Source: Mycolicibacterium chubuense NBB4
GTDB lineage: Bacteria; Actinomycetota; Actinomycetes; Mycobacteriales; Mycobacteriaceae
Direction of reading: 5' to 3'
NCBI RefSeq assembly: GCF_000266905.1
Contig: NC_018027.1
Span: 1,550,001-1,614,000, forward strand
Length of the DNA stretch: 64,000 nt
Made by a program: the position numbers and the translations under genes
Shown here: one piece after another, positions 1-64,000 of the stretch
Layout of the letters: each line of letters begins with the position of its first letter
Position numbering within the stretch: position 1 is the stretch's first letter
The notes under the pieces: generated by a model
What the model saw: only the letters and a program-made list of their open reading frames with translations
Told to the model about the DNA's origin: nothing
The model's database searches: none

Positions 1-1
1 C

Positions 2-1934
<1,933 letters not shown>

Positions 1935-1965
1935 TCAGCGCGTCAGGGACGCGACGGCCGGCACG

Positions 1966-3903
1966 TCACACCGTCTCGCCGGCTTCCACGCGGAACTGCG
2001 ACCAGTCGGGCTTCTCCACGGCCGCACGGTATTCGCAGAGCCGCCACGGGCTGACGGTGTGTATCTCGCCTTCGCTGTTCTTGAAATAGGAGTGGCGGAT
2101 CGAGGGGTGGGCCCACACGGTTTCGGCGATCCGCTCCTGGGTGCGTCGGTGCCAGTCGCGGGCCGGTTCGGGCAGCGGCTCCAGTGCGCGCACACCGCCG
2201 TTCACCAACTGCTCGATACAGGCGTTGACGTAACGCATCTGCAGTTCGGAGTGCATGATCAGACTCCCGCCGTGCGCCAGGTGGGTGCCGGGCCCGTACA
2301 GCATGAAGAAGTTCGGGAACTTGGGCACCGTGATCCCCAGGTAGGCGTACGGACGCTCGCCCCACTCGCGGCGCAGATCGGTTCCGTCGCGTCCGGTGAT
2401 GGTCATCGGCAGCAACACGTCCGTCGCATGAAAGCCCGTGGCGTAGACGATGACGTCCGCCTCGTGACAGGTTCCGTCGGTCGTCAGCACCCCGGTGGGG
2501 GTCACGCGCTCGATCGGTGTGCGTACCAGCTCGACGTCGGGCCGCTTGAGCGTCGCCAGCCAGCTGCCGTTGTCCTGCAAGGTCCTCTTCCCCGTCGCCG
2601 GGTAGTCGGGAAGCACTGCCGCCAAGAGCTTCTCGTCGTCACCGACCTGGGTGGTGATCCAGTCGGTGAACATCAGCCGGGCGAGGGCGTTGATCTCGCT
2701 GACCGCGTAGGCCTGGTCTGCGTAGCCGGGATCGACACGGGCGGCGTCGAGCCCTTTGTCGGCACTGGGCCACAGGAGCAGGAAGCGGTACCAGCGCGCG
2801 TAGTACGGCAGGTGGTCCATGGCCCAGCGGACACCGTCGGGCACCCGCTCGTGGTACATCGGGTTGGGGAACATCCACTGCGCCGTGCGCTGGAAGACGT
2901 CGAGGTGGGCGACCTGGCCGGCGATCGCCGGCGCGATCTGGAAACCGCTCGCGCCGGCACCGATCAGCGCGACCCGCTTCCCACGGACGTCGACGTCGTG
3001 GTCCCAGGCTGCGGAGTGAAATGCCGGCCCCGCGAAAGACTCCCGGCCGGGCAGGTCGGGTACGTGGGGCCGGTTCAGCTGGCCGACGGCGGTGATCACC
3101 GCGTTGGCGGTCAGCGTCTCGGTGCCCGCAGCGGTGCGGACGGTGAGCGTCCATGTCGCGGTGCGGTCATCCCAGACGGCCCCGAGAACCTCGGTGTTCC
3201 ACCGGACATGCGGGTACAGCCCGTGGCGGTTCATCACCTGGTCGAAGTAGGCCGCCAGTTCCGGTTGCTCGGCGAAGAAATGCTCCCAGTGGTTGCTCGG
3301 TTCGAAGCTGTAGCAGTACAGGTGGTTGGCCACGTCCACCCGGGCGCCGGGATAGGTGTTCTCCCACCAGGTTCCGCCCGGCCCGCCGTTCTTCTCGATG
3401 ATCTCGAATGCCACGCCGGCTTGCTTGAGACGCAGTCCGGCCAGGATGCCCGACTCGCCGCAGCCGATCACGACCACGCGGAAATCGGCGGCCCGTGACG
3501 GGTCGAGTGGGGCGGGGCGGCGTGGGTCGGTGCCGTCGAGATCGAGTTCCTCGAGCACCAGTGCGAGGTTTGCGTCGTCGACCGGCTCGGCGGCCGCCCA
3601 GTCCAGCATCTCCCTGACCAGTCCGGGTGCCAGCGGCGCCGGCGGCGGGCAGCCGCGGTCGCGGTAATCGACGATCACGGGCAGGGCGGCCGCGCGCGCC
3701 CGCGCCTTGTCCTCCTCGCTCATGAAGCCCTGGACCTCGTTGAGGAACAGCCCGGCCTGTGCGAAATCGCGGACGAAGCGGGGGTCGCCGGTGAGGTGCA
3801 CCAGGGACAGCAGCAGCGTCGGGATGCTGACCTCTTCGAGGGCGGCGGCGATCTCGGGCGTCGGCGTGGTGAAGCTCCGGCCGGCGTGGAAGGTCCGCGT
3901 CAT
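1966..3903 (-). CDS. Flavin-binding Baeyer-Villiger-type monooxygenase
   Basis: 645 residues. After an N-terminal extension of about 130 residues comes an FAD Rossmann site (VVIGCGESG), then the GGTWWENTYPGARVD segment typical of type I Baeyer-Villiger monooxygenases. The fingerprint FAGPAFHSAAWD follows, then an NADPH Rossmann site (VALIGAGASG) and the late ATGFHATD motif. Such enzymes insert oxygen next to a ketone using NADPH and O2; the substrate is unknown, with steroids or long ketones plausible. Start ATG 3903 is preceded by a strong GAGAGGGG ribosome site. A 19-bp palindrome 22 bases upstream (3925-3943) nearly matches one at the TetR gene at 17.6 kb, suggesting shared control. The long N-terminal extension resembles larger BVMO subfamilies. 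Function class is sure; substrate is not. Confidence 0.85.
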   Translation of the reverse strand: MTRTFHAGRSFTTPTPEIAAALEEVSIPTLLLSLVHLTGDPRFVRDFAQAGLFLNEVQGFMSEEDKARARAAALPVIVDYRDRGCPPPAPLAPGLVREMLDWAAAEPVDDANLALVLEELDLDGTDPRRPAPLDPSRAADFRVVVIGCGESGILAGLRLKQAGVAFEIIEKNGGPGGTWWENTYPGARVDVANHLYCYSFEPSNHWEHFFAEQPELAAYFDQVMNRHGLYPHVRWNTEVLGAVWDDRTATWTLTVRTAAGTETLTANAVITAVGQLNRPHVPDLPGRESFAGPAFHSAAWDHDVDVRGKRVALIGAGASGFQIAPAIAGQVAHLDVFQRTAQWMFPNPMYHERVPDGVRWAMDHLPYYARWYRFLLLWPSADKGLDAARVDPGYADQAYAVSEINALARLMFTDWITTQVGDDEKLLAAVLPDYPATGKRTLQDNGSWLATLKRPDVELVRTPIERVTPTGVLTTDGTCHEADVIVYATGFHATDVLLPMTITGRDGTDLRREWGERPYAYLGITVPKFPNFFMLYGPGTHLAHGGSLIMHSELQMRYVNACIEQLVNGGVRALEPLPEPARDWHRRTQERIAETVWAHPSIRHSYFKNSEGEIHTVSPWRLCEYRAAVEKPDWSQFRVEAGETV

Positions 3904-4180
3904 CCAAGACCCCTCTCATCCATAACGCTACGGCTCGTAGCGTATCGGTGCCCCGGGCGGCGACGCAACGATCGCAGCCTGCGGGCTTCGCGCCAGACCG
4001 CTACCTCCGCCGACGGCTGGACTCATCGCCGTGACACCGAACGCGGTGACGAAAACTCGGTGCGCAACGCGAGCGCCGGGAGCAGAATTGGTGCACACAT
4101 GTACCGGGGGTTCGGGGTGCGTGTAGGGGGCCTCCGGTCTGGACCGCTGTGATTGCGGACGGAGAGGGAGGAGGCCTGCC
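3904..4180. other. Divergent intergenic region
   Basis: 277 bp between the minus-strand monooxygenase and the plus-strand secreted protein. Apart from the palindrome at 3925-3943 and the purine-rich ribosome site of the next gene near 4160-4175, I see no RNA gene, repeat or further open frame with coding character. Confidence 0.5.
3925..3943. promoter_or_regulatory. Palindromic TetR-type operator upstream of the monooxygenase gene
   Basis: ACGCTACGGCTCGTAGCGT is a perfect 8-bp inverted repeat with a 3-base spacer, placed 22-40 bases upstream of ATG 3903. It agrees at 15 of 19 positions with 17598-17616 in front of the TetR gene at 17618. The palindrome is seen directly; its use as an operator is inferred. 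Confidence 0.6.
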
Positions 4181-4432
4181 ATGACGACGAGGTCCGTGCT
4201 CGGGATCGGCGCGACGGTCGGATTGATCGGGTGGGGGCTCACGGGGTTCGCGACCGCCGGACCCGCGTCGGCGCAACCCTGCGGGAGCGCCGTGATTTGG
4301 GGGAACGGCGGTGGCCGATGCGACTCCGCGCCCGCCCCGGACGGCAGCTTCACCCGCTGCGACACGGTCTATGTGTTGGGCATCGGCGGCACGAACTGCT
4401 ATCAGGTTCCGCCGGGCACGCCGCATCAATGA
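4181..4432 (+). CDS. Small secreted cysteine-containing protein
   Basis: 83 residues. ATG 4181 follows a very strong ribosome site (GGAGAGGGAGGAGG). Residues 1-32 form a clear Sec signal peptide: a basic start (MTTR), a hydrophobic core and a cleavage site near ASA/QPC. The mature part is about 51 residues and Gly/Pro-rich, with four cysteines (PC-G, RCDS, RCDT, NCYQ) that could make two disulfides. It resembles the many short exported proteins of mycobacteria without known function, and I recognise no domain. It stands alone, facing the stop of the SDR gene ten bases away. Confidence 0.75.
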   Translation: MTTRSVLGIGATVGLIGWGLTGFATAGPASAQPCGSAVIWGNGGGRCDSAPAPDGSFTRCDTVYVLGIGGTNCYQVPPGTPHQ

Positions 4433-4441
4433 TGCGGCCCG

Positions 4442-5257
4442 TCACTCTTCGCCGAGACCCATCAACTCTGTGACGTGGTGATCCCGGCCGGCGGTGTACC
4501 CGCCGTCGACGGCGATGGCCTGGCCGCTGACGAAACTGGCGTCCGGTGAGATCAGGAACGCCGCGACCGCGGCGACCTCGTCGGGCCGCCCGAACCGCCG
4601 CAGTTTGTGCTCGTGACGCAGCTCCTCGCGAGGGCCTTCCATGCCGGCGATGCCCATCACCGACTCGAACAGCGGTGTCTCGATGAACCCCGGGCAGATC
4701 GCGTTGACGCGAATACCGCTGGGTCCGTAGTCGATTGCGGCGTTCTTGGTGAGCAGCACGACGCCGCCCTTGGAGGCGTTGTAGGCGCTGCCTCCCGCGG
4801 TGCCTTCCAGGCCCTCGATGCTCGAGAGTGTCACGATCGCGCCGCGTTCACCGCCGACGCGGTCCTGGCCCACCATCTGACCCAGCGCGGCGCGCAGCAC
4901 CGCGAACGTGCCCTTGAGGTTGACGTCGAGTACGCGGTCCCACTCCTCGTCGGGCAACAGGTGGATGGGGCCGCCGCCCCCGACCCCCGCCGAGTGCACG
5001 ACGCCGTCGAGTCGGCCGGCCCGCTCGACGACCGCGTCGATGGCGCGTTGCACCGTCGTGCCGTCGAGCACATCGCCGCTCAGATAGGTGATCGCACCGC
5101 CGAGGTCCGGCGGCGGGTGGGCGGCGAGGTCGACCCCGACCACCGAAGCGCCCGCGCCGACGAGCCGCCGGGCCGTCGCCTCCCCGATGCCCGAGGCTGC
5201 GCCCGTCACCAGAACCCCTTTGCCGGCAAGCCCGTTCACCGGCACAGTATCGCCCAT
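4442..5257 (-). CDS. SDR-family NAD(P)-dependent oxidoreductase
   Basis: 271 residues, a classical short-chain dehydrogenase of usual length. The cofactor motif is TGAASGIG near residue 20. The Asp in GVDLAA suggests NAD preference. The structural motif HSAG is followed by the catalytic Ser in TLSSIEG and the YNASKGG Tyr-Lys pair. The C-terminus carries [14 protein letters not shown]. Substrate is not evident; steroid, acyl or alcohol oxidation is possible beside the divergent FabG3-like fusion. The start is uncertain: ATG 5257 is used here, but a GATACT -10-like hexamer lies inside the first codons, which would place a leaderless start at GTG 5239. The divergent gene begins about 32 bases away, so the two share one very short promoter region. 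Confidence 0.85.
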
Positions 5258-5289
5258 CGGCCGCCGTCTGCGTGCGTACGATCCTTCAG

Positions 5290-7005
5290 ATGACGTCTGT
5301 GCCGTCGAAGCCCGAGCACTTCCTCACCGACGGGCATGGCGGGGTCCGCATCGCCGCCGACCGGCACGGTGACCCCGGCGCCCCCGCAGTGGTCTTCCTG
5401 CACGGCGGAGGGCAGACGCGTCGCTCATGGGGGAAGGCCGCCGCCGCGGTGGCCCAGCGGGGATGGCAGGCCGTCACCGTCGACATGCGCGGGCACGGTG
5501 AGTCCGACTGGTCGAGCGACGGCGACTACCGCGTGACCAGCTTCGCCGCCGACATCCGTGAGATTCTCGAGCAACTGCCGCCGCAGCCGGTGCTCGTCGG
5601 GGCGTCGCTGGGCGGGATCACCTCGATGCTGCTCGCCGGTGAGCTCGCGCGCGGCATCGCCGCGGCCGTGGTGCTCGTCGACATCGTGCCGGACATGGAT
5701 CCCTCGGGAGCCGAGCGGATCCACGCGTTCATGGCCGACAAGCTCGTCGAGGGATTCGAGTCCCTCGACGAGGTCGCCGACATGATCGCCGAGTTCAACC
5801 CGCACCGGCCCCGGCCCGCGGACCTCGACGGGCTGCGGAACAACCTGCGGCGTCGGGGGCATCGCTGGTACTGGCACTGGGATCCGCAATTCATCGACGG
5901 CTCGGCGGCGCAGCCGCCGCTCGAGGTGACCGACATCGACCGGCTCCACACGGCCGTCGGTGCGATCCTGGCCGACGGCGTGCCGATGCTGCTGGTGCGC
6001 GGTCAGGTCAGTGACCTCGTCAGCCGCGACCGCGCGTCGGCGTTCCTGCAGCGCTTCCCGCAAGTGGAGTTCGTCGACGTCGAGGGTGCCGGGCACATGG
6101 TCGCCGGCGACCGCAACGACGTGTTCGCCGGTGCGATCGTCGACTTCTTGACCAGGCACCGCACCGCGACACCGTCACCATCCCCACAGCAACGTGAAAA
6201 CATCTCGGCGACAGGAGAATTCATGACAGGTCGGTTGGCGGGCAAAGTGGCGCTGATCAGTGGCGGGGCGCGGGGGATGGGCGCCTCCCATGCGCGGGAG
6301 ATGGTCGCTCAGGGCGCCCACGTGGTGTGTGGCGATATCCTCGACGCCGAGGGTGCACGGGTCGCCGCCGATCTCGGAGGCGCCGCCCGCTACGTCCACC
6401 TCGACGTCACCCGCCCGCAAGACTGGGAGGCGGCGGTCGCGACGGCGGTCGCCGAGTTCGGCGGCCTCGACGTCCTGGTCAACAACGCCGGGATCTTGAA
6501 CATCGGCACCGTCGAGGATTACGAACTGTCCGAATGGCACCGCATCCTGGACGTCAACCTGACGGGCGTCTTCCTCGGCATTCGTGCGGCGGCGCCGACG
6601 ATGAAGGCCGCCGGCCGTGGCTCGATCATCAACATCTCGTCGATCGAGGGCATGGCGGGCACGATCGCCTGCCACGGCTATACCGCAACGAAATTCGCCG
6701 TAAGGGGCCTGACCAAGTCCACTGCGCTGGAGCTCGGCCCCTTCGGTATCCGCGTCAACTCGGTGCATCCCGGTCTGGTGAAAACGCCGATGGCCGACTG
6801 GGTTCCCGAGGACATCTTCTCCAGCGCACTCGGCCGCATCGCCCAACCGCGGGAGGTCAGCAACCTCGTGGTCTATCTGGCCAGTGACGACTCGAGCTAT
6901 TCGACCGGCGCGGAGTTCGTCGTCGACGGGGGCACCCTGGCGGGCTTGGCCCACAAGGACTTCGCGGCCGTCGACGTCGGGCAGCAGCCCGAATGGATCA
7001 CCTAG
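5290..7005 (+). CDS. Fusion of alpha/beta hydrolase with FabG3-like 3-alpha/20-beta-hydroxysteroid dehydrogenase
   Basis: One uninterrupted frame of 571 residues. Residues 1-290 are an alpha/beta hydrolase: oxyanion [12 protein letters not shown], nucleophile Ser in VGASLGG and a C-terminal GAGH. Residues 312-571 are a complete SDR almost identical in pattern to M. tuberculosis FabG3 (Rv2002): SGGARGMG cofactor motif, [29 protein letters not shown]. FabG3 reduces or oxidises steroid keto groups with NAD(H). The join is a Ser/Pro/Thr-rich linker with no stop codon. Just before Met312 (ATG 6223) lies GGAGAATTC, a good ribosome site, so the SDR may also be made alone. A TACGAT hexamer at 5277-5282, seven bases before ATG 5290, suggests a leaderless transcript; GTG 5272 is an alternative start. 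Confidence 0.85.
6211..6225 (+). promoter_or_regulatory. Internal ribosome-binding site and start for the FabG3-like half
   Basis: ACAGGAGAATTCATG lies inside the fused hydrolase-SDR frame: GGAG, five bases, then ATG 6223 in frame. Its translation starts exactly where independent FabG3 proteins start ([11 protein letters not shown]). This suggests an ancestral separate gene whose upstream stop codon has been lost, and possible dual products. Confidence 0.55.
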
Positions 7006-7008
7006 CTA

Positions 7009-8997
7009 TCACCGGAATGCGCCGGTGACAGCGGCGATCCGGGGGTCGGTGCGCAATTGCTCCAGGGTCTCGGGCAACGGCAGCCGCCAGTTCGGATACT
7101 CGTCGACGGTCCCGGGCAGATTGGGCTGCCTCGGCTCGCCGAGCGCGTCGTAGGGCGAGACGAGTTTGAGCCGGCTCGGTGTCGACGCCAAGAACCGGTG
7201 CATCGCGGCGATGACGTCCGCCTCCTCGGGTTCGGCCCCGTCGCCGGGGGCGGGCAGGAGCCCCTCCGACCGCAGCAGCGCCAGCCATTCGGCCCGTTCC
7301 TCGTCGGCCCTGGCCTGCTCGGCGGGGACGTCGTCGAGCAGACCCAGCTCGGCGCGGGCCCGCACGTGCTCGCCCCGAAGGAATCCCGCCGCCGTGGGCA
7401 GGTCGTGGGTGGACAGACTGGCCGCCGCCCGTGACGGCCAGCGCGACGACGCCAGCAACGGTTCTCCGGGTGCGGTGTCGTCGCGGGTGAACCACGAGAC
7501 CGCACATCCCAGCATGCCGTTGTCGGCGAGCGCCTGCGTGACCTCCGGCTCGACGGTCCCCAGGTCCTCACCGACCACCGTGGCCCCTGCGCGGTGGGCC
7601 TCCAGCGCCAGCACCGCGAGCATGGTCTCGGCGTCGTAGTGGACGTAGGTGCCGCGATCCGGGCCGTCACCGGGTGGAATCCACCAGAGGCGCCACAGAC
7701 CGGCGACGTGATCGATACGCAGCCCGTCGGCGTGGGAGAGCACTGCGCGCAGCATGTCGCGCACCGGGGCATATCCGGTGTGGGCCAGCCGGTCCGGGCG
7801 CCAGGGCGGCAGTCCCCAGTCCTGGCCGCGCGGCGTGAAGTTGTCCGGCGGCGCGCCGATGCTCACCTCGCCGGCGAGCACATCGGCCAGCGCCCACGCG
7901 TCGGCGCCGTCCGCGTCGACCCCGACGGCGAGGTCGTGCAACACACCCAGCGCCATGCCCGCGGTGCGGGCGGTGTCGCGCACGGCCGTCAACTGCTCGC
8001 TGCACTGCTGTTGCACCCACGCGTGGAACGCGACCCGCGGTCCGAGCTCACGGCGAGCCGCGGCCACTGCCGGACCCGACACGTCCCGCAGTGCGACGGG
8101 CCACCGTCGCCACCGTCCGCCGTGCCGCTCGGCCAACGCGCAGTAGGTCGCCCAGTCCCGCAGCCCGTCGGTGCCCGTCCCGCTCAGGGGGTCGGGCCGG
8201 CCCTCGGCACGCCAAAGCAGTTCCAGCGCATCGCGTTTGGCTGCCCACACCAGGTCATGGTCGATGCGGCTGGTGTGCGCCGACACGCGCAGCGCATCGA
8301 CTTCCGAGCGGGTGTTCGCGTCGGCCCGCCGGTATGCCGGGACGTCGGGGATGCGCAGGGCCAGCGGATTGGCGAAGCGCCGGCTCGACGGTGTGTAGGG
8401 CGACGGCTGGACAGGATGCGTCGGGCCGGGCGCGTGCAGTGGGTTGAGCAGGACCGCACCCGCGCCGTGCGCGTCGGCCGTCCATCTGATGAACTCGCCG
8501 AGATCACCGAGATCGCCGATGCCCCAGGACTGTCCCGAGCGTAGCGCGTACAACTGCAGCATCCAGCCCCACGTGGGCGGGGCCATCGGAACCTGGGGCG
8601 GGGCCGCCACCAGCGTGCTCTCGCCGCCGTCGCGCGTCTGCAGCCGGTACCAGCCCGGCGCGAGATCGGCGGGCAGCTCGTCCGCCACATCGGTCTGGGT
8701 ACCGTCCTCGGCCACCGCCGACACCACCCCCGGCAGCGTCAGCGGCCGGCCGCCGACGCGCATGGCCGTCGTGGGAGGAAGGACGCCCGCACGGCGCCGC
8801 TCGTCGAGACGGGCCAGTTCACGCCGCCGGTCGGCCTCGGTGCGGGCATCGACGTCGAGCAGGCCGAGCACCCGGATCACCACGTCGGCGTCGACGTCCA
8901 CCGGTTCACGGCGCTCGTTGCGGTAGGTGGTCGCCACTCCGTGCGCCGCGGCCAGCCGGCGCAGATCCTCGGGTGCGGGCTTCGGGTCGACGATCAC
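7009..8997 (-). CDS. malQ: 4-alpha-glucanotransferase (amylomaltase)
   Basis: 662 residues, a GH77 enzyme. It disproportionates alpha-1,4-glucans in the cytoplasm, part of glycogen/maltodextrin turnover. A beta-rich N-terminal region of about 150 residues, common in actinobacterial MalQ, precedes the barrel. Visible GH77 marks include SPYTPSSRRFANPL, GVLHDLAVGVD, the nucleophile strand LRIDHVAGL and the acid/base loop VVGEDLGTV. The ORF stops four bases after the facing fusion gene's stop, so the two genes converge. Start ATG 8997 has only a weak ribosome site; other starts a few codons in are possible. Neighbouring genes are not carbohydrate genes, so context adds nothing. Confidence 0.9.
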   Translation of the reverse strand: MIVDPKPAPEDLRRLAAAHGVATTYRNERREPVDVDADVVIRVLGLLDVDARTEADRRRELARLDERRRAGVLPPTTAMRVGGRPLTLPGVVSAVAEDGTQTDVADELPADLAPGWYRLQTRDGGESTLVAAPPQVPMAPPTWGWMLQLYALRSGQSWGIGDLGDLGEFIRWTADAHGAGAVLLNPLHAPGPTHPVQPSPYTPSSRRFANPLALRIPDVPAYRRADANTRSEVDALRVSAHTSRIDHDLVWAAKRDALELLWRAEGRPDPLSGTGTDGLRDWATYCALAERHGGRWRRWPVALRDVSGPAVAAARRELGPRVAFHAWVQQQCSEQLTAVRDTARTAGMALGVLHDLAVGVDADGADAWALADVLAGEVSIGAPPDNFTPRGQDWGLPPWRPDRLAHTGYAPVRDMLRAVLSHADGLRIDHVAGLWRLWWIPPGDGPDRGTYVHYDAETMLAVLALEAHRAGATVVGEDLGTVEPEVTQALADNGMLGCAVSWFTRDDTAPGEPLLASSRWPSRAAASLSTHDLPTAAGFLRGEHVRARAELGLLDDVPAEQARADEERAEWLALLRSEGLLPAPGDGAEPEEADVIAAMHRFLASTPSRLKLVSPYDALGEPRQPNLPGTVDEYPNWRLPLPETLEQLRTDPRIAAVTGAFR

Positions 8998-9201
8998 CGC
9001 GACGGTCTCGGCGCGGTGCGGGCGGGCGCAACATTCGTAGCAGACACTGCCCGGCTATACCCGAGTCGGCAAAAGCTACACCTGTGTACGGAGCCGCCGG
9101 CGGGCTGCGGCGAGAGCAGCACCCGCGCCGCACTTTTCACTCCGGAGACGAGCCAGGGACCTCGGCCGACGAGGTCGCCCGACCGGCGTGCGGTGGTCGC
9201 C

Positions 9202-10176
9202 TCAGCGCACCGTGACGACGACCTTGCCCCTGGCGGTCCGGTCCTCCAGCGAGGCGATCGCGTCGCCGGCGCGCTCGAGAGGGAACACGACCGGCTCGGG
9301 GGCGGGCACCGCGCCCGAGGCCAGCAGCGGTTCGAGCTCGGCCCACTGCTCCTGCAGGTAATCGGGGTGGGTGAACGTCCACGCGCCCCAGCCGACACCG
9401 ACGGCGTCGATGTTGTTGAGCAGCAATCGGTTCACCTTCACCGTCGGGATCTCCCCACCGGTGAAACCGATGACCAGCAATCGCCCGCCGGGCGCCAGTG
9501 ACCGCAGCGAATCGGTGAAACGGTCGCCGCCGACCGGATCGACGACGATGTCGACCCCACGGTCGTCGGTGAGGTCCTTCACGGCATCCTTGAATCCGTC
9601 GGCCAACACCACGTCCGACGCGCCCGCCGCCCTCGCGACGTCGGCCTTGTCCTCGCTGCCGACCACCGCGATCGTGCGGGACGCGCCGAAGGCGGGCGCC
9701 AGCCGCAGCGCGGAGGTCCCGATGCCTCCCGCGGCTCCGTGCACGAGCACCGTCTCACCGTCGCTCAAGCGGCCGCGGGTGCGCAGCGCGAAGTGCACGG
9801 TCAGATCGTTGAACAGCAGCCCGGCCCCCGCTTCGAACGACACCGAGTCGGGCAACTTGAAGACCCGGTTCGGTTGCAGCGCAACGACTTCGGCCATCGC
9901 TCCGCACAGCATGGTCAGGCCCGCGACGCGATCTCCGGGCCGCACGTGCGCGTCCTCGGGCGCACTGCGCACCACACCGGCGACCTCGGCGCCGGGGGTG
10001 TATGGCAGAGGCGGCTTGTGCTGGTAGAGACCCCGGGACTGCAGCGCGTCGGGAAACGCCACCCCCGCGGCGTGCACATCGACCACGACCAGGTCATCGC
10101 CGGCGGCGGGCTCGTCGACGTCCACGAGCCGTGCGGCGTGCGGTCCCTCGAGTTCGGCAATCTGAATCGCGCGCAT
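9202..10176 (-). CDS. NADPH:quinone oxidoreductase-like zinc-free MDR protein
   Basis: 324 residues. It has the quinone oxidoreductase type of medium-chain dehydrogenase fold: an N-terminal GroES-like domain (AAGVAFPDALQSRG, PGAEVAGVV) and a Rossmann domain with VLVHGAAGGIGTSALRLA, VVGSED, VDIVVDPVGG and a C-terminal RTARGKVVVTV. The structural-zinc cysteines of alcohol dehydrogenases are absent, as usual for this group. Start ATG 10176 follows GGGAGG at good spacing. It may correspond to M. tuberculosis FadB4 (Rv3141), which belongs to this group, but here it is far from fadE23/24. Expected role: NADPH-dependent reduction of quinones or enoyl groups. Confidence 0.8.
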   Translation of the reverse strand: MRAIQIAELEGPHAARLVDVDEPAAGDDLVVVDVHAAGVAFPDALQSRGLYQHKPPLPYTPGAEVAGVVRSAPEDAHVRPGDRVAGLTMLCGAMAEVVALQPNRVFKLPDSVSFEAGAGLLFNDLTVHFALRTRGRLSDGETVLVHGAAGGIGTSALRLAPAFGASRTIAVVGSEDKADVARAAGASDVVLADGFKDAVKDLTDDRGVDIVVDPVGGDRFTDSLRSLAPGGRLLVIGFTGGEIPTVKVNRLLLNNIDAVGVGWGAWTFTHPDYLQEQWAELEPLLASGAVPAPEPVVFPLERAGDAIASLEDRTARGKVVVTVR

Positions 10177-10302
10177 ACGGCCTCCCGGTAGGTATCGAAA
10201 CCATTTAACTGCACGCCGGTCGGCCGTCTGCGGGACCCACCCGGAGGTACAGTCGGCTTCCTGACGGACTCTGCGGCAACGTCGCCGGAACAAGGAGCAC
10301 GA

Positions 10303-11271
10303 ATGGCACCACGGGGGAGGACCCGAGTCCCGGGCGGCGCGTTCGCGCCCGCGCAGAGCCTGCCCCGGGGCCGGGTGGTCGACGTCAGGTCCAGGGACGG
10401 CGTGCGGTTGCACACGGAGGTCTTCGGCCCGGAGGACGGCTATCCGGTCGTGTTGGCCCACGGCATCACGTGTGCGATCAGGGTGTGGGCCTACCAGATC
10501 GCCGAGTTGTCCCGGCACTACCGGGTGATCGCCTTCGACCACCGCGGGCACGGTCGCAGCAGCGTGCCGCCGCGCCGTGGCGGGTACAGCCTGGACCATC
10601 TGGCCGCCGACCTCGACGCGGTCCTCGAGGCGACGCTGGCTCCCGGCGAGCGCGCCGTCATCGCGGGACACTCCATGGGCGGCATCGCGATCTCATCGTG
10701 GTCGGAGCGCCACCCGGAGCGCGTGCCACGGCGCGCCGACGCGGTCGCCCTGATCAACACGACCACCGGTGACCTGCTGCGCCACGTCAACCTGCTGCCC
10801 GTCCCACCGGCGCTGGCCGACGCGCGGGTACGGGCGGCGGGCACCTTCCTGCGGACCTTCGGCGGGGCACCGCTGATCCGCGCCGCCGACCGGCCGAGCC
10901 GGCGTTTCGTGTCGACGATCGCCGTCGGCCGCGACGCCGATCCCGCCGTCGCGGACTTCGTGTTCGAGCTGTTCAACTCGACCCCGCCCGCGGGACGCGG
11001 CGGCTGGGCGCGGGTGCTGGTCGACCGGCTGGGCCCGCAGCACATCGGTCTGAAGAACCTCACGGTGCCGACGCTGGTGATCGGCAGCCAGAAGGACAGG
11101 CTGCTGCCGATCGTGTCGTCGCGGCGCATCGCGGCGACCGCACCGAACCTGGCCAGGTTCGTCGAACTGCCCGGCGGGCACTGCGCGATCCTGGAACGGC
11201 CCCACGATGTGAACGAGCAGCTGCGGTGGCTGATCGACTCGGTGGTTCAGGAACGCCGCGCCAGCTCGTGA
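10303..11271 (+). CDS. Alpha/beta hydrolase (Hpx/non-heme haloperoxidase-like)
   Basis: 322 residues. A lid-less to small-lid alpha/beta hydrolase: oxyanion region [21 protein letters not shown], nucleophile Ser in AGHSMGG, an Asp in GSQKDRLLP and the catalytic His in LPGGHCAIL. Ribosome site AAGGAGCACGA precedes ATG 10303. It is next to and convergent with aofH, overlapping it by 25 bp at the 3' end. M. tuberculosis Rv3171c (hpx) and Rv3170 (aofH) have the same neighbourhood. The 'haloperoxidase' name in the family is historical; esterase or lactonase activity is more likely. A lactonase could act after the nearby Baeyer-Villiger monooxygenases, but that is inference. Confidence 0.8.
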
Positions 11272-12590
11272 TCGGCCTCGCCGGCCGCCCGCAGACCTGA
11301 TCGCACGGCCCCGTCGAGGAAGCCGGTCCACGTGTCGGCCGTCTCGGTGCCTGCCCAGAAGATCGCGTCGACCGGCGCGTGCAGCCACGGCCCGTAGGAC
11401 GTCCACGACCCGGGAGGCACCGCCGCTGTCGGGCCGCCGGGGGCGAATCGCTCTGCGCCCCAACAGTGGTCGAGGTAGTCGATGGGGCGTGACGCCGCAT
11501 CGCCGAACAACGTGGTGAACCCGGCGAGCGCGACCTCGCGCCGCTGCTCGGGGGGCAGCGGGTCGAACGTGCGGGCGTCGGTGAACCCGAGCAGGATGCC
11601 GAGGCCCGCGTCGCTCGGGCTGACGTCGAACGTGATGAACACCGGCCCCTCGTCGGACAGCGCCTCACCGGAACATCCGCCGTCGCGCCAGAACGGTGTG
11701 TCGTACGCCGCGTAGGCCTTGCTCAGATGGCCCTGGGGCCAGTGCCGGGCCAGTTCGAGGTACTCGTCGGGCAGCGGCGGATCGAACTCGATGGCGGCCC
11801 GGTGCTCGGGCGGGACGGCGACGACGACGGCGCGGGCGCCGAACAGGCCGCCGTCGGAGACGACGGTCAGGGTGCCGTCGGTGTGCCGGCGGATGGCGCG
11901 CACGGGAGCGTTGAGCACCACGCGGTCGCCGAGCTGTTCGGTCATCCGCGTGGCGATCTCCTGCGTGCCCGACAGGAAACGGTCCTGCTGGGCGCCGCCC
12001 TTGACGTCGAGCATCCGGCCCAGCCCGCCGGCGGCCTGCACGTAGCGCACGGCGTGCAGCATCGAGACGGCGTCGGGTTCGGCGCCCCACGTCACCCGCG
12101 CCACGATCGCCATCAGGTCGCGGGTCGAGGCGCCGGCGTGCACCGAGCGCAGCCAGTCGTCCAGCGAGGTGGAGTCGAGCCGGTCGGCGATCGGCGAGGT
12201 CCACGGCCGGGCCACCGGCACCTTGCGGCAGACGCGCTCGAAGCGCCACTGGATGCGGGACACGTCGACCAGTTCCAGGACGGACAGCCGCGGGATGGTG
12301 CTGCGGTAGGTCCGCACCCGCCCGCGCCAGCGGATCAGGTTCTTGCCGCGGCCGTACGTCGGCACCGTCGCGCAGTCGAGCTCGGCGGCCAACGCCAGCA
12401 CGGCGTCCTGAGTCGGCCCCACGAACGTCGCCCCGAGGTCCACCGGCACGCCCGCGACCGCCCCGGTGTAGGACCGTCCGCCGACGCGGTCGCGGCCTTC
12501 GACCACGACGACGTCGTGTCCCAGCCGGGTCAGCTCGCGTGCTGCTGTCAGTCCGGCGAAACCGGCTCCCACCACGACCACGTCCACCAT
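11247..12590 (-). CDS. aofH: AofH-like flavin amine oxidase
   Basis: 447 residues, FAD-dependent amine oxidase of the monoamine/putrescine oxidase group. FAD dinucleotide motif [10 protein letters not shown] at the N-terminus is followed by [10 protein letters not shown] and [14 protein letters not shown]-terminal FAD site has [21 protein letters not shown]. Sequence pattern and neighbours match M. tuberculosis Rv3170. Expected reaction: oxidative deamination of a primary or secondary amine to aldehyde plus H2O2. ATG 12590 is used; ATG 12599, in frame, is an alternative. The 3' end overlaps the convergent hydrolase by 25 bp. It is divergent from the F420-type gene at 12676. Confidence 0.85.
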
Positions 12591-12675
12591 GCCTCCCATA
12601 GTCGCGGATCGGGCGCGCCGATGAACGTTGTTGTGCGTCGTTTCGCGCGCCGGATTCGCGCTAAGGTCGCGGCTT

Positions 12676-13662
12676 GTGCAGGTGATGACGGCGTTGTTCG
12701 GTCCCACAGATGCGATCGACCGGGCGCGGGCACTGCGCGAGGCCGGGGCCGCGGGCGTGTTCACCTTCGAGGGCCCGCACGATGTGTTCACCCCGCTGAC
12801 GCTGGCGTCCACCGTCGGCGGGCTGGACCTGATGACCAACGTCGCGATCGCGTTCCCGCGGAATCCGATCCACCTCGCCCACCAGGCCGTCGACCACCAG
12901 TTGCTCTCCGGGGGCCGGTTCACGCTCGGCCTGGGCACGCAGGTCCGCACGCAGATCGAGAAGCGGTTCGGCGCCGACTTCGCCCACCCGGTCGACCGGA
13001 TGCGCGAGCTGATCGGCGCGCTGCGGGCCATCTTCGACGCGTGGCGCACGGGGGAGCGGCTGAACTTCCAGGGCGAGTACTTCCGGCACACGCTGATGAC
13101 CCCGACGTTTCGGCCCCGCGCGGAGTTCGCGCCGATCCCGGTCTACGTCGGTGCGCTCGGGCCGCGCCTCACGCGGATGACCGCCGAGGTGGCCGACGGG
13201 CTGCTGGTGATGCCGTTCGGGTCGAAGCGGTTCCTGCAGGAGGTGACGATGCCCAACGTCGCCGCGGGCCTGGCCGCCGCGGGCCGCAGCCGCGCCGACC
13301 TCGCGGTGGTGCCGGAGATCATCGTGTCGGTCGCCGACACCGACCCCGGCCACGCGGCGGCGCGGCGGCTGCTGGCGTTCTACGGCTCCACGCCGGCCTA
13401 CCGCCCGGTGCTCGACGTGCACGGGTGGAGTGAGCTGCAGCCGGAGCTCAACGCGCTGTCCAAGCAGGGCCGCTGGGAGGACATGGGGCGGCTGATCGAC
13501 GACGACATGCTGCACACCATCGCGGCGTGCGGGACGCCCGCCGAGATCGCCGCGCACATCCGCGACCGGGTGGACGGGGTGTCCGACCGGGTCTGTCTGT
13601 ACCAGCCGGGACCGATCGCGGTGGATTCGTTGAGCGAGATCGTCGACGCGCTGGGCCGGTGA
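12676..13662 (+). CDS. F420-dependent LLM-class oxidoreductase (luciferase-like fold)
   Basis: About 328 residues. A luciferase-like monooxygenase/F420 oxidoreductase of the TIGR03617-like group: [17 protein letters not shown] near the N-terminus, [19 protein letters not shown], then [23 protein letters not shown], the usual barrel phosphate/cofactor region. F420 is the likely cofactor, being abundant in mycobacteria. TAAGGT at 12662-12667 is a good -10 hexamer eight bases before GTG 12676, supporting a leaderless start there. The gene lies 40 bases before a Baeyer-Villiger-type monooxygenase and is probably co-transcribed with it. Together they split the aofH-Rv3169-Rv3168 block known in M. 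tuberculosis. Substrate unknown. Confidence 0.8.
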
Positions 13663-13702
13663 GCCATAGGGTGGTACGTGACCGGACCAGAGGAGGTTGC
13701 GG

Positions 13703-15190
13703 GTGCACGAGCACTATTCGGATGAGGTCTATTCCGACGTCGTGATCATCGGCGCGGGCATTTCGGGGATCGGCGCCGCCTACCGGATCCGCGAGCGGAA
13801 CCCGCAGCTGACGTACACGATTCTCGAGCGGCGATCCCGCATCGGAGGCACCTGGGATCTGTTCCGCTACCCGGGCATCCGGTCGGACAGCGACATCTTC
13901 ACGCTGTCGTTCCCCTGGGAACCGTGGACCCGGCCGGAGAACGTCGCCGACGGCGAGTACATCCGCGAGTACCTGACCGACACCGCGCACAAATACGGCA
14001 TCGACCGCCGCATCCGCTTCGACACGTATGTGAAGTCGGCCGAATGGGACTCGGGCACCGACACGTGGACGGTGCGCGCCGAGCAGGACGGCCAGGAACG
14101 GGTCCACCGGGCGCGCTTCGTGTTCTTCGGCACCGGCTACTACAGCTATGACGACCCGTACCGGCCGCAATTCCCCGGCATCGAGCGGTTCGGCGGGAAG
14201 GTGGTGCATCCGCAGTTCTGGCCGGAGGACTTCGACTACTCGGGCAAGCGGGTGGTGGTGATCGGCAGCGGGGCGACGGCGATCAGCCTGATCCCGGCGC
14301 TGGCCGACAAGGCCGCCCACGTCACCATGCTGCAGCGTTCGCCGACGTACATGATGTCGATGCCGCGGATCGACCCGATGGTGGACTTCATCCGGAAAGT
14401 GTTGCCGCCGACGCTGTCTCATGCGGTGGTGCGCTTCCGCAACGCGATGTTCCACGTGCTGACGTACTTCATGTTCCGCAAGGCGCCGCGGTTCGGCCGC
14501 AAGCTCATCCGCAACCGCACCAAGGCGGCGCTGCCCGAGGGGTACAACGTCGATCTGCATTTCAAGCCGAAGTACAACCCGTGGGACCAGAGGATGTGCC
14601 TCATCCTCGACCACGACCTGTTCGAGCAGATCAAGCAGGGGCGCGCCGAGGTCGTCACCGACACCGTCGACCACATCGACGAGACGGGCATCGTGCTGAC
14701 GTCGGGCGCCCGCATCGACGCCGACGTGATCGTCACCGCGACGGGGCTGCAACTGCAGGCGCTCGGCGGCATCCGGCTGGCCGTCGACGGCGAGGAGGTC
14801 GACCCGACCGATCGCTTCGTCTACAAGGAATACCTCATCGAGGACATCCCGAACATGGCGTGGTGCATCGGATACACCAACGCGTCGTGGACCCTGCGGG
14901 CCGACATGACGGCCAAGGCCGTCGCGAAGCTGCTGGCCTACATGGACGCCCACGGGTACACGCATGCGTACCCGCATCTGGGCAACGTTCCGCTCGCCGA
15001 GAAGCCGGCCTTCGATCTGCAGGCCAACTACATCAAGCGGTCGCCCCACGCCCTGCCGAAGTCGGGAACCCGCAGGCCGTGGAACGTGCGGCACAACTAT
15101 GTGCTCGACGTGATCGACCACCGCTTCGACCGGATCGAGGAGTCGATGGTGTTCGGCCGCGCCGCGGTCCGCGAACCCCACCCCGCCTGA
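13703..15190 (+). CDS. EthA-like FAD-containing Baeyer-Villiger monooxygenase
   Basis: 495 residues. FAD site VIIGAGISGIG is followed by RIGGTWDLFRYPGIRSDSD, as in EthA-type enzymes. The BVMO fingerprint FGGKVVHPQFWP comes next, then the NADPH site VVVIGSGATA and a late VTATGLQLQ. The N-terminal His-Glu-His-Tyr and the YNVDLHFKPKYNPWDQR segment are typical of the EthA/MymA clade. It would convert ketones to esters or lactones, or oxidise sulfur. GTG 13703 is chosen because AGGAGG ends six bases before it. It follows the F420-type gene by 40 bp. Downstream lie 16-bp repeats and a large inverted repeat that probably ends transcription. Confidence 0.88.
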   Translation: MHEHYSDEVYSDVVIIGAGISGIGAAYRIRERNPQLTYTILERRSRIGGTWDLFRYPGIRSDSDIFTLSFPWEPWTRPENVADGEYIREYLTDTAHKYGIDRRIRFDTYVKSAEWDSGTDTWTVRAEQDGQERVHRARFVFFGTGYYSYDDPYRPQFPGIERFGGKVVHPQFWPEDFDYSGKRVVVIGSGATAISLIPALADKAAHVTMLQRSPTYMMSMPRIDPMVDFIRKVLPPTLSHAVVRFRNAMFHVLTYFMFRKAPRFGRKLIRNRTKAALPEGYNVDLHFKPKYNPWDQRMCLILDHDLFEQIKQGRAEVVTDTVDHIDETGIVLTSGARIDADVIVTATGLQLQALGGIRLAVDGEEVDPTDRFVYKEYLIEDIPNMAWCIGYTNASWTLRADMTAKAVAKLLAYMDAHGYTHAYPHLGNVPLAEKPAFDLQANYIKRSPHALPKSGTRRPWNVRHNYVLDVIDHRFDRIEESMVFGRAAVREPHPA

Positions 15191-15232
15191 GACCCTCCCC
15201 GCTCGAGACCCTCCCCGCTCGAGACCCTCCCC
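15191..15232. repeat. 16-bp direct tandem repeat
   Basis: GACCCTCCCCGCTCGA occurs at 15191-15206 and 15207-15222, and its first ten bases again at 15223-15232, immediately after the stop codon of the monooxygenase gene. The final codons and stop (CCCCGCCTGA) resemble the unit, suggesting it arose by duplication of the gene's 3' end. Confidence 0.85.
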
Positions 15233-15297
15233 GCCGAACTTGCATTCCACGCGGGGTCTTCCTGGGTGTTCGGCGCGTGGAATGCTAGTTCGGCGGG
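15230..15297. terminator. 24-bp near-perfect inverted repeat between convergent genes (bidirectional terminator?)
   Basis: Bases 15230-15253 and 15274-15297 are reverse complements with a single mismatch, around a 20-base loop. The right arm ends exactly at the stop codon (15298-15300) of the facing gene. Such a stem would be very stable in either transcript. There is no T-run, so factor-independent termination is only inferred. The clean ends also resemble a small palindromic mobile element. Confidence 0.6.
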
Positions 15298-16412
15298 TTA
15301 GGGGGCGACCGAGAGCCAGTCGGCGAAGCCGGACGGGTCGTGCCGGCCCAGCGCGCCGTGCTCGAACAAACCCCAGCCTTCGCGCTCGGTGCCGTCGGCG
15401 TCGCGGCACACCGCGCGGCCGACGTGGTCGATGACCCCGAACCCGGCGCGGCCGATGATCGCCGGGTCGGTCATGTCGTAGGTCAGCCGCTCGGTGAAGT
15501 CCGGGCCTTTCCATACGCCGTGCAGCCAGTCCGAGTCGCCGCCGTAACCGCCGCCGACGTGGATGGGCACCGGCAGCTTGGACTCGACCTCGAATCGGAG
15601 CGGCGCACCGTCGAACGCCGTCGCCTCGACCGTCGCGCCGGTCGGGATGCGGGTGCCCGACCGGTAATGGATCTTGACCCGCGGCCACCCCAGCTGCTCG
15701 ACTCGCCCGTCCTTCCAGATGCGCGTGCAGTCGTTGAGCGACCGGAACCCGTGCGGGTCCTCCTGCATGATGATCACGATGCCGAAGTCGTCGAACGCCA
15801 TCGGGATGTAGAGCCACCACATGCCCTCGAACGGCGGATCGTCGGGCCGGCCCGCCGGTTCCGGCTCGCCGATGGGCCGGATGCCCCACGACCGATCGCG
15901 TGATCCGATCCACCGCGCAGGGTCGACCGCGACGTCCTGCCCGTCGATCGAGAGCTGACCGCTCCAGGTGCCGACCTGGGCGAATCGCTGAGCGTCCAGC
16001 GTGATGCGGTTGCCTCGCCGCATGATGTGCGGCTGCTCCTGCACGACGTCGAACAGCCCCTCCCACGTCAGGTCGGCGGCGACGCCCTCGGTGTCGTCGA
16101 GCACGATCCGCAGCTTGCGCAGCGGCTCGACGACCTCGACCCGGTAGCCCCCGACGTGCTGGTTGAGTCTGTCGGCGTCGATGGCGTCCGACAGGTGCAC
16201 CGCGGTCTGCGTGTCTCCGCGCCGGACGAGCAGGAACGCGTCCTTGACGCCCAGATTGGGGTAGTAACCGATGCCGGTGATGACGAAGATGTCGCCGGTG
16301 CGGTCGTGGGCGTTGAAATAGGACCGGTCGTAGAAGTTGCGGTCCGAGGACCCCGGCCACGCGATCGGCGCAGGCAGCTGGTGCACCGGGTATTCGTCCA
16401 TCGGTCCGAGCA

Positions 16413-16413
<1 letters not shown>
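15298..16413 (-). CDS. Conserved protein of the Rv3169 type, function unknown
   Basis: 371 residues from ATG 16413, whose A is shared with the stop codon of the upstream kinase gene (TGATG), so translation is probably coupled. No signal peptide or membrane segment. The sequence is rich in Trp, Asp and Gly with many beta-strand-like stretches (WWLYIPMAFDDFGIVIIMQED, HYRSGTRIPTG, GGGYGGDSDWLHG, RAGFGVIDHVGRAV), suggesting an all-beta lipocalin-like or AttH/CrtC-like two-barrel protein. That fold guess is mine. Location beside an Rv3168-like kinase and aofH matches M. tuberculosis Rv3169. The tight pairing of kinase and this protein implies a shared substrate. Confidence 0.75.
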
Positions 16414-17616
<1,203 letters not shown>

Positions 17617-17617
17617 T

Positions 17618-18232
17618 ATGAAAGCAGACCCGTCCTCGGCTGACAAGACCTCGGGCGCCGGACGTCCGCGGGACCCGCGTATCGACGCTGCCATATTGCG
17701 GGCCACGGCGGATCTACTTGTCGAAATCGGCTATGCGAACGTCACGATGGCCGCAGTCGCCGAGCGGGCCGGAACCACCAAGACCGCGCTGTACCGGCGC
17801 TGGTCGAGCAAGGCGGAACTCGTGCACGAGGCGGCATTCCCGGTCACGCCCTCGGCGATCGAGACACCGCCCGGCGACATCGCGGCGGACCTGCGGGCCA
17901 TGATCGACGCGGCGCGCGACGTGTTCACCAGCCCGGTGGTGCGGGCCGCGCTGCCGGGGCTGATCGCCGACCTGTCGGCCGACGCGGAACTGCTGGGCCG
18001 GGTCAGCGACCGCTTCACCGATCTGTTCGCGGCGGTGCGCACGCGACTTCAGGATGCGGTCGACCGCGGCGAGGTTCGGGCGGGCGTGGACCCGGACCGC
18101 CTCGTGCACCTCATCGGCGGTGCGACGCTGCTGACGGTCCTGCAGGCGCCGACCGATCTCGAGAGTCCCGCCTGGGCGGAGAAGACCGCCGACATCCTGC
18201 TGCGCGGCATCGAGGCCGGCCCGGTCGCGTGA
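17618..18232 (+). CDS. TetR-family regulator (Rv3167c-like)
   Basis: 204 residues from ATG 17618; GTG 17606 would give 208 but lies inside the operator and promoter. N-terminal helix-turn-helix: RIDAAILRATADLLVEIGYANVTMAAVAERAGTTKTALYRRW pattern, residues about 25-70. The ligand domain follows a TetR_C-type layout (AALPGLIADLSAD, VHLIGGATLLTVLQ). Divergent from the Rv3168-like kinase as in M. tuberculosis, where Rv3167c has been linked in the literature to phagosome escape and PDIM lipids. Predicted target sites are its own promoter and that of the monooxygenase at 3.9 kb. Ligand unknown. Confidence 0.85.
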   Translation: MKADPSSADKTSGAGRPRDPRIDAAILRATADLLVEIGYANVTMAAVAERAGTTKTALYRRWSSKAELVHEAAFPVTPSAIETPPGDIAADLRAMIDAARDVFTSPVVRAALPGLIADLSADAELLGRVSDRFTDLFAAVRTRLQDAVDRGEVRAGVDPDRLVHLIGGATLLTVLQAPTDLESPAWAEKTADILLRGIEAGPVA

Positions 18233-18233
18233 G

Positions 18234-18248
18234 GCGGTGGGTCACCGC
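18234..18248. terminator. Short hairpin between convergent genes
   Basis: GCGGTG-GGT-CACCGC is a perfect 6-bp stem with a 3-base loop between the stop of the TetR gene and the stop of the facing enoyl-CoA hydratase gene. It may help end both transcripts. It is short and has no T-run. Confidence 0.3.
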
Positions 18249-19027
18249 GGCCCGATCTGCTCCTTGTTCCGCTGCGCCACCGCGGTGAACCGGTCGCCGA
18301 GTGCGCCGAAGTCGCGGTGCTGGGCGAAGGCGATCTGCTCCTCAGCCGCCAGGGCGGGCCCGGTGACCGCCGACGACCCGGTCGTGTAGATCTCCTTGAG
18401 GCTACGCATCGTCGCCCTCGGGACGTCGGCGATCTGGTGTGCGAGGTCGACGGCCCGGCTGATCAGGCGCTCGTGCGCCACCATCTCGGTCACCAGCCCG
18501 ATTCGTTCGGCGCGGGCGGCGTCGACGACCTCACCGGTCATCGACAGCCGCCGGGCCATCGCCGCGCCCACCAGTTGCGGCAACCGCGCGGTCATCCCTC
18601 CGCCGGGCAGGATGCCGACCCGCGCGTGGGTGTCGGCGAACACGGCCCGGTCCGACGCGATGAGGAAGTCGCAGCCCAGCGCCATCTCCAGGCCGCCGGT
18701 GAAGGTCGCGCCGTTGATGGCACCCACGACGGGCGTGCGCATCGCCGCCACCGCCGCGATGCAGCTCTGCGAACGGAACTCGTCGAAATACGAAAGGCCG
18801 TCGCGGGCTGCCTCTTTGAGATCGACACCGGCGCAGAACGCGGGATCGGCACCGGTGAGCACTACGGCGCGCACGGACTCGTCGGCGTCGGCGGCGGTCA
18901 AGGCCGCATACGAGGCCCGGATCAGCTCGCGGTTGAGCGCGTTGCGTGCCGCGGGCCTGTTCAGCGTGATCACGCGCACGCCGTCGCGATCGTCGGTCAG
19001 TACGAGCGGCTCGGTGGTCATGTCCAC
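18242..19027 (-). CDS. Enoyl-CoA hydratase/isomerase family protein
   Basis: 261 residues, crotonase fold. N-terminal VITLNRPAARNALN, oxyanion-hole strand DPAFCAGVDLKE, and the second oxyanion element GAINGATFTGGLEMALGCD. The Glu in GGLE and the Asp/Pro-Gly region ARVGILPGGGMTARLPQ match active hydratase-type members. It adds water to, or isomerises, enoyl-CoA in fatty-acid or side-chain breakdown. ATG 19027 lies seven bases after the stop of nuoN, so it is probably the last gene of the nuo transcript, an unusual partner. It converges with the TetR gene. Exact EchA number not assigned. Confidence 0.85.
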   Translation of the reverse strand: MDMTTEPLVLTDDRDGVRVITLNRPAARNALNRELIRASYAALTAADADESVRAVVLTGADPAFCAGVDLKEAARDGLSYFDEFRSQSCIAAVAAMRTPVVGAINGATFTGGLEMALGCDFLIASDRAVFADTHARVGILPGGGMTARLPQLVGAAMARRLSMTGEVVDAARAERIGLVTEMVAHERLISRAVDLAHQIADVPRATMRSLKEIYTTGSSAVTGPALAAEEQIAFAQHRDFGALGDRFTAVAQRNKEQIGPR

Positions 19028-19034
19028 CTTCGTA

Positions 19035-20606
19035 TCAGAGGAAACGGCTCGCCGAGTTCGCGAGGTCGAGCAGCGGCTGCGGCAGCGCGCCGAGAGCGAA
19101 CGTGACGGCCGCCGTGACGGTGACGACCGCGGTGGTCAGTGCACTCGGGACGACGACGACGGGGGCGCCGTCCGGCCGGTCGGTGAAGAACATCAGCACG
19201 ATGACGCGCACGTAGAAGTAGGCCGCGATCGCGCTCGCGATCACGCCGACGACGACCAGCGGGATGGCGCCGCCCTCACCGGCGGCCTTGAAGACCGCGA
19301 ACTTGCTGACGAAGCCGCTCGTCAACGGGATGCCCGCGAACGCGAGCAGAAACAGCGAGAACACCACGCCGACAAGCGGATACCGCTTTCCCAGACCCGC
19401 CCACCGCGCCATCGCGGTGTCCTCCTCACCGGTGGCGTCGCGCACGAGGCTCACTACGGCGAAGGCTCCGACGGTGGAGAACCCGTAGGCGAACAGGTAG
19501 AACAGTGTCGACGACAGCCCGGCCTCGTTGCTGGCGATGACGCCGGTCAGGATGAATCCGCTGTGCGCGACCGCGGAATAGGCGAGCATCCGCTTGACGT
19601 CGTTCTGGCTGACCGCGGTGACGGTGCCGACCGCCATCGTCAGGATCGCGATCGCCCACAGCACCGGCCGCCAGTCGGCGCGCAGCTCCGGAAGCGCCAC
19701 GTAGAACAGGCGCAGCATCGCGCCGAACGCCGCGATCTTGGTGCCCGCCGCCATGAACGCCGTGATCGGTGTGGGTGCGCCCTGGTAGACGTCGGGGATC
19801 CACGAATGGAAGGGCACCGCACCGACTTTGAACAGCACCCCCACCGACAGCAGCGCGATGCCGATCAGCGCCAGCGACGTCGTACCGGTGCCCGCGGACA
19901 CCGCGGCGGCGATGCCCGACAGGCTCAGCGTGCCGGCGTAGCCGTACAGCATGGCGGCGCCGTAGAGGAAGAACGCCGACGAGAAGGCGCCCAGCAGAAA
20001 GTATTTCAGCGCCGACTCTTGAGACTCGAGCCGCCGGCGCCGGCTCAGCCCGCACAACAGGTACAGCGGCAGCGACAGCACCTCCAACGCGATGAACATC
20101 GTCAGCAGGTCGTTGGCGGTGGGGAACAGCAGCATGCCGCCGACGGCGAACATCGTCAGCGGGAACACCTCGGTCTGGATGACCCCCGCCTTGGTCGCGA
20201 CCTGCTCGGCGACACTGCCGGCGACCGCGGACGCCTGCGGGGTGAACGCGTCGAGGCCGCGCTCGGGGCGGTCCCCGCCGCCGGAGGCGATGCTGCGCTC
20301 GCCGATCAGCAGCACACCGAGCACGCCCACCAGCAGGATGGTGCCCTGCAGGAACAGCGCGGGCCTGTCGATCGCGACGGCGCCCATGACGGCGTTGACG
20401 CCGGTGCCGCCGTGCAGGTCCCGCGTCACCAGCACCACGGCGACGAACGCGGCGACGAGCGCGGCAAGGCTCACGGTCACCTGCGCGGCGTAGCGCCGCC
20501 GCGCGGGCAGGAAAGCCTCCACCACCACGCCGAGCACCGCTGCGCCGAGCACGATGAGCATGGGCGAGATCAGGCCGTATTCGACCGTCGGTGTCGGCAG
20601 GTTCAT
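19035..20606 (-). CDS. nuoN: NADH-quinone oxidoreductase subunit N
   Basis: 523 residues with about 14 hydrophobic segments, an antiporter-like membrane subunit of complex I. Marks: FVPTANDLLTMFIALEVLSLPLYLLCG-type Glu segment, SALKYFLLGAFSSAFFLYG, KVGAVPFHSWIPDVYQGAPTPITAF with the conserved Lys and His-x-W-x-P-D, and NDVKRMLAYSAVAHSGF. It takes part in proton pumping coupled to NADH oxidation in the cytoplasmic membrane. ATG 20606 overlaps the nuoM stop by four bases (ATGA), so translation is coupled. Last nuo gene; an enoyl-CoA hydratase gene follows. Confidence 0.95.
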   Translation of the reverse strand: MNLPTPTVEYGLISPMLIVLGAAVLGVVVEAFLPARRRYAAQVTVSLAALVAAFVAVVLVTRDLHGGTGVNAVMGAVAIDRPALFLQGTILLVGVLGVLLIGERSIASGGGDRPERGLDAFTPQASAVAGSVAEQVATKAGVIQTEVFPLTMFAVGGMLLFPTANDLLTMFIALEVLSLPLYLLCGLSRRRRLESQESALKYFLLGAFSSAFFLYGAAMLYGYAGTLSLSGIAAAVSAGTGTTSLALIGIALLSVGVLFKVGAVPFHSWIPDVYQGAPTPITAFMAAGTKIAAFGAMLRLFYVALPELRADWRPVLWAIAILTMAVGTVTAVSQNDVKRMLAYSAVAHSGFILTGVIASNEAGLSSTLFYLFAYGFSTVGAFAVVSLVRDATGEEDTAMARWAGLGKRYPLVGVVFSLFLLAFAGIPLTSGFVSKFAVFKAAGEGGAIPLVVVGVIASAIAAYFYVRVIVLMFFTDRPDGAPVVVVPSALTTAVVTVTAAVTFALGALPQPLLDLANSASRFL

Positions 20607-22180
20607 CGCACCGGGCCTTCCGCGACCCGGGGTGCCGGGTCGGTCTGGTTGATCGTCGTCAACGTGTGGCTCACCGCGGGGTCGATGACGTCGAGCGCGG
20701 GCTTGGGATAGATCCCGAGAACCAGCAGCAGCACGAGCAGCGGTGCCACCACGGCGATCTCACGGGGCACCAGATCGCGCAGTCGGCGCTCACCGTCGGC
20801 GAGTTCCAGCGGAGCAGGTCCGGTCATCATCCGTTGGTACATCCACAGGATGTAGATGGCCGAGAGCACGAGCGCGCTGGCCGCGACGACACCGAGCACC
20901 GGGAAACGCGTGAACGTACCGATCAGGACCAGGAATTCACTGATGAACGGCGCGAGGCCCGGCAGCGACAGGGTGGCCAGACCGGCGACCAGGAAGGTCC
21001 CGGCGAGTACCGGCGCGACCTTCTGCACGCCGCCGTAGGCGCTGATGAGGCGTGAACCGCGGCGGGACACCAGGAATCCGGCGATCAGGAACAGAGCCGC
21101 GGTCGAGATGCCGTGGTTGACCATGTACAGCGTCGAGCCGGCCTGGCCCTGGCTCGTCATCACGAAGATGCCCAGGATGATGAACCCGAAATGCGAGATC
21201 GAGGTGTAGGCGATCAGGCGCATGACGTCGGTCTGCCCGATGGCGACGATGGCGCCGTAGACGATCCCGATCACGGCCAGGGTGATGATGAGCGGCCGGA
21301 AGAACGCGGCCGAGTCGCCGAACAGGGGCAGGCAGTAACGGATCATGCCGAAGGTGCCGACCTTGTCCATGATCGCCATCGTCAGCACGGCGCTGGCGGG
21401 GGTGGCTTCGACCGCAGCGTCGGGCAGCCAGCGGTGCAGCGGCCACAGCGGCGCCTTGACCGCGAACGCGAACATGAAGCCGCCGAACAGCAGGTGCATC
21501 ACCACCGGGTTGAGCGTGAACTGGCCACCGGTCACGGCCGCGACGATCGCGCGGAAGTCGAACGTGCCCTCGGCGAACGCGTCGCTGCGGGCGGTGGCCA
21601 CGTACAGGCCGATGACCGCGGCCAGCATGATCAGGCCGCCGAAGAGGTTGTACAGGAGAAACTTCACCGCGGCCTTGCTGCGCTCGGCGCCGCCGAACCC
21701 GCCGATCAGGAAGTACATCGGGATCAGCATGGCTTCGAAGAACACGTAGAACAGCAGGATGTCGAGCGACACCAGCGAGATCAGCACCATACCCTCGACG
21801 GCCAGCGTCAGCGCGAAGTAGATGTGGGTGGAGCGGCCGCCCCAGCTCGTCTGATCGCGGGCGTCGTTCCATCCGGCGAGGATCAGCAGCGGCACCAGCA
21901 CCGCTGTCAGCGCGACCAGCGCCAGGGCGATGCCGTCCACGCCGAGGATGTAGCCGGTGCCGAAAGACGGGATCCAGCGGTAGGACTCGACGAACTGATA
22001 TTGCTCACCGGCGGGGTCGAACCCCACCGCGACGACCGCGGCGACAGCGAGCACCGCCACCGACACCGCCAGGGTCACCGCTTTGGCGAGGGTGCGCTGT
22101 GCGGCCGGCAGCAGCATCACGACCACCGCACCGACCATCGGGACGGCCCACAGGACCGTCAGCCACGGAAACGATGTCAC
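20603..22180 (-). CDS. nuoM: NADH-quinone oxidoreductase subunit M
   Basis: 525 residues, antiporter-like proton-pumping subunit of complex I. Conserved segments: [21 protein letters not shown] (Glu of TM5), [25 protein letters not shown] with pumping Lys and the HRWLPDA motif, and [17 protein letters not shown]. About 14 transmembrane helices are predictable. GTG 22180 overlaps the nuoL stop (GTGA); longer upstream extensions in frame have no membrane-protein character. Ends in a four-base overlap with nuoN. Confidence 0.95.
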
Positions 22181-24087
22181 CACAGGTTCACCGCCAGGAT
22201 CATCGCGACGACGAGCGTCGCGCCGGCCAGCATCGACAACGCGTAGGACCGCGCGAATCCCGTTTGAATCTGCCGCAATCCGCTCGACATGCGGCCCACC
22301 GCGGTGGCCAGGGCGCCGGCTGCGCCGTCGACCGCCTCGTCGTCGATCTCGACCAGTCCGCGGGTGACGTCCCAACCGGGCCGCATCAGCACCCTCTCGT
22401 TGAACGCGTCACCGTACAGGTCGCTGCGCGCGGCGACGGTGAGCGCCGAACCGGCCGGCACCTCGGCAGGTACCGCGCGGGCACCGTACATCCGGTAGGC
22501 GATCGCGATACCCACCGCGACGACCGACAACACGATGACCGTCACCACCCACGCCGGCATGACGTGGTGGGCTTCGTGTGCACCCACCACCGGTTCCAGC
22601 CAGTGCTGCAGCGTCCCGCCGATCGCGAGTGCACCGCCGGCGGTCACCGAGCCGACGGCCAGCAGGATCATCGGCCACGTCATCACCGCGGGCGCCTCGT
22701 GCGGATGCGACTGGTGCAATTCCCCCGTCGCTCTGCTCGCCCGGTCAGCCCAGCGCTTCTCCCCGAAGAACGTCATCAGCATCACCCGGGTCATGTAGAA
22801 CGCGGTGATCCCCGCGCCGAGAATCGTTGCGCCACCGAGCACGACGCCCTTCACCCCGCCCGAGCCGAGGGCGGCCTCGATGATGCCGTCCTTGGAGAAG
22901 AACCCGGCCAGCGGCGGAACGCCGATGATCGCGAGGTACCCGAGCCCGAACGTCACGAACGTGATCGGCAGCGCCTTGCGCAGCCCGCCGTAGCGGCGCA
23001 TGTCGACCTCGTCGTTCATCGCGTGCATCACCGAGCCGGCGCCGAGGAACAGGCCCGCCTTGAAGAAACCGTGGGTCAGCAGATGCATGATCGCGAACGC
23101 GTACCCGGCCGGCCCCAGGCCGGCCGCCAGCACCATGTAACCGATCTGGCTCATCGTCGAGGCCGCCAGTGCCTTCTTGATGTCGTCCTTCGCGCATCCG
23201 ATCACGGCGCCGAACAGCAGCGTGACCGCCCCGACGATGACGACCGCGGTCTGGGCATAGGGCGCCAGATCGAACACCGGCGCCGAGCGCACGATCAGGT
23301 ACACCCCGGCGGTGACCATGGTGGCCGCGTGGATCAGCGCCGACACCGGCGTCGGGCCCTCCATCGCGTCGCCGAGCCACGACTGCAGCGGAACCTGCGC
23401 CGACTTGCCGCACGCGGCGAGCAGCAGCGTCAGGCCGATCGCGGTCAGCACGCCGTCGCCGAGGCGCGGTGCCGCGCCGAACACCCCGGCGAACGAGACG
23501 GCGCCGACCGTGGAGAACATGATCATCAGTGCCACGGCCAGCCCGACGTCGCCGACGCGGTTGACGACGAAGGCCTTCTTGGCCGCCGTCGCCGCCGAGG
23601 GCTTGTACGACCAGAATCCGATCAGCAGATACGACGCCAGACCGACGCCTTCCCAGCCCATGTACAGGCCGAGGTAGTTGTCGGCGAGCACGAGCAGCAA
23701 CATCGCGGCCAGGAACAGGTTCAGGTACGCGAAGAATCTTCTGCGACCTTCGTCCTCCTTCATGTAGCCGATCGAGTAGATGTGGATCAACGATCCGACG
23801 CCGGTGATCAGCAGCGCGAAGCACATCGACAGCTGATCGAGTTGCAGGCCGAAATCGACCCTCAGCTGCCCGACGGGAACCCAGCTGAACAGTGACTCGT
23901 GGGTGGACCGGTGCTCGGCGTCGCGGCCGAGCATGTCGACGAACAGCGCTGCGGCACAGGCGAACGAGGCCACCGCTGCCAGCGTGCCCAGCAGGTGTCC
24001 CCACCGATCGGCGCGGCGGCCGGTCACCAGCAGGATCGCCGCCCCCGCCAGGGGGAGCGCGACCAGGAGCCACACGGGAAGTGTCAT
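22177..24087 (-). CDS. nuoL: NADH-quinone oxidoreductase subunit L
   Basis: 636 residues, the largest antiporter-like membrane subunit, with the long C-terminal lateral helix region. Conserved: [22 protein letters not shown] (Glu of TM5), [41 protein letters not shown] (Lys, Trp-Leu, Asp-Ala) and [19 protein letters not shown]. Start ATG 24087 gives [15 protein letters not shown], a direct hydrophobic N-terminus. It begins eight bases after the nuoK stop, one of the few nuo junctions without overlap. The 3' end overlaps nuoM by four bases. Confidence 0.95.
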
Positions 24088-24095
24088 GCGCGGCC

Positions 24096-24395
24096 CTAGT
24101 GCTTCAGCAGGTTGGCCGCGTCGACGCTGGCGGAGCGCCGGGTCCGGAAGATGGTCATGATGATCGCCAGACCCACGACGACCTCGCACGCGGCCACGAC
24201 CATCGTGAAGAACGCGACGACCTGGCCGTCGAGATGGCCGTGCATCCGGGAGAACGCGACGAACGCCAGGTTGGCCGCGTTGAGCATCAACTCGACGCAC
24301 ATGAACATGACGATTGCGTTGCGCCGCAGCAGAACTCCGGCGGCGCCGATGGTGAACAGCAGCGCGGACAGGTACAGGTAGTTGTCCGGATTCAC
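24096..24395 (-). CDS. nuoK: NADH-quinone oxidoreductase subunit K
   Basis: 99 residues, the normal NuoK length, with three transmembrane helices. The conserved membrane glutamates are present in [18 protein letters not shown] and [13 protein letters not shown]. The protein is part of the proton path next to NuoJ and NuoN. GTG 24395 overlaps the nuoJ stop (GTGA), which fixes the start; frames further upstream are arginine-rich and not membrane-like. Confidence 0.95.
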
Positions 24396-25123
24396 CGTTG
24401 CTCCCCGTTCTGGCTCTCGTGCGAGGTCGCCCCGTCGGGGACGGGACGCAGCTGCAGGATGGCGCTGACCGACAGTTCGGAGCCGGATCCGTCCGGCAAC
24501 CGCGCAGGGACGTCGACCGCGTTGTGGCGGGCGTAGACGCCCGGGTTCGGCAGGGTGGTGGGGTGCCCGCCGGGCGCGAACCGCTCGACGGCCAGTTCGC
24601 GCTGAGTTTTGCGACGGTCGAACCGCTCGCGGTGCGCCAGCACCATCGCGCCCAGTGCCGCGGTGATGAGCAGGGCGCCGGTGAGCTCGAACGCCCACAG
24701 GTACTTGGTGAAGATCAGCGCCGCCAACCCTTCGACGTTGCCGTTGCTGTTGGCCTGCGTCAGCCCGGCGGAGGCGCCGGCCGAGACGGTGCCGATGCCG
24801 GCGATCAGCAGCACGCCGAACCCGACGCCGATCACGATCGCGGCGACGCGCTGACCGCGCAGCGTCTCGACGAGGGACTCCGAGGAGTCGACGCCGATCA
24901 GCATCAGCACGAACAGGAAGAGCATCATCACTGCGCCGGTGTAGACCACGACCTGCACGACGCCGAGGAACGGCGCGTCCTGGACGATGTAGAGCACGGC
25001 CAGCGCGATCATCGTCAGCGCCAACGACATTGCCGAGTAGACCGCCTTCGGAGCGGTGACCACGCCCAGCGCACCGATCACCGCTAGCACCGCGAGCACC
25101 CAGAACACGATGGTCTCCGTCAT
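24392..25123 (-). CDS. nuoJ: NADH-quinone oxidoreductase subunit J
   Basis: 243 residues. Five hydrophobic helices lie in the first 170 or so residues, with the typical [25 protein letters not shown] segment (the pi-bulge TM3 region). A polar C-terminal tail of about 75 residues follows, as in other actinobacterial NuoJ. Start ATG 25123 overlaps the nuoI stop (ATGA). The 3' end overlaps nuoK. Membrane-arm subunit at the junction with the peripheral arm. Confidence 0.95.
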
Positions 25124-25647
25124 CGGGCGGAGTCCTCGGACACCGGCGCGATCCTGCCGAGGTAGTAGTCGTCGTCGGTGGCGCCCGGGGCCATGGCGTG
25201 CGGTGGCGCCTCCATGCCGGGCGCCAGCGGCGCGAGCAGCTTGTCCTTGCCGTAGATGAGATCGGACCGGTTGTCGTCGGCCATCTCGTAGTCGTTGGTC
25301 ATCGTCAGCGCGCGGGTGGGACAGGCCTCGATACACAGGCCGCATCCGATGCAGCGCAGGTAGTTGATCTGGTAGACGCGCCCGTATCGCTCACCGGGGG
25401 AGTACCGCTCGTCGTCGGTGTTGTCGGCGCCCTCGACGTAGATCGCGTCGGCGGGGCAGGCCCAGGCGCACAGCTCGCAGCCGATGCACTTCTCGAGGCC
25501 GTCGGGATACCGGTTGAGCTGGTGGCGGCCGTGGTAGCGGGGCGCGACCGGACCGGGCTTCTCCGGATACTCCTCGGTGACCGGCTTCTTGAACATCGAG
25601 CCGAAGGTGACGCCGAATCCGGCGATCGCCTCGAAGATCTTAGGCAT
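25120..25647 (-). CDS. nuoI: NADH-quinone oxidoreductase subunit I
   Basis: 175 residues. Two 4Fe-4S ferredoxin motifs carry clusters N6a and N6b: [12 protein letters not shown] and [12 protein letters not shown]. They pass electrons from NuoG toward NuoB. ATG 25647 is chosen because AAGGAG lies seven bases before it, whereas GTG 25653 is only one base from that site. The start lies within the end of nuoH (overlap 8 bp). The 3' end overlaps nuoJ. The acidic C-terminal tail after the clusters is typical of actinobacterial NuoI. Confidence 0.95.
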
Positions 25648-26866
25648 CTGCACGCTCCTTCGCCGGCAGCGGTGGCACCGGGAAGGCGCCCTCCGGGTGA
25701 ACGGGTGGTGCGGGGGCGCGGCGGATCGCCCTGCCGCGCAGCGCTCGCCCTCCGATCAGGGCGAGCAGGACGGCGACGACCATGGCCGCGCCGATCAGCG
25801 CGGTGGCCCACACCTGGTAGCCCTCGTTGCGCATCGTGCGGGTGACCGCGACGACGACGATCCACGCGAGCGACACCGGGATCAGGATCTTCCACCCGAG
25901 TCCCATGAACTGGTCGTAGCGCAGCCGCGGCAGCGTTGCGCGCAGCCACATGAACACGAAGAGGAACATCCACACCTTGGCCGTGAACCACAGCAGCGGC
26001 CACCAGCCGGTGTTGGCGCCGTCCCAGACACTGATGGGCCACGGCGCGTGCCAGCCCCCGAGGAACAGCGTGGTCGCCAGCGCCGACACCGTCGTCATGT
26101 TGACGTACTCGGCGAGCATGAACATCGCGAACTTCAGCGACGAATACTCGGTGTGGAACCCGCCCACCAGTTCACCCTCGGCCTCGGGCAGGTCGAACGG
26201 AGCGCGGTTGGTCTCACCCACCATGGCCGTCAGGTACACCAGGAACGAGGGCAGAAGCAGGAAGACGTACCAGGTGTCCGTCTGCGCGGCCACGATCCCC
26301 GACGTCGACATCGTGCCCGCGTAGACGAACACCGCGGCGAACGACAGCGCCATCGCGATCTCGTAGGAGATCACCTGTGCCGACGAGCGCAGTCCGCCCA
26401 GCAGGGGATAGACCGATCCCGACGCCCACCCGGCCAGCACGATGCCGTACACCCCGATGGAGGTGACCGCCAGGATGTAGAGGACCGCGACCGGCAGGTC
26501 GGTCAGCTGCAACGCGGTGCGGTGACCGAACACCGACACCTGCCCGCCCATCGGGATGACGGCGAACGCCATGAACGCCGGGATCACCGAGATGACCGGT
26601 GCGGCAAGGTAGATCCACTTGTCGACGCCCGCCGGGATCAGACCCTCCTTGAGGGCGAGCTTGACGCCGTCGGCCAGGGACTGCAGCAGGCCGCGCGGGC
26701 CGACCCGGTTCGGCCCGAAGCGCAGCTGCATGCGGCCGAGGATCTTCCGCTCGAGCAGGATCGCCGTCAGCACCGTCAGGACCAGGAACGCGAAGATGCC
26801 GAGGGCCTTGGCGAGCATCAGCCACCACGGGTCGTGTCCGAACAGCGTCGGGTCGGGATGGGTCAC
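25640..26866 (-). CDS. nuoH: NADH-quinone oxidoreductase subunit H
   Basis: 408 residues with eight or nine transmembrane helices. It forms part of the quinone-binding pocket. Conserved loops: [36 protein letters not shown] and the acidic loop [28 protein letters not shown]-terminal extension of about 40 polar residues is present. GTG 26866 overlaps the nuoG stop (GTGA), and the 3' end overlaps nuoI. Confidence 0.95.
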
Positions 26867-29277
26867 GGCGCCACCTGCCCGTTACCGCGGGTTTCGGTGC
26901 GCCCGATCGACACCACGGCGCCCGTCGTGACGCCCAGTGTCGAGTACACGGCGCTGCCAGGCGAATTCAGTGGCAGCCACACCACGCCGTCGTCCATCTC
27001 GGTCACGTCCAGCGGAAGGGTGATCACGCCGCGGTCGGTGCGCACCGACACCATCTCACCGTCTCCCACCCCGATCCCGGCGGCGGTGCCTGCCGACAGA
27101 CGGACCACCGGCGTACGCGCGGTGCCCGCCAGGTGCGGTTCCCCGTCCTGCAGCCGGCCGCGGTCGAGCAGCATGCGCCAGCCCGCCAGCACGGCGTGGC
27201 CGGCCTCCGCGGGCTGCTGCGGTGCGGGCGCCACCTCGGGAGCCGGGGGTCGCCGACCCGCCCACAGCCCGAGGCGAGCCCGTTCGTCGGCCGCCGCGGC
27301 GGGTGTGGGCAGGCCGAGGTCGACTCCGATCTCGTCGGCCAGGAAGTTCAGCACCCTCAGGTCCGGGACGGCGTTGGTGCGCAGCGACGGCTCGAACGGC
27401 CGGAGACGGCCCTCCCAGTTGACGAACGAGCCCGACTTCTCCACCACCGGTGCGACCGGGAAGACGACGTCGGCGCGCTCGGTCACTGCGCTGCGCCGGA
27501 GTTCGAGGCTGACCACCAACGGCGTCGCGTCGATGGCTGCCAGCGCGGCCGCCGGATCCGGCAGGTCGGCGAGTTCGACCCCGCCGATCAGCAGCGCCCC
27601 CAGGAGCCCCTGCCGTGCGGCGGCGACGATGCCGTCGAGGTCGCGACCGGCGGTGTGCGGCAACGTATCCACATGCCATGCGCGGGCGGTCTGCTCGCGG
27701 GCCGCCTCGTCCTCGACGGGCCGGCCGCCGGGCAACAGATTCGGCAGGGCTCCCGCTTCGACCGCGCCCCGCTCACCGGCGCGGCGGGGCACCCAGGCCA
27801 GCCGCGCTCCGGTGGCCTCGGCGAGACGGCCCGCGGCCGACAGCGCCCCGGGCGAGGTGGCGAGACGCTCACCGACGAGGATCAGCGATCCCGGCATCCT
27901 CAGAAGTTCGTTGCCGGCCAGGCCATCCAGTGCGGCCGCCTCGCCGCCGGGGACCGCACGGATCAACTCTCCCGACAGCTTGCCGAGCCCGCGACCGGCC
28001 AGTGGCGCGATCGCCATCACCCGCAGGCCGCGGCGCCGTACCGCCTTGCGCAAGCGCAGGAAGACGATGGGCGACTCCTCCTCGGGTTCGAAACCCGCCA
28101 GCAGCACGACGGGCGCCTGCTCGAGATCCGAGTAGGTGACCGACATCGGGCGGCCGGCGACCTGCGCGGCCAGGAACTGCGCCTCCTCGGCGCTGTGCGC
28201 GCGGGCGCGGAAATCTATGTCGTTGGTGCTCAGCACGATTCGAGCGAACTTCGCGTAGGCGTACGCGTCCTCGGCGGTGACCCGGCCACCGACCAGCACG
28301 CCGGCGTTGCCGGCTGCGGCCGCCAGTCCGGCCGCGGCCACTCCCAGCGCCTCCGACCAGGACGCCGGGCGCAGCGAGCCGTCGTGCTCTCGCAGCAGCG
28401 GGGTGGTGATCCGGTCGCCGACGGTCGCGTAGGTGAAGGCCCACCGGCCCTTGTCGCAGTTCCACTCCTCGTTGACCTCCGGGTCGTCGCCGGCCAGCCG
28501 GCGGAGCACCCGGCCGCGCCGGTGGTCGGTGCGCTGCGCGCATCCGGATGCGCAGTGCTCGCAGACGCTCGGGCTCGACACCAGGTCGAAGGGGCGCGCC
28601 CGGAACCGGTATGCGGTTCCCGTCAGCGCGCCGACGGGACAGATCTGCACGGTGTTGCCCGAGAAGTAGGACTGGAACGGCTCGCCGGGTGCGATCCCGA
28701 CCTGTTGGAGGGCACCGCGTTCCAGCAGGTCGATGAAACGGTCACCGGCGATCTGGTCGGAGAAGCGGGTGCAGCGGGCACAGAGCACGCAGCGTTCACG
28801 GTCCAGCAGCACCTGAGAGGAGATCGCTATCGGCTTCGGGAACGTGCGTTTGACGTCGTCGAAGCGGGTCTCGGCCCGGCCGTTGGACATCGCCTGGTTC
28901 TGCAGTGGGCACTCGCCGCCCTTGTCGCAGATCGGGCAGTCCAGCGGATGGTTGATGAGCAGGAATTCCATCACGCCGTGCTGGGCTTTGTCCGCGGCCT
29001 CCGAGGTGAACTGCGTGCGCACCACCATGTCCGGAGTCACCGTTGTCGTGCACGACGCCAACGGCTTTCGCTGCCCCTCGACCTCGACCAGGCACTGCCG
29101 GCACGCTCCCACGGGGTCGAGCAGCGGGTGGTCACAGAATCGCGGGATCTGGACGCCGATCAGCTCCGCCGCGCGAATCAGCAACGTGCCCTTGGGCACG
29201 CTGACCTCGGTGCCGTCGATCGTCAGCGTCACCATCTCGACCGGTGGCGCGTCGTGACTGTTCTCCGCCAGGGTCAT
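26863..29277 (-). CDS. nuoG: NADH-quinone oxidoreductase subunit G
   Basis: 804 residues, the large iron-sulfur subunit of the peripheral arm. The N-terminus has the 2Fe-2S set ([17 protein letters not shown] ... SC), then His plus [13 protein letters not shown], then [10 protein letters not shown] and CPVGAL for 4Fe-4S clusters. CEHCASGC with a later NCDKGRW provides the extra N7 cluster. A molybdopterin-oxidoreductase-like domain follows from about residue 230, without an active molybdenum centre in this family. Start ATG 29277 overlaps the nuoF stop. Ends in a four-base overlap with nuoH. Confidence 0.95.
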
Positions 29278-30593
29278 GCGCCCACCCCCTCCGGTGCGGC
29301 CAGCATCGACGCGTACGGGTCGAACGGGCACCCTGCCGGGTCCAGATGCGCTTCGTACTCGTCGCGAAAGTGCTTGATGGACGACGTGATCGGGCTCGCC
29401 GCACCATCGCCCAACGCACAGAAGACCTTGCCGAAGATGTTGTCGGCGATGTCGAGGAGCTTGTCGAGGTCGGCCTCGGTGCCCCTGCCGGTCTCCAGGC
29501 GCTCGTAGATCTGCGCCAGCCAGTAGGTGCCCTCGCGGCAGGGCGTGCACTTGCCGCACGATTCGTGGGCGTAGAACTGGGTCCACCGGCGCACCGCGCG
29601 CACCACACAGGTGGTTTCGTCGAAGATCTGCAGCGCCTTGGTGCCCAGCATCGAACCGACACCGGCCATTCCCTCGTAATCCAAAGGCACGTCGAGGTGT
29701 TCGGCGGTCAGCAGGGGTGTCGACGACCCTCCGGGGGTCCAGAACTTCAGTTCGTGTCCGGCGCGCACCCCGCCCGCACAGTCGAGGAGCTCGCGCAGCG
29801 TGATGCCCAGCGGCGCCTCGTACTGGCCCGGCGTGGTGACGTGCCCGGACAGCGAATACAGCGTGAACCCCGGTGACTTGTCCGAGCCCATCGACCGGAA
29901 CCAGTCGACGCCGTGGAGCAGCACAGGCGGGACGCTGGCGACCGACTCGACGTTGTTGACCACCGTCGGACAGGCGTAGAGACCCGCGACCGCGGGGAAG
30001 GGCGGCCGCAGACGGGGCTGACCGCGCCGGCCCTCCAGCGAGTCGAGCAGGGCGGTCTCCTCGCCGCAGATGTAGGCGCCGGCGCCGGCGTGCACGATCA
30101 GGTCCAGGTCGAATCCCGAGCCGTGGATGTCGGTGCCGAGATGGCCCGCCGCGTAGGCTTCGGCGACCGCGGCCTGCAGGCGGCGCAGTACGGGTATCAC
30201 CTCACCGCGCACGTAGATGAAGGCGTGGTGGGCACGGATCGCGTACGCCGCGATGATCGCTCCCTCCACCAGGAAATGCGGTGTGGTCAGCATCAACGGG
30301 ATGTCTTTGCACGTCCCGGGTTCGGACTCGTCGGCGTTGATCACCAGGTAGTGCGGCTTCGCGCCGGCGCCCTCGTCACCCTGGGGGATGAACGACCACT
30401 TGGTGCCCGTCGGGAAGCCCGCGCCGCCGCGACCGCGCAAGCCCGAATCCTTGACGGTCGCGATCACCTCGTCCGGGCTCATCGACAGCGCGCGCTGCAG
30501 CGCCCGGTACCCGTCGTGGCGCACGTAGGTGTCCATCGACCACGGCTGCGGATCGTCCCAGAACCGGCTGAGCACCGGCGTCAGTGCTGTCAT
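29274..30593 (-). CDS. nuoF: NADH-quinone oxidoreductase subunit F
   Basis: 439 residues, the NADH- and FMN-binding subunit. [16 protein letters not shown] is the NADH site and [14 protein letters not shown] the FMN site. Cluster N3 is held by [12 protein letters not shown] and a later Cys in KVFCALGD. It accepts hydride from NADH and passes electrons to NuoE and NuoG. ATG 30593 overlaps the nuoE stop, and the 3' end overlaps nuoG. Confidence 0.95.
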
Positions 30594-31462
30594 CGCGAAT
30601 CCGCCGCCTTCGGGTCGGTCTCCGGCGTCGAGGACCGGGCGGGCACGTCCGCCGACGGGGCAGGGGCCGGCTGATCGGCGACGGCGTCGGCCGCCTCGGC
30701 GCGGTCCTCCGCCGACGACGTGCCGGCCGAGTCGGTCGGGCGCGGACCCGGCTCGGGAGCGGTCATGTCGTGCTCGTGAGCGTAGCGCAACCCCGCCAGC
30801 GTCGGCGCTCCCGGCGCCTGCGGTGCGGAGGTGTTCGGGTCACCCAGCCCGGCAAGGGTTCTCGCGGTCTCGCGGAAACCGCACAGCGACGCGCTGCGCG
30901 ACGGTCGCGGGGGTTCGCCGGTGCGCAGCGCGTCGACGAGATCGCGGGCCGAGGACGGGGTCTGGTTGTCGAAGAACTCCCAGTTGACCATCACGACAGG
31001 GGCATAGTCGCAGGCGGCGTTGCACTCGACGTGTTCGAGCGTGACTCTGCCGTCGGCCGTGGTCTGGCCGGCCTCGACGCCGAGATGGTCCTCCAGGGCT
31101 GCCAGGATGGCGTCGCCGCCCATGACGGCGCACAGCGTGTTGGTGCAGACCCCGACCAGATAGTCGCCGGTCGGTGTGCGCCGGTACATCGAGTAGAACG
31201 TCGCGACCGCGGTCACCTCGGCGTGGGTCAACCCGAGGTGCGCTGCGCAGAAGGCGATTCCGGCGGGTGTGAGGTAGCCGTCCTCGGCCTGGACCAGATG
31301 CAGCAGCGGCAGCAGCGCCGACCGTGCCTGCGGATACCGGGCGACGATGGTCGCCGCGTCGGCGGCCAACCGCGATTCGACGTCGGCGGGATACCGCGCC
31401 GGACCGTGGATCGGCGGGCCGGGCTCGTCGGGCCGCTGCCCGAGTTCCAGGAAGATGCTCAC
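30590..31462 (-). CDS. nuoE: NADH-quinone oxidoreductase subunit E with long C-terminal tail
   Basis: 290 residues. Residues about 1-190 are a normal NuoE with thioredoxin-like fold and the 2Fe-2S cysteines CTNTLC and ECNAAC. A low-complexity tail of about 90 residues follows, rich in Pro, Ala, Asp and Ser, which is longer than in most bacteria. GTG 31462 shares its first G with the nuoD stop TAG. Ends in an overlap with nuoF. The tail's role is unknown. Confidence 0.93.
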   Translation of the reverse strand: MSIFLELGQRPDEPGPPIHGPARYPADVESRLAADAATIVARYPQARSALLPLLHLVQAEDGYLTPAGIAFCAAHLGLTHAEVTAVATFYSMYRRTPTGDYLVGVCTNTLCAVMGGDAILAALEDHLGVEAGQTTADGRVTLEHVECNAACDYAPVVMVNWEFFDNQTPSSARDLVDALRTGEPPRPSRSASLCGFRETARTLAGLGDPNTSAPQAPGAPTLAGLRYAHEHDMTAPEPGPRPTDSAGTSSAEDRAEAADAVADQPAPAPSADVPARSSTPETDPKAADSR

Positions 31463-32790
31463 TATCGGTCCACCCCGCCCATCACCGGATCGATCGACGC
31501 CACCGCGGCGATCGCGTCGGCCACCATCCCTCCCTCGCACATCGCCGCCACCGCTTGCAGATTCGTGAACGACGGGTCGCGGTAGTGCACGCGGTACGGC
31601 CGGGTGCCCCCGTCGGAGACCATGTGCACGCCGAGTTCCCCGCGCGGCGACTCCACCGCCGCGTAGACCTGCCCCGCGGGCACCCGGATGCCCTCGGTGA
31701 CGATCTTGAAGTGGTGGATCAGGCCCTCCATCGAACGGCCCATGATCTTGGCGATGTGGTCGGGGGAGTTGCCCAGCCCGTCCGGCCCCACCTTCAGGTC
31801 CGCGGGCCACGCGAGCTTCTTGTCCTCGATCATCACCGGCTGGCCGGCGAGCTTCTCCAGCCGCTCCATGCACTGTTCGACGATCCGCAGGGACTGGTGC
31901 ATCTCCTTGACCCGGATCAGATAGCGTCCGTAGGAATCACACCGGTCGTCGGTGACGACGTCGAAGTCGTATGTCTCGTAGCCGCAATACGGTTGGGACT
32001 TGCGCAGGTCGTGCGGCAAGCCCGTGGACCGCAACACCGGTCCGGTCACGCCGAGCGCCATGCATCCGGTCAGATCGAGGTAGCCGACGCCCTGGGTGCG
32101 GGCCTTCCAGATGTAGTTCTCGTTGAGCAGATCCTCCATGTCGCGCAGCCGTTTCGGCAGCAGCTCCAGCAGGTCGCGGATCTGCGGGAGTCCCTCGTCG
32201 GGGAGGTCGACGGCGACACCCCCGGGCCGGACGTAGGCGTGGTTCATCCGTAACCCGGTGATCGTCTCGAACACCGACAGGATCAGTTCGCGTTCGCGGA
32301 AGCCGAGGAACATCGCCGTCATCGCGCCGAGTTCCATGCCGCCGGTGGCCAATGCGACGAGATGACTGGAGATGCGGTTGAGTTCCATCAGCAGCACCCG
32401 GATCACCGTCGCCCGCTCGGGGATCGCGTCGGTGATGCCGAGAAGCTTCTCCACCGCCAGGCAGTACACCGTCTCGTTGAAAAACGGTGCGAGGTAGTCC
32501 ATCCGCGTCACGAAGGTCACGCCTTGCGTCCACGTGCGGAATTCGAGGTTCTTCTCGATGCCGGTGTGCAGATATCCGATGCCGCAACGGGCTTCGACGA
32601 TGGTCTCGCCCTCGATCTCGAGGATCAAACGCAGCACCCCGTGCGTCGAGGGATGTTGCGGTCCCATGTTGACGACGATGCGCTCCCCGGCGTGCTCGGC
32701 GGCGTTCTGCCTTGCGGCGGTGACGACTTCGTCCCAGTCCTGGCCGCCGACGACGACCACCCGCTCGGGTGGACGCTTCGATGTGGTCAT
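31462..32790 (-). CDS. nuoD: NADH-quinone oxidoreductase subunit D
   Basis: 442 residues, the 49-kDa homologue that lines the quinone pocket with NuoB. Conserved: [46 protein letters not shown] and the C-terminal [40 protein letters not shown] 32790 shares its A with the nuoC stop (TGATG). Ends with a one-base overlap with nuoE. Confidence 0.95.
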
Positions 32791-33473
32791 CAGTTGTACG
32801 CCCTCCGCTCATCGGGCGGGGGTATCTCGGCGCCGTGGTATTCCACCGGAATCCCGCCCAGCGGATAGTCCTTGCGCTGGGGGTGGCCCACCCAGTCGTC
32901 CGGCATCTCGATCCGGGTCAGGGACGGATGGCCGTCGAAGACGATGCCGAAGAAATCGTAGGTCTCGCGTTCATGCCAATCGGTGGTCGGATACACCCGG
33001 AACAGCGACGGGATGTGCGGGTCACCGTCGGGAGCGGCCACTTCCACGCGGATGCGGCGGTTGTGCGTGATCGACATCAGCGGGTAGACGGCGTGCAATT
33101 CGCGGCCGGCGTCGTCGGGATAGTGCACGCCGCTCACACCCAGGCACAGTTCGAACCGCAGCGCAGGGTCGTCGCGCAGCGCTTGCGCGACCGCGACCAG
33201 CCGTTCCCGGTGCACTTCGAGGGTCAGCTCGTCGCGAAAGACGACGACGCGCTCGATGGCCTCGGCGTACGTGTCGTCGCCCAGCGCGGCCGACAGTGCG
33301 TCGACGACCTCGTCGAAATAGCCGCCGTACGGCCGTGGTGTGCTGCCGGGGAGGGCGACCGGGCGGATCAGCCGCCCGTAGCCCGACGTGTCGCCGCTGC
33401 CCTTGGCGCCGAACATTCCGCGCCGCACACCGATCACCTCGGGGCCTTCCGCGCCGTCGCCCGCGGCCGTCAC
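32790..33473 (-). CDS. nuoC: NADH-quinone oxidoreductase subunit C
   Basis: 227 residues. Conserved 30-kDa motifs: [53 protein letters not shown] and [16 protein letters not shown] 33473 is chosen because it overlaps the stop of the nearest MSACAK micro-ORF in a GTGA junction and gives an N-terminus like M. tuberculosis NuoC. TTG 33494 would read into the repeat unit and is less likely. Translation of nuoC thus probably depends on ribosomes leaving the micro-ORF chain rather than directly on nuoB. Confidence 0.92.
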
Positions 33474-33502
33474 CGCAGTCCGTTCTTCGCGCAAGCGCTC
33501 AT
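33470..33502 (-). CDS. Micro-ORF 3 ([10 protein letters not shown]) of MIRU-like repeat before nuoC
   Basis: Ten codons plus TGA. The ATG shares its A with the stop of micro-ORF 2 (TGATG), and the TGA overlaps the nuoC GTG (GTGA). It is part of a 32-bp tandem repeat. Whether the peptide matters or only the coupling is unknown. Confidence 0.5.
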
Positions 33503-33534
33503 CACCGCAGTCCGTTCTTCGCGCAAGCGCTCAT
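33502..33534 (-). CDS. Micro-ORF 2 ([10 protein letters not shown]) of MIRU-like repeat
   Basis: Ten codons plus stop, identical in sequence to micro-ORF 3 and joined to its neighbours by TGATG overlaps on both sides. Confidence 0.5.
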
Positions 33535-33569
33535 CACCGCAGCAGCCCTTTCTTCGCGCAAGCGCTCAT
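33534..33569 (-). CDS. Micro-ORF 1 ([11 protein letters not shown]) of MIRU-like repeat after nuoB
   Basis: Eleven codons plus stop. The ATG shares its A with the nuoB stop (TGATG). Its last residues KGLLR copy the C-terminus of NuoB (LKGLLR), showing how the repeat captured or duplicated the gene end. Confidence 0.5.
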   Translation of the reverse strand: MSACAKKGLLR

Positions 33570-34123
33570 CACCGCAGCAGCCCTTTCAGTTCGATCGTCG
33601 GCGGTACCGCCAACGCGGCCTGCTCGGCCTCCCTGATCGCCTCCTCGCGGTGTACTCCGAGCGGCATCTGCTGAATCTTGTCGTGCAGTTTGAGGATTGC
33701 GTGCAGGAGCATCTCGGGCCGTGGCGGACAGCCGGGCAGATAAATGTCGACCGGCACGACATGGTCGACGCCCTGCACCACGGCGTAGTTGTTGAACATG
33801 CCGCCCGAGGAGGCGCACACGCCCATCGCCAGAACCCACTTCGGCTCGGCCATCTGGTCGTAGATCTGGCGCAGCACCGGCGCCATCTTCTGGCTCACCC
33901 GCCCCGCGACGATCATCAGGTCCGCTTGCCGTGGTGTCGCCGAGAATCGCTCCATGCCGAACCGCGAGATGTCGAAGCGTGGTCCGGCGGTGGCCATCAT
34001 CTCGATCGCGCAGCAGGCCAGGCCGAACGTGGCGGGCCACAGCGACCCTTTGCGGACGTAGCCGGCGACCTTCTCCACGGTCGACAGCAGAATGCCGCCG
34101 GGAAGGCGTTCCTCTAATCCCAT
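33569..34123 (-). CDS. nuoB: NADH-quinone oxidoreductase subunit B
   Basis: 184 residues. Holds cluster N2, the last electron carrier before quinone: tandem cysteines in [11 protein letters not shown], then [18 protein letters not shown] and [12 protein letters not shown] 34123 follows GGAGGTCTGC and lies inside the last codons of nuoA (10-bp overlap). Upstream frame extensions do not resemble NuoB. The stop is coupled by TGATG to a micro-ORF rather than to nuoC. Confidence 0.95.
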
Positions 34124-34488
34124 TGCAGACCTCCGCGGCGCCAGACGTAGGCGTAGGCGACGAAGACGACGACCATGAACAACAGCATCTCCACCAGCGC
34201 GAACAGCCCCAGATTGTCGAACGCCACCGCCCACGGGTAGAGGAAGACGATCTCGATGTCGAACACGATGAACAACATCGCGGTCAGGTAGTACCTGATC
34301 GGGAATCTCTGGCCGGTGGCCGCCGCGGCGGGATCGGAGGGGTCCATGGGCTCGATGCCGCATTCGTAGGCCTCGAGCTTGGCGCGGTTGTACCGCCTGG
34401 GCCCGATCAGCAGGGCGATCCCCACCGACCCCACGGCGAACACAGCAGCTATCGCACCAAGCACCAGGATCGGCGTGTACAGAGTCAT
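34114..34488 (-). CDS. nuoA: NADH-quinone oxidoreductase subunit A
   Basis: 124 residues, three transmembrane helices. Conserved YECGIEP loop near residue 41 and [28 protein letters not shown]. First gene of the nuo operon. ATG 34488 has GAGGAG about 12 bases upstream. A palindrome resembling a CRP site lies about 31-45 bases before the start (34519-34532). Confidence 0.95.
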
Positions 34489-34518
34489 ACTGCGCAGCGG
34501 CTCCTCGGGGGCTGTCGA

Positions 34519-34532
34519 TGTGAGCTATCACA
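34519..34532. promoter_or_regulatory. CRP/FNR-like palindrome in the nuoA promoter region
   Basis: TGTGAGCTATCACA is a perfect palindrome with 5-bp arms. On the minus strand GTGTGATAGCTCACA fits the GTGnnAnnnnnCACA pattern reported for mycobacterial CRP (Rv3676). A TAGGCT -10-like hexamer (complement of 34534-34539) lies just upstream on the coding strand, so a bound protein would sit over the predicted transcription start and repress. Function is inferred. Confidence 0.45.
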
Positions 34533-34654
34533 CAGCCTAGCCCTGTTGCGGATGCAAACCACACATTTTGGTTAGTATCGCTATGAGCGCCATTCGGCGA
34601 TGGCGTTGTGCCTCGAACAGGCAAGTGGGACAGGGCGTTTCGCGTTCGGAAAGG

Positions 34655-35059
34655 CTATGCGGCGGTGCGCAGGAGCGACACGACCGCGTCGCCCAACCGG
34701 ATCGGGTCGATCGGGTGGGGAACCGCTGCCTCGGCTCGTGACCAGTTGGCCAGCCACGCGTCGTCGGGCCGTCCCGTTAGCACCAGCACGGGTGGGCAGT
34801 CGTCGATCTCGTCCTTGAGTTGCTTGGCGATCCCCATCCCGCCGACCGGGCTGGCCTCGCCGTCGAGGATGGCCAGGTCGAAGCCGCCGGCGTCCATCTG
34901 CCGGATCACCATCGGACCCGTGGCGACCTCGACGTAGGTCAGCTCGGGGAGCTCGGGATGGACGCGCTTGCCCAGGGCGAGCCGGACCTGCTCCCGGGTG
35001 CGCGGGTTGTCGCTGTAGACGAGGATTCGCAGGGGCGACGCCGACGGCTGCTCAGCCAT
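34655..35059 (-). CDS. Single-domain response-regulator receiver protein (Rv3143-like)
   Basis: 134 residues, a CheY-like receiver without an output domain: ILVYSDNP at strand 1, phospho-acceptor Asp in FDLAILDGE, VLVLTGRPDD at strand 4 and the Pro region of strand 5 (VPHPIDP). The usual strand-5 Lys is not evident: AVPHPIDP has His where Lys-Pro is expected, so signalling may be atypical. It sits upstream of nuoA in the same direction (166-bp gap), as Rv3143 does in M. tuberculosis. Partner kinase unknown. Confidence 0.8.
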   Translation of the reverse strand: MAEQPSASPLRILVYSDNPRTREQVRLALGKRVHPELPELTYVEVATGPMVIRQMDAGGFDLAILDGEASPVGGMGIAKQLKDEIDDCPPVLVLTGRPDDAWLANWSRAEAAVPHPIDPIRLGDAVVSLLRTAA

Positions 35060-35155
35060 GGCCGCGATGGTAGCCCCGACAGCGCAGGGCGGTGCCGGAT
35101 CGAACCGATCGTGTGCAACGCCTGCAACGTCGTTGCCCTCCGCCGACTTCGGACG

Positions 35156-35545
35156 TCATCGCATCAGGGGCGCGATCTCCGCCGGGTCGAAGTACTCGTC
35201 GACCCGGGTGATCAGCCCGTCGGCGCCCACCGCGATCACGATGCACACCCGCATCGCGATCGACGCGCCGCCGTGTCCGGTCGCGTGCAAGATGTGCTGC
35301 TGGACGAAGCCGCCGTCGAACAGCCGTCGATCGAGGATCTCGTAGCGGCGCTCGGCGGTCGTGGTGATGAACCAGTTGATGATCTTGACCGAGCGCGGCC
35401 GGTCGTTGTCCGCCCGATCACCGCTCTTCCACACCGCGATGTCGGGGCTGAACAATCTCTCCACCGCGCCGATGTCACTGCGTTCGATCGCGCCGAACAG
35501 TTCGTCGGCGACGTCGGTGACGGAGTGGGTATCAGGTGCCGACAT
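35156..35545 (-). CDS. NTF2-like/SnoaL-like small protein
   Basis: 129 residues with the cone-shaped NTF2-like pattern: an N-terminal helix pair (VADELFGAIERSDIGAVERLFSPD), a mid-strand region with DRRLFDGGFVQQHILHATGHGG, and a final MRVCIVIAVGADGLITRVDEYFDP. Members act as small hydrolases, isomerases or ligand binders; no substrate is evident. ATG 35545 lies eight bases from a SoxR/MerR-like box shared with the divergent methyltransferase, which suggests paired regulation. Confidence 0.75.
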   Translation of the reverse strand: MSAPDTHSVTDVADELFGAIERSDIGAVERLFSPDIAVWKSGDRADNDRPRSVKIINWFITTTAERRYEILDRRLFDGGFVQQHILHATGHGGASIAMRVCIVIAVGADGLITRVDEYFDPAEIAPLMR

Positions 35546-35549
35546 CGGC

Positions 35550-35580
35550 TTGACCTCAACTTCTGTTCAGGTTGGACACT
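35550..35580 (+). promoter_or_regulatory. SoxR/MerR-like box within a 19-bp-spaced promoter
   Basis: TTGACC (35550-35555) and GACACT (35575-35580) are -35 and -10 hexamers separated by 19 bases, the abnormal spacing typical of MerR-family activated promoters. Inside the spacer lies ACCTCAAC-TTCT-GTTCAGGT (35553-35572), an inverted repeat with one mismatched pair, close to SoxR boxes. ATG 35588 is seven bases beyond the -10, so the transcript is probably leaderless. Confidence 0.6.
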
Positions 35581-35587
35581 GGTGGGC

Positions 35588-36217
35588 ATGGACCTGACGC
35601 CAACCCTCTCCCGTTTCGACGACTTCTACAAGAACCAGAGCCCGCCCTGGGTGATCGGCGAGCCGCAACCCGTCATCGTCGAGCTGGAACGCAGCGGCCG
35701 GATCAGCGGACGAGTGCTCGACATCGGCTGCGGTACCGGCGAGCACACGATCCTGCTGAGCAGCGCAGGCCACGACGTACTCGGCGTCGACGGGGCGCCC
35801 ACCGCCGTCGAACAGGCGCGGCGCAACGCCGCCGCCCAAGGGGTCGATGCCCGGTTCGAGGTCGCTGACGCGTTGCGTCTGGCGGCTTCGCCGACCTATG
35901 ACACGATCATCGACAGCGCGTTGTTCCACATCTTCGACGATGCCGACCGCGCGACGTACGTCTCGAGCCTGCGCGCCGCGACCCATCCCGGCTCGATCGT
36001 GTACATCCTCGCGCTGTCCGACGCCGGTCGCGGGTTCGGCCCCCAGGTCAGCGAGAACACCATCCGAGCGGCGTTCGCCGAGGGCTGGCAGCTCGAGAGC
36101 CTCACCTCGGTCACCTACCGCGGGATGGTCACCGAACTGAACGCCGAGGGGCTGGACCTGCAGATCGGCACCCGCGTCGACGAGCCGGCGTGGCTTGCGC
36201 GCATCCGCAGGATCTGA
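35588..36217 (+). CDS. Class I SAM-dependent methyltransferase
   Basis: 209 residues. Rossmann-type motif I VLDIGCGTGEH near residue 43, the motif II-like acid in LGVDGAP, and motif III region FEVADALRL. The start FDDFYKNQSPPWVIGEPQP is typical of small TehB/thiopurine-like bacterial methyltransferases that modify small, often toxic molecules. ATG 35588 fits a leaderless transcript from the MerR-type promoter at 35550-35580. The 3' end is three bases from the convergent DUF6285-like gene. Substrate unknown; control by a redox- or drug-sensing MerR protein is inferred. Confidence 0.85.
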   Translation: MDLTPTLSRFDDFYKNQSPPWVIGEPQPVIVELERSGRISGRVLDIGCGTGEHTILLSSAGHDVLGVDGAPTAVEQARRNAAAQGVDARFEVADALRLAASPTYDTIIDSALFHIFDDADRATYVSSLRAATHPGSIVYILALSDAGRGFGPQVSENTIRAAFAEGWQLESLTSVTYRGMVTELNAEGLDLQIGTRVDEPAWLARIRRI

Positions 36218-36220
36218 CGG

Positions 36221-36562
36221 TCAACCTCCGTCGCCGTACCCGGGATGATCGATGGCCAACCGGTGGCCGACCAGCAGCCGCAGGCACGCCACGACCTCGT
36301 CGGCACGATCGTCCAGCCGGCCCGCACGGATGGCCTGCGCCAGCGCCGCCTCGTCGCCGACACCGAGACCGGCGAGCGATTCGAGTACCGGGCCGGCGGT
36401 CTCGTCGAGCAGTTCGCGCTCGACGATGCGCAGCACGTTGGCGGCGACGCGCGCGTGGAAGCCGACCTGCCCGCCGCACGCGGCGCGGACGTCATTGTCG
36501 AGGAAGTCGGCGACGGCGGCGACCAGCTCGGCTGCCGTCGGGCGCCCCGTCAGAGCCTTCAT
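36221..36562 (-). CDS. DUF6285-like protein, LvaB-type partner of an APH kinase
   Basis: 113 residues, soluble and helix-rich: RPTAAELVAAVADFLDNDVRA at the N-terminus, then GFHARVAANVLRIVERE and two further amphipathic helices. This pattern is that of the small proteins found directly after APH-type kinases. In Pseudomonas putida LvaB is such a protein and assists LvaA in phosphorylating 4-hydroxyvaleryl-CoA. ATG 36562 overlaps the kinase stop by four bases (ATGA). The link to LvaB is from family memory and gene order. Confidence 0.7.
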   Translation of the reverse strand: MKALTGRPTAAELVAAVADFLDNDVRAACGGQVGFHARVAANVLRIVERELLDETAGPVLESLAGLGVGDEAALAQAIRAGRLDDRADEVVACLRLLVGHRLAIDHPGYGDGG

Positions 36563-37530
36563 TGCGGACCCCCTCCGGTCATCAGATCCAGCACGTCCCA
36601 TTCCGTTTCGCTGACTCGCCGCCCGATCGCGGCCAGTTCCACCGAGCGCGTCTCACCCGACAGATGGCGCTCGGCCTGATGGCGGCAGATGACGCCCCAC
36701 CGCAGCGTCGCCACGGTGAGCCACCAGCGGAACGCGTCGCGGTCCAGCGTGGTGCCCGACGCCCGCTCGTAGGCGCACAGGAACGCCTCGACGCTGCCGA
36801 GTCCGCCGGCGCCCAGCGACTCCGGTGCGCCGAACCGCCACGCCCTGACGCAGAACCACGCCAGGTCCTCGTAGCGATCGCCGATGTGGGTCAGCTCCCA
36901 GTCCAGCACCGCCGCCAGGCCTGACTGGTCGACGATCAGGTTGCCCATCCGAAAGTCTCCGTGCACCAGGCACAGCGGGGACGGATCGGGACGCCGGTCA
37001 CCGAGCCGGCGGAAGGCCCATTCGAAAGTCGCTGTCGTATCGGCCATCTCGTCGAGGCGGGTGCGCCAGCCGGCGAGCTCGTCGAGCGTGGACAACCCGA
37101 TGCCGTCGGGGTCGGCGCGATGGATCGCCGCCAACGCGGCGGCACACTGCTCCAGCAGCCGGGCTCGGGCGGCGTCGTCGAGTCCGCGGAAGATGCGCCG
37201 GACGATGGTCTCACCGGCGATGGCATCACAGATCAAGTATGGATTCCCCAGTGCCTCCGGCGAATTGTCGGCACCCACGATGTGGGGAACGGGGGCGCCG
37301 GCGACGGCCGCGCGCTGCTGCACCCGCGCCTCCAGCTCCATACTCGCGTGGACCTCGTCGGGAGAGCCGGTGCGCAGGATCAACGCCCGCCGGCCTCGCG
37401 TCTCGAGCGCATCGAAAGCCCAGGTGGTCCTGCTCGCACCGCCCGTGAGTCGCTGCAGGTTGTCGACCTCGACCTCGCCGAGAACCGGCCGCAGCACTGC
37501 CTGCAGCGCCGGCGCCAGGTGATCGGTCAC
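36559..37530 (-). CDS. APH-family acyl-CoA kinase, LvaA/ACAD10-11-kinase-like
   Basis: 323 residues. APH fold: GGASRTTWAFD in the N-lobe, ALILRTG with the ATP Lys/Arg strand, catalytic loop LVHGDFRMGNLIV (Asp, Asn) and VLDWELTHIGDRYEDLAW (metal Asp). The second motif closely resembles that of LvaA and the kinase domains of mammalian ACAD10/11. GTG 37530 overlaps the acyl-CoA dehydrogenase stop (GTGA), and the stop overlaps the DUF6285-like start. Expected reaction: ATP-dependent phosphorylation of the 4-hydroxyl of an acyl-CoA. The exact substrate is unknown. Antibiotic resistance is unlikely. Confidence 0.8.
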   Translation of the reverse strand: MTDHLAPALQAVLRPVLGEVEVDNLQRLTGGASRTTWAFDALETRGRRALILRTGSPDEVHASMELEARVQQRAAVAGAPVPHIVGADNSPEALGNPYLICDAIAGETIVRRIFRGLDDAARARLLEQCAAALAAIHRADPDGIGLSTLDELAGWRTRLDEMADTTATFEWAFRRLGDRRPDPSPLCLVHGDFRMGNLIVDQSGLAAVLDWELTHIGDRYEDLAWFCVRAWRFGAPESLGAGGLGSVEAFLCAYERASGTTLDRDAFRWWLTVATLRWGVICRHQAERHLSGETRSVELAAIGRRVSETEWDVLDLMTGGGPQ

Positions 37531-38765
37531 CTGCGCCCGAATCCGAAGAGCCGCTGGGCGACCCGGCGAATCTGGATCTCCTCGGCGCCCTCGGTGATCC
37601 GGTACCGGCGGTGGTGGCGGTAGATGTGTTCGAACGGCTCGTGTCTGCTGTATCCGACGCCACCGAACACCTGCATGGCACGATCGGCGGCCTCGCACAC
37701 CAGCCGGTTGGCCCGGTAGTTGGCCATCGACACCTTGTCGGAGACCTCCATGTGGTGGTTGGCGTCGAGGTGGCTGGCGGCGTAATACACCAGCAGGCGC
37801 ACCATCTGCGCCTCGGTCTGCAGTTCCACCAGCGGCCATTGCACGGCCTGGTTGACCGCCAGCGGCTTACCGAACACCGTCCGTTCGCCGGCGTAGGCGA
37901 CCGCGCGGTCGATGCAGTACTGCGCGGCGCCCAGGCTGCTCGCGGCTTGCCGGATTCTGTTCTCGTGCAGAAACGTCTGACCGACCTCGAGGCCGCGGTC
38001 CACGTCGCCGAGCACGGCGCCGGCCGGCACCCGGACGTTCTCGAGCAGCACCTCGCCGTGGTCGGTGGGCATGTTGAACGTCCACCAGTAGTACGGCACC
38101 GAGAAGCCCGGCGCGTCGGTCGGCACCAGGAACGCGGTGATCCCGCGCGCCTGCCCCGGCTCGCCCGACGTGCGGGCGAAGATCAGGTCGTGGGTGGCCC
38201 GGTGCACGCCGGTGTTCCAGCGCTTGGCGCCGTTGATGACCCAGTCGCCGCCGTCCCGCACGGCCGTGGTCTCCAGCCAGGTGGCATCGGAGCCGTGGTT
38301 GGGTTCGGTGAGCCCGAAGGCCATCGATCGTTCGCCGGTGATCAGCGCCTCGGTCCACTCCTGCTTCTGCTCGTCGGTCCCGAACCGATCCATCATGATC
38401 ACCTGCGGGAAGTTGCCGACGATCGACGACTCGTCCTGCAGATCGTTGTGCAGGCCGAGCCCCTTGTGCGCCAGGTGTTCCCGGATCACGGCCATGTCGA
38501 TGTTGCTGCCGTCGCGGCCGCCGAACTGCGACGGCAGGCCGTAGCGCAGCCATCCGGCCGCGTCGGCGCGCCTGCGCATCTCACCGAGGAGGTCTTCCCA
38601 TTCGCGCCGCGGGATGCCGCCGTTGTCCCAGTCGGTGCGCGCGTTCTCGCGGCGCTGATCGAAATACTGGATGTGTTCGCGCTCCAGCGGTTTGATCTCG
38701 GCCTCGATGAATGCGTCCATCTCGGCGAGCACTCCGGGCAGATGGTCGGGCAGGCTGAAATCCAC
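37527..38765 (-). CDS. Acyl-CoA dehydrogenase, LvaC/ACAD10-11-like
   Basis: 412 residues. FAD/substrate motifs: AFGLTEPNHGSDATWLETTA, INGAKRWNTGV, VFGKPLAVNQAVQWPL, VFGGVGYSRHEPFEHIYRHHRRYRITEGAEEIQ with the catalytic Glu in TEG. The YFDQRRENARTDW N-terminus and the His/Arg-rich final region resemble ACAD10/11 and LvaC, which remove the phosphate from 4-phosphoacyl-CoA and lead to the 3-hydroxyacyl-CoA rather than simply dehydrogenating. GTG 38765 has AAAGGAG at seven bases. It follows the TetR gene by 23 bp and overlaps the kinase gene. Confidence 0.82.
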   Translation of the reverse strand: MDFSLPDHLPGVLAEMDAFIEAEIKPLEREHIQYFDQRRENARTDWDNGGIPRREWEDLLGEMRRRADAAGWLRYGLPSQFGGRDGSNIDMAVIREHLAHKGLGLHNDLQDESSIVGNFPQVIMMDRFGTDEQKQEWTEALITGERSMAFGLTEPNHGSDATWLETTAVRDGGDWVINGAKRWNTGVHRATHDLIFARTSGEPGQARGITAFLVPTDAPGFSVPYYWWTFNMPTDHGEVLLENVRVPAGAVLGDVDRGLEVGQTFLHENRIRQAASSLGAAQYCIDRAVAYAGERTVFGKPLAVNQAVQWPLVELQTEAQMVRLLVYYAASHLDANHHMEVSDKVSMANYRANRLVCEAADRAMQVFGGVGYSRHEPFEHIYRHHRRYRITEGAEEIQIRRVAQRLFGFGRR

Positions 38766-38788
38766 TCTGATCTCCTTTGACCGGCTTC

Positions 38789-39409
38789 TCAGTATCCGTA
38801 CAGCGTTTTCTTCCAGATCCGTGACAGCGTGGCGATGGCGTCCTCGTCGCTGATGTCGACCGCCAGGCTCGACGTGCCGACGATCACGGTGGTGAAGTTC
38901 TCGAACAGCAGGGCGATCGCCGCCGCGGTGTGCTCGGCGTTCAGTTCGGTGCCGTACCCCTGCTCCTGCGCGCGCCGCACCGACGCCCCCACGATGTCCA
39001 TGCCGAAACGGCGGAACTCGTTCTGCACCGCCGCGAAACGCGGCTGGGTCGCCGCCAGTTGAGCCACGGCGATCATGATGCCGATGTTCTGCTTGAACAT
39101 CGTCCAGTAGCCGGTCACGACCGTCGTGAAGAAGGCGTCGTCGTCGGCCGACTCCGGCAGTTGCACGCTCAGCCCCGACGGCGTGACGACGTCGCGGAGG
39201 AACGACTGTGCCAGCGCGGCCAGCAGGTCCTCCTTGTCGGCGAAGTAGCGGTAGAAGGCGGCCGGCGACTTGCCCGCCGCGGAGGTGATCTCGCCCAGCG
39301 TGGTGCCGTGGAAGCCGCGCTCCGCGAACAACTTCCGGGCCGCGAGCTCGATGGCCTGGCGGGTCTGTCTGCCCTTGGCGCTCAACGTCTCCGACGGTCC
39401 GGGCGGCAC
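38789..39409 (-). CDS. TetR-family regulator inside the dioxygenase/LVA-like operon
   Basis: 206 residues. Helix-turn-helix about residues 15-60: QTRQAIELAARKLFAERGFHGTTLGEITSAAGKSPAAFYRYFADKEDLL pattern. A ligand domain of TetR_C type follows with helices FFTTVVTGYWTMFKQNIGIMIAV. GTG 39409 is four bases after the lyase stop, so it is co-transcribed. Probable local regulator; candidate target is the AAAGT/ACTTT repeat before the first gene of the operon (43888-43909). An acyl-CoA ligand is likely by analogy. Confidence 0.82.
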   Translation of the reverse strand: MPPGPSETLSAKGRQTRQAIELAARKLFAERGFHGTTLGEITSAAGKSPAAFYRYFADKEDLLAALAQSFLRDVVTPSGLSVQLPESADDDAFFTTVVTGYWTMFKQNIGIMIAVAQLAATQPRFAAVQNEFRRFGMDIVGASVRRAQEQGYGTELNAEHTAAAIALLFENFTTVIVGTSSLAVDISDEDAIATLSRIWKKTLYGY

Positions 39410-39413
39410 GCGG

Positions 39414-40319
39414 CTATCCCAGGATCCGGTCGCCGGCCCGCAGCAGAGAGCTCGGCAGGTCGTGTCCGACGGCCTGCTGCGCCACCCGGGCGGCCGCGAT
39501 TGCGGCCTGGATATCGACGTCGACGTGTATTCCGCTGTCGCGCAACAGGTACACCAGGTCTTCGGTGGCGATGTTGCCACTCGCGCCGGGCGCGAACGGG
39601 CAACCGCCGAGCCCTCCGACCGAAGCGTCCAATCGGGCGACCCCGGCGCCGACGGCGGCGTACGCACTGGCCAGACCGGCGCCGCGGGTGTTGTGGAAGT
39701 GGGCGCCCAGCGGAACACCGTCGATTCTGGGCCGCACGAGCGCGATCAGGTCGGCGACCCGCCGGGGCGTGGTGGTGCCGATGGTGTCGGCGATCGCCAG
39801 CCGGTCGACGCCCGCGTCGGTGGCGGCGGTGACGATGTCGAGCACGCGCTGCGGGGGCGTCGGGCCGTCGAACGGGCAGTCCCATGCGGTGGCCACGATC
39901 ACCTCGACCGCGGCACCGCTGTCGTGGGCGATGGTGACGATCTCGGGGATCTGTGCCGTCGCCTCCGCCGACGAGCGGCCCACGTTGGAGCGGCTGTGCC
40001 CGTCGGCGGCCGAGACCACGTACTCGATCGACCGCAGACCCGCAGCGATGGCCCGTTTCGCCCCGTTCGGGCTGGCGACCAGAGCGGAGAACTCGATGCC
40101 GTCGAAGTTGTGCAGTTCGGCGGCGAGTTCCGCTGCGTCCGCCAGCGCCGGGACCTTGGACGGCGACACGAAGGCCGTGGCCTCCATCTCCCGCACGCCG
40201 GTCGCGGCGACGGCAGCGAGCAGTTCGAGCTTGGCGGACAACGGGATCGGCGTCTCGATCTGCAGCCCGTCGCGCAGCGAGACGTCGCGGATGTCGACGT
40301 GGGCGGGCAGGCCGGTCAC
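39414..40319 (-). CDS. HMG-CoA-lyase-like enzyme
   Basis: 301 residues, DRE-TIM metallolyase. Metal/catalytic Arg-Asp in IRDVSLRDGLQIE, metal ligands in GAHFHNTRGAG, and the catalytic Cys loop GLGGCPFAPGASGNIATEDLVYLL, a clear HMG-CoA lyase signature (usual text CPYAxGASGN). It cleaves 3-hydroxy-3-methylglutaryl-CoA or a related 3-hydroxy-3-alkyl acyl-CoA into acetyl-CoA and a keto acid. GTG 40319 overlaps the CoA-transferase stop. It lies between a CoA-transferase and the LVA-like genes, so it probably performs a late carbon-carbon cleavage in the same pathway. Confidence 0.88.
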   Translation of the reverse strand: MTGLPAHVDIRDVSLRDGLQIETPIPLSAKLELLAAVAATGVREMEATAFVSPSKVPALADAAELAAELHNFDGIEFSALVASPNGAKRAIAAGLRSIEYVVSAADGHSRSNVGRSSAEATAQIPEIVTIAHDSGAAVEVIVATAWDCPFDGPTPPQRVLDIVTAATDAGVDRLAIADTIGTTTPRRVADLIALVRPRIDGVPLGAHFHNTRGAGLASAYAAVGAGVARLDASVGGLGGCPFAPGASGNIATEDLVYLLRDSGIHVDVDIQAAIAAARVAQQAVGHDLPSSLLRAGDRILG

Positions 40320-41524
40320 AGCACCCCCGCCTCGTGCAGTGCTTCGAGTTCCGCGTCGGTCCTTCCGAGGAGCCCGCGGTAGATCTCGTCGTTGTGCTGG
40401 CCGGGCCGCGACGGACCGGCGTTGCGGATGGTGCCGGGCGTCTCGGAGAGCACGGGGACGACGCCGGGTCCCTTGACGTTGCGCCCGATCCGCTCGTCCC
40501 AGTGGTCGGCGATCATCCCGCGGGCGAGCAGTTGCGGATCCTCGACCACCTCGGCGACGGTGTTGATCGGTCCGCTGATCACGCCCGCCTCCGACAACGT
40601 GGAGATGATGTCGGCCGGCTCGCGTTCGGCGGCCCACGCGCCGATGATCTTGTCCAGTTCGTCCTGATTGCGCCCGCGCGCCACGTGATTGGCGAACCGG
40701 TCGTCGGTGGCGAGCTCGGGTTGCCCCATCGCCTGGCACAGCCGCCGGAAGACGGTGTCCTGATTGGCCGCGATGACCACCCAGGACCCGTCGGCGGTCG
40801 GATAGATGTTCGACGGTGCGATGCCCTCCAGCCGGGTGCCCGACGGCCCACGAACCACTCCGCCGACGTCGTAGTCGGGAATGGTGGATTCCTGTACGGC
40901 CAGGCATGATTCGGTGAGCGCGGCATCGACGACCTGGCCCTCGCCGGTCACCGTCCGCCGGTAGAGGGCGGCCAGCGCGCCCTGGGCGGCGAACATCCCG
41001 GCCAGGCTGTCGCCGAGGGAGAGCGCCAACCGCGGGGGAGGACCGCCGGGGAACCCGTTCATGTGCCGCAACCCGCTGGCCGCCTCGGCGACCGATGCGT
41101 AGCCGGCCTTGTGCGCCTCGGGACCGGTCTGCCCGTAGCCGGAGACGCGCACCAGGATTATGCCGGGATTGCGTGCGTGCAGGACGTCGTAGCCGAGGCC
41201 CCACTTCTCGAGCGTGCCGGGCCGGAAGTTCTCGACGATGACGTCGCTGTGCTCGACCAGGTCGAGAAACAGAGCGCGGCCCTGCGGCACCCGGAGATTG
41301 AGGGTGACGGCTTTCTTGTTGCGCGCGTGGACGGTCCAGAAGAAGTGGTGGCCGTCGAGCTCGGCCTGGCCCCAGGTGCGCAGCGGGTCGGGTGCGCCCG
41401 GGGGTTCGATCTTGATGACCTCGGCGCCCATGTCACCCAGCAGGCGCGCGGCGAACGGCCCGGAGATCAGCGTGCCGACCTCGATGACGCGGACCCCGTC
41501 GAGCGGTCCGGTCGGGTGCGTCAC
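40316..41524 (-). CDS. CaiB/BaiF-type (class III) CoA-transferase
   Basis: 402 residues. N-terminal GPLDGVRVIEVGTLISGPFAARLLGDMGAEVIKIEPP, then HARNKKAVTLNLR, NFRPGTLEKWGLGYD and SGYGQTGPEAHKAGYA, followed by the catalytic Asp region of this family (ALSLGDSLAGMFA). It moves CoA from one carboxylic acid thioester to another, activating the pathway acid without ATP. GTG 41524 overlaps the hydrolase stop, and the stop overlaps the lyase start. Substrate unknown; an acid from the ring-cleavage step is plausible. Confidence 0.88.
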   Translation of the reverse strand: MTHPTGPLDGVRVIEVGTLISGPFAARLLGDMGAEVIKIEPPGAPDPLRTWGQAELDGHHFFWTVHARNKKAVTLNLRVPQGRALFLDLVEHSDVIVENFRPGTLEKWGLGYDVLHARNPGIILVRVSGYGQTGPEAHKAGYASVAEAASGLRHMNGFPGGPPPRLALSLGDSLAGMFAAQGALAALYRRTVTGEGQVVDAALTESCLAVQESTIPDYDVGGVVRGPSGTRLEGIAPSNIYPTADGSWVVIAANQDTVFRRLCQAMGQPELATDDRFANHVARGRNQDELDKIIGAWAAEREPADIISTLSEAGVISGPINTVAEVVEDPQLLARGMIADHWDERIGRNVKGPGVVPVLSETPGTIRNAGPSRPGQHNDEIYRGLLGRTDAELEALHEAGVL

Positions 41525-42723
41525 GGCGCGCTCGCGAGGTCGTGGCGCTGCAGCCAGTCGGTGACGACGTTCACCGCTTCGCGCAGCCTGTCGCGCTGGT
41601 CGGGCCCGGAGTAGTAGTGGTTGGCGCCGGGGATCTCGTGCATCTCCTTGTCCGGATGTCCGATCGCCTCGTAGATCCTCCGCGTGTGGCTCGGGGTGCA
41701 GGCGTCGTCGGCGAGATTACCGATCACCAGGGCGGGCACGGCGATGTCGGGCCCGCACTTGACGGCGTCGCCGTGGGCGTCGTCGTAGCTCCACTGCGAC
41801 AGCCAGCTGCGCAGCGTGCAGAACCGCGCGAGTCCCACGGGGCTCATGTTCACCACCTGAGGATCACCCAGATAGCAGGTTCCCGGGGTGCGTTCGTTGG
41901 GATCGACCGCCGGATCGAGCCAGCGGGGGTCGGCCATGGTGCCGTGCACGACGAAGGCGAACTCGTCGTCCGGCCGGCCCGCGGCCCTCAACTCGGCGAG
42001 CTTGTCCTTGACCCACTTCGTGATTCGCCGGTTGCGGGCGACCTGGGCGTCTCGGTAGCGGTCGAGGAACTCAGGAGTGTAGGGCGGCTGGTTGGGGTTG
42101 TCCGGGTTGTACAGATCCAGCTCCGGGGCGCGTCTGGTCGGGTCCAGCTCGTCGAGGATCGAGGCATCGAGCCACTCGGTCATGGTGCCGTGCCTGCTGA
42201 TGTGTGCGGCCAGCAGCATGATGCCGTCGGCGGGGATCAGTCCGAGCTTGGTGAGGTCCGGCCCGTCGCCGGACGGGCTGGCGGTGACGGTCGGGTGCTG
42301 AGCCTGCTGCTGATAGAACGCCGACAACGATCCACCGCCGCTCCAGCCGGCGAGAACGACCTTGGAATAGCCGAGCCGGTTCTTGGCATCCTTGATGCAC
42401 TCGCCGAGGTCCTCGACAACCTTCTCCATCAGCAGTGCCGAATCCGTGCCGCGGAACCGGCTGTTGCAGTAGATGACGTGGTGCCCGGCGCGCGCCAGCG
42501 CATTGATCATCGGCAGGTAGGCACCGCCGCCGATCGGGTGCATGAACACCAGCACGGTGTCTGACGGCTTGTTCTTCGGCTTGAGCAGGTAGCTCTCCAG
42601 CACCACCAGCTCGGCAACGCCGCCGTACACGTCGCGAACCGACGAGTTGTTCTGGTAGGCAACCAGATACGGTATGCGCTCGTACTCGTGCTTGACTGGT
42701 GCGCCGCTCGTCGTCGTGCTCAT
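41521..42723 (-). CDS. Alpha/beta hydrolase of the dioxygenase operon
   Basis: 400 residues. Alpha/beta hydrolase signs: FMHPIGGGAYLPM (oxyanion), YCNSRFRGTDS, nucleophile Ser in LAGWSGGGSLSAFY, Asp in IGNLADDACTPSH and His in IPGANHYYSGP. The long middle insertion (residues about 160-290) forms a large lid. ATG 42723 shares its A with the stop of a MSACAK micro-ORF (TGATG); a GTG-type start further upstream would read through the repeat and is rejected. Likely hydrolyses an ester, lactone or C-C bond of the pathway intermediate. Confidence 0.82.
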   Translation of the reverse strand: MSTTTSGAPVKHEYERIPYLVAYQNNSSVRDVYGGVAELVVLESYLLKPKNKPSDTVLVFMHPIGGGAYLPMINALARAGHHVIYCNSRFRGTDSALLMEKVVEDLGECIKDAKNRLGYSKVVLAGWSGGGSLSAFYQQQAQHPTVTASPSGDGPDLTKLGLIPADGIMLLAAHISRHGTMTEWLDASILDELDPTRRAPELDLYNPDNPNQPPYTPEFLDRYRDAQVARNRRITKWVKDKLAELRAAGRPDDEFAFVVHGTMADPRWLDPAVDPNERTPGTCYLGDPQVVNMSPVGLARFCTLRSWLSQWSYDDAHGDAVKCGPDIAVPALVIGNLADDACTPSHTRRIYEAIGHPDKEMHEIPGANHYYSGPDQRDRLREAVNVVTDWLQRHDLASAP

Positions 42724-42755
42724 CAGTACCCTCGCTTCTTCGCGCAAGCGCTCAT
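42723..42755 (-). CDS. Micro-ORF (MSACAKKRGY) of a MIRU-like unit in the dioxygenase operon
   Basis: Ten codons plus TGA. The ATG shares A with the stop of the dioxygenase gene, and its TGA shares A with the ATG of the hydrolase gene. The first 20 bases equal those of the micro-ORFs between nuoB and nuoC, 9 kb away. Confidence 0.55.
   Translation of the reverse strand: MSACAKKRGY
42733..42754. repeat. Single copy of the MSACAK repeat core
   Basis: The plus-strand stretch from TTCTTCGCGCAAGCGCTCAT matches the nuoB-nuoC repeat core at 33483-33502, 33515-33534 and 33550-33569. Same orientation relative to the operon genes. Confidence 0.75.
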
Positions 42756-43882
42756 CAGTGCTGCCCGAGGTCGTTCGCCAGCACCTCCGCCGACGGCACC
42801 AGCCGCCTGCGGGTGTCGACCGCGATCACCTGCCAGTCGACGGAGGAGTAGTCGTCGAACTTGCGCCGCGCCCGCTCTCGCGCCTTTTCCGGCGCGCCGT
42901 GGTGCACACCTTGCGGGGCGTGCGAGATCAGCCCGGGCGGCATGGGAATCCCGTACAGCGAGCCGCCGTGGAAGAAGGCGATTTCGTCGAAGTCGACGTT
43001 GCGGTGGTACCACGGCGTGCGTTCCGTCCCCGGCCTGCCTTCGGCGGGTTTGGGCAGGAAATTCATCACGTAGACGCCGGTGGCCTGCATGAACAGATGC
43101 ACGGTCGGCGGGAGGTGCACGCTGTCCGAGGTCACGACGTTGTAGTCGTCGATGTTGAAGGTGAACGCGAAATTATCACCCCGCCAGCCCTCGACGTCCA
43201 GCGGATGGTGTTGGTAGTACAGGGAAGTCGTTCCGGCTCCGTTGATCTCCGAATGAACGAGCCTCACCTCGTACTCGCCGTCGGTCTGCGGGCCGTCGCC
43301 ATCGCCGCAGGGCGCAGGGTCCGGGATCACGGCCTGCGACGGGTCGAACGGGAAGTGACGGCCGAGCTGTCCCGGCGGCGGGACCCGGAACTCGTCGGTG
43401 GCCTGGATCATCAGCCAGGTCGACGGCTCGTCGGGAATGTGGCGCCACGTGCACGCCTTGGGCACGTAGATCCAGTCGCCCTTGCGGTACCGCAGCGGCC
43501 CGAACTCGGTCTCGATCAGGCCGGTGCCCTCGTGCACGAACGACAGCAGATCTCCGTCGACGTGGCGCACGAAGAACGGCATCGGTTCCGCGCGCCGCGA
43601 CAACAGCACCTGGCAGTCGGCATTGGAGAACATCAGCAGGGGACCGCCGTGGGCATCGGTGGCGTCGGCCGGCTTCAGCTCGCTCGACAACACGTCGATG
43701 GGGCGCAGGGCACCGACGGACCGATATGCCGTGGGATCGTGCCGGCGGTAGAGGTTCGCGGTGCGCCCCGTGAAGCCGCCGCGGCCGAGCTCGTCATCCT
43801 TCAGGCCGTCGAGATCGGCATGAATCCGCTTGGGTGTCTTGCCTTTTCGGAGGTGAATAAACGATTCCACCGGCGCTCCCAT
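42755..43882 (-). CDS. Homogentisate 1,2-dioxygenase-like ring-cleavage enzyme
   Basis: 375 residues, cupin fold. The iron region is recognisable: WYHRNVDFDEIAFFHGG (YHRN then acidic) and SHAPQGVHHGAP (His...His-Gly), as in homogentisate 1,2-dioxygenases; N-terminal half has FVRHVDGDLLSFVHEGTGLIETEFG. It would open a hydroquinone-type ring (homogentisate or a relative) with O2. It is somewhat shorter than the usual 430-450 residues of true homogentisate dioxygenase, and no maleylacetoacetate isomerase or fumarylacetoacetase gene is near. The substrate is therefore probably different. First gene of an eight-gene operon. Upstream are AAAGT/ACTTT repeats. Confidence 0.78.
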   Translation of the reverse strand: MGAPVESFIHLRKGKTPKRIHADLDGLKDDELGRGGFTGRTANLYRRHDPTAYRSVGALRPIDVLSSELKPADATDAHGGPLLMFSNADCQVLLSRRAEPMPFFVRHVDGDLLSFVHEGTGLIETEFGPLRYRKGDWIYVPKACTWRHIPDEPSTWLMIQATDEFRVPPPGQLGRHFPFDPSQAVIPDPAPCGDGDGPQTDGEYEVRLVHSEINGAGTTSLYYQHHPLDVEGWRGDNFAFTFNIDDYNVVTSDSVHLPPTVHLFMQATGVYVMNFLPKPAEGRPGTERTPWYHRNVDFDEIAFFHGGSLYGIPMPPGLISHAPQGVHHGAPEKARERARRKFDDYSSVDWQVIAVDTRRRLVPSAEVLANDLGQH

Positions 43883-43887
43883 CGTCG

Positions 43888-43909
43888 AAAGTGAAACTGA
43901 CTTTACTTT
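43888..43909. promoter_or_regulatory. AAAGT/ACTTT repeats upstream of the dioxygenase operon
   Basis: AAAGT (43888-43892) is inverted at ACTTT (43900-43904) with a 7-base spacer, and a second ACTTT follows at 43905-43909. The AT-rich palindrome lies 6-28 bases before the first gene of the operon in otherwise GC-rich DNA. It is a plausible target of the operon's own TetR protein, but this is inferred from position alone. Confidence 0.4.
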
Positions 43910-43949
43910 TATGTTCGGCGCGGGTCAACGGTCGCCGGATATCCGGCCA

Positions 43950-43999
43950 GTGTGCGGCGAGGGCGGCGGATCGGCCGGATTCCCGCCCTCGTTGCACAC
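43950..43999. terminator. Interrupted 14-bp hairpin between the F420-type gene and the dioxygenase operon
   Basis: GTGTGC-ggc-GAGGGCGG pairs with CCGCCCTC-gtt-GCACAC around a 16-base loop. It lies downstream (minus strand) of the stop at 44058 and upstream of the dioxygenase gene, so it could end the preceding transcript. No T-run. Confidence 0.4.
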
Positions 44000-44056
44000 T
44001 CGGCGCGGATCGGCACACTCGGCGCGGGTCGGCACTCCCCGGCGAACTCGGCGCGG
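43995..44056. repeat. Short direct repeats containing ACTCGGCGCGG
   Basis: CACACTCGGCGCGG-TCGG units at 43995-44013 and 44014-44032 differ at one base. The 11-base core recurs at 44046-44056, two bases from the stop codon of the F420-type gene. Confidence 0.7.
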
Positions 44057-44057
44057 A

Positions 44058-44447
44058 TCAGTCGAGGAGATCGACCCTCACCGTCAGCAGATTGGTCCCG
44101 AACGCGCGGACCCCCAGGTTGTTGAACTGGGGCAGTGTCCGCATGCGTGCGTGGGCGTCGTCGTCGGGGAGGAGATGTGCCGTGCCACGATGCCAGCGGC
44201 CGTTGATCCGCACGCGCACGGCCGGGTCGGCCATGATGTTGCGGACGTACTGCGACCGGTCGCCGAACTCGGAGACGAACCAGAATTCGTCGCCGATCCG
44301 CTTGCCGCCCAACGGAGTGACGCGCGGTTGCCCGGACGTGCGGCCGGTGGTCTCCAGCAGGGTCTGGAACGGCATCCGGCGCATCACCTGGTTGGCGATG
44401 TTCTTCTGGAAGAACTTGGTGACGCGGTCGCGCAAAGAGTCGGCCAT
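44058..44447 (-). CDS. Ddn-like (DUF385) deazaflavin-dependent protein
   Basis: 129 residues, the split-beta-barrel F420-binding family common in mycobacteria. Marks: TGRTSGQPRVTPLGGKRIGDEFWFVSEFG, then YVRNIMADPAVRVRINGRW and a C-terminal barrel strand. Members reduce quinones or activate nitro drugs with F420H2. ATG 44447 follows a GAAGGATC ribosome site. It lies 28 bp after the flavin monooxygenase gene in the same direction, so it probably works with it. Confidence 0.82.
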   Translation of the reverse strand: MADSLRDRVTKFFQKNIANQVMRRMPFQTLLETTGRTSGQPRVTPLGGKRIGDEFWFVSEFGDRSQYVRNIMADPAVRVRINGRWHRGTAHLLPDDDAHARMRTLPQFNNLGVRAFGTNLLTVRVDLLD

Positions 44448-44475
44448 GGGGAGATCCTTCCTGTAGACGGGGGAG

Positions 44476-45645
44476 TCACACCATTGCAGTGCGCGGGATC
44501 TTCATGCCCAATGTCAAGGCCCCCGCGAGCTCGCGGCTGGTGTCGTAGTCGAACACGACGTGTCCGCCGATGACGCCGACGTCGCGCCGGATCCGCTGCA
44601 GCGGATGATCCACGAAATGCGCGGAGGCCCCCGAGGCGCCGAGGAGCTCCTCGATGACCGCGCGGGATTCGCGCACGATGTGTGCCGCGGCAAGCCTGGC
44701 CTGGCCGCGCACCGGCTTCGGCACTGCGTCTCCGGCGCTGAGGATCGTGTCGATCTCGCCGACGGTGTCGGCCAACAGTCCGCGCAGCGCCCGCAACCGC
44801 ACGAGCGACTCCGCGAGATGCGCCGAGGCCATGGGCTTGTCCTTCTGCATGACGCCCTCGTAGGCGAGGAACCGCTGCGAGAGCCGTTCGGCGTAGATGT
44901 CCGCGGCGCGTTCGGCGCAACCGAGAGCCGGCATCGCCGCAAGCAGGGCCAGCGCGGGCACCATCGGCCACCGATAGGTGTCGGCGTCGTGAATCGCGGA
45001 ACCGGGCGCGGTGCCGGTGTAGATGTCGGGCACCGCCACCAACCGGTGCGTGGGCACGAAGACGTCGTCGATCACCACATCGTTGGATCCCGTCGCGCGC
45101 ATGCCGTCGGTGTGCCACACGTCTTCGACGCGCACATCCGCCATCGGCAGCAGCGCCAGCACCGGAAGGATGCTGCCGGGCTCCCGCTCGCACAACGCTC
45201 CGACGATGACCCAGTTGCCGTCCATCACCCCGGTGGCCCACGACCACCGGCCCGTCAGCCGGATGCCGCCGTCGCACGGCACACCGCGGCCCGTGGGCGC
45301 CAGCGGGGCAGGGGCGAGGAAGGGGCGCGTCGCGAACGCCTCATCCTGGGCCCGCTCACTGAACAGGGCGAGCATCCAGTTGTGCAGGACGTAGAAGCCC
45401 AGCGTCCAGGCGCTCGACGCGCACCCGTGCGCCATCCGGCGGACAGGGTCGAAGATCGCCGGGAACGCTGCTTCGGCGCCGCCGTAGCGCGCCGGGACGA
45501 GCAAGTCGAAGAGGCCGGACTCCCCGGCCTCGGCGAGGGTGGCGGCGGGCAGCCTGCGCAACCGCTCCGCCTCCCCGGCCCGCTCGGCGAGCCGCTCGAT
45601 GAATTCGGCAGTGACGGGCGAACCGTCCGCGACGGTCAGGGGCAT
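44476..45645 (-). CDS. Acyl-CoA-dehydrogenase-fold flavin monooxygenase (HsaA/DszC-like)
   Basis: 389 residues. The fold is that of acyl-CoA dehydrogenases, but the motifs are those of two-component flavin monooxygenases: WTLGFYVLHNWMLALF, GIRLTGRWSWATGVMDGNWVIVGA, TGSNDVVIDDVFVPTHR and the final HPLQRIRRDVGVIGGHVVFDYDTSRELAG. The catalytic Glu of true dehydrogenases is absent at the usual place. It would hydroxylate an aromatic or heterocycle using reduced flavin from a separate reductase, which is not adjacent. An 18-bp palindrome (45658-45675) lies 13 bases before its ATG, between it and the upstream TetR gene. Confidence 0.78.
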   Translation of the reverse strand: MPLTVADGSPVTAEFIERLAERAGEAERLRRLPAATLAEAGESGLFDLLVPARYGGAEAAFPAIFDPVRRMAHGCASSAWTLGFYVLHNWMLALFSERAQDEAFATRPFLAPAPLAPTGRGVPCDGGIRLTGRWSWATGVMDGNWVIVGALCEREPGSILPVLALLPMADVRVEDVWHTDGMRATGSNDVVIDDVFVPTHRLVAVPDIYTGTAPGSAIHDADTYRWPMVPALALLAAMPALGCAERAADIYAERLSQRFLAYEGVMQKDKPMASAHLAESLVRLRALRGLLADTVGEIDTILSAGDAVPKPVRGQARLAAAHIVRESRAVIEELLGASGASAHFVDHPLQRIRRDVGVIGGHVVFDYDTSRELAGALTLGMKIPRTAMV

Positions 45646-45657
45646 GCCGCGAAGCTA

Positions 45658-45675
45658 CCATACCTTTAGGTATGG
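45658..45675. promoter_or_regulatory. Palindromic operator between the TetR gene and the flavin monooxygenase gene
   Basis: CCATACCTTTAGGTATGG has 8-bp arms with a two-base centre. It ends the TetR gene region at 45683 and lies 13 bases before ATG 45645 on the minus strand. Adjacent TetR control of the monooxygenase is the natural reading. Confidence 0.6.
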
Positions 45676-45682
45676 AGAATGC

Positions 45683-46234
45683 TCAGCGGGCCAGCATGAC
45701 GTCGAGGAACCGGTCGCGCTGGGAAGCCAACCGCGCGTTGGGCGTCTCGCCGGACAGGTGCAGGAAGCCGACACCTACGGCGAAGGTGGCGTTGGCCCGC
45801 ATGTCGGCGTCCTCCCCGGTGAACCCGGCGTCTTCATATGCGCGGCGGACCGCGTCGAGCACCTGGCGATCGGCGGCGCGCACACTCGCGGCGGCGGCGG
45901 GGTCGGTGCGGGCCCACTCGCGCATCGCGCGCTCCAGGCTCCAGTGCCGCTCGCCGAGCAGCGACGCCATCATCTGCGCCAATCGGTCGCGCGGCGGCAG
46001 ATCACCCAGGGCGCCGAAGCGGCTGCGGTCGCGGTCTCGCAGCTGCCCCCAGGCCTCGACGACAGCGGCCCGGTAGCCGGCCATGTCGGTGAAGTGCCAG
46101 TAGAAGCTGCCCTTCGTCACCCCGAGGCGCCGGCACAGCCGGTCGAGTTTGAGTGCCTCGAGACCGCCGTCGGCGAGGATCGCGTAACCCGCCTGGACCC
46201 AGTCGTCGGCCGACAGCCTGCTCGCTCTCGTCAT
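45683..46234 (-). CDS. TetR-family regulator of the flavin monooxygenase
   Basis: 183 residues. N-terminal helix-turn-helix with LSADDWVQAGYAILADGGLEALKLDRLCRRLGVTKGSFYWHFTDM pattern, typical of TetR proteins with the KGSFYWHF recognition helix. The remainder is helical, with an Arg-rich middle (LRDRDRSRFGALGDLPPRDRL). AGGAGG eight bases before ATG 46234 is a strong ribosome site. Its stop is eight bases from the palindrome preceding the monooxygenase gene. Ligand unknown. Confidence 0.85.
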   Translation of the reverse strand: MTRASRLSADDWVQAGYAILADGGLEALKLDRLCRRLGVTKGSFYWHFTDMAGYRAAVVEAWGQLRDRDRSRFGALGDLPPRDRLAQMMASLLGERHWSLERAMREWARTDPAAAASVRAADRQVLDAVRRAYEDAGFTGEDADMRANATFAVGVGFLHLSGETPNARLASQRDRFLDVMLAR

Positions 46235-47567
<1,333 letters not shown>

Positions 47568-47595
47568 TCGTCACCTGACGCACAGATCGACGAAG

Positions 47596-47622
47596 AGCCC
47601 CCGACCGACGCGGTCGGGGGCT
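47596..47622 (+). terminator. Hairpin terminator after antigen 85
   Basis: AGCCCCCGACC-GACGC-GGTCGGGGGCT is a perfect 11-bp GC-rich stem with a 5-base loop, 29 bases after the stop codon and followed by TCTTC. It is a clear intrinsic-type terminator by mycobacterial standards (weak U-tract). Confidence 0.85.
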
Positions 47623-47637
47623 TCTTCGTGCGGCCGC

Positions 47638-47643
47638 TACTGT
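47638..47643 (+). promoter_or_regulatory. -10 hexamer TACTGT for the AcuI/YhdH-like gene
   Basis: TACTGT lies seven bases before ATG 47651, right after the terminator, so the gene probably has its own promoter and a leaderless mRNA. This supports ATG 47651 over GTG 47642, which would lie inside the hexamer. Confidence 0.5.
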
Positions 47644-47650
47644 GAGGCCC

Positions 47651-48649
47651 ATGACGGAGATCAACGCGATGGTGGCGCACGAGGACGCCGAGGGTGGGGT
47701 CGTGCTGCGCCACGAGGTGGTCGACGACTCGTTCCTGCCCGAGGGCGATGTGGAGATCCGCGTCGAGTATTCGAGCGTCAACTACAAAGACGCGTTGGCC
47801 GTCACGCCGAAGGCCGGAGTGGCCCGCTCCTATCCGCTGATTCCGGGCATCGACGTCGTCGGCACCGTCACGGCGAGCACGTCTGCGGATTTCGCGGCCG
47901 GGGACACGGTGGTGGCCCACGGTCAGGACATCGGGACCGGTCGCCACGGCGGCTACGCGCAGACCGCCCGCTATCCGGCGGACTACCTGGTCAAGCTGAC
48001 CTCGCTCAGTGCCGCGGACGCCGCGGCCGTGGGCACCGCCGGGTTCACCGCGGCGATGAGCGTCGACGCGCTGCGTGCGCACGGGGTCGACCCCTCCGAC
48101 GGGCCCGTGCTGGTCACCGGAGCCAGCGGCGGGGTCGGCAGCGTCAGCGTCGATCTGCTCGCCGGACTGGGCTACGAGGTGGTCGCCTCCACCGGCAAGA
48201 CCGACGCGCGCGAACTGCTGCGCGACCTGGGCGCGGCGCAGGTGATCGACCGGGTTCCCGGTCCCGACGACAAGATGCGCGCTCTGGGAAAGGCGCACTG
48301 GGCCGCGGTCGTGGACTGTGTCGGCGGCAAGACCCTGGCCTATGCGCTGAGCACCCTCAAATACGGTGGTGTCGCGGCGATCTCGGGTCTCGCCGGTTCG
48401 GCGGATCTACCCGCCACCGTGCACCCCTTCATCCTGCGCGGCGTCACGCTGGCCGGCATCGACTCGGTGATGTTGCCCATCGAGAAGCGGCGCGAGATCT
48501 GGAATCGGATCGAGTCGGATCTGGCGCCTCGTCACCTCGGGCTGATCACCCGCGATGTGTCCGTCCGCGACGTCGACGACGTCCTGCGCACCATCATCGG
48601 TGGCGGAGTCACCGGCCGCACCAGGGTGATCGTCCACGACGGGTTCTGA
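47651..48649 (+). CDS. AcuI/YhdH-type acrylyl-CoA reductase/quinone oxidoreductase family protein
   Basis: 332 residues, medium-chain dehydrogenase of the YhdH/AcuI group: VEYSSVNYKDALAVTPKAGVARSYPLIPGIDVVGTV, GRHGGYAQTARYPADYLVKL, Rossmann VLVTGASGGVGSVSVDLLAGLGYEVVASTGK, and WAAVVDCVGG. The group uses NADPH to reduce acrylyl-CoA or other enones. The leaderless start ATG 47651 is supported by TACTGT at 47638-47643. Isolated between antigen 85 and the cyclase gene. Substrate not assigned. Confidence 0.85.
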   Translation: MTEINAMVAHEDAEGGVVLRHEVVDDSFLPEGDVEIRVEYSSVNYKDALAVTPKAGVARSYPLIPGIDVVGTVTASTSADFAAGDTVVAHGQDIGTGRHGGYAQTARYPADYLVKLTSLSAADAAAVGTAGFTAAMSVDALRAHGVDPSDGPVLVTGASGGVGSVSVDLLAGLGYEVVASTGKTDARELLRDLGAAQVIDRVPGPDDKMRALGKAHWAAVVDCVGGKTLAYALSTLKYGGVAAISGLAGSADLPATVHPFILRGVTLAGIDSVMLPIEKRREIWNRIESDLAPRHLGLITRDVSVRDVDDVLRTIIGGGVTGRTRVIVHDGF

Positions 48650-48706
48650 TCCGTTTCGACGTTGGCGACAATTCCGCGGCCCGATGCGCGATCATGACAG
48701 GCATCG

Positions 48707-51700
48707 GTGCAGCGGAAAACGGGGGAGATGGTCAGGCCGGTCGTCGGCAGTGTCGCAACGTGCGGGTCGTGTGGCAACGACCTGCGGGCGCGGGCGCGCT
48801 TCTGTGACGTCTGCGGTTCACCGGTCGCCCCCCTGTCGGCGTCGGGCGAGCACAAACATGTGACGGTGCTCTTCGCCGACGTCGTCGGCTCCATGAAGTT
48901 CGCCGCGGACCTCGATCCGGAGCGGCTTCGCGAGATCATGAACGATCTCTTCAATCGCTCGGCGACGGTCGTGCAGCGCTACCAGGGAACGATGGACAAG
49001 TTCACCGGCGACGGTCTGATGGCGTTGTTCGGCGCGCCGATGGCGCTGGAGGACCACGCGCTGCGCGCCTGCATCGCCGCGCTGGAGATCCAGGCGGTGG
49101 TGGCCGAACTCGCCACCGAGGTACACCGCCGCGACGGCATCTGCCTGCAGCTGCGGGTGGGACTGAACTCCGGCGACGTCATCGCCGGTGAAATCGGTTG
49201 CGGCCCAGGGCGATACACCGCGGTGGGCCATGCGGTCGGGATGGCCCAGCGGATGGAGGCGGCGGCATCGCCGGGCGCGATCTTCTGCTCGACGACCACG
49301 GCGGCCCTCGTGGAGCGGGCCGCCCGGCTGGGCCCGGTGGAGACGCTGCGGGTCAAGGGCGCCGACGAGCCCGTGCCGGCGCGCCGACTCCTCGCCGTCG
49401 AGGCCGCTCGCCAGGTGGTCGGCCGTAACGAGGGGTTGATGCTCGGCCGCGACGATGAGCTGGCCCGGCTCTGCGAAGCGCTCGATCCGCGCAGCGGCCT
49501 TCACCTGGTCGAGGTCGTCGGTCCGCCCGGCGTGGGTAAGAGCCGCCTCATCGAGGAGTTCCGCAGGCGTGCCCTGAGTGGGGGCGCCGACGTCGTGCTG
49601 GCCGGTTGTGACATCCATGCGAAACCGATCGCGTTCCGCGCGCTGTCGCGACTCCTGCGCGCGGTCTTCGATGTCGACGGTCTCGATCACGCCGAAGCGC
49701 GCGAGCGCGTGCTGACCCAGGCGCCGATGTCTGAAACGGACGCGCAGATTCTCTTCGAGTCGATGAACATCGCGGACGGCACCGCGCCGCCGCTGCATGT
49801 CGGTGCCGACGGTCGGCGCCACCGGCTGGTGGAGACGATGCGCGAGTTCGTGCGGTTGCGGCCCGCCCCGGCGGTGCTCGTTCTCGAAGACGTGCACTGG
49901 ATCGACGCCGCCAGCGATGCGGTTCTCGCCGAGTTCGCCACCGCGATCGGCGACACCTCGACGGTGTTCGTCACCACCCACCGTCCGGAGTTCCACGGTG
50001 CGCTCCAACGAAAGTCGAACCGCACGATCACCGTCGCGCCCCTCGACGAATCCGTGACCGTCGATCTGGCGCACAATCTGCTGGGGCGGGAAGTCGCGCT
50101 GACCGATCTCGCAACGCGTATCGCCCGCAGCGCCGCCGGCAACCCGTATTTCGTCGAGGAGATCGTCCGCGATCTGGTCGGTCGGGGAGTGCTCGCGGGT
50201 AGTCGGGGCGACTACCGACTGGTCGGCGATGTGCGGGACATCGGAGTACCGGTCACCGTGCAGGCGGTGCTCGCTGCGCGCATCGATCGACTGGAGCCGG
50301 CCACGAAGTCGGTGCTCAACGCTGCAGCGGTGATCGGAAATCGTTTCGACACCGAGGCGCTGCAGGTTCTCACACCGGACGCGCTGTCGGCCCGCCTCGC
50401 CGAACTCGTCGCCACCGAGCTGATCGACCAGACGGAATTCGCTCCGCGCCAACGCTATTGCTTCCGGCATCCGCTGGTCCGGACCGTCGCCTATCAATCA
50501 CAGGTCAGCGCGACCCGTGCACGTGCGCACCGGCTCCTCGCGGCCTCGATCGAATCCCGCGATCCGGCGACGCACGATGAGAACGCGGCGTTGATCGCCA
50601 CCCATCTGGAGGCGGCCGGCGAGCACAAGGCGGCGTGTCGCTGGCATCTACGGGCCGCCGAATGGTTGCGAATGCGGGATTTGTTGGCGGCGCGGGCCCA
50701 GTGGGTGAGCGCGATGCGCGTGGCGGACCGACTGCCCGGCGACGACGACGAGGTCACCGCGCTGCGCGTCGCACCGCGCACGATGCTGCTGTCGACTGAA
50801 CTCTTCGTCGGCGAGGATCCGGACAACGAGAAGCGGCTGGCCGAACTGCGTGAGCTCACGTCACGGACGAACGATGCGAGGTCGCTGGCCCTCGCTCTGG
50901 CCGGCCGCATCATGACCTTCATCGTGAACAGCAACCGCGTCCCGGAGGCGATGCCGCTGGCGGCTGAGCTGGCCGACCTCGTCGACGCACTGGGTCCGGC
51001 GCCCGCCGGCGAGAGGGAGATCCTCTTCACGGCACTGGCTTTCGCGCGGTTCGCGAACTGCGACTTCGAGGCGACACTGAACGCGATCGGGCGCAGCCTC
51101 GAGCTGGAACTGGAACAGCCGTCGGTCGACAGAGCGGTCGCGTACGCGATCACCGGAGCGAGCGAAGTATGCCTCGGCGACCGCGACCAGGGCATCGGCC
51201 ACCTGCGCGTCGCGACCGAACTGGCTCGCGCCATGCCCCCTGTCAGCTTCTCCGCCATCCTGCTCTACTGGGGCATCCTGGCGGGAATGGGGCTGCACGT
51301 CGCCGACGACCGGGTGGACGAAATGGGGGAAGCGCTCGCACGCGCGGAGTCCTTCGGCGATCGGTTCGGGATCATCGCCGCGCAGTGGACCTACGGCACG
51401 TTGTTGCTGAAGGCGGAACGCCCGCGCCACGACGAGGCGATCGAGCTGCTGAAGCGGGCTGAAGCGGGCATCGCCGCGCACCACCTGCAAGCGTTCGCGC
51501 TTGCCATCACCGGGCCGCAGCTGGCGCTCGAGGCGGCTCGCGAAGGTCGCCGTGACGAGGCCATCGACTCGCTGCGCGAACTGGTGGCGCTGCACACCAG
51601 CGGTGCGCCGTTGCTCCACTTCGGATGTCCGGCCGAAGCGCTGTGCGAGCTGCTGATCGATCGCGGCACAGCCGCGGACCTGCGGGAGGTCGACGACGTG

Positions 51701-51898
51701 CTCGAGTATTGGCGGGGTCACGGCCCGGGCACCGCTGCGATGGATCTGTGGATGCTCAGAGTGCGTGCGTTGCAGGCCGCGGCGCGAGAGCACCCGACCC
51801 ACCGGCGACTCGCGGAGGAGTACGCGGCGTCCTGCAGGGCACTCGGTGTCCCCGATCGGCTGCGCGAGACGGGCCGCCCTCTCGCGCGGAAGGGGTGA
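48707..51898 (+). CDS. Zinc ribbon-class III nucleotidyl cyclase-AAA ATPase-TPR signalling protein
   Basis: 1063 residues. Residues 15-45 hold a zinc ribbon (CGSCGNDL ... CDVCGSP). A class III cyclase domain (about 50-230) follows, with metal Asp in TVLFADVVGSM, substrate Lys and second metal Asp in MDKFTGDGLMALFG and a transition-state Asn/Arg region VGHAVGMAQRME. A LuxR-type AAA/NTPase region starts at LGRDDELARLCE with Walker A GPPGVGKSRL and Walker B VLVLEDVHWID. TPR-like helices make up the last 450 residues. There is no C-terminal HTH. It probably makes cAMP in response to an unknown signal. Start uncertain: GTG 48707 or ATG 48728. The glycosyltransferase gene begins two bases after its stop. 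Confidence 0.85.
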   Translation: MQRKTGEMVRPVVGSVATCGSCGNDLRARARFCDVCGSPVAPLSASGEHKHVTVLFADVVGSMKFAADLDPERLREIMNDLFNRSATVVQRYQGTMDKFTGDGLMALFGAPMALEDHALRACIAALEIQAVVAELATEVHRRDGICLQLRVGLNSGDVIAGEIGCGPGRYTAVGHAVGMAQRMEAAASPGAIFCSTTTAALVERAARLGPVETLRVKGADEPVPARRLLAVEAARQVVGRNEGLMLGRDDELARLCEALDPRSGLHLVEVVGPPGVGKSRLIEEFRRRALSGGADVVLAGCDIHAKPIAFRALSRLLRAVFDVDGLDHAEARERVLTQAPMSETDAQILFESMNIADGTAPPLHVGADGRRHRLVETMREFVRLRPAPAVLVLEDVHWIDAASDAVLAEFATAIGDTSTVFVTTHRPEFHGALQRKSNRTITVAPLDESVTVDLAHNLLGREVALTDLATRIARSAAGNPYFVEEIVRDLVGRGVLAGSRGDYRLVGDVRDIGVPVTVQAVLAARIDRLEPATKSVLNAAAVIGNRFDTEALQVLTPDALSARLAELVATELIDQTEFAPRQRYCFRHPLVRTVAYQSQVSATRARAHRLLAASIESRDPATHDENAALIATHLEAAGEHKAACRWHLRAAEWLRMRDLLAARAQWVSAMRVADRLPGDDDEVTALRVAPRTMLLSTELFVGEDPDNEKRLAELRELTSRTNDARSLALALAGRIMTFIVNSNRVPEAMPLAAELADLVDALGPAPAGEREILFTALAFARFANCDFEATLNAIGRSLELELEQPSVDRAVAYAITGASEVCLGDRDQGIGHLRVATELARAMPPVSFSAILLYWGILAGMGLHVADDRVDEMGEALARAESFGDRFGIIAAQWTYGTLLLKAERPRHDEAIELLKRAEAGIAAHHLQAFALAITGPQLALEAAREGRRDEAIDSLRELVALHTSGAPLLHFGCPAEALCELLIDRGTAADLREVDDVLEYWRGHGPGTAAMDLWMLRVRALQAAAREHPTHRRLAEEYAASCRALGVPDRLRETGRPLARKG

Positions 51899-51900
51899 CC

Positions 51901-53127
51901 ATGGCGACGATCCTTGCCTACACATCACCGGCGCTCGGCCACCTGCTGCCGTTCAGTGTGCTGCTGTCCGAACTCTCCCGCCGGGGGCACGCCATCCACC
52001 TCCGCACGCTGTCGAGCGGAAGGGCCTTCACCGACGGGCTCGGCTTCTCGGTCGACACGATCGATCCCCGCATCGAAGCGGTCGAGATGGACGATTGGAG
52101 AGCGTCGAATCCCGTTGGTGCGTTGAAACTCTCGATCGCCGCCTTCAGTCGCCGAGCGACCTATGAGGTCGACGACGTCGGCGCCGCGCTGAGCGACGTC
52201 GAGCCCGACGGCGTGCTGGTCGACGTCAACTGCTGGGGCGCTCAGTCGGCCACCGAAGCGGCGGGCCTTCCATGGGCCTGCTTCTCGCCCTACACCCCCG
52301 CGCTGGACGTCGCCGGGGTGCCGCCCTTCGGGTTGGGCTTGCCGCCGATGTCCGGGGTCGTCGGCCGGCTGCGGGACGCGACGATCCGGGCGGCCGTCAG
52401 CGGCCCGCTGGAAAGGCCCGCGATTGCGGCGATCAACGCGCTCCGGGCACGCGTCGGTGTCTCACCGGTCGGGTCTCTGGACGACTTCCTGCGCCGCGCG
52501 CCGCTGCTGTTCATCGCGACCGGCGCTCCGTTCCAGTACGCCGGCGAGTGGGGACGGAACGTCCACATGATCGGACCCTGCGTGCCCGAGGCGGCGACCG
52601 CCGACACGCCCGACTGGCTGGCGGCGATCGACAAGCCGGTCGTGCTCGTCACCACCTCCTCGGAACGCCAGCGCGACGCGGGTCTGGTCGAGACCGCCGT
52701 CGAAGCGCTCGCCGGCGAGCCGGTGCATCTGATCGCCACCCTGCCCGCCGGAGTCCCCGACGACCTCCCTGGGCGCCCGGACGTGACGATCGACCGGTTC
52801 GTCGACCATGACCTCGTCCTCGGCCGGGCGGTGTGCGCGGTCACCCACGGAGGAATGGGCGCCACGCAGCGCGCGCTGGCCCGTGGTGTTCCGGTGTGCG
52901 TCGTTCCGTACGGACGCGATCAGTTCGAGGTGGCGCGCCGCGCCGAGGTCGCCGGCTGCGGTACCCGGCTGCCGGCCCGGCGGCTGTCGGCAGCGCGGCT
53001 GCGCGCCAAGATCCAGGAGGCGCGAACGATGACCCGCGGGGCAGCCGCGGTCGCGGACGGTTTCGCCGCCACCGGTGGCGCCGCGCGGGGGGCGGACCTG
53101 TTCGAACAGCTGCTGTCCGCGCGCTGA
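51901..53127 (+). CDS. GT1-family glycosyltransferase
   Basis: 408 residues with GT-B fold: N-terminal YTSPALGHLLPFSVLLSELSRRGHAIHLRT, mid region VLVTTSSERQRDAG, and the nucleotide-sugar region VTHGGMGATQRALARGVPVCVVPYGRDQFEVARR, the UGT/MGT signature. It transfers a sugar to a small molecule or lipid such as a macrolide, glycolipid or phenolic. ATG 51901 comes two bases after the cyclase stop, so the two genes are co-transcribed. Acceptor unknown. It faces fadE23, which stops 19 bases away. Confidence 0.87.
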   Translation: MATILAYTSPALGHLLPFSVLLSELSRRGHAIHLRTLSSGRAFTDGLGFSVDTIDPRIEAVEMDDWRASNPVGALKLSIAAFSRRATYEVDDVGAALSDVEPDGVLVDVNCWGAQSATEAAGLPWACFSPYTPALDVAGVPPFGLGLPPMSGVVGRLRDATIRAAVSGPLERPAIAAINALRARVGVSPVGSLDDFLRRAPLLFIATGAPFQYAGEWGRNVHMIGPCVPEAATADTPDWLAAIDKPVVLVTTSSERQRDAGLVETAVEALAGEPVHLIATLPAGVPDDLPGRPDVTIDRFVDHDLVLGRAVCAVTHGGMGATQRALARGVPVCVVPYGRDQFEVARRAEVAGCGTRLPARRLSAARLRAKIQEARTMTRGAAAVADGFAATGGAARGADLFEQLLSAR

Positions 53128-53145
53128 CCACGCGGTGCGGCGCGG

Positions 53146-54369
53146 CTACTTCAGTTCGGCGGACGACAGCCCGAGCAGCCGGCGGGCGACCACCAGCTGC
53201 TGGATCTGCTGAGTGCCCTCGAAGATGTCGAGGATCTTCGAGTCGCGTGCCCACTTCTCCAGCAGCGTCTGCTCGGAATAGCCGGTGGTGCCGGCCATTT
53301 CGACGGCCTTGAGGGTGATGTCGCTGGCGACGCGGGCGGCTTTGGCCTTGCCCATCGAGGCTTCCTTCGAATTCGGGATCTTGTTGTCCGCCTGCCACGC
53401 CGACCGCACGGTCAGCAGGTAGCCCGACTCCCATTCGGCTTCCATCCGGAGGAACTCGGCCGCCGCGGCGCTCTGCGCATGGGCGGGCTTGTCGTAGGAG
53501 ATCTCGACACCGGCGTCGATCAGGATCTTGCGGAGGTCCTCCAGCGCGGCGCGCGCGACGCCGACAGCCATCGCGGCCACGATCGGGCGGGTGTTGTCGA
53601 AGGTCTCCATGACCCCGGCGAAACCCTTCTCGACGTTGACGTCCGGGTTGCCGAGCAGGTTCTCCTTGGGGATGCGGACGTTCTCGAACCGGATGGCCGC
53701 GGTGTCGGACGCCTTGATGCCGAGCTTGTTCTCGAGCCGTTCGACGGTGACCCCCGGGTGCTCCCGCGGCACGATGAACGACTTGATGGCCGCTCGGCCC
53801 TTGGTCTTGTCGAGGGTCGCCCACACCACGATGTGGGTGGCGCGAGAGCCCGCGGTCACGTAGATCTTCTCGCCGTTGATCACGTACTCGTCGCCGTCGA
53901 GGACCGCCGTGGTGGACACCGCGGCCGAGTCGGAGCCGAACCCCGGTTCGGTGATGGCCATCGCCGCCCACACGTCCTTGCCGAGCCGCTCGAGCTGTTC
54001 CGGCGTGGCCACCGACGAGATGGCCGCGTTGCCGAGGCCCTGGCGGGGCACGGACAGCAGCAGGGCCACGTCGCCCCAGCTGACCTCGAGGGCGTTCAGC
54101 AGCGCGGACATGTTGGCGCCGTTGACCGTGGCCTTCTTCTCACCATCGGCCGTCTCGCCGTCACGGAAGGCCTCCGCACCCGCGAACGAGATCGTGTTGG
54201 CCTCCGAGATGCCCTCGAACAGCGTCGCGAGCGTGTCCAGCTCGACCGGGTAGGCGTGTTCTTTCAGGTCGTACTTGCGCGAGATCGGCCGCAGCATCTC
54301 GGCGGCACCTTGATGGCCCTTCTCGATGACCGCCTGCAGCTTCTTCGGCATTTCCAGATTGATCGCCAT
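53146..54369 (-). CDS. fadE23: Acyl-CoA dehydrogenase FadE23-like
   Basis: 407 residues. ITEPGFGSDSAAVSTTA, INGEKIYVTAGSRATHIVVWA, PKENLLG, and the catalytic Glu in ILDIFEGTQQIQQ. Sequence and place after a fadE24-type gene match M. tuberculosis Rv3140. In mycobacteria such pairs often form mixed alpha2-beta2 enzymes. It oxidises acyl-CoA of unknown chain. ATG 54369 lies 33 bp after the fadE24 stop with AAGACG-type weak ribosome site. Same operon as fadE24; probably regulated by the tandem palindromes before fadE24. Confidence 0.87.
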   Translation of the reverse strand: MAINLEMPKKLQAVIEKGHQGAAEMLRPISRKYDLKEHAYPVELDTLATLFEGISEANTISFAGAEAFRDGETADGEKKATVNGANMSALLNALEVSWGDVALLLSVPRQGLGNAAISSVATPEQLERLGKDVWAAMAITEPGFGSDSAAVSTTAVLDGDEYVINGEKIYVTAGSRATHIVVWATLDKTKGRAAIKSFIVPREHPGVTVERLENKLGIKASDTAAIRFENVRIPKENLLGNPDVNVEKGFAGVMETFDNTRPIVAAMAVGVARAALEDLRKILIDAGVEISYDKPAHAQSAAAAEFLRMEAEWESGYLLTVRSAWQADNKIPNSKEASMGKAKAARVASDITLKAVEMAGTTGYSEQTLLEKWARDSKILDIFEGTQQIQQLVVARRLLGLSSAELK

Positions 54370-54402
54370 GTCAGTGTCTTTCCGTCTTCGATCTGGTGAG
54401 AG

Positions 54403-55788
54403 TTACAGGACCACAACACCTTCGGCGACGCCGATGGCCCGCAGATCGCGGTACCAGCGCTCGACCGGATGTTCCTTGGTGTAGCCGTGGCCGCCGAGCA
54501 GCTGCACGCCGTCGAGCCCGATCTGCATGCCCTTGTCGGTGCCGAGCCTCTTGGCCAGCGCGGCCTCGCGGGCGAACGGCAGCCCCTGCTCCGCGCGCGA
54601 GGCGCCGCGCCACGTGATCAAGCGCAGCCCGTCGAGCTCGATGGCGATGTTGGCGCACATGAACGCGACCGACTGCCGGCGCGCGATCGGCTCCCCGAAG
54701 GCTTCGCGCTCCTTGACGTAGGGGATGACGTAGTCGAGCACCGCATGCGACGTGCCGACGGCCAGCGCGGCCCAACCCAGCCGGGACAGCGCGATCGCCT
54801 CCGAATAGTCCGCGTCGGTAGCGCCGTCCTCGCCCAGCCGTGCGCTCAGCGGCACGGTGACCTTGTCGAGCTCGATCTGGCCGAGCGCGGCCGCGCGGAT
54901 CCCCATGCTCGGGTCGGCTGTGACCGTCAGCCCCGCGGTCGCCGCCTCGACGATGAACAGCGCCGGTTTGCCGTTCAGCATGGCCGCGATGATGAACAGT
55001 TCCGCGTCGGCGGCAGCCGGCACCAGCGACTTCACCCCGTCGAGTCGATAACCGCTGGGTGTGCGCACCGCGGTCGTCTTCAACGCGGTCGGGTCGAACA
55101 GCGGGTGCGGCTCGGCGATGGCCAGGCAGGCCTGCGGCACGTTGTCGCCGGCGAACTCATTGAGGTACGTGGCCTGCTGGTCCGCGCTGCCCCAGTGGGT
55201 GAGCGCTGAGGCCACGCCGCCGGGAGCCAGGATGGGCAGCGCGAGGCCCATGTCTCCGTAGGCCAGCGCTTCGGCGACGAGCGCGTTGGTGACGGTCGAG
55301 CGGTGCTCGGCGATCCCGTCGAAGTCCTCGGGGATGTTGATGGCCGTGATGCCCAGTTCGGCGGCCCTGGCGATGAGATCGGCCGGGTAGCCGGCCGCGT
55401 CGTCGGCGTCGTGGGCGGCGGGCCGCAGAATCTCCTCAGCGAACTCCTCGACGGTCTGCACGATCATCTTCTGGTCGTCGTCGGGGGTGAGGTCGAAATA
55501 GTCGGCGCCCTTGCCCGAGCCGGTGGTCTTGAGCCGCGTGGCCGGCTTGCCGAGGCCCTGGATGCGCTTGAACTGCCGCGTCGAGGCGCCCGCCGCGGAG
55601 AAGACCTGCTTGACGCCGTACTTCAAGCCGCGGTTGAACGGGTCGCGCAGGTTGTACCGGTCCAGGAATTCCTGCCCGACGATCGGGGTGAGCAGTGCCA
55701 ACCCGATATCGGTCGCCGATCTCTTGTGCCGCTGGAGGCCGACGGCACTCTCGTGGTCGCGTCGTTGGGACGGCAGGGTGTTCGTCAT
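54403..55788 (-). CDS. fadE24: Acyl-CoA dehydrogenase FadE24-like
   Basis: 461 residues. An N-terminal extension of about 100 residues (ATDIGLALLTPIVGQEFLDRYNLRDPFNRGLKYGVKQVF) precedes the dehydrogenase core, as in Rv3139. Core motifs: ACLAIAEPHPLFDP, LDGVKSLVPAAADAE, GEPIARRQSVAFMCANIA and LGGHGYTKEHPVERWYRD. The core differs from active dehydrogenases at the usual substrate motif, so FadE24 may be the partner subunit of FadE23. ATG 55788 is chosen over upstream codons that read into the promoter. Two palindromes 45-90 bases upstream are candidate operators. Confidence 0.87.
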   Translation of the reverse strand: MTNTLPSQRRDHESAVGLQRHKRSATDIGLALLTPIVGQEFLDRYNLRDPFNRGLKYGVKQVFSAAGASTRQFKRIQGLGKPATRLKTTGSGKGADYFDLTPDDDQKMIVQTVEEFAEEILRPAAHDADDAAGYPADLIARAAELGITAINIPEDFDGIAEHRSTVTNALVAEALAYGDMGLALPILAPGGVASALTHWGSADQQATYLNEFAGDNVPQACLAIAEPHPLFDPTALKTTAVRTPSGYRLDGVKSLVPAAADAELFIIAAMLNGKPALFIVEAATAGLTVTADPSMGIRAAALGQIELDKVTVPLSARLGEDGATDADYSEAIALSRLGWAALAVGTSHAVLDYVIPYVKEREAFGEPIARRQSVAFMCANIAIELDGLRLITWRGASRAEQGLPFAREAALAKRLGTDKGMQIGLDGVQLLGGHGYTKEHPVERWYRDLRAIGVAEGVVVL

Positions 55789-55831
55789 TGTCAGCTGCCC
55801 TCGTGTGGTGTCGGTGGTGCGCTGCGTGCGC

Positions 55832-55874
55832 AACTGACTCCAGAGTAAGGTACTGGAACTGACTGGCGAGTAAG
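55832..55874. promoter_or_regulatory. Two palindromic repeats upstream of fadE24
   Basis: AACTGACTCCAGAGTAAG (55832-55849) and AACTGACTGGCGAGTAAG (55857-55874) match at 15 of 18 positions with a 25-bp period. Each has CTnACT...AGTnAG dyad symmetry. The spacing suggests two repressor dimers on the same side of roughly 2.4 helix turns. TetR-type regulation of the fadE24-fadE23 operon is inferred. Confidence 0.55.
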
Positions 55875-55949
55875 ATTGCGCGCTTTGTAATGCACTTCAC
55901 ATGGTGAAGGCGCAGTCGACACTTGTCGAGAGTCCGTGGCCAGCTAACG

Positions 55950-56726
55950 TCAGCGCAGCGCAGCAAGCACCGCTTCGTGCAGCAGCCCGTTGGTCGCCAC
56001 CGCGCTGCCGCCGTGCGGCCCCGGTGTGCCGTCGAGCGCCGTGAACCGGCCGCCGGCCTCGCGCACGAGGATGTCCAGCGGCGCCAGGTCCCACAGCTTC
56101 ACCTCGGGTTCCACCGCGATGTCCACAGCGCCCTCGGCCACCAGGCAGTACGACCAGAAGTCGCCGTAGCCGCGGGCGCGCCACACCGAGTCGGTGAGCT
56201 CGAGGAACCGCTCCCGGGCCGCCTCCCAGCCTGTCGTCAGATCGGAGTACGACAGGCTCGCGGCGCCGAGGTCGGCGACGCCGGACACCGAGATCCGCTG
56301 GGTCTCGCCGGCGAACGACGAGAACGCACCCTGGCCCTGACCGGCCCACCACCGGCGGCCCAGTGCCGGAGCGCTGACCACGCCGACGACGGGAACCCCG
56401 TCGCTGAGCAGCGCGATCAACGTCGACCACACCGGGACACCGCGGACGAAGTTCTTGGTGCCGTCGATCGGATCGACCACCCACTGACGACCGCTGAACT
56501 CCTTTGTGCCGCCGAACTCCTCCCCGAAGACCGAGTCGCCGGGGCGCCGCTCGGCCAGCCGCGCGCGCAGCAGCTTCTCGGCGTCGAGGTCCGCGTCGGT
56601 CGCCGGCGTGAGATCCGGCTTGGTCTCCACCCGCAGGTCCATCGCACCGAATCGCCGCATCGTCAGGGCGTCGGCTTCCGCGGCCAGTTCCAGTGCCAGC
56701 GCTACGTCGTCTTCGAGGGGGGTCAT
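55950..56726 (-). CDS. hisN: Inositol-monophosphatase-family histidinol-phosphatase HisN (Rv3137-like)
   Basis: 258 residues. IMPase fold with metal sites [21 protein letters not shown] and [16 protein letters not shown]. The matching M. tuberculosis protein Rv3137 has been shown to be the histidinol-phosphate phosphatase, next-to-last step of histidine synthesis. ATG 56726 is divergent from the small membrane protein gene, whose start is 23 bases away, so both promoters overlap. Upstream of and divergent in function from fadE24. Confidence 0.85.
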
Positions 56727-56737
56727 AGCTGCCGTCC

Positions 56738-56743
56738 TACCAT
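56738..56743 (+). promoter_or_regulatory. -10 hexamer TACCAT for the small membrane protein gene
   Basis: TACCAT six bases before GTG 56750 suggests a leaderless transcript for the next gene. Confidence 0.4.
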
Positions 56744-56749
56744 GTCGGT

Positions 56750-57109
56750 GTGGGCGAATTCGTGATCATGCTTCTGATCATCGGCGCGATCGCGGTGGTC
56801 GCCGCCCCGTGGATCATGCGGCGCCGCGGCGCGGGCGACGACTGGGTGCAGGGCACGTTGCTGGTCACCGGGGTCAGTCCGCGACCAGACGGTGTCACCG
56901 GCCAGCAATTCGTCACGATCTCGGGGGTGATCAACGGACCGACGGTCGCCGAGCACGTCGTCTACGCCCGGATGGCGGTCGACGTCGACGACTGGCCCAG
57001 CATGGGTGCGCTGATGGACGTCGTGTACTCGCCGCGCAACCCGGACAAGTGGGGCTTCGGGCAGCGGACCGGGCCGATGCCGCCGCAGCCCCCGCCGCCG
57101 GCGCCCTGA
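56750..57109 (+). CDS. Small single-pass membrane protein, function unknown
   Basis: 119 residues. One N-terminal transmembrane helix ([19 protein letters not shown]) followed by MRRRG, so the C-terminal part is probably cytoplasmic. A compact beta-rich part ([17 protein letters not shown]...[11 protein letters not shown]...[14 protein letters not shown]) and a proline-rich tail PPQPPPPAP follow. GTG 56750 fits a leaderless start. Conserved-type mycobacterial hypothetical near hisN; I recognise no function. Confidence 0.7.
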
Positions 57110-57123
57110 CGGCCGGCTGCGCC

Positions 57124-57291
57124 GTCAGCCGTGTCTGATGGGCTGACTCCTCACGGGCTCGTCCCTCGCCCGCTTCGTCGTCAGCCGTGTCTGATGGGCT
57201 GACTCCTCACGGGCTCGTCCCTCGCCCGCTTCGTCGTCAGCCGTGTCTGATGGGCTGACTCCTCACGGGCTCGTCCCTCGCCCGTTTCGTC
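57124..57291. repeat. 56-bp tandem repeat, three copies
   Basis: Copies start at 57124, 57180 and 57236; a fourth partial copy merges into the fprA 3' end at 57292. Copies differ only at one base (CCCGC versus CCCGT). Each contains GTCAGCC-GTGTCTGATG-GGCTGAC, a 7-bp hairpin. On the minus strand each holds a 9-codon frame ending RHG-stop, like the fprA end GHG-stop. Confidence 0.9.
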
Positions 57292-57292
57292 G

Positions 57293-58669
57293 TCAGCCGT
57301 GCCCGATGCGCAGCAGCTCGGCGACACTGGTCAGCTTCACCCGCGGCCGGCCCGAGCCCTGACCGGTCGAGCGTTCGTGGTCGTCGATCAGTTTCCAGTG
57401 CTCGTTGGTGACCAGCTTGGGCTGGCGCTCCAGTAGCCAGCGCTCCAGCGCGTCGGCGTGGTCGGCGCCGAAGTCGGCGAGTTCGGCGGTGCTCAGGTCC
57501 TTGCGCAGCGTCTCGACGGTGTCGGCGGAGTCCTTCTTGTTGCTGCCGATCACGCCGGTGGGACCGCGCTTGATCCAGCCCACCACGTATTCGTTGCGGC
57601 TGCCCTCGATGCGGCCGGCGACATGCGGGATCGTGCCGGCGCGCTCGTCGAACGGCAGCCCGGGTGTCGGCCGGCCGCGATAGCCGACTGCGCGCACGAC
57701 CAGTTGCGCCGGCACCTCCTCGCGCTCGCCCGTGTCCTTGGCCGTCACCTTGCCGTCCGCGTCGGTGATCAGCTCGTTGCGGCCGAGCACGATCGACTCG
57801 ACCCGGTCCTGACCTTTGATCTCGATCGGCGAGGTGCGGAAGCGGAAGACGATGCGCCGCTTGGCCCCGCGCGGTCCGCGCTCGGCGTAGCCGCGCAGAA
57901 CCTTGATGTTGTTGCGCACCGTCTTGCTCGCTGACTCGAGTTGCTCGTCGGTGATGTCGGCGACGTCGGCGGGGTCGACGATGACGTCGACGTCGCCGAG
58001 CCCCTCGAGATCGCCCAGCTCGCGCAGCTCCAGCGTCGTGAACGGCGCCTGCAGCGGTCCCCGGCGGCCGATGACCAGCACTTCCTCCACACCGCGGGCG
58101 TGCAGCGACTCCAGCGCGTGGTCGGCGATGTCGGTCGCGGCCAGCGCGTCGGGGTCGGTGACGAGAATGCGGGCGACATCGAGTGCCACATTGCCGTTGC
58201 CGACGACCACGGCGCGGCCCCGCGAGATGTCCGGCGCCATCTCCTCGAAGTGCGGGTGCGCGTTGTACCAGCCGACGAAATCCACCGCGGCCACACTGCC
58301 GGGCAGCTCCTCGCCCGGAATGCCCAGCGACCGGTCGGATTGCGCGCCGATCGCGTAGATGACCGCGTCGTAGCGTTGCGCCAGCTCTTCGGGCTTCACG
58401 TCGTCACCGACGACGATGTTGCCGAAGAAGCGAAAGCGCGGATCGTTCGAGGTCTTCTCGAACTGGGCGCTGATCGACTTGATCTTCGGATGGTCCGGGG
58501 CGACGCCGGAGCGCACCAGACCCCACGGGGTCGGCAGCATCTCCAGCATGTCGACGCGCACATCGCGGTCGGCCGGGTCGTCGCTGTCACCGGCGGCCTT
58601 GAGAAGGGATGCGGCCGCGAAGTAACCCGAAGGTCCTGAGCCGACGACCGCCACGTGATACGGGCGCAT
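57293..58669 (-). CDS. fprA: NADPH-ferredoxin reductase FprA
   Basis: 458 residues. Adrenodoxin-reductase-type flavoprotein: FAD site VAVVGSGPSGYFAA, then MLPTPWGLVRSGVAPDHPKIK, the NADPH site VVVGNGNVALDVARIL, VLVIGRRGPLQAPFTTLELREL and a final YVVGWIKRGPTGVIG. It moves electrons from NADPH to ferredoxins that feed P450s. Start ATG 58669 gives MRPYHVAVVG as in M. tuberculosis FprA (Rv3106); ATG 58678 adds three residues. Divergent from prfB. 56-bp repeats follow its stop. Confidence 0.93.
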   Translation of the reverse strand: MRPYHVAVVGSGPSGYFAAASLLKAAGDSDDPADRDVRVDMLEMLPTPWGLVRSGVAPDHPKIKSISAQFEKTSNDPRFRFFGNIVVGDDVKPEELAQRYDAVIYAIGAQSDRSLGIPGEELPGSVAAVDFVGWYNAHPHFEEMAPDISRGRAVVVGNGNVALDVARILVTDPDALAATDIADHALESLHARGVEEVLVIGRRGPLQAPFTTLELRELGDLEGLGDVDVIVDPADVADITDEQLESASKTVRNNIKVLRGYAERGPRGAKRRIVFRFRTSPIEIKGQDRVESIVLGRNELITDADGKVTAKDTGEREEVPAQLVVRAVGYRGRPTPGLPFDERAGTIPHVAGRIEGSRNEYVVGWIKRGPTGVIGSNKKDSADTVETLRKDLSTAELADFGADHADALERWLLERQPKLVTNEHWKLIDDHERSTGQGSGRPRVKLTSVAELLRIGHG

Positions 58670-58851
58670 AGGGGGCATATGTGGGTTGCCTTTTCGTTGC
58701 CGCCCGGCGCCGCGCGATGGGCTGTCGCGACGCCGCCGGGCGAGTGTGCACCCCGATGCTAGAACGCGATGCGCGTCACAGACCGGCCTGACGGTGAAAT
58801 CGGCCGCGTTTCGCCGAAGGCTGCGACGGCGCCGGTGGTCCGCGGGGTGAG

Positions 58852-58857
58852 TACCCT
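58852..58857 (+). promoter_or_regulatory. -10 hexamer TACCCT for prfB
   Basis: TACCCT lies eight bases before GTG 58866, so the prfB mRNA is probably leaderless. Confidence 0.45.
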
Positions 58858-58865
58858 GAACTCCC

Positions 58866-59984
58866 GTGGATCCCGACCGTCAAGCCGACATCGCCGCCCT
58901 CGACTCCACGCTCACCACGGTTGAGCGGGTGCTCGACGTCGACGAGCTTCGCGGTCGCATCGAAAAGCTCGAGCAGGAGGCCTCCGACCCGAAACTGTGG
59001 GACGACCAGTCCCGGGCGCAGAAGGTCACCAGCGACCTGTCGCACGCGCAGGGTGAGTTGCGGCGGGTCGAGGAGCTGAGGCGGCGCCTCGACGATCTGC
59101 CGGTGCTCTACGAGCTGGCCAGCGAGGAAGCCGGTGCGGAGGGCGCCTCGGCGACCGCCGAAGCCGACGCCGAACTCAAGCAGCTGCGCGAGGACATCGA
59201 GGCGATGGAGGTCCGCACGCTGCTGTCGGGCGAGTACGACGAGCGCGAGGCGCTGGTCAACATCCGGTCGGGAGCCGGCGGCGTGGACGCCGCCGACTGG
59301 GCCGAGATGCTGATGCGGATGTACATCCGCTGGGCCGAACAGCACAAGTACCCGGTCGAGGTCTACGACACCTCCTACGCCGAGGAGGCGGGCATCAAGA
59401 GCGCCACGTTCGCGGTGCACGCCCCGTTCGCCTACGGGACGCTCTCGGTCGAGCAGGGCACGCACCGGCTGGTGCGGATCAGCCCGTTCGACAACCAGGG
59501 CCGCAGGCAGACGTCCTTCGCCGAGGTGGAGGTGCTGCCGGTCACCGAGACCACCGACCACATCGACATTCCCGAGTCCGACGTCCGCGTCGACGTGTAC
59601 CGCTCCAGCGGTCCCGGCGGTCAGTCCGTGAACACCACCGACTCGGCGGTTCGACTCACCCACATCCCGACCGGCATCGTCGTCACCTGCCAGAACGAGA
59701 AGTCGCAGTTGCAGAACAAGGTGTCGGCGATGCGCGTGCTGCAGGCGAAACTGCTGGAACGCAAGCGAATAGAAGAGCGTGCCGAGATGGACGCCCTCAA
59801 GGGTGACGGCGGCAGCTCGTGGGGCAACCAGATGCGCTCCTACGTGCTGCATCCGTATCAGATGGTGAAGGACCTGCGCACCGAATACGAGGTCGGGAAT
59901 CCGGCCGCGGTGCTGGACGGCGACATCGACGGTTTCCTCGAAGCCGGCATCCGGTGGCGCAACAGAAAAGATGACGACGACTGA
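58866..59984 (+). CDS. prfB: Peptide chain release factor 2
   Basis: 372 residues. Recognises UAA/UGA through SPF (about residue 205) and triggers peptide release by the GGQ loop (GPGGQSVN, about residue 251). The frame is continuous with no early UGA, so it lacks the programmed +1 frameshift found in E. coli prfB. Its last 14 bp overlap the MscS-like gene. GTG start supported by a -10 hexamer eight bases upstream. Confidence 0.96.
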
Positions 59985-60948
59985 CCCGCTGCTCGCATCG
60001 GGCCTGACCGACAGCTGGCACGGGTTTTGGACCGGCGACACCGGTGTCTGGATCCTCGGCCGCGGTGTGCCGATCGCGCTGCTGCTGATCGGCGGGCTGC
60101 TGGCGGCCAGGTTCATCAACTGGGGTGCCCAGCGGGTCACCCGCCGCATCGACGCCCAGTATCAGGAAAGCGACCAGCTGGTGCGCACCGAGAGCGCCAA
60201 GCACCGCCAAGCGGTGGCCTCGGTGATCTCGTGGGTGTCGGTCGCCCTGCTGTTCGTCATGGTCGCGGTCCAGATCACCGACATCCTCGCGATCCCGGTC
60301 AGCTCCCTGGTCGCCCCGGCAGCCGTACTCGGCGCCGCGCTGGGCTTCGGCGCGCAGAAGCTGGTGCAAGACCTGCTGGCCGGATTCTTCATCATCACCG
60401 AGCGGCAGTACGGCTTCGGTGATCTGGTGCAGTTGAACATGATCGGTGCACCGGAGGCTTCCGAAGGGACCGTGGAGGAGGTCACGCTGCGAGTGACCAA
60501 ACTGCGCACCAGCGAAGGGGAGGTGTTCACGGTCCCCAACGGCAACATCGTCCGGTCGCTGAACATGTCCAAGGATTGGGCCCGCGCGGTCGTCGACATC
60601 CCGGTACCCGCCACCGCCGACCTGAACAGGGTCAACGACGTGCTGCACTCGGTCGGTGAGAGGGCGATGGCCGACGTCCGGTTGAGTGCGTTGTTGCTGG
60701 ACACCCCGCAGTTGATGGGGGTGGAGAGCATCGAGGTCGACACGGTGAACCTGCGGATGGTGGCGCGGACGCTTCCGGGTAAGCAGTTCGAGGTCGGCCG
60801 TCGGCTGCGGATCTTGATCATCGCGGCCCTGGCCACGGCCGGTATCGCCACCCAGGAGCACACTCCCACGGTCAGCAACATCAGTGCCAGCGGGGAGCCC
60901 GTACCCGGCGAGAACCCCCCCGCGGCGCGCACGGAGCGGAAGTCGTGA
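59971..60948 (+). CDS. MscS-family mechanosensitive channel-like protein (Rv3104c-like)
   Basis: 325 residues. N-terminal membrane helices near 28-50, 78-100 and a pore-type helix [35 protein letters not shown], then the MscS beta domain ([26 protein letters not shown]) and a mixed C-terminal domain. It releases small solutes on osmotic downshock. ATG 59971 lies inside prfB (14-bp overlap). Its stop overlaps the next gene's GTG, so the order prfB-mscS-like-Pro/Thr protein is translationally coupled. Confidence 0.88.
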
Positions 60949-61460
60949 AACTGCCGCCGTTCCTCCAGCGCTTGCGCCGAACCGACCGCCATTCCCGGGC
61001 GTACCTCTTCGGCGGCAAGGTCCGCGTGTCGACCGTCGTGCTGCTCGTCGCGTTCATCGCGTTGTACTGGGTGAATCAGACTTATCAGCCCACACCCGCG
61101 GCGACGCCGCCGGCGCCGACACAGCAGGTGGTGCCGCCCGGGTTCGTGCCCGACCCGAACTACACCTGGGTGCCGCGGACGAACGTGCAGTCCCGCACGC
61201 CCGAGTCGACGACCACCACCACGACCACGACCACCACGACGACCCCGCCGCCGCTGACGACGACGGAGACGACCGAACCGACCCTCACATCTCCGACGCC
61301 GGCCGTACCAGGTCCGCTGGCGCCCAGCACGACGGTGATCGACCCCGACGGGCCCGGCCCGATGAGCCCGCAGACGTTCACGGAGGCGCCGCCGACCGTC
61401 CCGCCCAGCACAGTCACCGCGCCGGGTTCCGTCCCGACGACGTCGGTGCCGCTCCAGTAG
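60945..61460 (+). CDS. Pro/Thr-rich single-pass membrane protein (Rv3103c-like)
   Basis: 171 residues. Cytoplasmic basic start [28 protein letters not shown], one transmembrane helix [14 protein letters not shown], then an external Pro/Thr-rich stalk with a run of 12 Thr (61209-61244). Aromatic PNYTWVPRT motif just outside the membrane. GTG 60945 overlaps the channel gene's stop (GTGA). Sits before ftsE. Long Thr tract suggests O-mannosylation. Function unknown, possibly envelope or divisome-linked by context. Confidence 0.75.
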
Positions 61461-61487
61461 GGCCGGGGTCGGCCGATGTCGTCCCGC

Positions 61488-61493
61488 TACACT
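61488..61493 (+). promoter_or_regulatory. -10 hexamer TACACT before ftsE
   Basis: TACACT lies 11 bases before ATG 61505 in the 44-bp gap, so ftsEX may have its own promoter with a very short leader. Confidence 0.4.
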
Positions 61494-61504
61494 GGCGTGC
61501 CGTG

Positions 61505-62194
61505 ATGATCACCCTCGACCATGTGTCAAAGCAGTACAAGTCGTCGGCCCGTCCGGCGCTCGACAACATCTCGGTCAAGATCGACAAGGGTGAGTTCGTC
61601 TTCCTGATCGGTCCGTCCGGGTCCGGCAAATCGACGTTCATGCGCCTCCTGTTGGCCGAGGAGCACCCGTCGTCCGGGGACATCCGGGTCTCCAAGTTCC
61701 ATGTCAACAAGCTCTCGGGCCGCCATGTGCCCAGCCTGCGCCAGGTCATCGGCTGCGTTTTCCAGGATTTCCGGCTGCTGCAGCAGAAGACGGTGTTCGA
61801 GAACGTCGCGTTCGCGCTCGAGGTGATCGGCAAGCGCGGCGACACCATCAACCGGGTGGTGCCCGACGTCCTGGAGATGGTCGGCCTGTCCGGCAAGGCC
61901 AACCGGTTGCCGGGGGAGCTGTCGGGCGGCGAGCAGCAGCGAGTGGCCATCGCCCGCGCATTCGTCAACCGGCCGCTGGTGCTGCTGGCCGACGAGCCGA
62001 CGGGCAACCTGGACCCGGAGACAAGCAAAGACATCATGGATCTGCTCGAGCGGATCAACCGCACCGGTACGACGGTGCTGATGGCCACCCACGACCACCA
62101 CATCGTCGACTCCATGCGCCAGCGTGTGGTCGAACTCGAACTCGGCCGGCTGGTTCGCGACGAACAGCGCGGCGTCTACGGAATGGATCGCTAA
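61505..62194 (+). CDS. ftsE: Cell division ATP-binding protein FtsE
   Basis: 229 residues, ABC ATPase: Walker [13 protein letters not shown]-loop VFQDFRLL, signature [14 protein letters not shown], Walker [13 protein letters not shown]-switch ATHD. With FtsX it activates peptidoglycan hydrolases during division. ATG 61505; GTG 61502 possible. FtsX GTG follows the stop directly. Confidence 0.96.
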
Positions 62195-63088
62195 GTGCGC
62201 TTCGGCTTTCTCGTCAACGAAGTCCTGACCGGGCTTCGCCGCAACGTCACCATGACGGTCGCGATGGTGCTGACCACCGCGATCTCGATCGGCCTGTTCG
62301 GCGGCGGGCTCCTGGTGGTGCGCCTGGCCGACCAGTCCCGGGCGATCTACCTCGACAGGGTGGAGAGCCAGGTCTTCCTGACCAACGACGTGTCGGCCAA
62401 CGACCCGACCTGCGACGCCGACCCGTGCAAGGTGCTGCGGTCGCAGATCGAGGCCCGTCAGGACGTGAAGTCCGTGCGCTTCCTCAACCGGGACCAGGCC
62501 TACGACGACGCGATCCGGAAGTTCCCGCAGTACAAGGACGTCGCCGGCAAGGACGCGTTCCCCGCGTCGTTCGTGGTCAAGCTCAACGATCCCGAGCAGC
62601 ACAAGGACTTCGACGACGCCATGAAGGGCCAGCCCGGCGTGCTCAACGTCCTCAACCAGAAGGACCTGATCGACCGGTTGTTCGCGGTCCTCGACGGCCT
62701 GTCCAACGCGGCGTTCGCCGTCGCGCTCGTGCAGGCGATCGGCGCGGTGCTGTTGATCGCCAACATGGTCCAAGTCGCCGCGTACACCCGCCGCACCGAG
62801 ATCGGCATCATGCGGCTGGTCGGCGCGACTCGCTGGTACACCCAGCTGCCGTTCCTTCTGGAGGCGATGCTCGCCGCGCTCGTGGGTGTCCTGATCGCGA
62901 TCGGGGGTCTGATCGCGGTGCGCGCGCTGTTCCTGGAGAGCGCGCTGGATCAGTTCTACCAAGCGAATCTGATCGCCCGCATCGACTACGCCGACATCCT
63001 CTACATCTCCCCGATACTGCTCGCGGTCGGCGTGGTCATGGCCGGTCTGGCGTCGTATGTCACGTTGCGCCTGTACGTACGGCGGTAG
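62195..63088 (+). CDS. ftsX: Cell division protein FtsX
   Basis: 297 residues. Four transmembrane helices (about 22-45, 172-195, 220-243, 265-290) enclose a periplasmic domain of about 120 residues with a Cys pair (CDADPC). The external domain binds hydrolases such as RipC in mycobacteria. GTG 62195 directly after the ftsE TAA. Confidence 0.95.
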
Positions 63089-63091
63089 CCG

Positions 63092-63589
63092 ATGGCAAAG
63101 AAGGCCAAGTCGCCCAAGGACAGCAACAACCAGGTGGTCGCCACCAATCGCAAAGCGCGACACAACTTCTCGATCCTGGAGACCTTCGAGGCCGGGGTCG
63201 CGTTGATGGGCACCGAGGTCAAGAGCCTCCGCGAGGGGCAGGCGTCGCTGGCCGACGCGTTCGCCACGGTGGACGACGGCGAGATCTGGCTGCGCAACCT
63301 GCACATTCCCGAATATCACCACGGCAGCTGGACCAACCATGCGCCGCGACGGAACCGCAAACTGCTACTGCACCGGCGGCAGATCGACACGCTGGTGGGC
63401 AAGATCCGCGACGGCAACCTGACGCTGGTGCCGCTGTCGCTGTATTTCACCGGCGGCAAGGTGAAAGTCGAGCTGGCGCTCGCCCGCGGCAAGCAGGCGC
63501 ATGACAAACGCCAGGACATCGCGCGGCGCGACGCTGCCCGGGAGGTCACCCGTGAACTGGGCCGCCGGGCCAAGGGCATGAGCTCCTGA
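63092..63589 (+). CDS. smpB: tmRNA-binding protein SmpB
   Basis: 165 residues. [42 protein letters not shown] and the C-terminal [19 protein letters not shown] tail that mimics an anticodon arm. It brings tmRNA to stalled ribosomes. Starts three bases after ftsX. The ssrA gene is not found in the remaining 400 bases. Confidence 0.96.
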
Positions 63590-63602
63590 CGGGTTTCCCG
63601 TC
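63588..63602 (+). terminator. Small hairpin overlapping the smpB stop
   Basis: GACGGG-TTT-CCCGTC, 6-bp stem with 3-base loop, overlaps the stop codon. It may alternatively pair in CGGGT...ACCCG. Weak terminator candidate. Confidence 0.35.
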
Positions 63603-63685
63603 GGAGACCCGCTGAAGTTGCGATGATTGCTGGGCTGCCTACGCGGTAACAGGGCGGCACCGCCGGTCACACGGAACAAGGGGGT

Positions 63686-64000
63686 TTGGAAACGGGCTAC
63701 CGGCTGCGCGTCGCACTGGTCCTCATCACCGCGGTGGTGGTGATGCTGAACGCCTGTGCGTTCTGGGGCGACGGCGTCGCGAGGTGGATCGCCGTGGCCC
63801 TGCAACTCGGTGCCTGCGCGGGGGCAGCGGCCTACGGGCTGACCCAGGCCCGTCGCCACGTTGGTGCTGCGCGGTGGTGGCGGGTCTTCGCCGCCGCGGC
63901 GATGGTCAGCTTCATCGTCGGTGCGGTCGCCTGGCGCCTCGGCGACTTCGTGGCGCCTGCATGGTGGGTGGTGCCGTATTTCCTGATGCCGCTGCTCGCG
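63686..64000 (+). CDS. Membrane protein, N-terminal part (window ends)
   Basis: 105 residues open to the last base, from TTG 63686. Three or four hydrophobic helices (RVALVLITAVVVMLNACAF, ARWIAVALQLGACAGAAAYGL, WWRVFAAAAMVSFIVGAVAW, WWVVPYFLMPLLA) with short loops, like the input membrane domain of a signalling or sensor protein. The start is uncertain: AAGGGGG lies very close to the TTG. Soluble domains would lie outside the window. Confidence 0.55.
   Translation, partial: METGYRLRVALVLITAVVVMLNACAFWGDGVARWIAVALQLGACAGAAAYGLTQARRHVGAARWWRVFAAAAMVSFIVGAVAWRLGDFVAPAWWVVPYFLMPLLA

Follow-up and report, generated by a model that had tools for sequence, protein, structure and literature searches.

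A mycobacterial operon predicted to join aromatic ring opening to a kinase-linked acyl-CoA dehydrogenase of an ACAD10/ACAD11 sister clade

What might a mycobacterium degrade with an operon that sets a homogentisate dioxygenase (HGD)-like gene beside a CoA-transferase, an HMG-CoA lyase-like gene and a kinase–acyl-CoA dehydrogenase (ACAD) unit? We analysed this locus in a 64,000-nucleotide stretch of Mycolicibacterium chubuense NBB4 DNA, referred to below as the window. Profile scans of the translations revealed eight tightly packed minus-strand genes at 36221-43882, and gene and domain scans bore out the eight co-oriented genes and the coordinates given in the original prediction (Table 1). From 5' to 3', the genes encode an HGD-like protein (HGDL), an alpha/beta hydrolase (ABH), CaiB, an HMG-CoA lyase-like protein (HMGL), a TetR regulator, an ACAD, an APH kinase and a DUF6285 protein. 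The description as an eight-gene operon holds, apart from the omission of the TetR gene within it. Overlapping junctions had also been described: 4-base overlaps were found at four of the seven, with GTGA joining ABH/CaiB, CaiB/HMGL and ACAD/kinase and ATGA joining kinase/DUF6285, and the remaining three are short gaps. The predicted span ends before two co-oriented upstream genes (44058-45645), encoding a flavin monooxygenase and an F420H2 quinone reductase-family protein. Genes in the loci fetched for comparison were called with a simple in-house ORF caller. As an explanation of the whole, we lean slightly towards a single-regulon mycobacterial catabolic operon, in which ring opening is combined with a separable kinase/DUF6285/ACAD module.

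Table 1. Features of the operon and of its upstream neighbours, in window coordinates
Feature	Position	Strand	Evidence
Second TetR-family regulator, adjoins monooxygenase	45683..46234	-	locus clustering
Flavin-dependent hydroxylase oxygenase component, HsaA / p-hydroxyphenylacetate hydroxylase type; possible partner	44476..45645	-	profile match
F420H2-dependent quinone reductase family protein; possible partner	44058..44447	-	PF04075, 100.8 bits
Operator palindrome AAAGTAAAGTCAGTTTCACTTT (putative TetR site)	43888..43909	-	sequence and conservation
HGDL, homogentisate dioxygenase-like ring-cleaving dioxygenase (predicted)	42755..43870	-	profile, alignment, relatives
ABH, alpha/beta hydrolase	41521..42723	-	domain match, relatives
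CaiB, family III CoA-transferase	40316..41524	-	domain match, solved relatives
HMGL, HMG-CoA lyase-family enzyme	39414..40319	-	NF004283
TetR-family regulator, inside operon	38789..39409	-	domain match, locus comparison, operator
ACAD, F-R-Q-S-E type	37527..38765	-	active-site alignment, tree
APH-type kinase, DUF6285-linked clade	36559..37530	-	domain match, tree
DUF6285 small protein, probable kinase partner	36221..36562	-	PF19802

The palindrome AAAGTAAAGTCAGTTTCACTTT overlaps the -10 element of a promoter-like site, TTGACC-17-TAAAGT (43928-43900), from promoter and terminator scans that report consensus matches only, and it had no match in 100 shuffles. With at most two mismatches, it was found in 15 of the 31 HGDL loci, which are exactly the loci carrying all eight genes. 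In all three loci where the operon is split by an inserted gene, a second copy with one mismatch lies 25–26 bp before the called TetR start and thus precedes the 3' half of the operon. Both halves would therefore form one regulon, with one operator sequence appearing to serve the two. The operon and regulon are supported as a single unit by this comparison, and separate transcription of the 5' and 3' halves is opposed by the common operator. The inserted gene in one split locus (L037) encodes a CMAS-type methyltransferase; the insertion is common to the three loci and was probably a single event. The palindrome is likely the binding site of the operon's own TetR, which would repress the operon from it.

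The aligned sequence MESF is the exact start of HGDL in 16 of 20 relatives, and the earlier-listed start, ATG 43882, lies only 5 bases from the operator, making GTG 43870 the likelier start. Numbered from 43882, H293, E300, H328 and H256 align with the iron ligands (His-Glu-His) and catalytic His of Pseudomonas putida HGD (3zds) and are invariant in 21 of 21 sequences; an ungapped alignment puts D299 and H327, both likewise invariant, in two of those places. HGDL (375 aa) departs from HGD in its TIGR01015 score, 32 bits against a cut-off of 510.75. Because this model also gives only 60 bits for L201, encoded beside fumarylacetoacetase (FAH), and 80 for L203, encoded beside an HPPD-like gene, the cut-off is unfit for the HGDL lineage. 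A second departure concerns K349 of the P. putida enzyme, which we take to be a basic pocket residue. The aligned column holds Lys or Arg in 3zds, in L200–L207 and in the M. avium plasmid relative L084, and Met in L085, and no Lys or Arg occurs in the pocket loop (305-316) of any of the 21 HGDLs. Since the basic residue of genuine HGDs is absent, the ring substrate would not be simply homogentisate-like. In five control loci with HGDL relatives, the scanned neighbour was HPPD-like in three (38-41% identity), FAH in one (33%) and a transporter in one; the HPPD-like and FAH neighbours make ring cleavage, as originally proposed for this HGD paralogue, the likely family chemistry. The HGDL structure model was weak (mean pLDDT 60). 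Ordinary tyrosine breakdown, already discounted in the original prediction, was rejected as the pathway: profile searches of the genome gave no HPPD over cut-off and no further HGD-model match at E<=1, and there is no FAH in the operon.

HGD systems pair with FAH, and HGDL likewise has a constant hydrolase partner, but one of alpha/beta fold. By tblastn, ABH follows HGDL in the same orientation in all 30 fetched loci and in the window (31/31), and gene calls place it after HGDL in 29 of the 31. Its triad is S136-D347-H377, numbered from TTG 42747; as this listed start falls within a dispersed repeat, ATG 42723 is the likelier one. In L057, an ACAD gene sits between HGDL and ABH. Counting against the explanation favoured here, relatives of ABH (47-52%) on plasmids had no HGD gene within 9 kb on either side in the four regions viewed; one such plasmid carries an HGDL relative about 40 kb from the ABH relative. 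The ABH structure model was weak (mean pLDDT 70), with fold matches to generic alpha/beta hydrolases.

The protein clusters of the upstream neighbours are represented in the 31 HGDL stretches as follows: that of the monooxygenase in 9, that of the quinone reductase in 6 and that of the second TetR in 8. Two unrelated kinds of aromatic hydroxylase, typed by scanning one member of each, are encoded near HGDL, in some cases in opposite orientation: HsaA type in 9/31 and HpaB type in 4/31. The Hsa (secosteroid) set consists of the flavin monooxygenase HsaA, the ring-cleaving dioxygenase HsaC and the alpha/beta C-C hydrolase HsaD. The same logic of monooxygenase, ring-cleaving dioxygenase and alpha/beta hydrolase is found here, except that the dioxygenase is HGD-like and the monooxygenase, at 246 bits, falls below the HsaA cut-off of 450.

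CaiB matches Pfam CoA_transf_3, and its best solved relative is a succinate--hydroxymethylglutarate CoA-transferase (9br7), but it reaches only 260.4 of the 750 bits set for the equivalog NF052585 (succinate--glutarate/HMG CoA-transferase). HMGL passes its curated model (273.2 bits, cut-off 246), has the HMG-CoA lyase 6nds as best solved-structure relative, and no second HMGL-family gene in the genome matches at E<=1e-10. CaiB and HMGL could on these grounds constitute a 3-hydroxy-3-methylglutarate/leucine branch, with HGDL as a non-ring-cleaving cupin, a reading that we regard as quite improbable given the intact iron triad of HGDL, the HPPD-like genes adjoining its relatives and the hydroxylase genes nearby. 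HMGL also comes and goes with HGDL in 15 same-genus genomes (both in 14, neither in G085), a pattern not required of a leucine enzyme. HMGL-family genes are so widespread, at E<=1e-30 in 150 of 201 family genomes and mostly far more distant, that HMGL alone is no marker of the pathway.

The original prediction described the 3' trio as a split ACAD10/11-type module. According to a 2025 ACAD11 paper (PMC12440821), R626, H634 and R637 of ACAD11 bind the 4-phosphate and D753 is catalytic. At these positions, F, Q, S and E occur in all six operon ACADs, and in the same alignment R, H and R are present in 2wbi and 4hr3 and absent from a short-chain ACAD. Among 24 paralogues examined, out of 52 other ACAD matches in the genome, two have R-H-R-D, the true ACAD10/11 type, and one of these adjoins a kinase. 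After ACAD gene calls below 340 aa and kinases outside 280-480 aa had been dropped, the signature R-R-H-R-D was counted in 47 rows (four of them references) and F-R-Q-S-E in 16, comprising six operon ACADs and ten others, seven of which are mycobacterial copies of the same operon. In a 43-row tree holding 8 of the 16 and 10 of the 47 rows, with the ACAD10/11-LvaC family represented by 2wbi and 4hr3 and LvaC itself left out, the clades read off were an operon-type clade (100/100, 8 rows) and a sister R-H-R-D clade (100/100, 10 rows), joined at a 100/98 node. Because the active-site residues differ and the operon ACAD lies in a strongly supported sister clade, we reject ACAD10/11 membership, and the "split ACAD10/11 module" fails in that sense. 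By sequence, the family seems to be a hitherto undescribed sister of the two human enzymes that act on 4-hydroxy fatty acids. Its F-R-Q-S-E signature recurs in Sulfitobacter and in the haloarchaeon Halomarina (59-63% identity), whose ACADs were placed by signature and identity, outside the tree.

The kinase has a GGASRTTW loop and a catalytic loop, HGDFRMGN, that holds the catalytic D220 and N225 of LvaA/ACAD11, as an index check agreed. At the CoA-contact residue R86, placed by motif since the index check gave Phe, it has Leu beside the alphaC Glu, and at the R176 column it has Asp, in a poorly aligned gapped region. An 18-row FastTree, which left out LvaA, grouped it with DUF6285-linked Variovorax kinases (0.994) and not with the ACAD11 kinase, to which it is 21% identical. 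The DUF6285 protein scores 80.8 bits (cut-off 28.1) and is the only copy found in the genome; in other genomes, kinase and DUF6285 were fused in seven of seven long kinases scanned. PMC6692424 describes LvaB as a 12 kDa protein that interacts with LvaA, and its locus tags give the P. putida order as LvaA (kinase, PP_2791)-LvaB-LvaC (ACAD, PP_2793). The likeness to the Lva trio that had been claimed extends to a similar gene set and not to that order, which in the window is ACAD-kinase-DUF6285. As in LvaABC, ACAD10 and ACAD11, an APH-type kinase and an ACAD form a unit, with a small kinase partner as in P. putida, but the ACAD active site, the kinase clade within our sample and the gene order differ. 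The original prediction would have been weakened by both enzymes grouping with unrelated families; halfway to that, both are related to the ACAD10/11 proteins yet stand outside them.

These comparisons make it unlikely that the trio is a true split ACAD10/11 (LvaCAB) system that phosphorylates 4-hydroxyacyl-CoAs and then eliminates the phosphate. The similar set and the closest-sister position of the ACAD do speak for such a system, as do 43 R-H-R-D ACAD rows near DUF6285, found among the 80 top-ranking of 297 DUF6285 relatives, a subset without Pseudomonas; for most of the cases listed, the neighbouring kinase shares 43-50% identity with that of the operon. Weighing more are the altered phosphate-binding and catalytic residues, which extend from the six operon ACADs to the distant members, together with the separate clade, the divergent kinase and the gene order. 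In addition, the genome encodes at least two further ACADs with R-H-R-D, one of them beside a kinase. A kinase-coupled hydroxyacyl-CoA module nevertheless remains a plausible description of the trio.

Conservation of the gene set, proposed as a check in the original prediction, was observed: the full set occurs in 13 of 14 same-genus relatives, uninterrupted in 10 and split in 3, and in one other genus (L046). One same-genus genome, G085, lacks both HGDL and HMGL. It retains the trio, and no gene for ABH, CaiB or TetR was seen in the 20 kb that were read, which shows that the trio can exist by itself. Scoring the nine best candidates per genome, we found this ACAD lineage in 28 of 31 HGDL-positive versus 22 of 170 HGDL-negative genomes (Fisher p 2e-17, which ignores kinship) and, within genus g23, in 6 of 6 versus 2 of 8 listed genomes (p 0.009). 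Among 16 genomes of other genera with HGDL and no local trio, the ACAD was encoded elsewhere in 13 and absent in 3. In Sulfitobacter the trio is accompanied by genes of the CoA-ligase, enoyl-CoA hydratase and thiolase types, and in Halomarina by CoA-ligase and hydratase genes; neither stretch, as far as shown, has an HGD-like gene. The Saccharopolyspora trio has AtuA and a gluconolactonase-type gene nearby. An independent 5' aromatic/HMG-type set might thus have been joined by chance, in mycobacteria, to a 3' general hydroxy-fatty-acid module under a common regulator, as G085, the 13 genomes with a distant ACAD and the Sulfitobacter and Halomarina trios would allow. The strong co-occurrence of ACAD and HGDL, and the identical-type operator on both halves after the split, leave this a doubtful though respectable possibility.

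Returning to the single-regulon catabolic operon, we infer the following order of steps. The gene set probably opens an aromatic ring and sends hydroxylated acid fragments to fat breakdown in many mycobacteria. Its substrate would be a hydroxylated aromatic, probably a ring of the hydroquinone type carrying an alkyl or acyl side chain, and the upstream flavin monooxygenase might be its source. The HGD paralogue would open the ring, and ABH, judging from its constant pairing with HGDL, would cleave the ring-opened diketone in place of FAH. CaiB would then load CoA onto a freed acid, and HMGL may split a 3-hydroxy-3-alkyl-type acyl-CoA. In the trio, the kinase and DUF6285 protein would phosphorylate a hydroxyacyl-CoA, which the ACAD would turn into a beta-oxidation intermediate. 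Because its active site differs, we propose that the hydroxyl/phosphate position, or the ACAD reaction itself, differs from that of ACAD10/11/LvaC. Against this scheme, the operon contains no enoyl-CoA hydratase, carboxylase or CoA ligase gene. Tocopheronic acid/tocopherol quinone, methoxyhydroquinone and prenylquinone were considered as substrates but had no support past analogy, and literature searches gave no bacterial precedent for the gene set. The searches also turned up no described pathway with this set, in agreement with the original prediction, and presumed M. smegmatis locus tags brought up one unrelated paper. The papers drawn on were PMC11342911, PMC12440821 and PMC6692424.

More tentatively, as a possibility short of probable, F-R-Q-S-E ACADs and DUF6285-linked kinases may constitute a second, ancient and cross-domain class of kinase-coupled ACADs, phosphorylating and eliminating a hydroxyl that ACAD10/11/LvaC do not handle (e.g. 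tertiary, or beyond C4). In mycobacteria, this class would have been joined to an HGD paralogue and an alpha/beta hydrolase in an as yet undescribed pathway for opening an alkylated hydroquinone ring and degrading the hydroxylated side chain that it bears. The function of ACAD10 and ACAD11 was only recently assigned, with substrate recognition linked to a few residues. In the sister family the partnership with a kinase persists, but all four of the residues examined have changed; it thus lends itself to testing how enzymes recognise phosphorylated acyl-CoAs and whether the strategy extends to further hydroxy acids. Its natural substrate could be approached concretely through the co-regulated ring-cleavage genes, and the gene set would mark a degradation pathway in which the first gene currently bears the annotation homogentisate dioxygenase, in a host that has no tyrosine pathway.

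The eight-gene, one-strand operon of the original prediction is real, as gene coordinates and family matches bear out. Pfam and NCBIfam label its products, 5' to 3', as an HGD-like dioxygenase (HGDL), an alpha/beta hydrolase (ABH), a family III CoA-transferase (CaiB), an HMG-CoA lyase (HMGL), a TetR regulator, an acyl-CoA dehydrogenase (ACAD), an APH-type kinase and a DUF6285 protein, the last three forming a trio. Four of the seven junctions are 4-base overlaps, and own-genome searches gave a single match each for DUF6285, HMGL (E<=1e-10) and HGDL. The operon is preceded, in the same orientation, by a gene of the F420H2 quinone reductase family, one for an oxygenase of the HsaA/p-hydroxyphenylacetate-hydroxylase type and another TetR gene. 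A dispersed repeat of 32-35 bases, partly arranged as head-to-tail arrays, was also observed; its core, TGAGCGCTTGCGCGAAGA, has 29 exact genome copies, versus 0 for a reversed control.

Features of the operon and of the dispersed repeat in the window
Feature	Position	Strand	Location
Eight co-oriented genes	43882 to 36221	minus	
Palindrome (putative operator)	43888-43909		directly 5' of HGDL, overlapping a promoter-like -10
TGAGCGCTTGCGCGAAGA-type repeat, one copy	42737-42754		at HGDL stop codon/ABH start
TGAGCGCTTGCGCGAAGA-type repeat, three copies	33475-33577		around the junction of genes we take to be nuoC and nuoB

HGDL orthologues (at least 64% identity) were found in 31 of 201 family genomes, including 14 of 15 in the same genus (own genome counted), and HMGL occurs in the same 14. 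Among the best 120 of 641 HGDL relatives, those with names belong to Mycolicibacterium or Mycobacterium species or to less precisely named actinobacteria. We compared the window with 30 other fetched HGDL loci, locating partners by tblastn. ABH follows HGDL in the same orientation in 30/30 fetched loci, with an intervening ACAD gene in one (L057), while CaiB is local in 22/31, HMGL in 17/31 and the trio in 15/31 (window counted); the 5' part is therefore more widespread than the eight-gene arrangement. Within the genus, the whole set is complete in 13 relatives (uninterrupted in 10, with one inserted gene in 3). In four loci from other genera (L057, L058, L059 and L061), HGDL comes after a hydroxylase of the HpaB type and a gene resembling ACADs (scanned in L058), and L059 has additional ACAD, SDR and hydratase genes nearby; this is a related but different ring-cleavage cluster.

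The palindrome had no match in 100 shuffles, and at <=2 mismatches it occurs in 15 loci, exactly those with the complete gene set. In L037, L039 and L042, the operon is interrupted between HMGL and TetR by an opposite-strand gene; it encodes a CMAS-type methyltransferase in L037, the copy scanned, and the insertion, common to all three, was probably a single event. In all three split loci TetR heads the 3' half, and a second palindrome copy (one mismatch) lies 25-26 bp before its called start. The presence of the palindrome before both halves argues that both would be controlled by the same TetR and one inducer, and joint control of the operon appears well supported by this sequence arrangement.

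HGDL is alignable with Pseudomonas putida HGD across the active site, and all 21 of 21 orthologues share its iron ligands (H293, E300, H328) and its catalytic base (H256); an ungapped alignment points instead to D299 and H327 for two of these sites, which are invariant too. Eight loci of distant HGDL relatives were fetched and the neighbour gene scanned in five: an HPPD-like gene adjoins the dioxygenase in three (L203, L204 and L206; 38-41% identity), fumarylacetoacetase in L201 (33%) and a transporter in L202. Such HPPD-like and fumarylacetoacetase neighbours place genuine tyrosine-pathway HGDs in the HGDL lineage, even though L201 reaches only 60 bits and L203 only 80 bits with the curated HGD model. 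The HGDL pocket loop has no Lys or Arg (21/21), and the aligned column holds Lys or Arg in P. putida HGD, in L200-L207 and in the 45% identical relative of L084, a residue that we take to contact the substrate carboxylate. No HPPD over the cut-off was found in the own genome. ABH has an invariant Ser-Asp-His triad. The unvarying association with HGDL suggests that ABH stands in for fumarylacetoacetase, a role we can only infer because relatives at 47-52% identity sit on plasmids in other contexts. On Mycobacterium avium plasmid pP7a (L084, L242), ~40 kb separate an HGDL relative (45%) from an ABH relative (52%), with P450, CoA-ligase and mycofactocin-coupled genes around them. Of the HGDL stretches, 9/31 contain one kind of flavin hydroxylase-type gene and 4/31 a second, unrelated kind. 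CaiB resembles succinate--HMG CoA-transferase in a solved-structure comparison, and HMGL scores above the HMG-CoA lyase cut-off.

The 'ACAD10/11-type' assignment of the ACAD did not survive residue and clade tests. As a 2025 structure paper describes (PMC12440821), 4-phosphate-binding R626, H634 and R637 and catalytic D753 are conserved only among ACAD10/11 and LvaC. All six operon ACADs carry F, Q, S and E at these positions, as do 12 of 13 further ACADs from other genera (F-Q-A-E in the other), one from Halomarina (Archaea) and one from Sulfitobacter. Among solved structures, short-chain ACADs and similar enzymes are the closest to the operon ACAD, with ACAD11 ranking 21st. In a 43-row tree, the F-Q-S-E clade (8 rows) and the R-H-R-D clade (10 rows) each received 100/100 support and were joined at 100/98. 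By these sequence comparisons, the operon type is judged a distinct sister family outside ACAD10/11. True ACAD10/11 residues occur in two of 24 own-genome paralogues examined (52 found), at L096:1303-3620 (near G000:C3:3835741-3837746) and L092 (near G000:C3:94760-95632); one has an APH-type kinase gene immediately after it, and as a split ACAD10/11 module this pair is a stronger candidate than the operon trio.

In the kinase both catalytic residues, Asp and Asn, are kept; its identity to the ACAD11 kinase is 21%, and it clusters with DUF6285-adjacent Variovorax kinases (support 0.994). The two enzymes are related to their ACAD10/11 counterparts yet lie outside them, the ACAD as a sister clade. 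The kinase may lack the two Arg residues that contact CoA in ACAD11: Leu and Asp are aligned at their sites, with R86 placement failing an index check and the R176 region aligning poorly. All seven long kinases scanned are kinase-DUF6285 fusions. At 80 named DUF6285 loci (best 80 of 297 relatives), we found 43 R-H-R-D and 10 F-Q-S-E ACAD rows, the latter comprising seven mycobacterial operon copies and one each from Saccharopolyspora, Amycolatopsis and an Acidimicrobiaceae assembly. ACADs of both types are thus accompanied by the same kinase-DUF6285 system. A third, short-chain type occurs at two Variovorax-type loci. In Sulfitobacter and Halomarina, genes for a CoA-ligase and an enoyl-CoA hydratase accompany the trio (in Halomarina the small neighbour gene had no Pfam match), and it lies near gluconolactonase-type, AtuA, CaiB, hydratase and SDR genes in Saccharopolyspora, settings that would fit a hydroxy acid entering beta-oxidation. 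In dozens of the 80 loci, including many of L123-L195 (Streptosporangiales and relatives), DUF6285 is divergent from a kinase and R-H-R-D ACAD pair, a conserved LvaABC-like unit; the literature searched yielded no description of it or of DUF6285 itself. At L114:1225-2866, a kinase resembling that of ACAD11 (143 bits to it) adjoins a putative histidine phosphatase (by eye), like the LvaA homologue of Pseudomonas citronellolis, for which PMC6692424 describes a comparable adjacency.

The two halves are also associated across genomes: an ACAD of the operon lineage (E<=1e-100 to the window ACAD) occurs in 28/31 HGDL-positive versus 22/170 HGDL-negative genomes. Among the 16 other-genus genomes with HGDL and no local trio, 13 have the ACAD elsewhere, always adjoining a kinase; DUF6285 adjoins as a gene of its own in six, is kinase-fused in six (three by Pfam, three judged by the length of the kinase) and was not seen in the remaining one. 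Evidence against a strictly linear pathway comes from the same-genus genome G085, which retains the trio although it has no HGDL or HMGL; ABH, CaiB and TetR are likewise missing from the 20 kb read there. No published pathway with this gene set turned up in full-text searches of open-licence papers, in agreement with the original prediction. Of the hydroxyacyl-CoA module proposed there, the ACAD10/11 component falls, and the best reading of the trio is still a kinase-coupled step on a hydroxyacyl-CoA.
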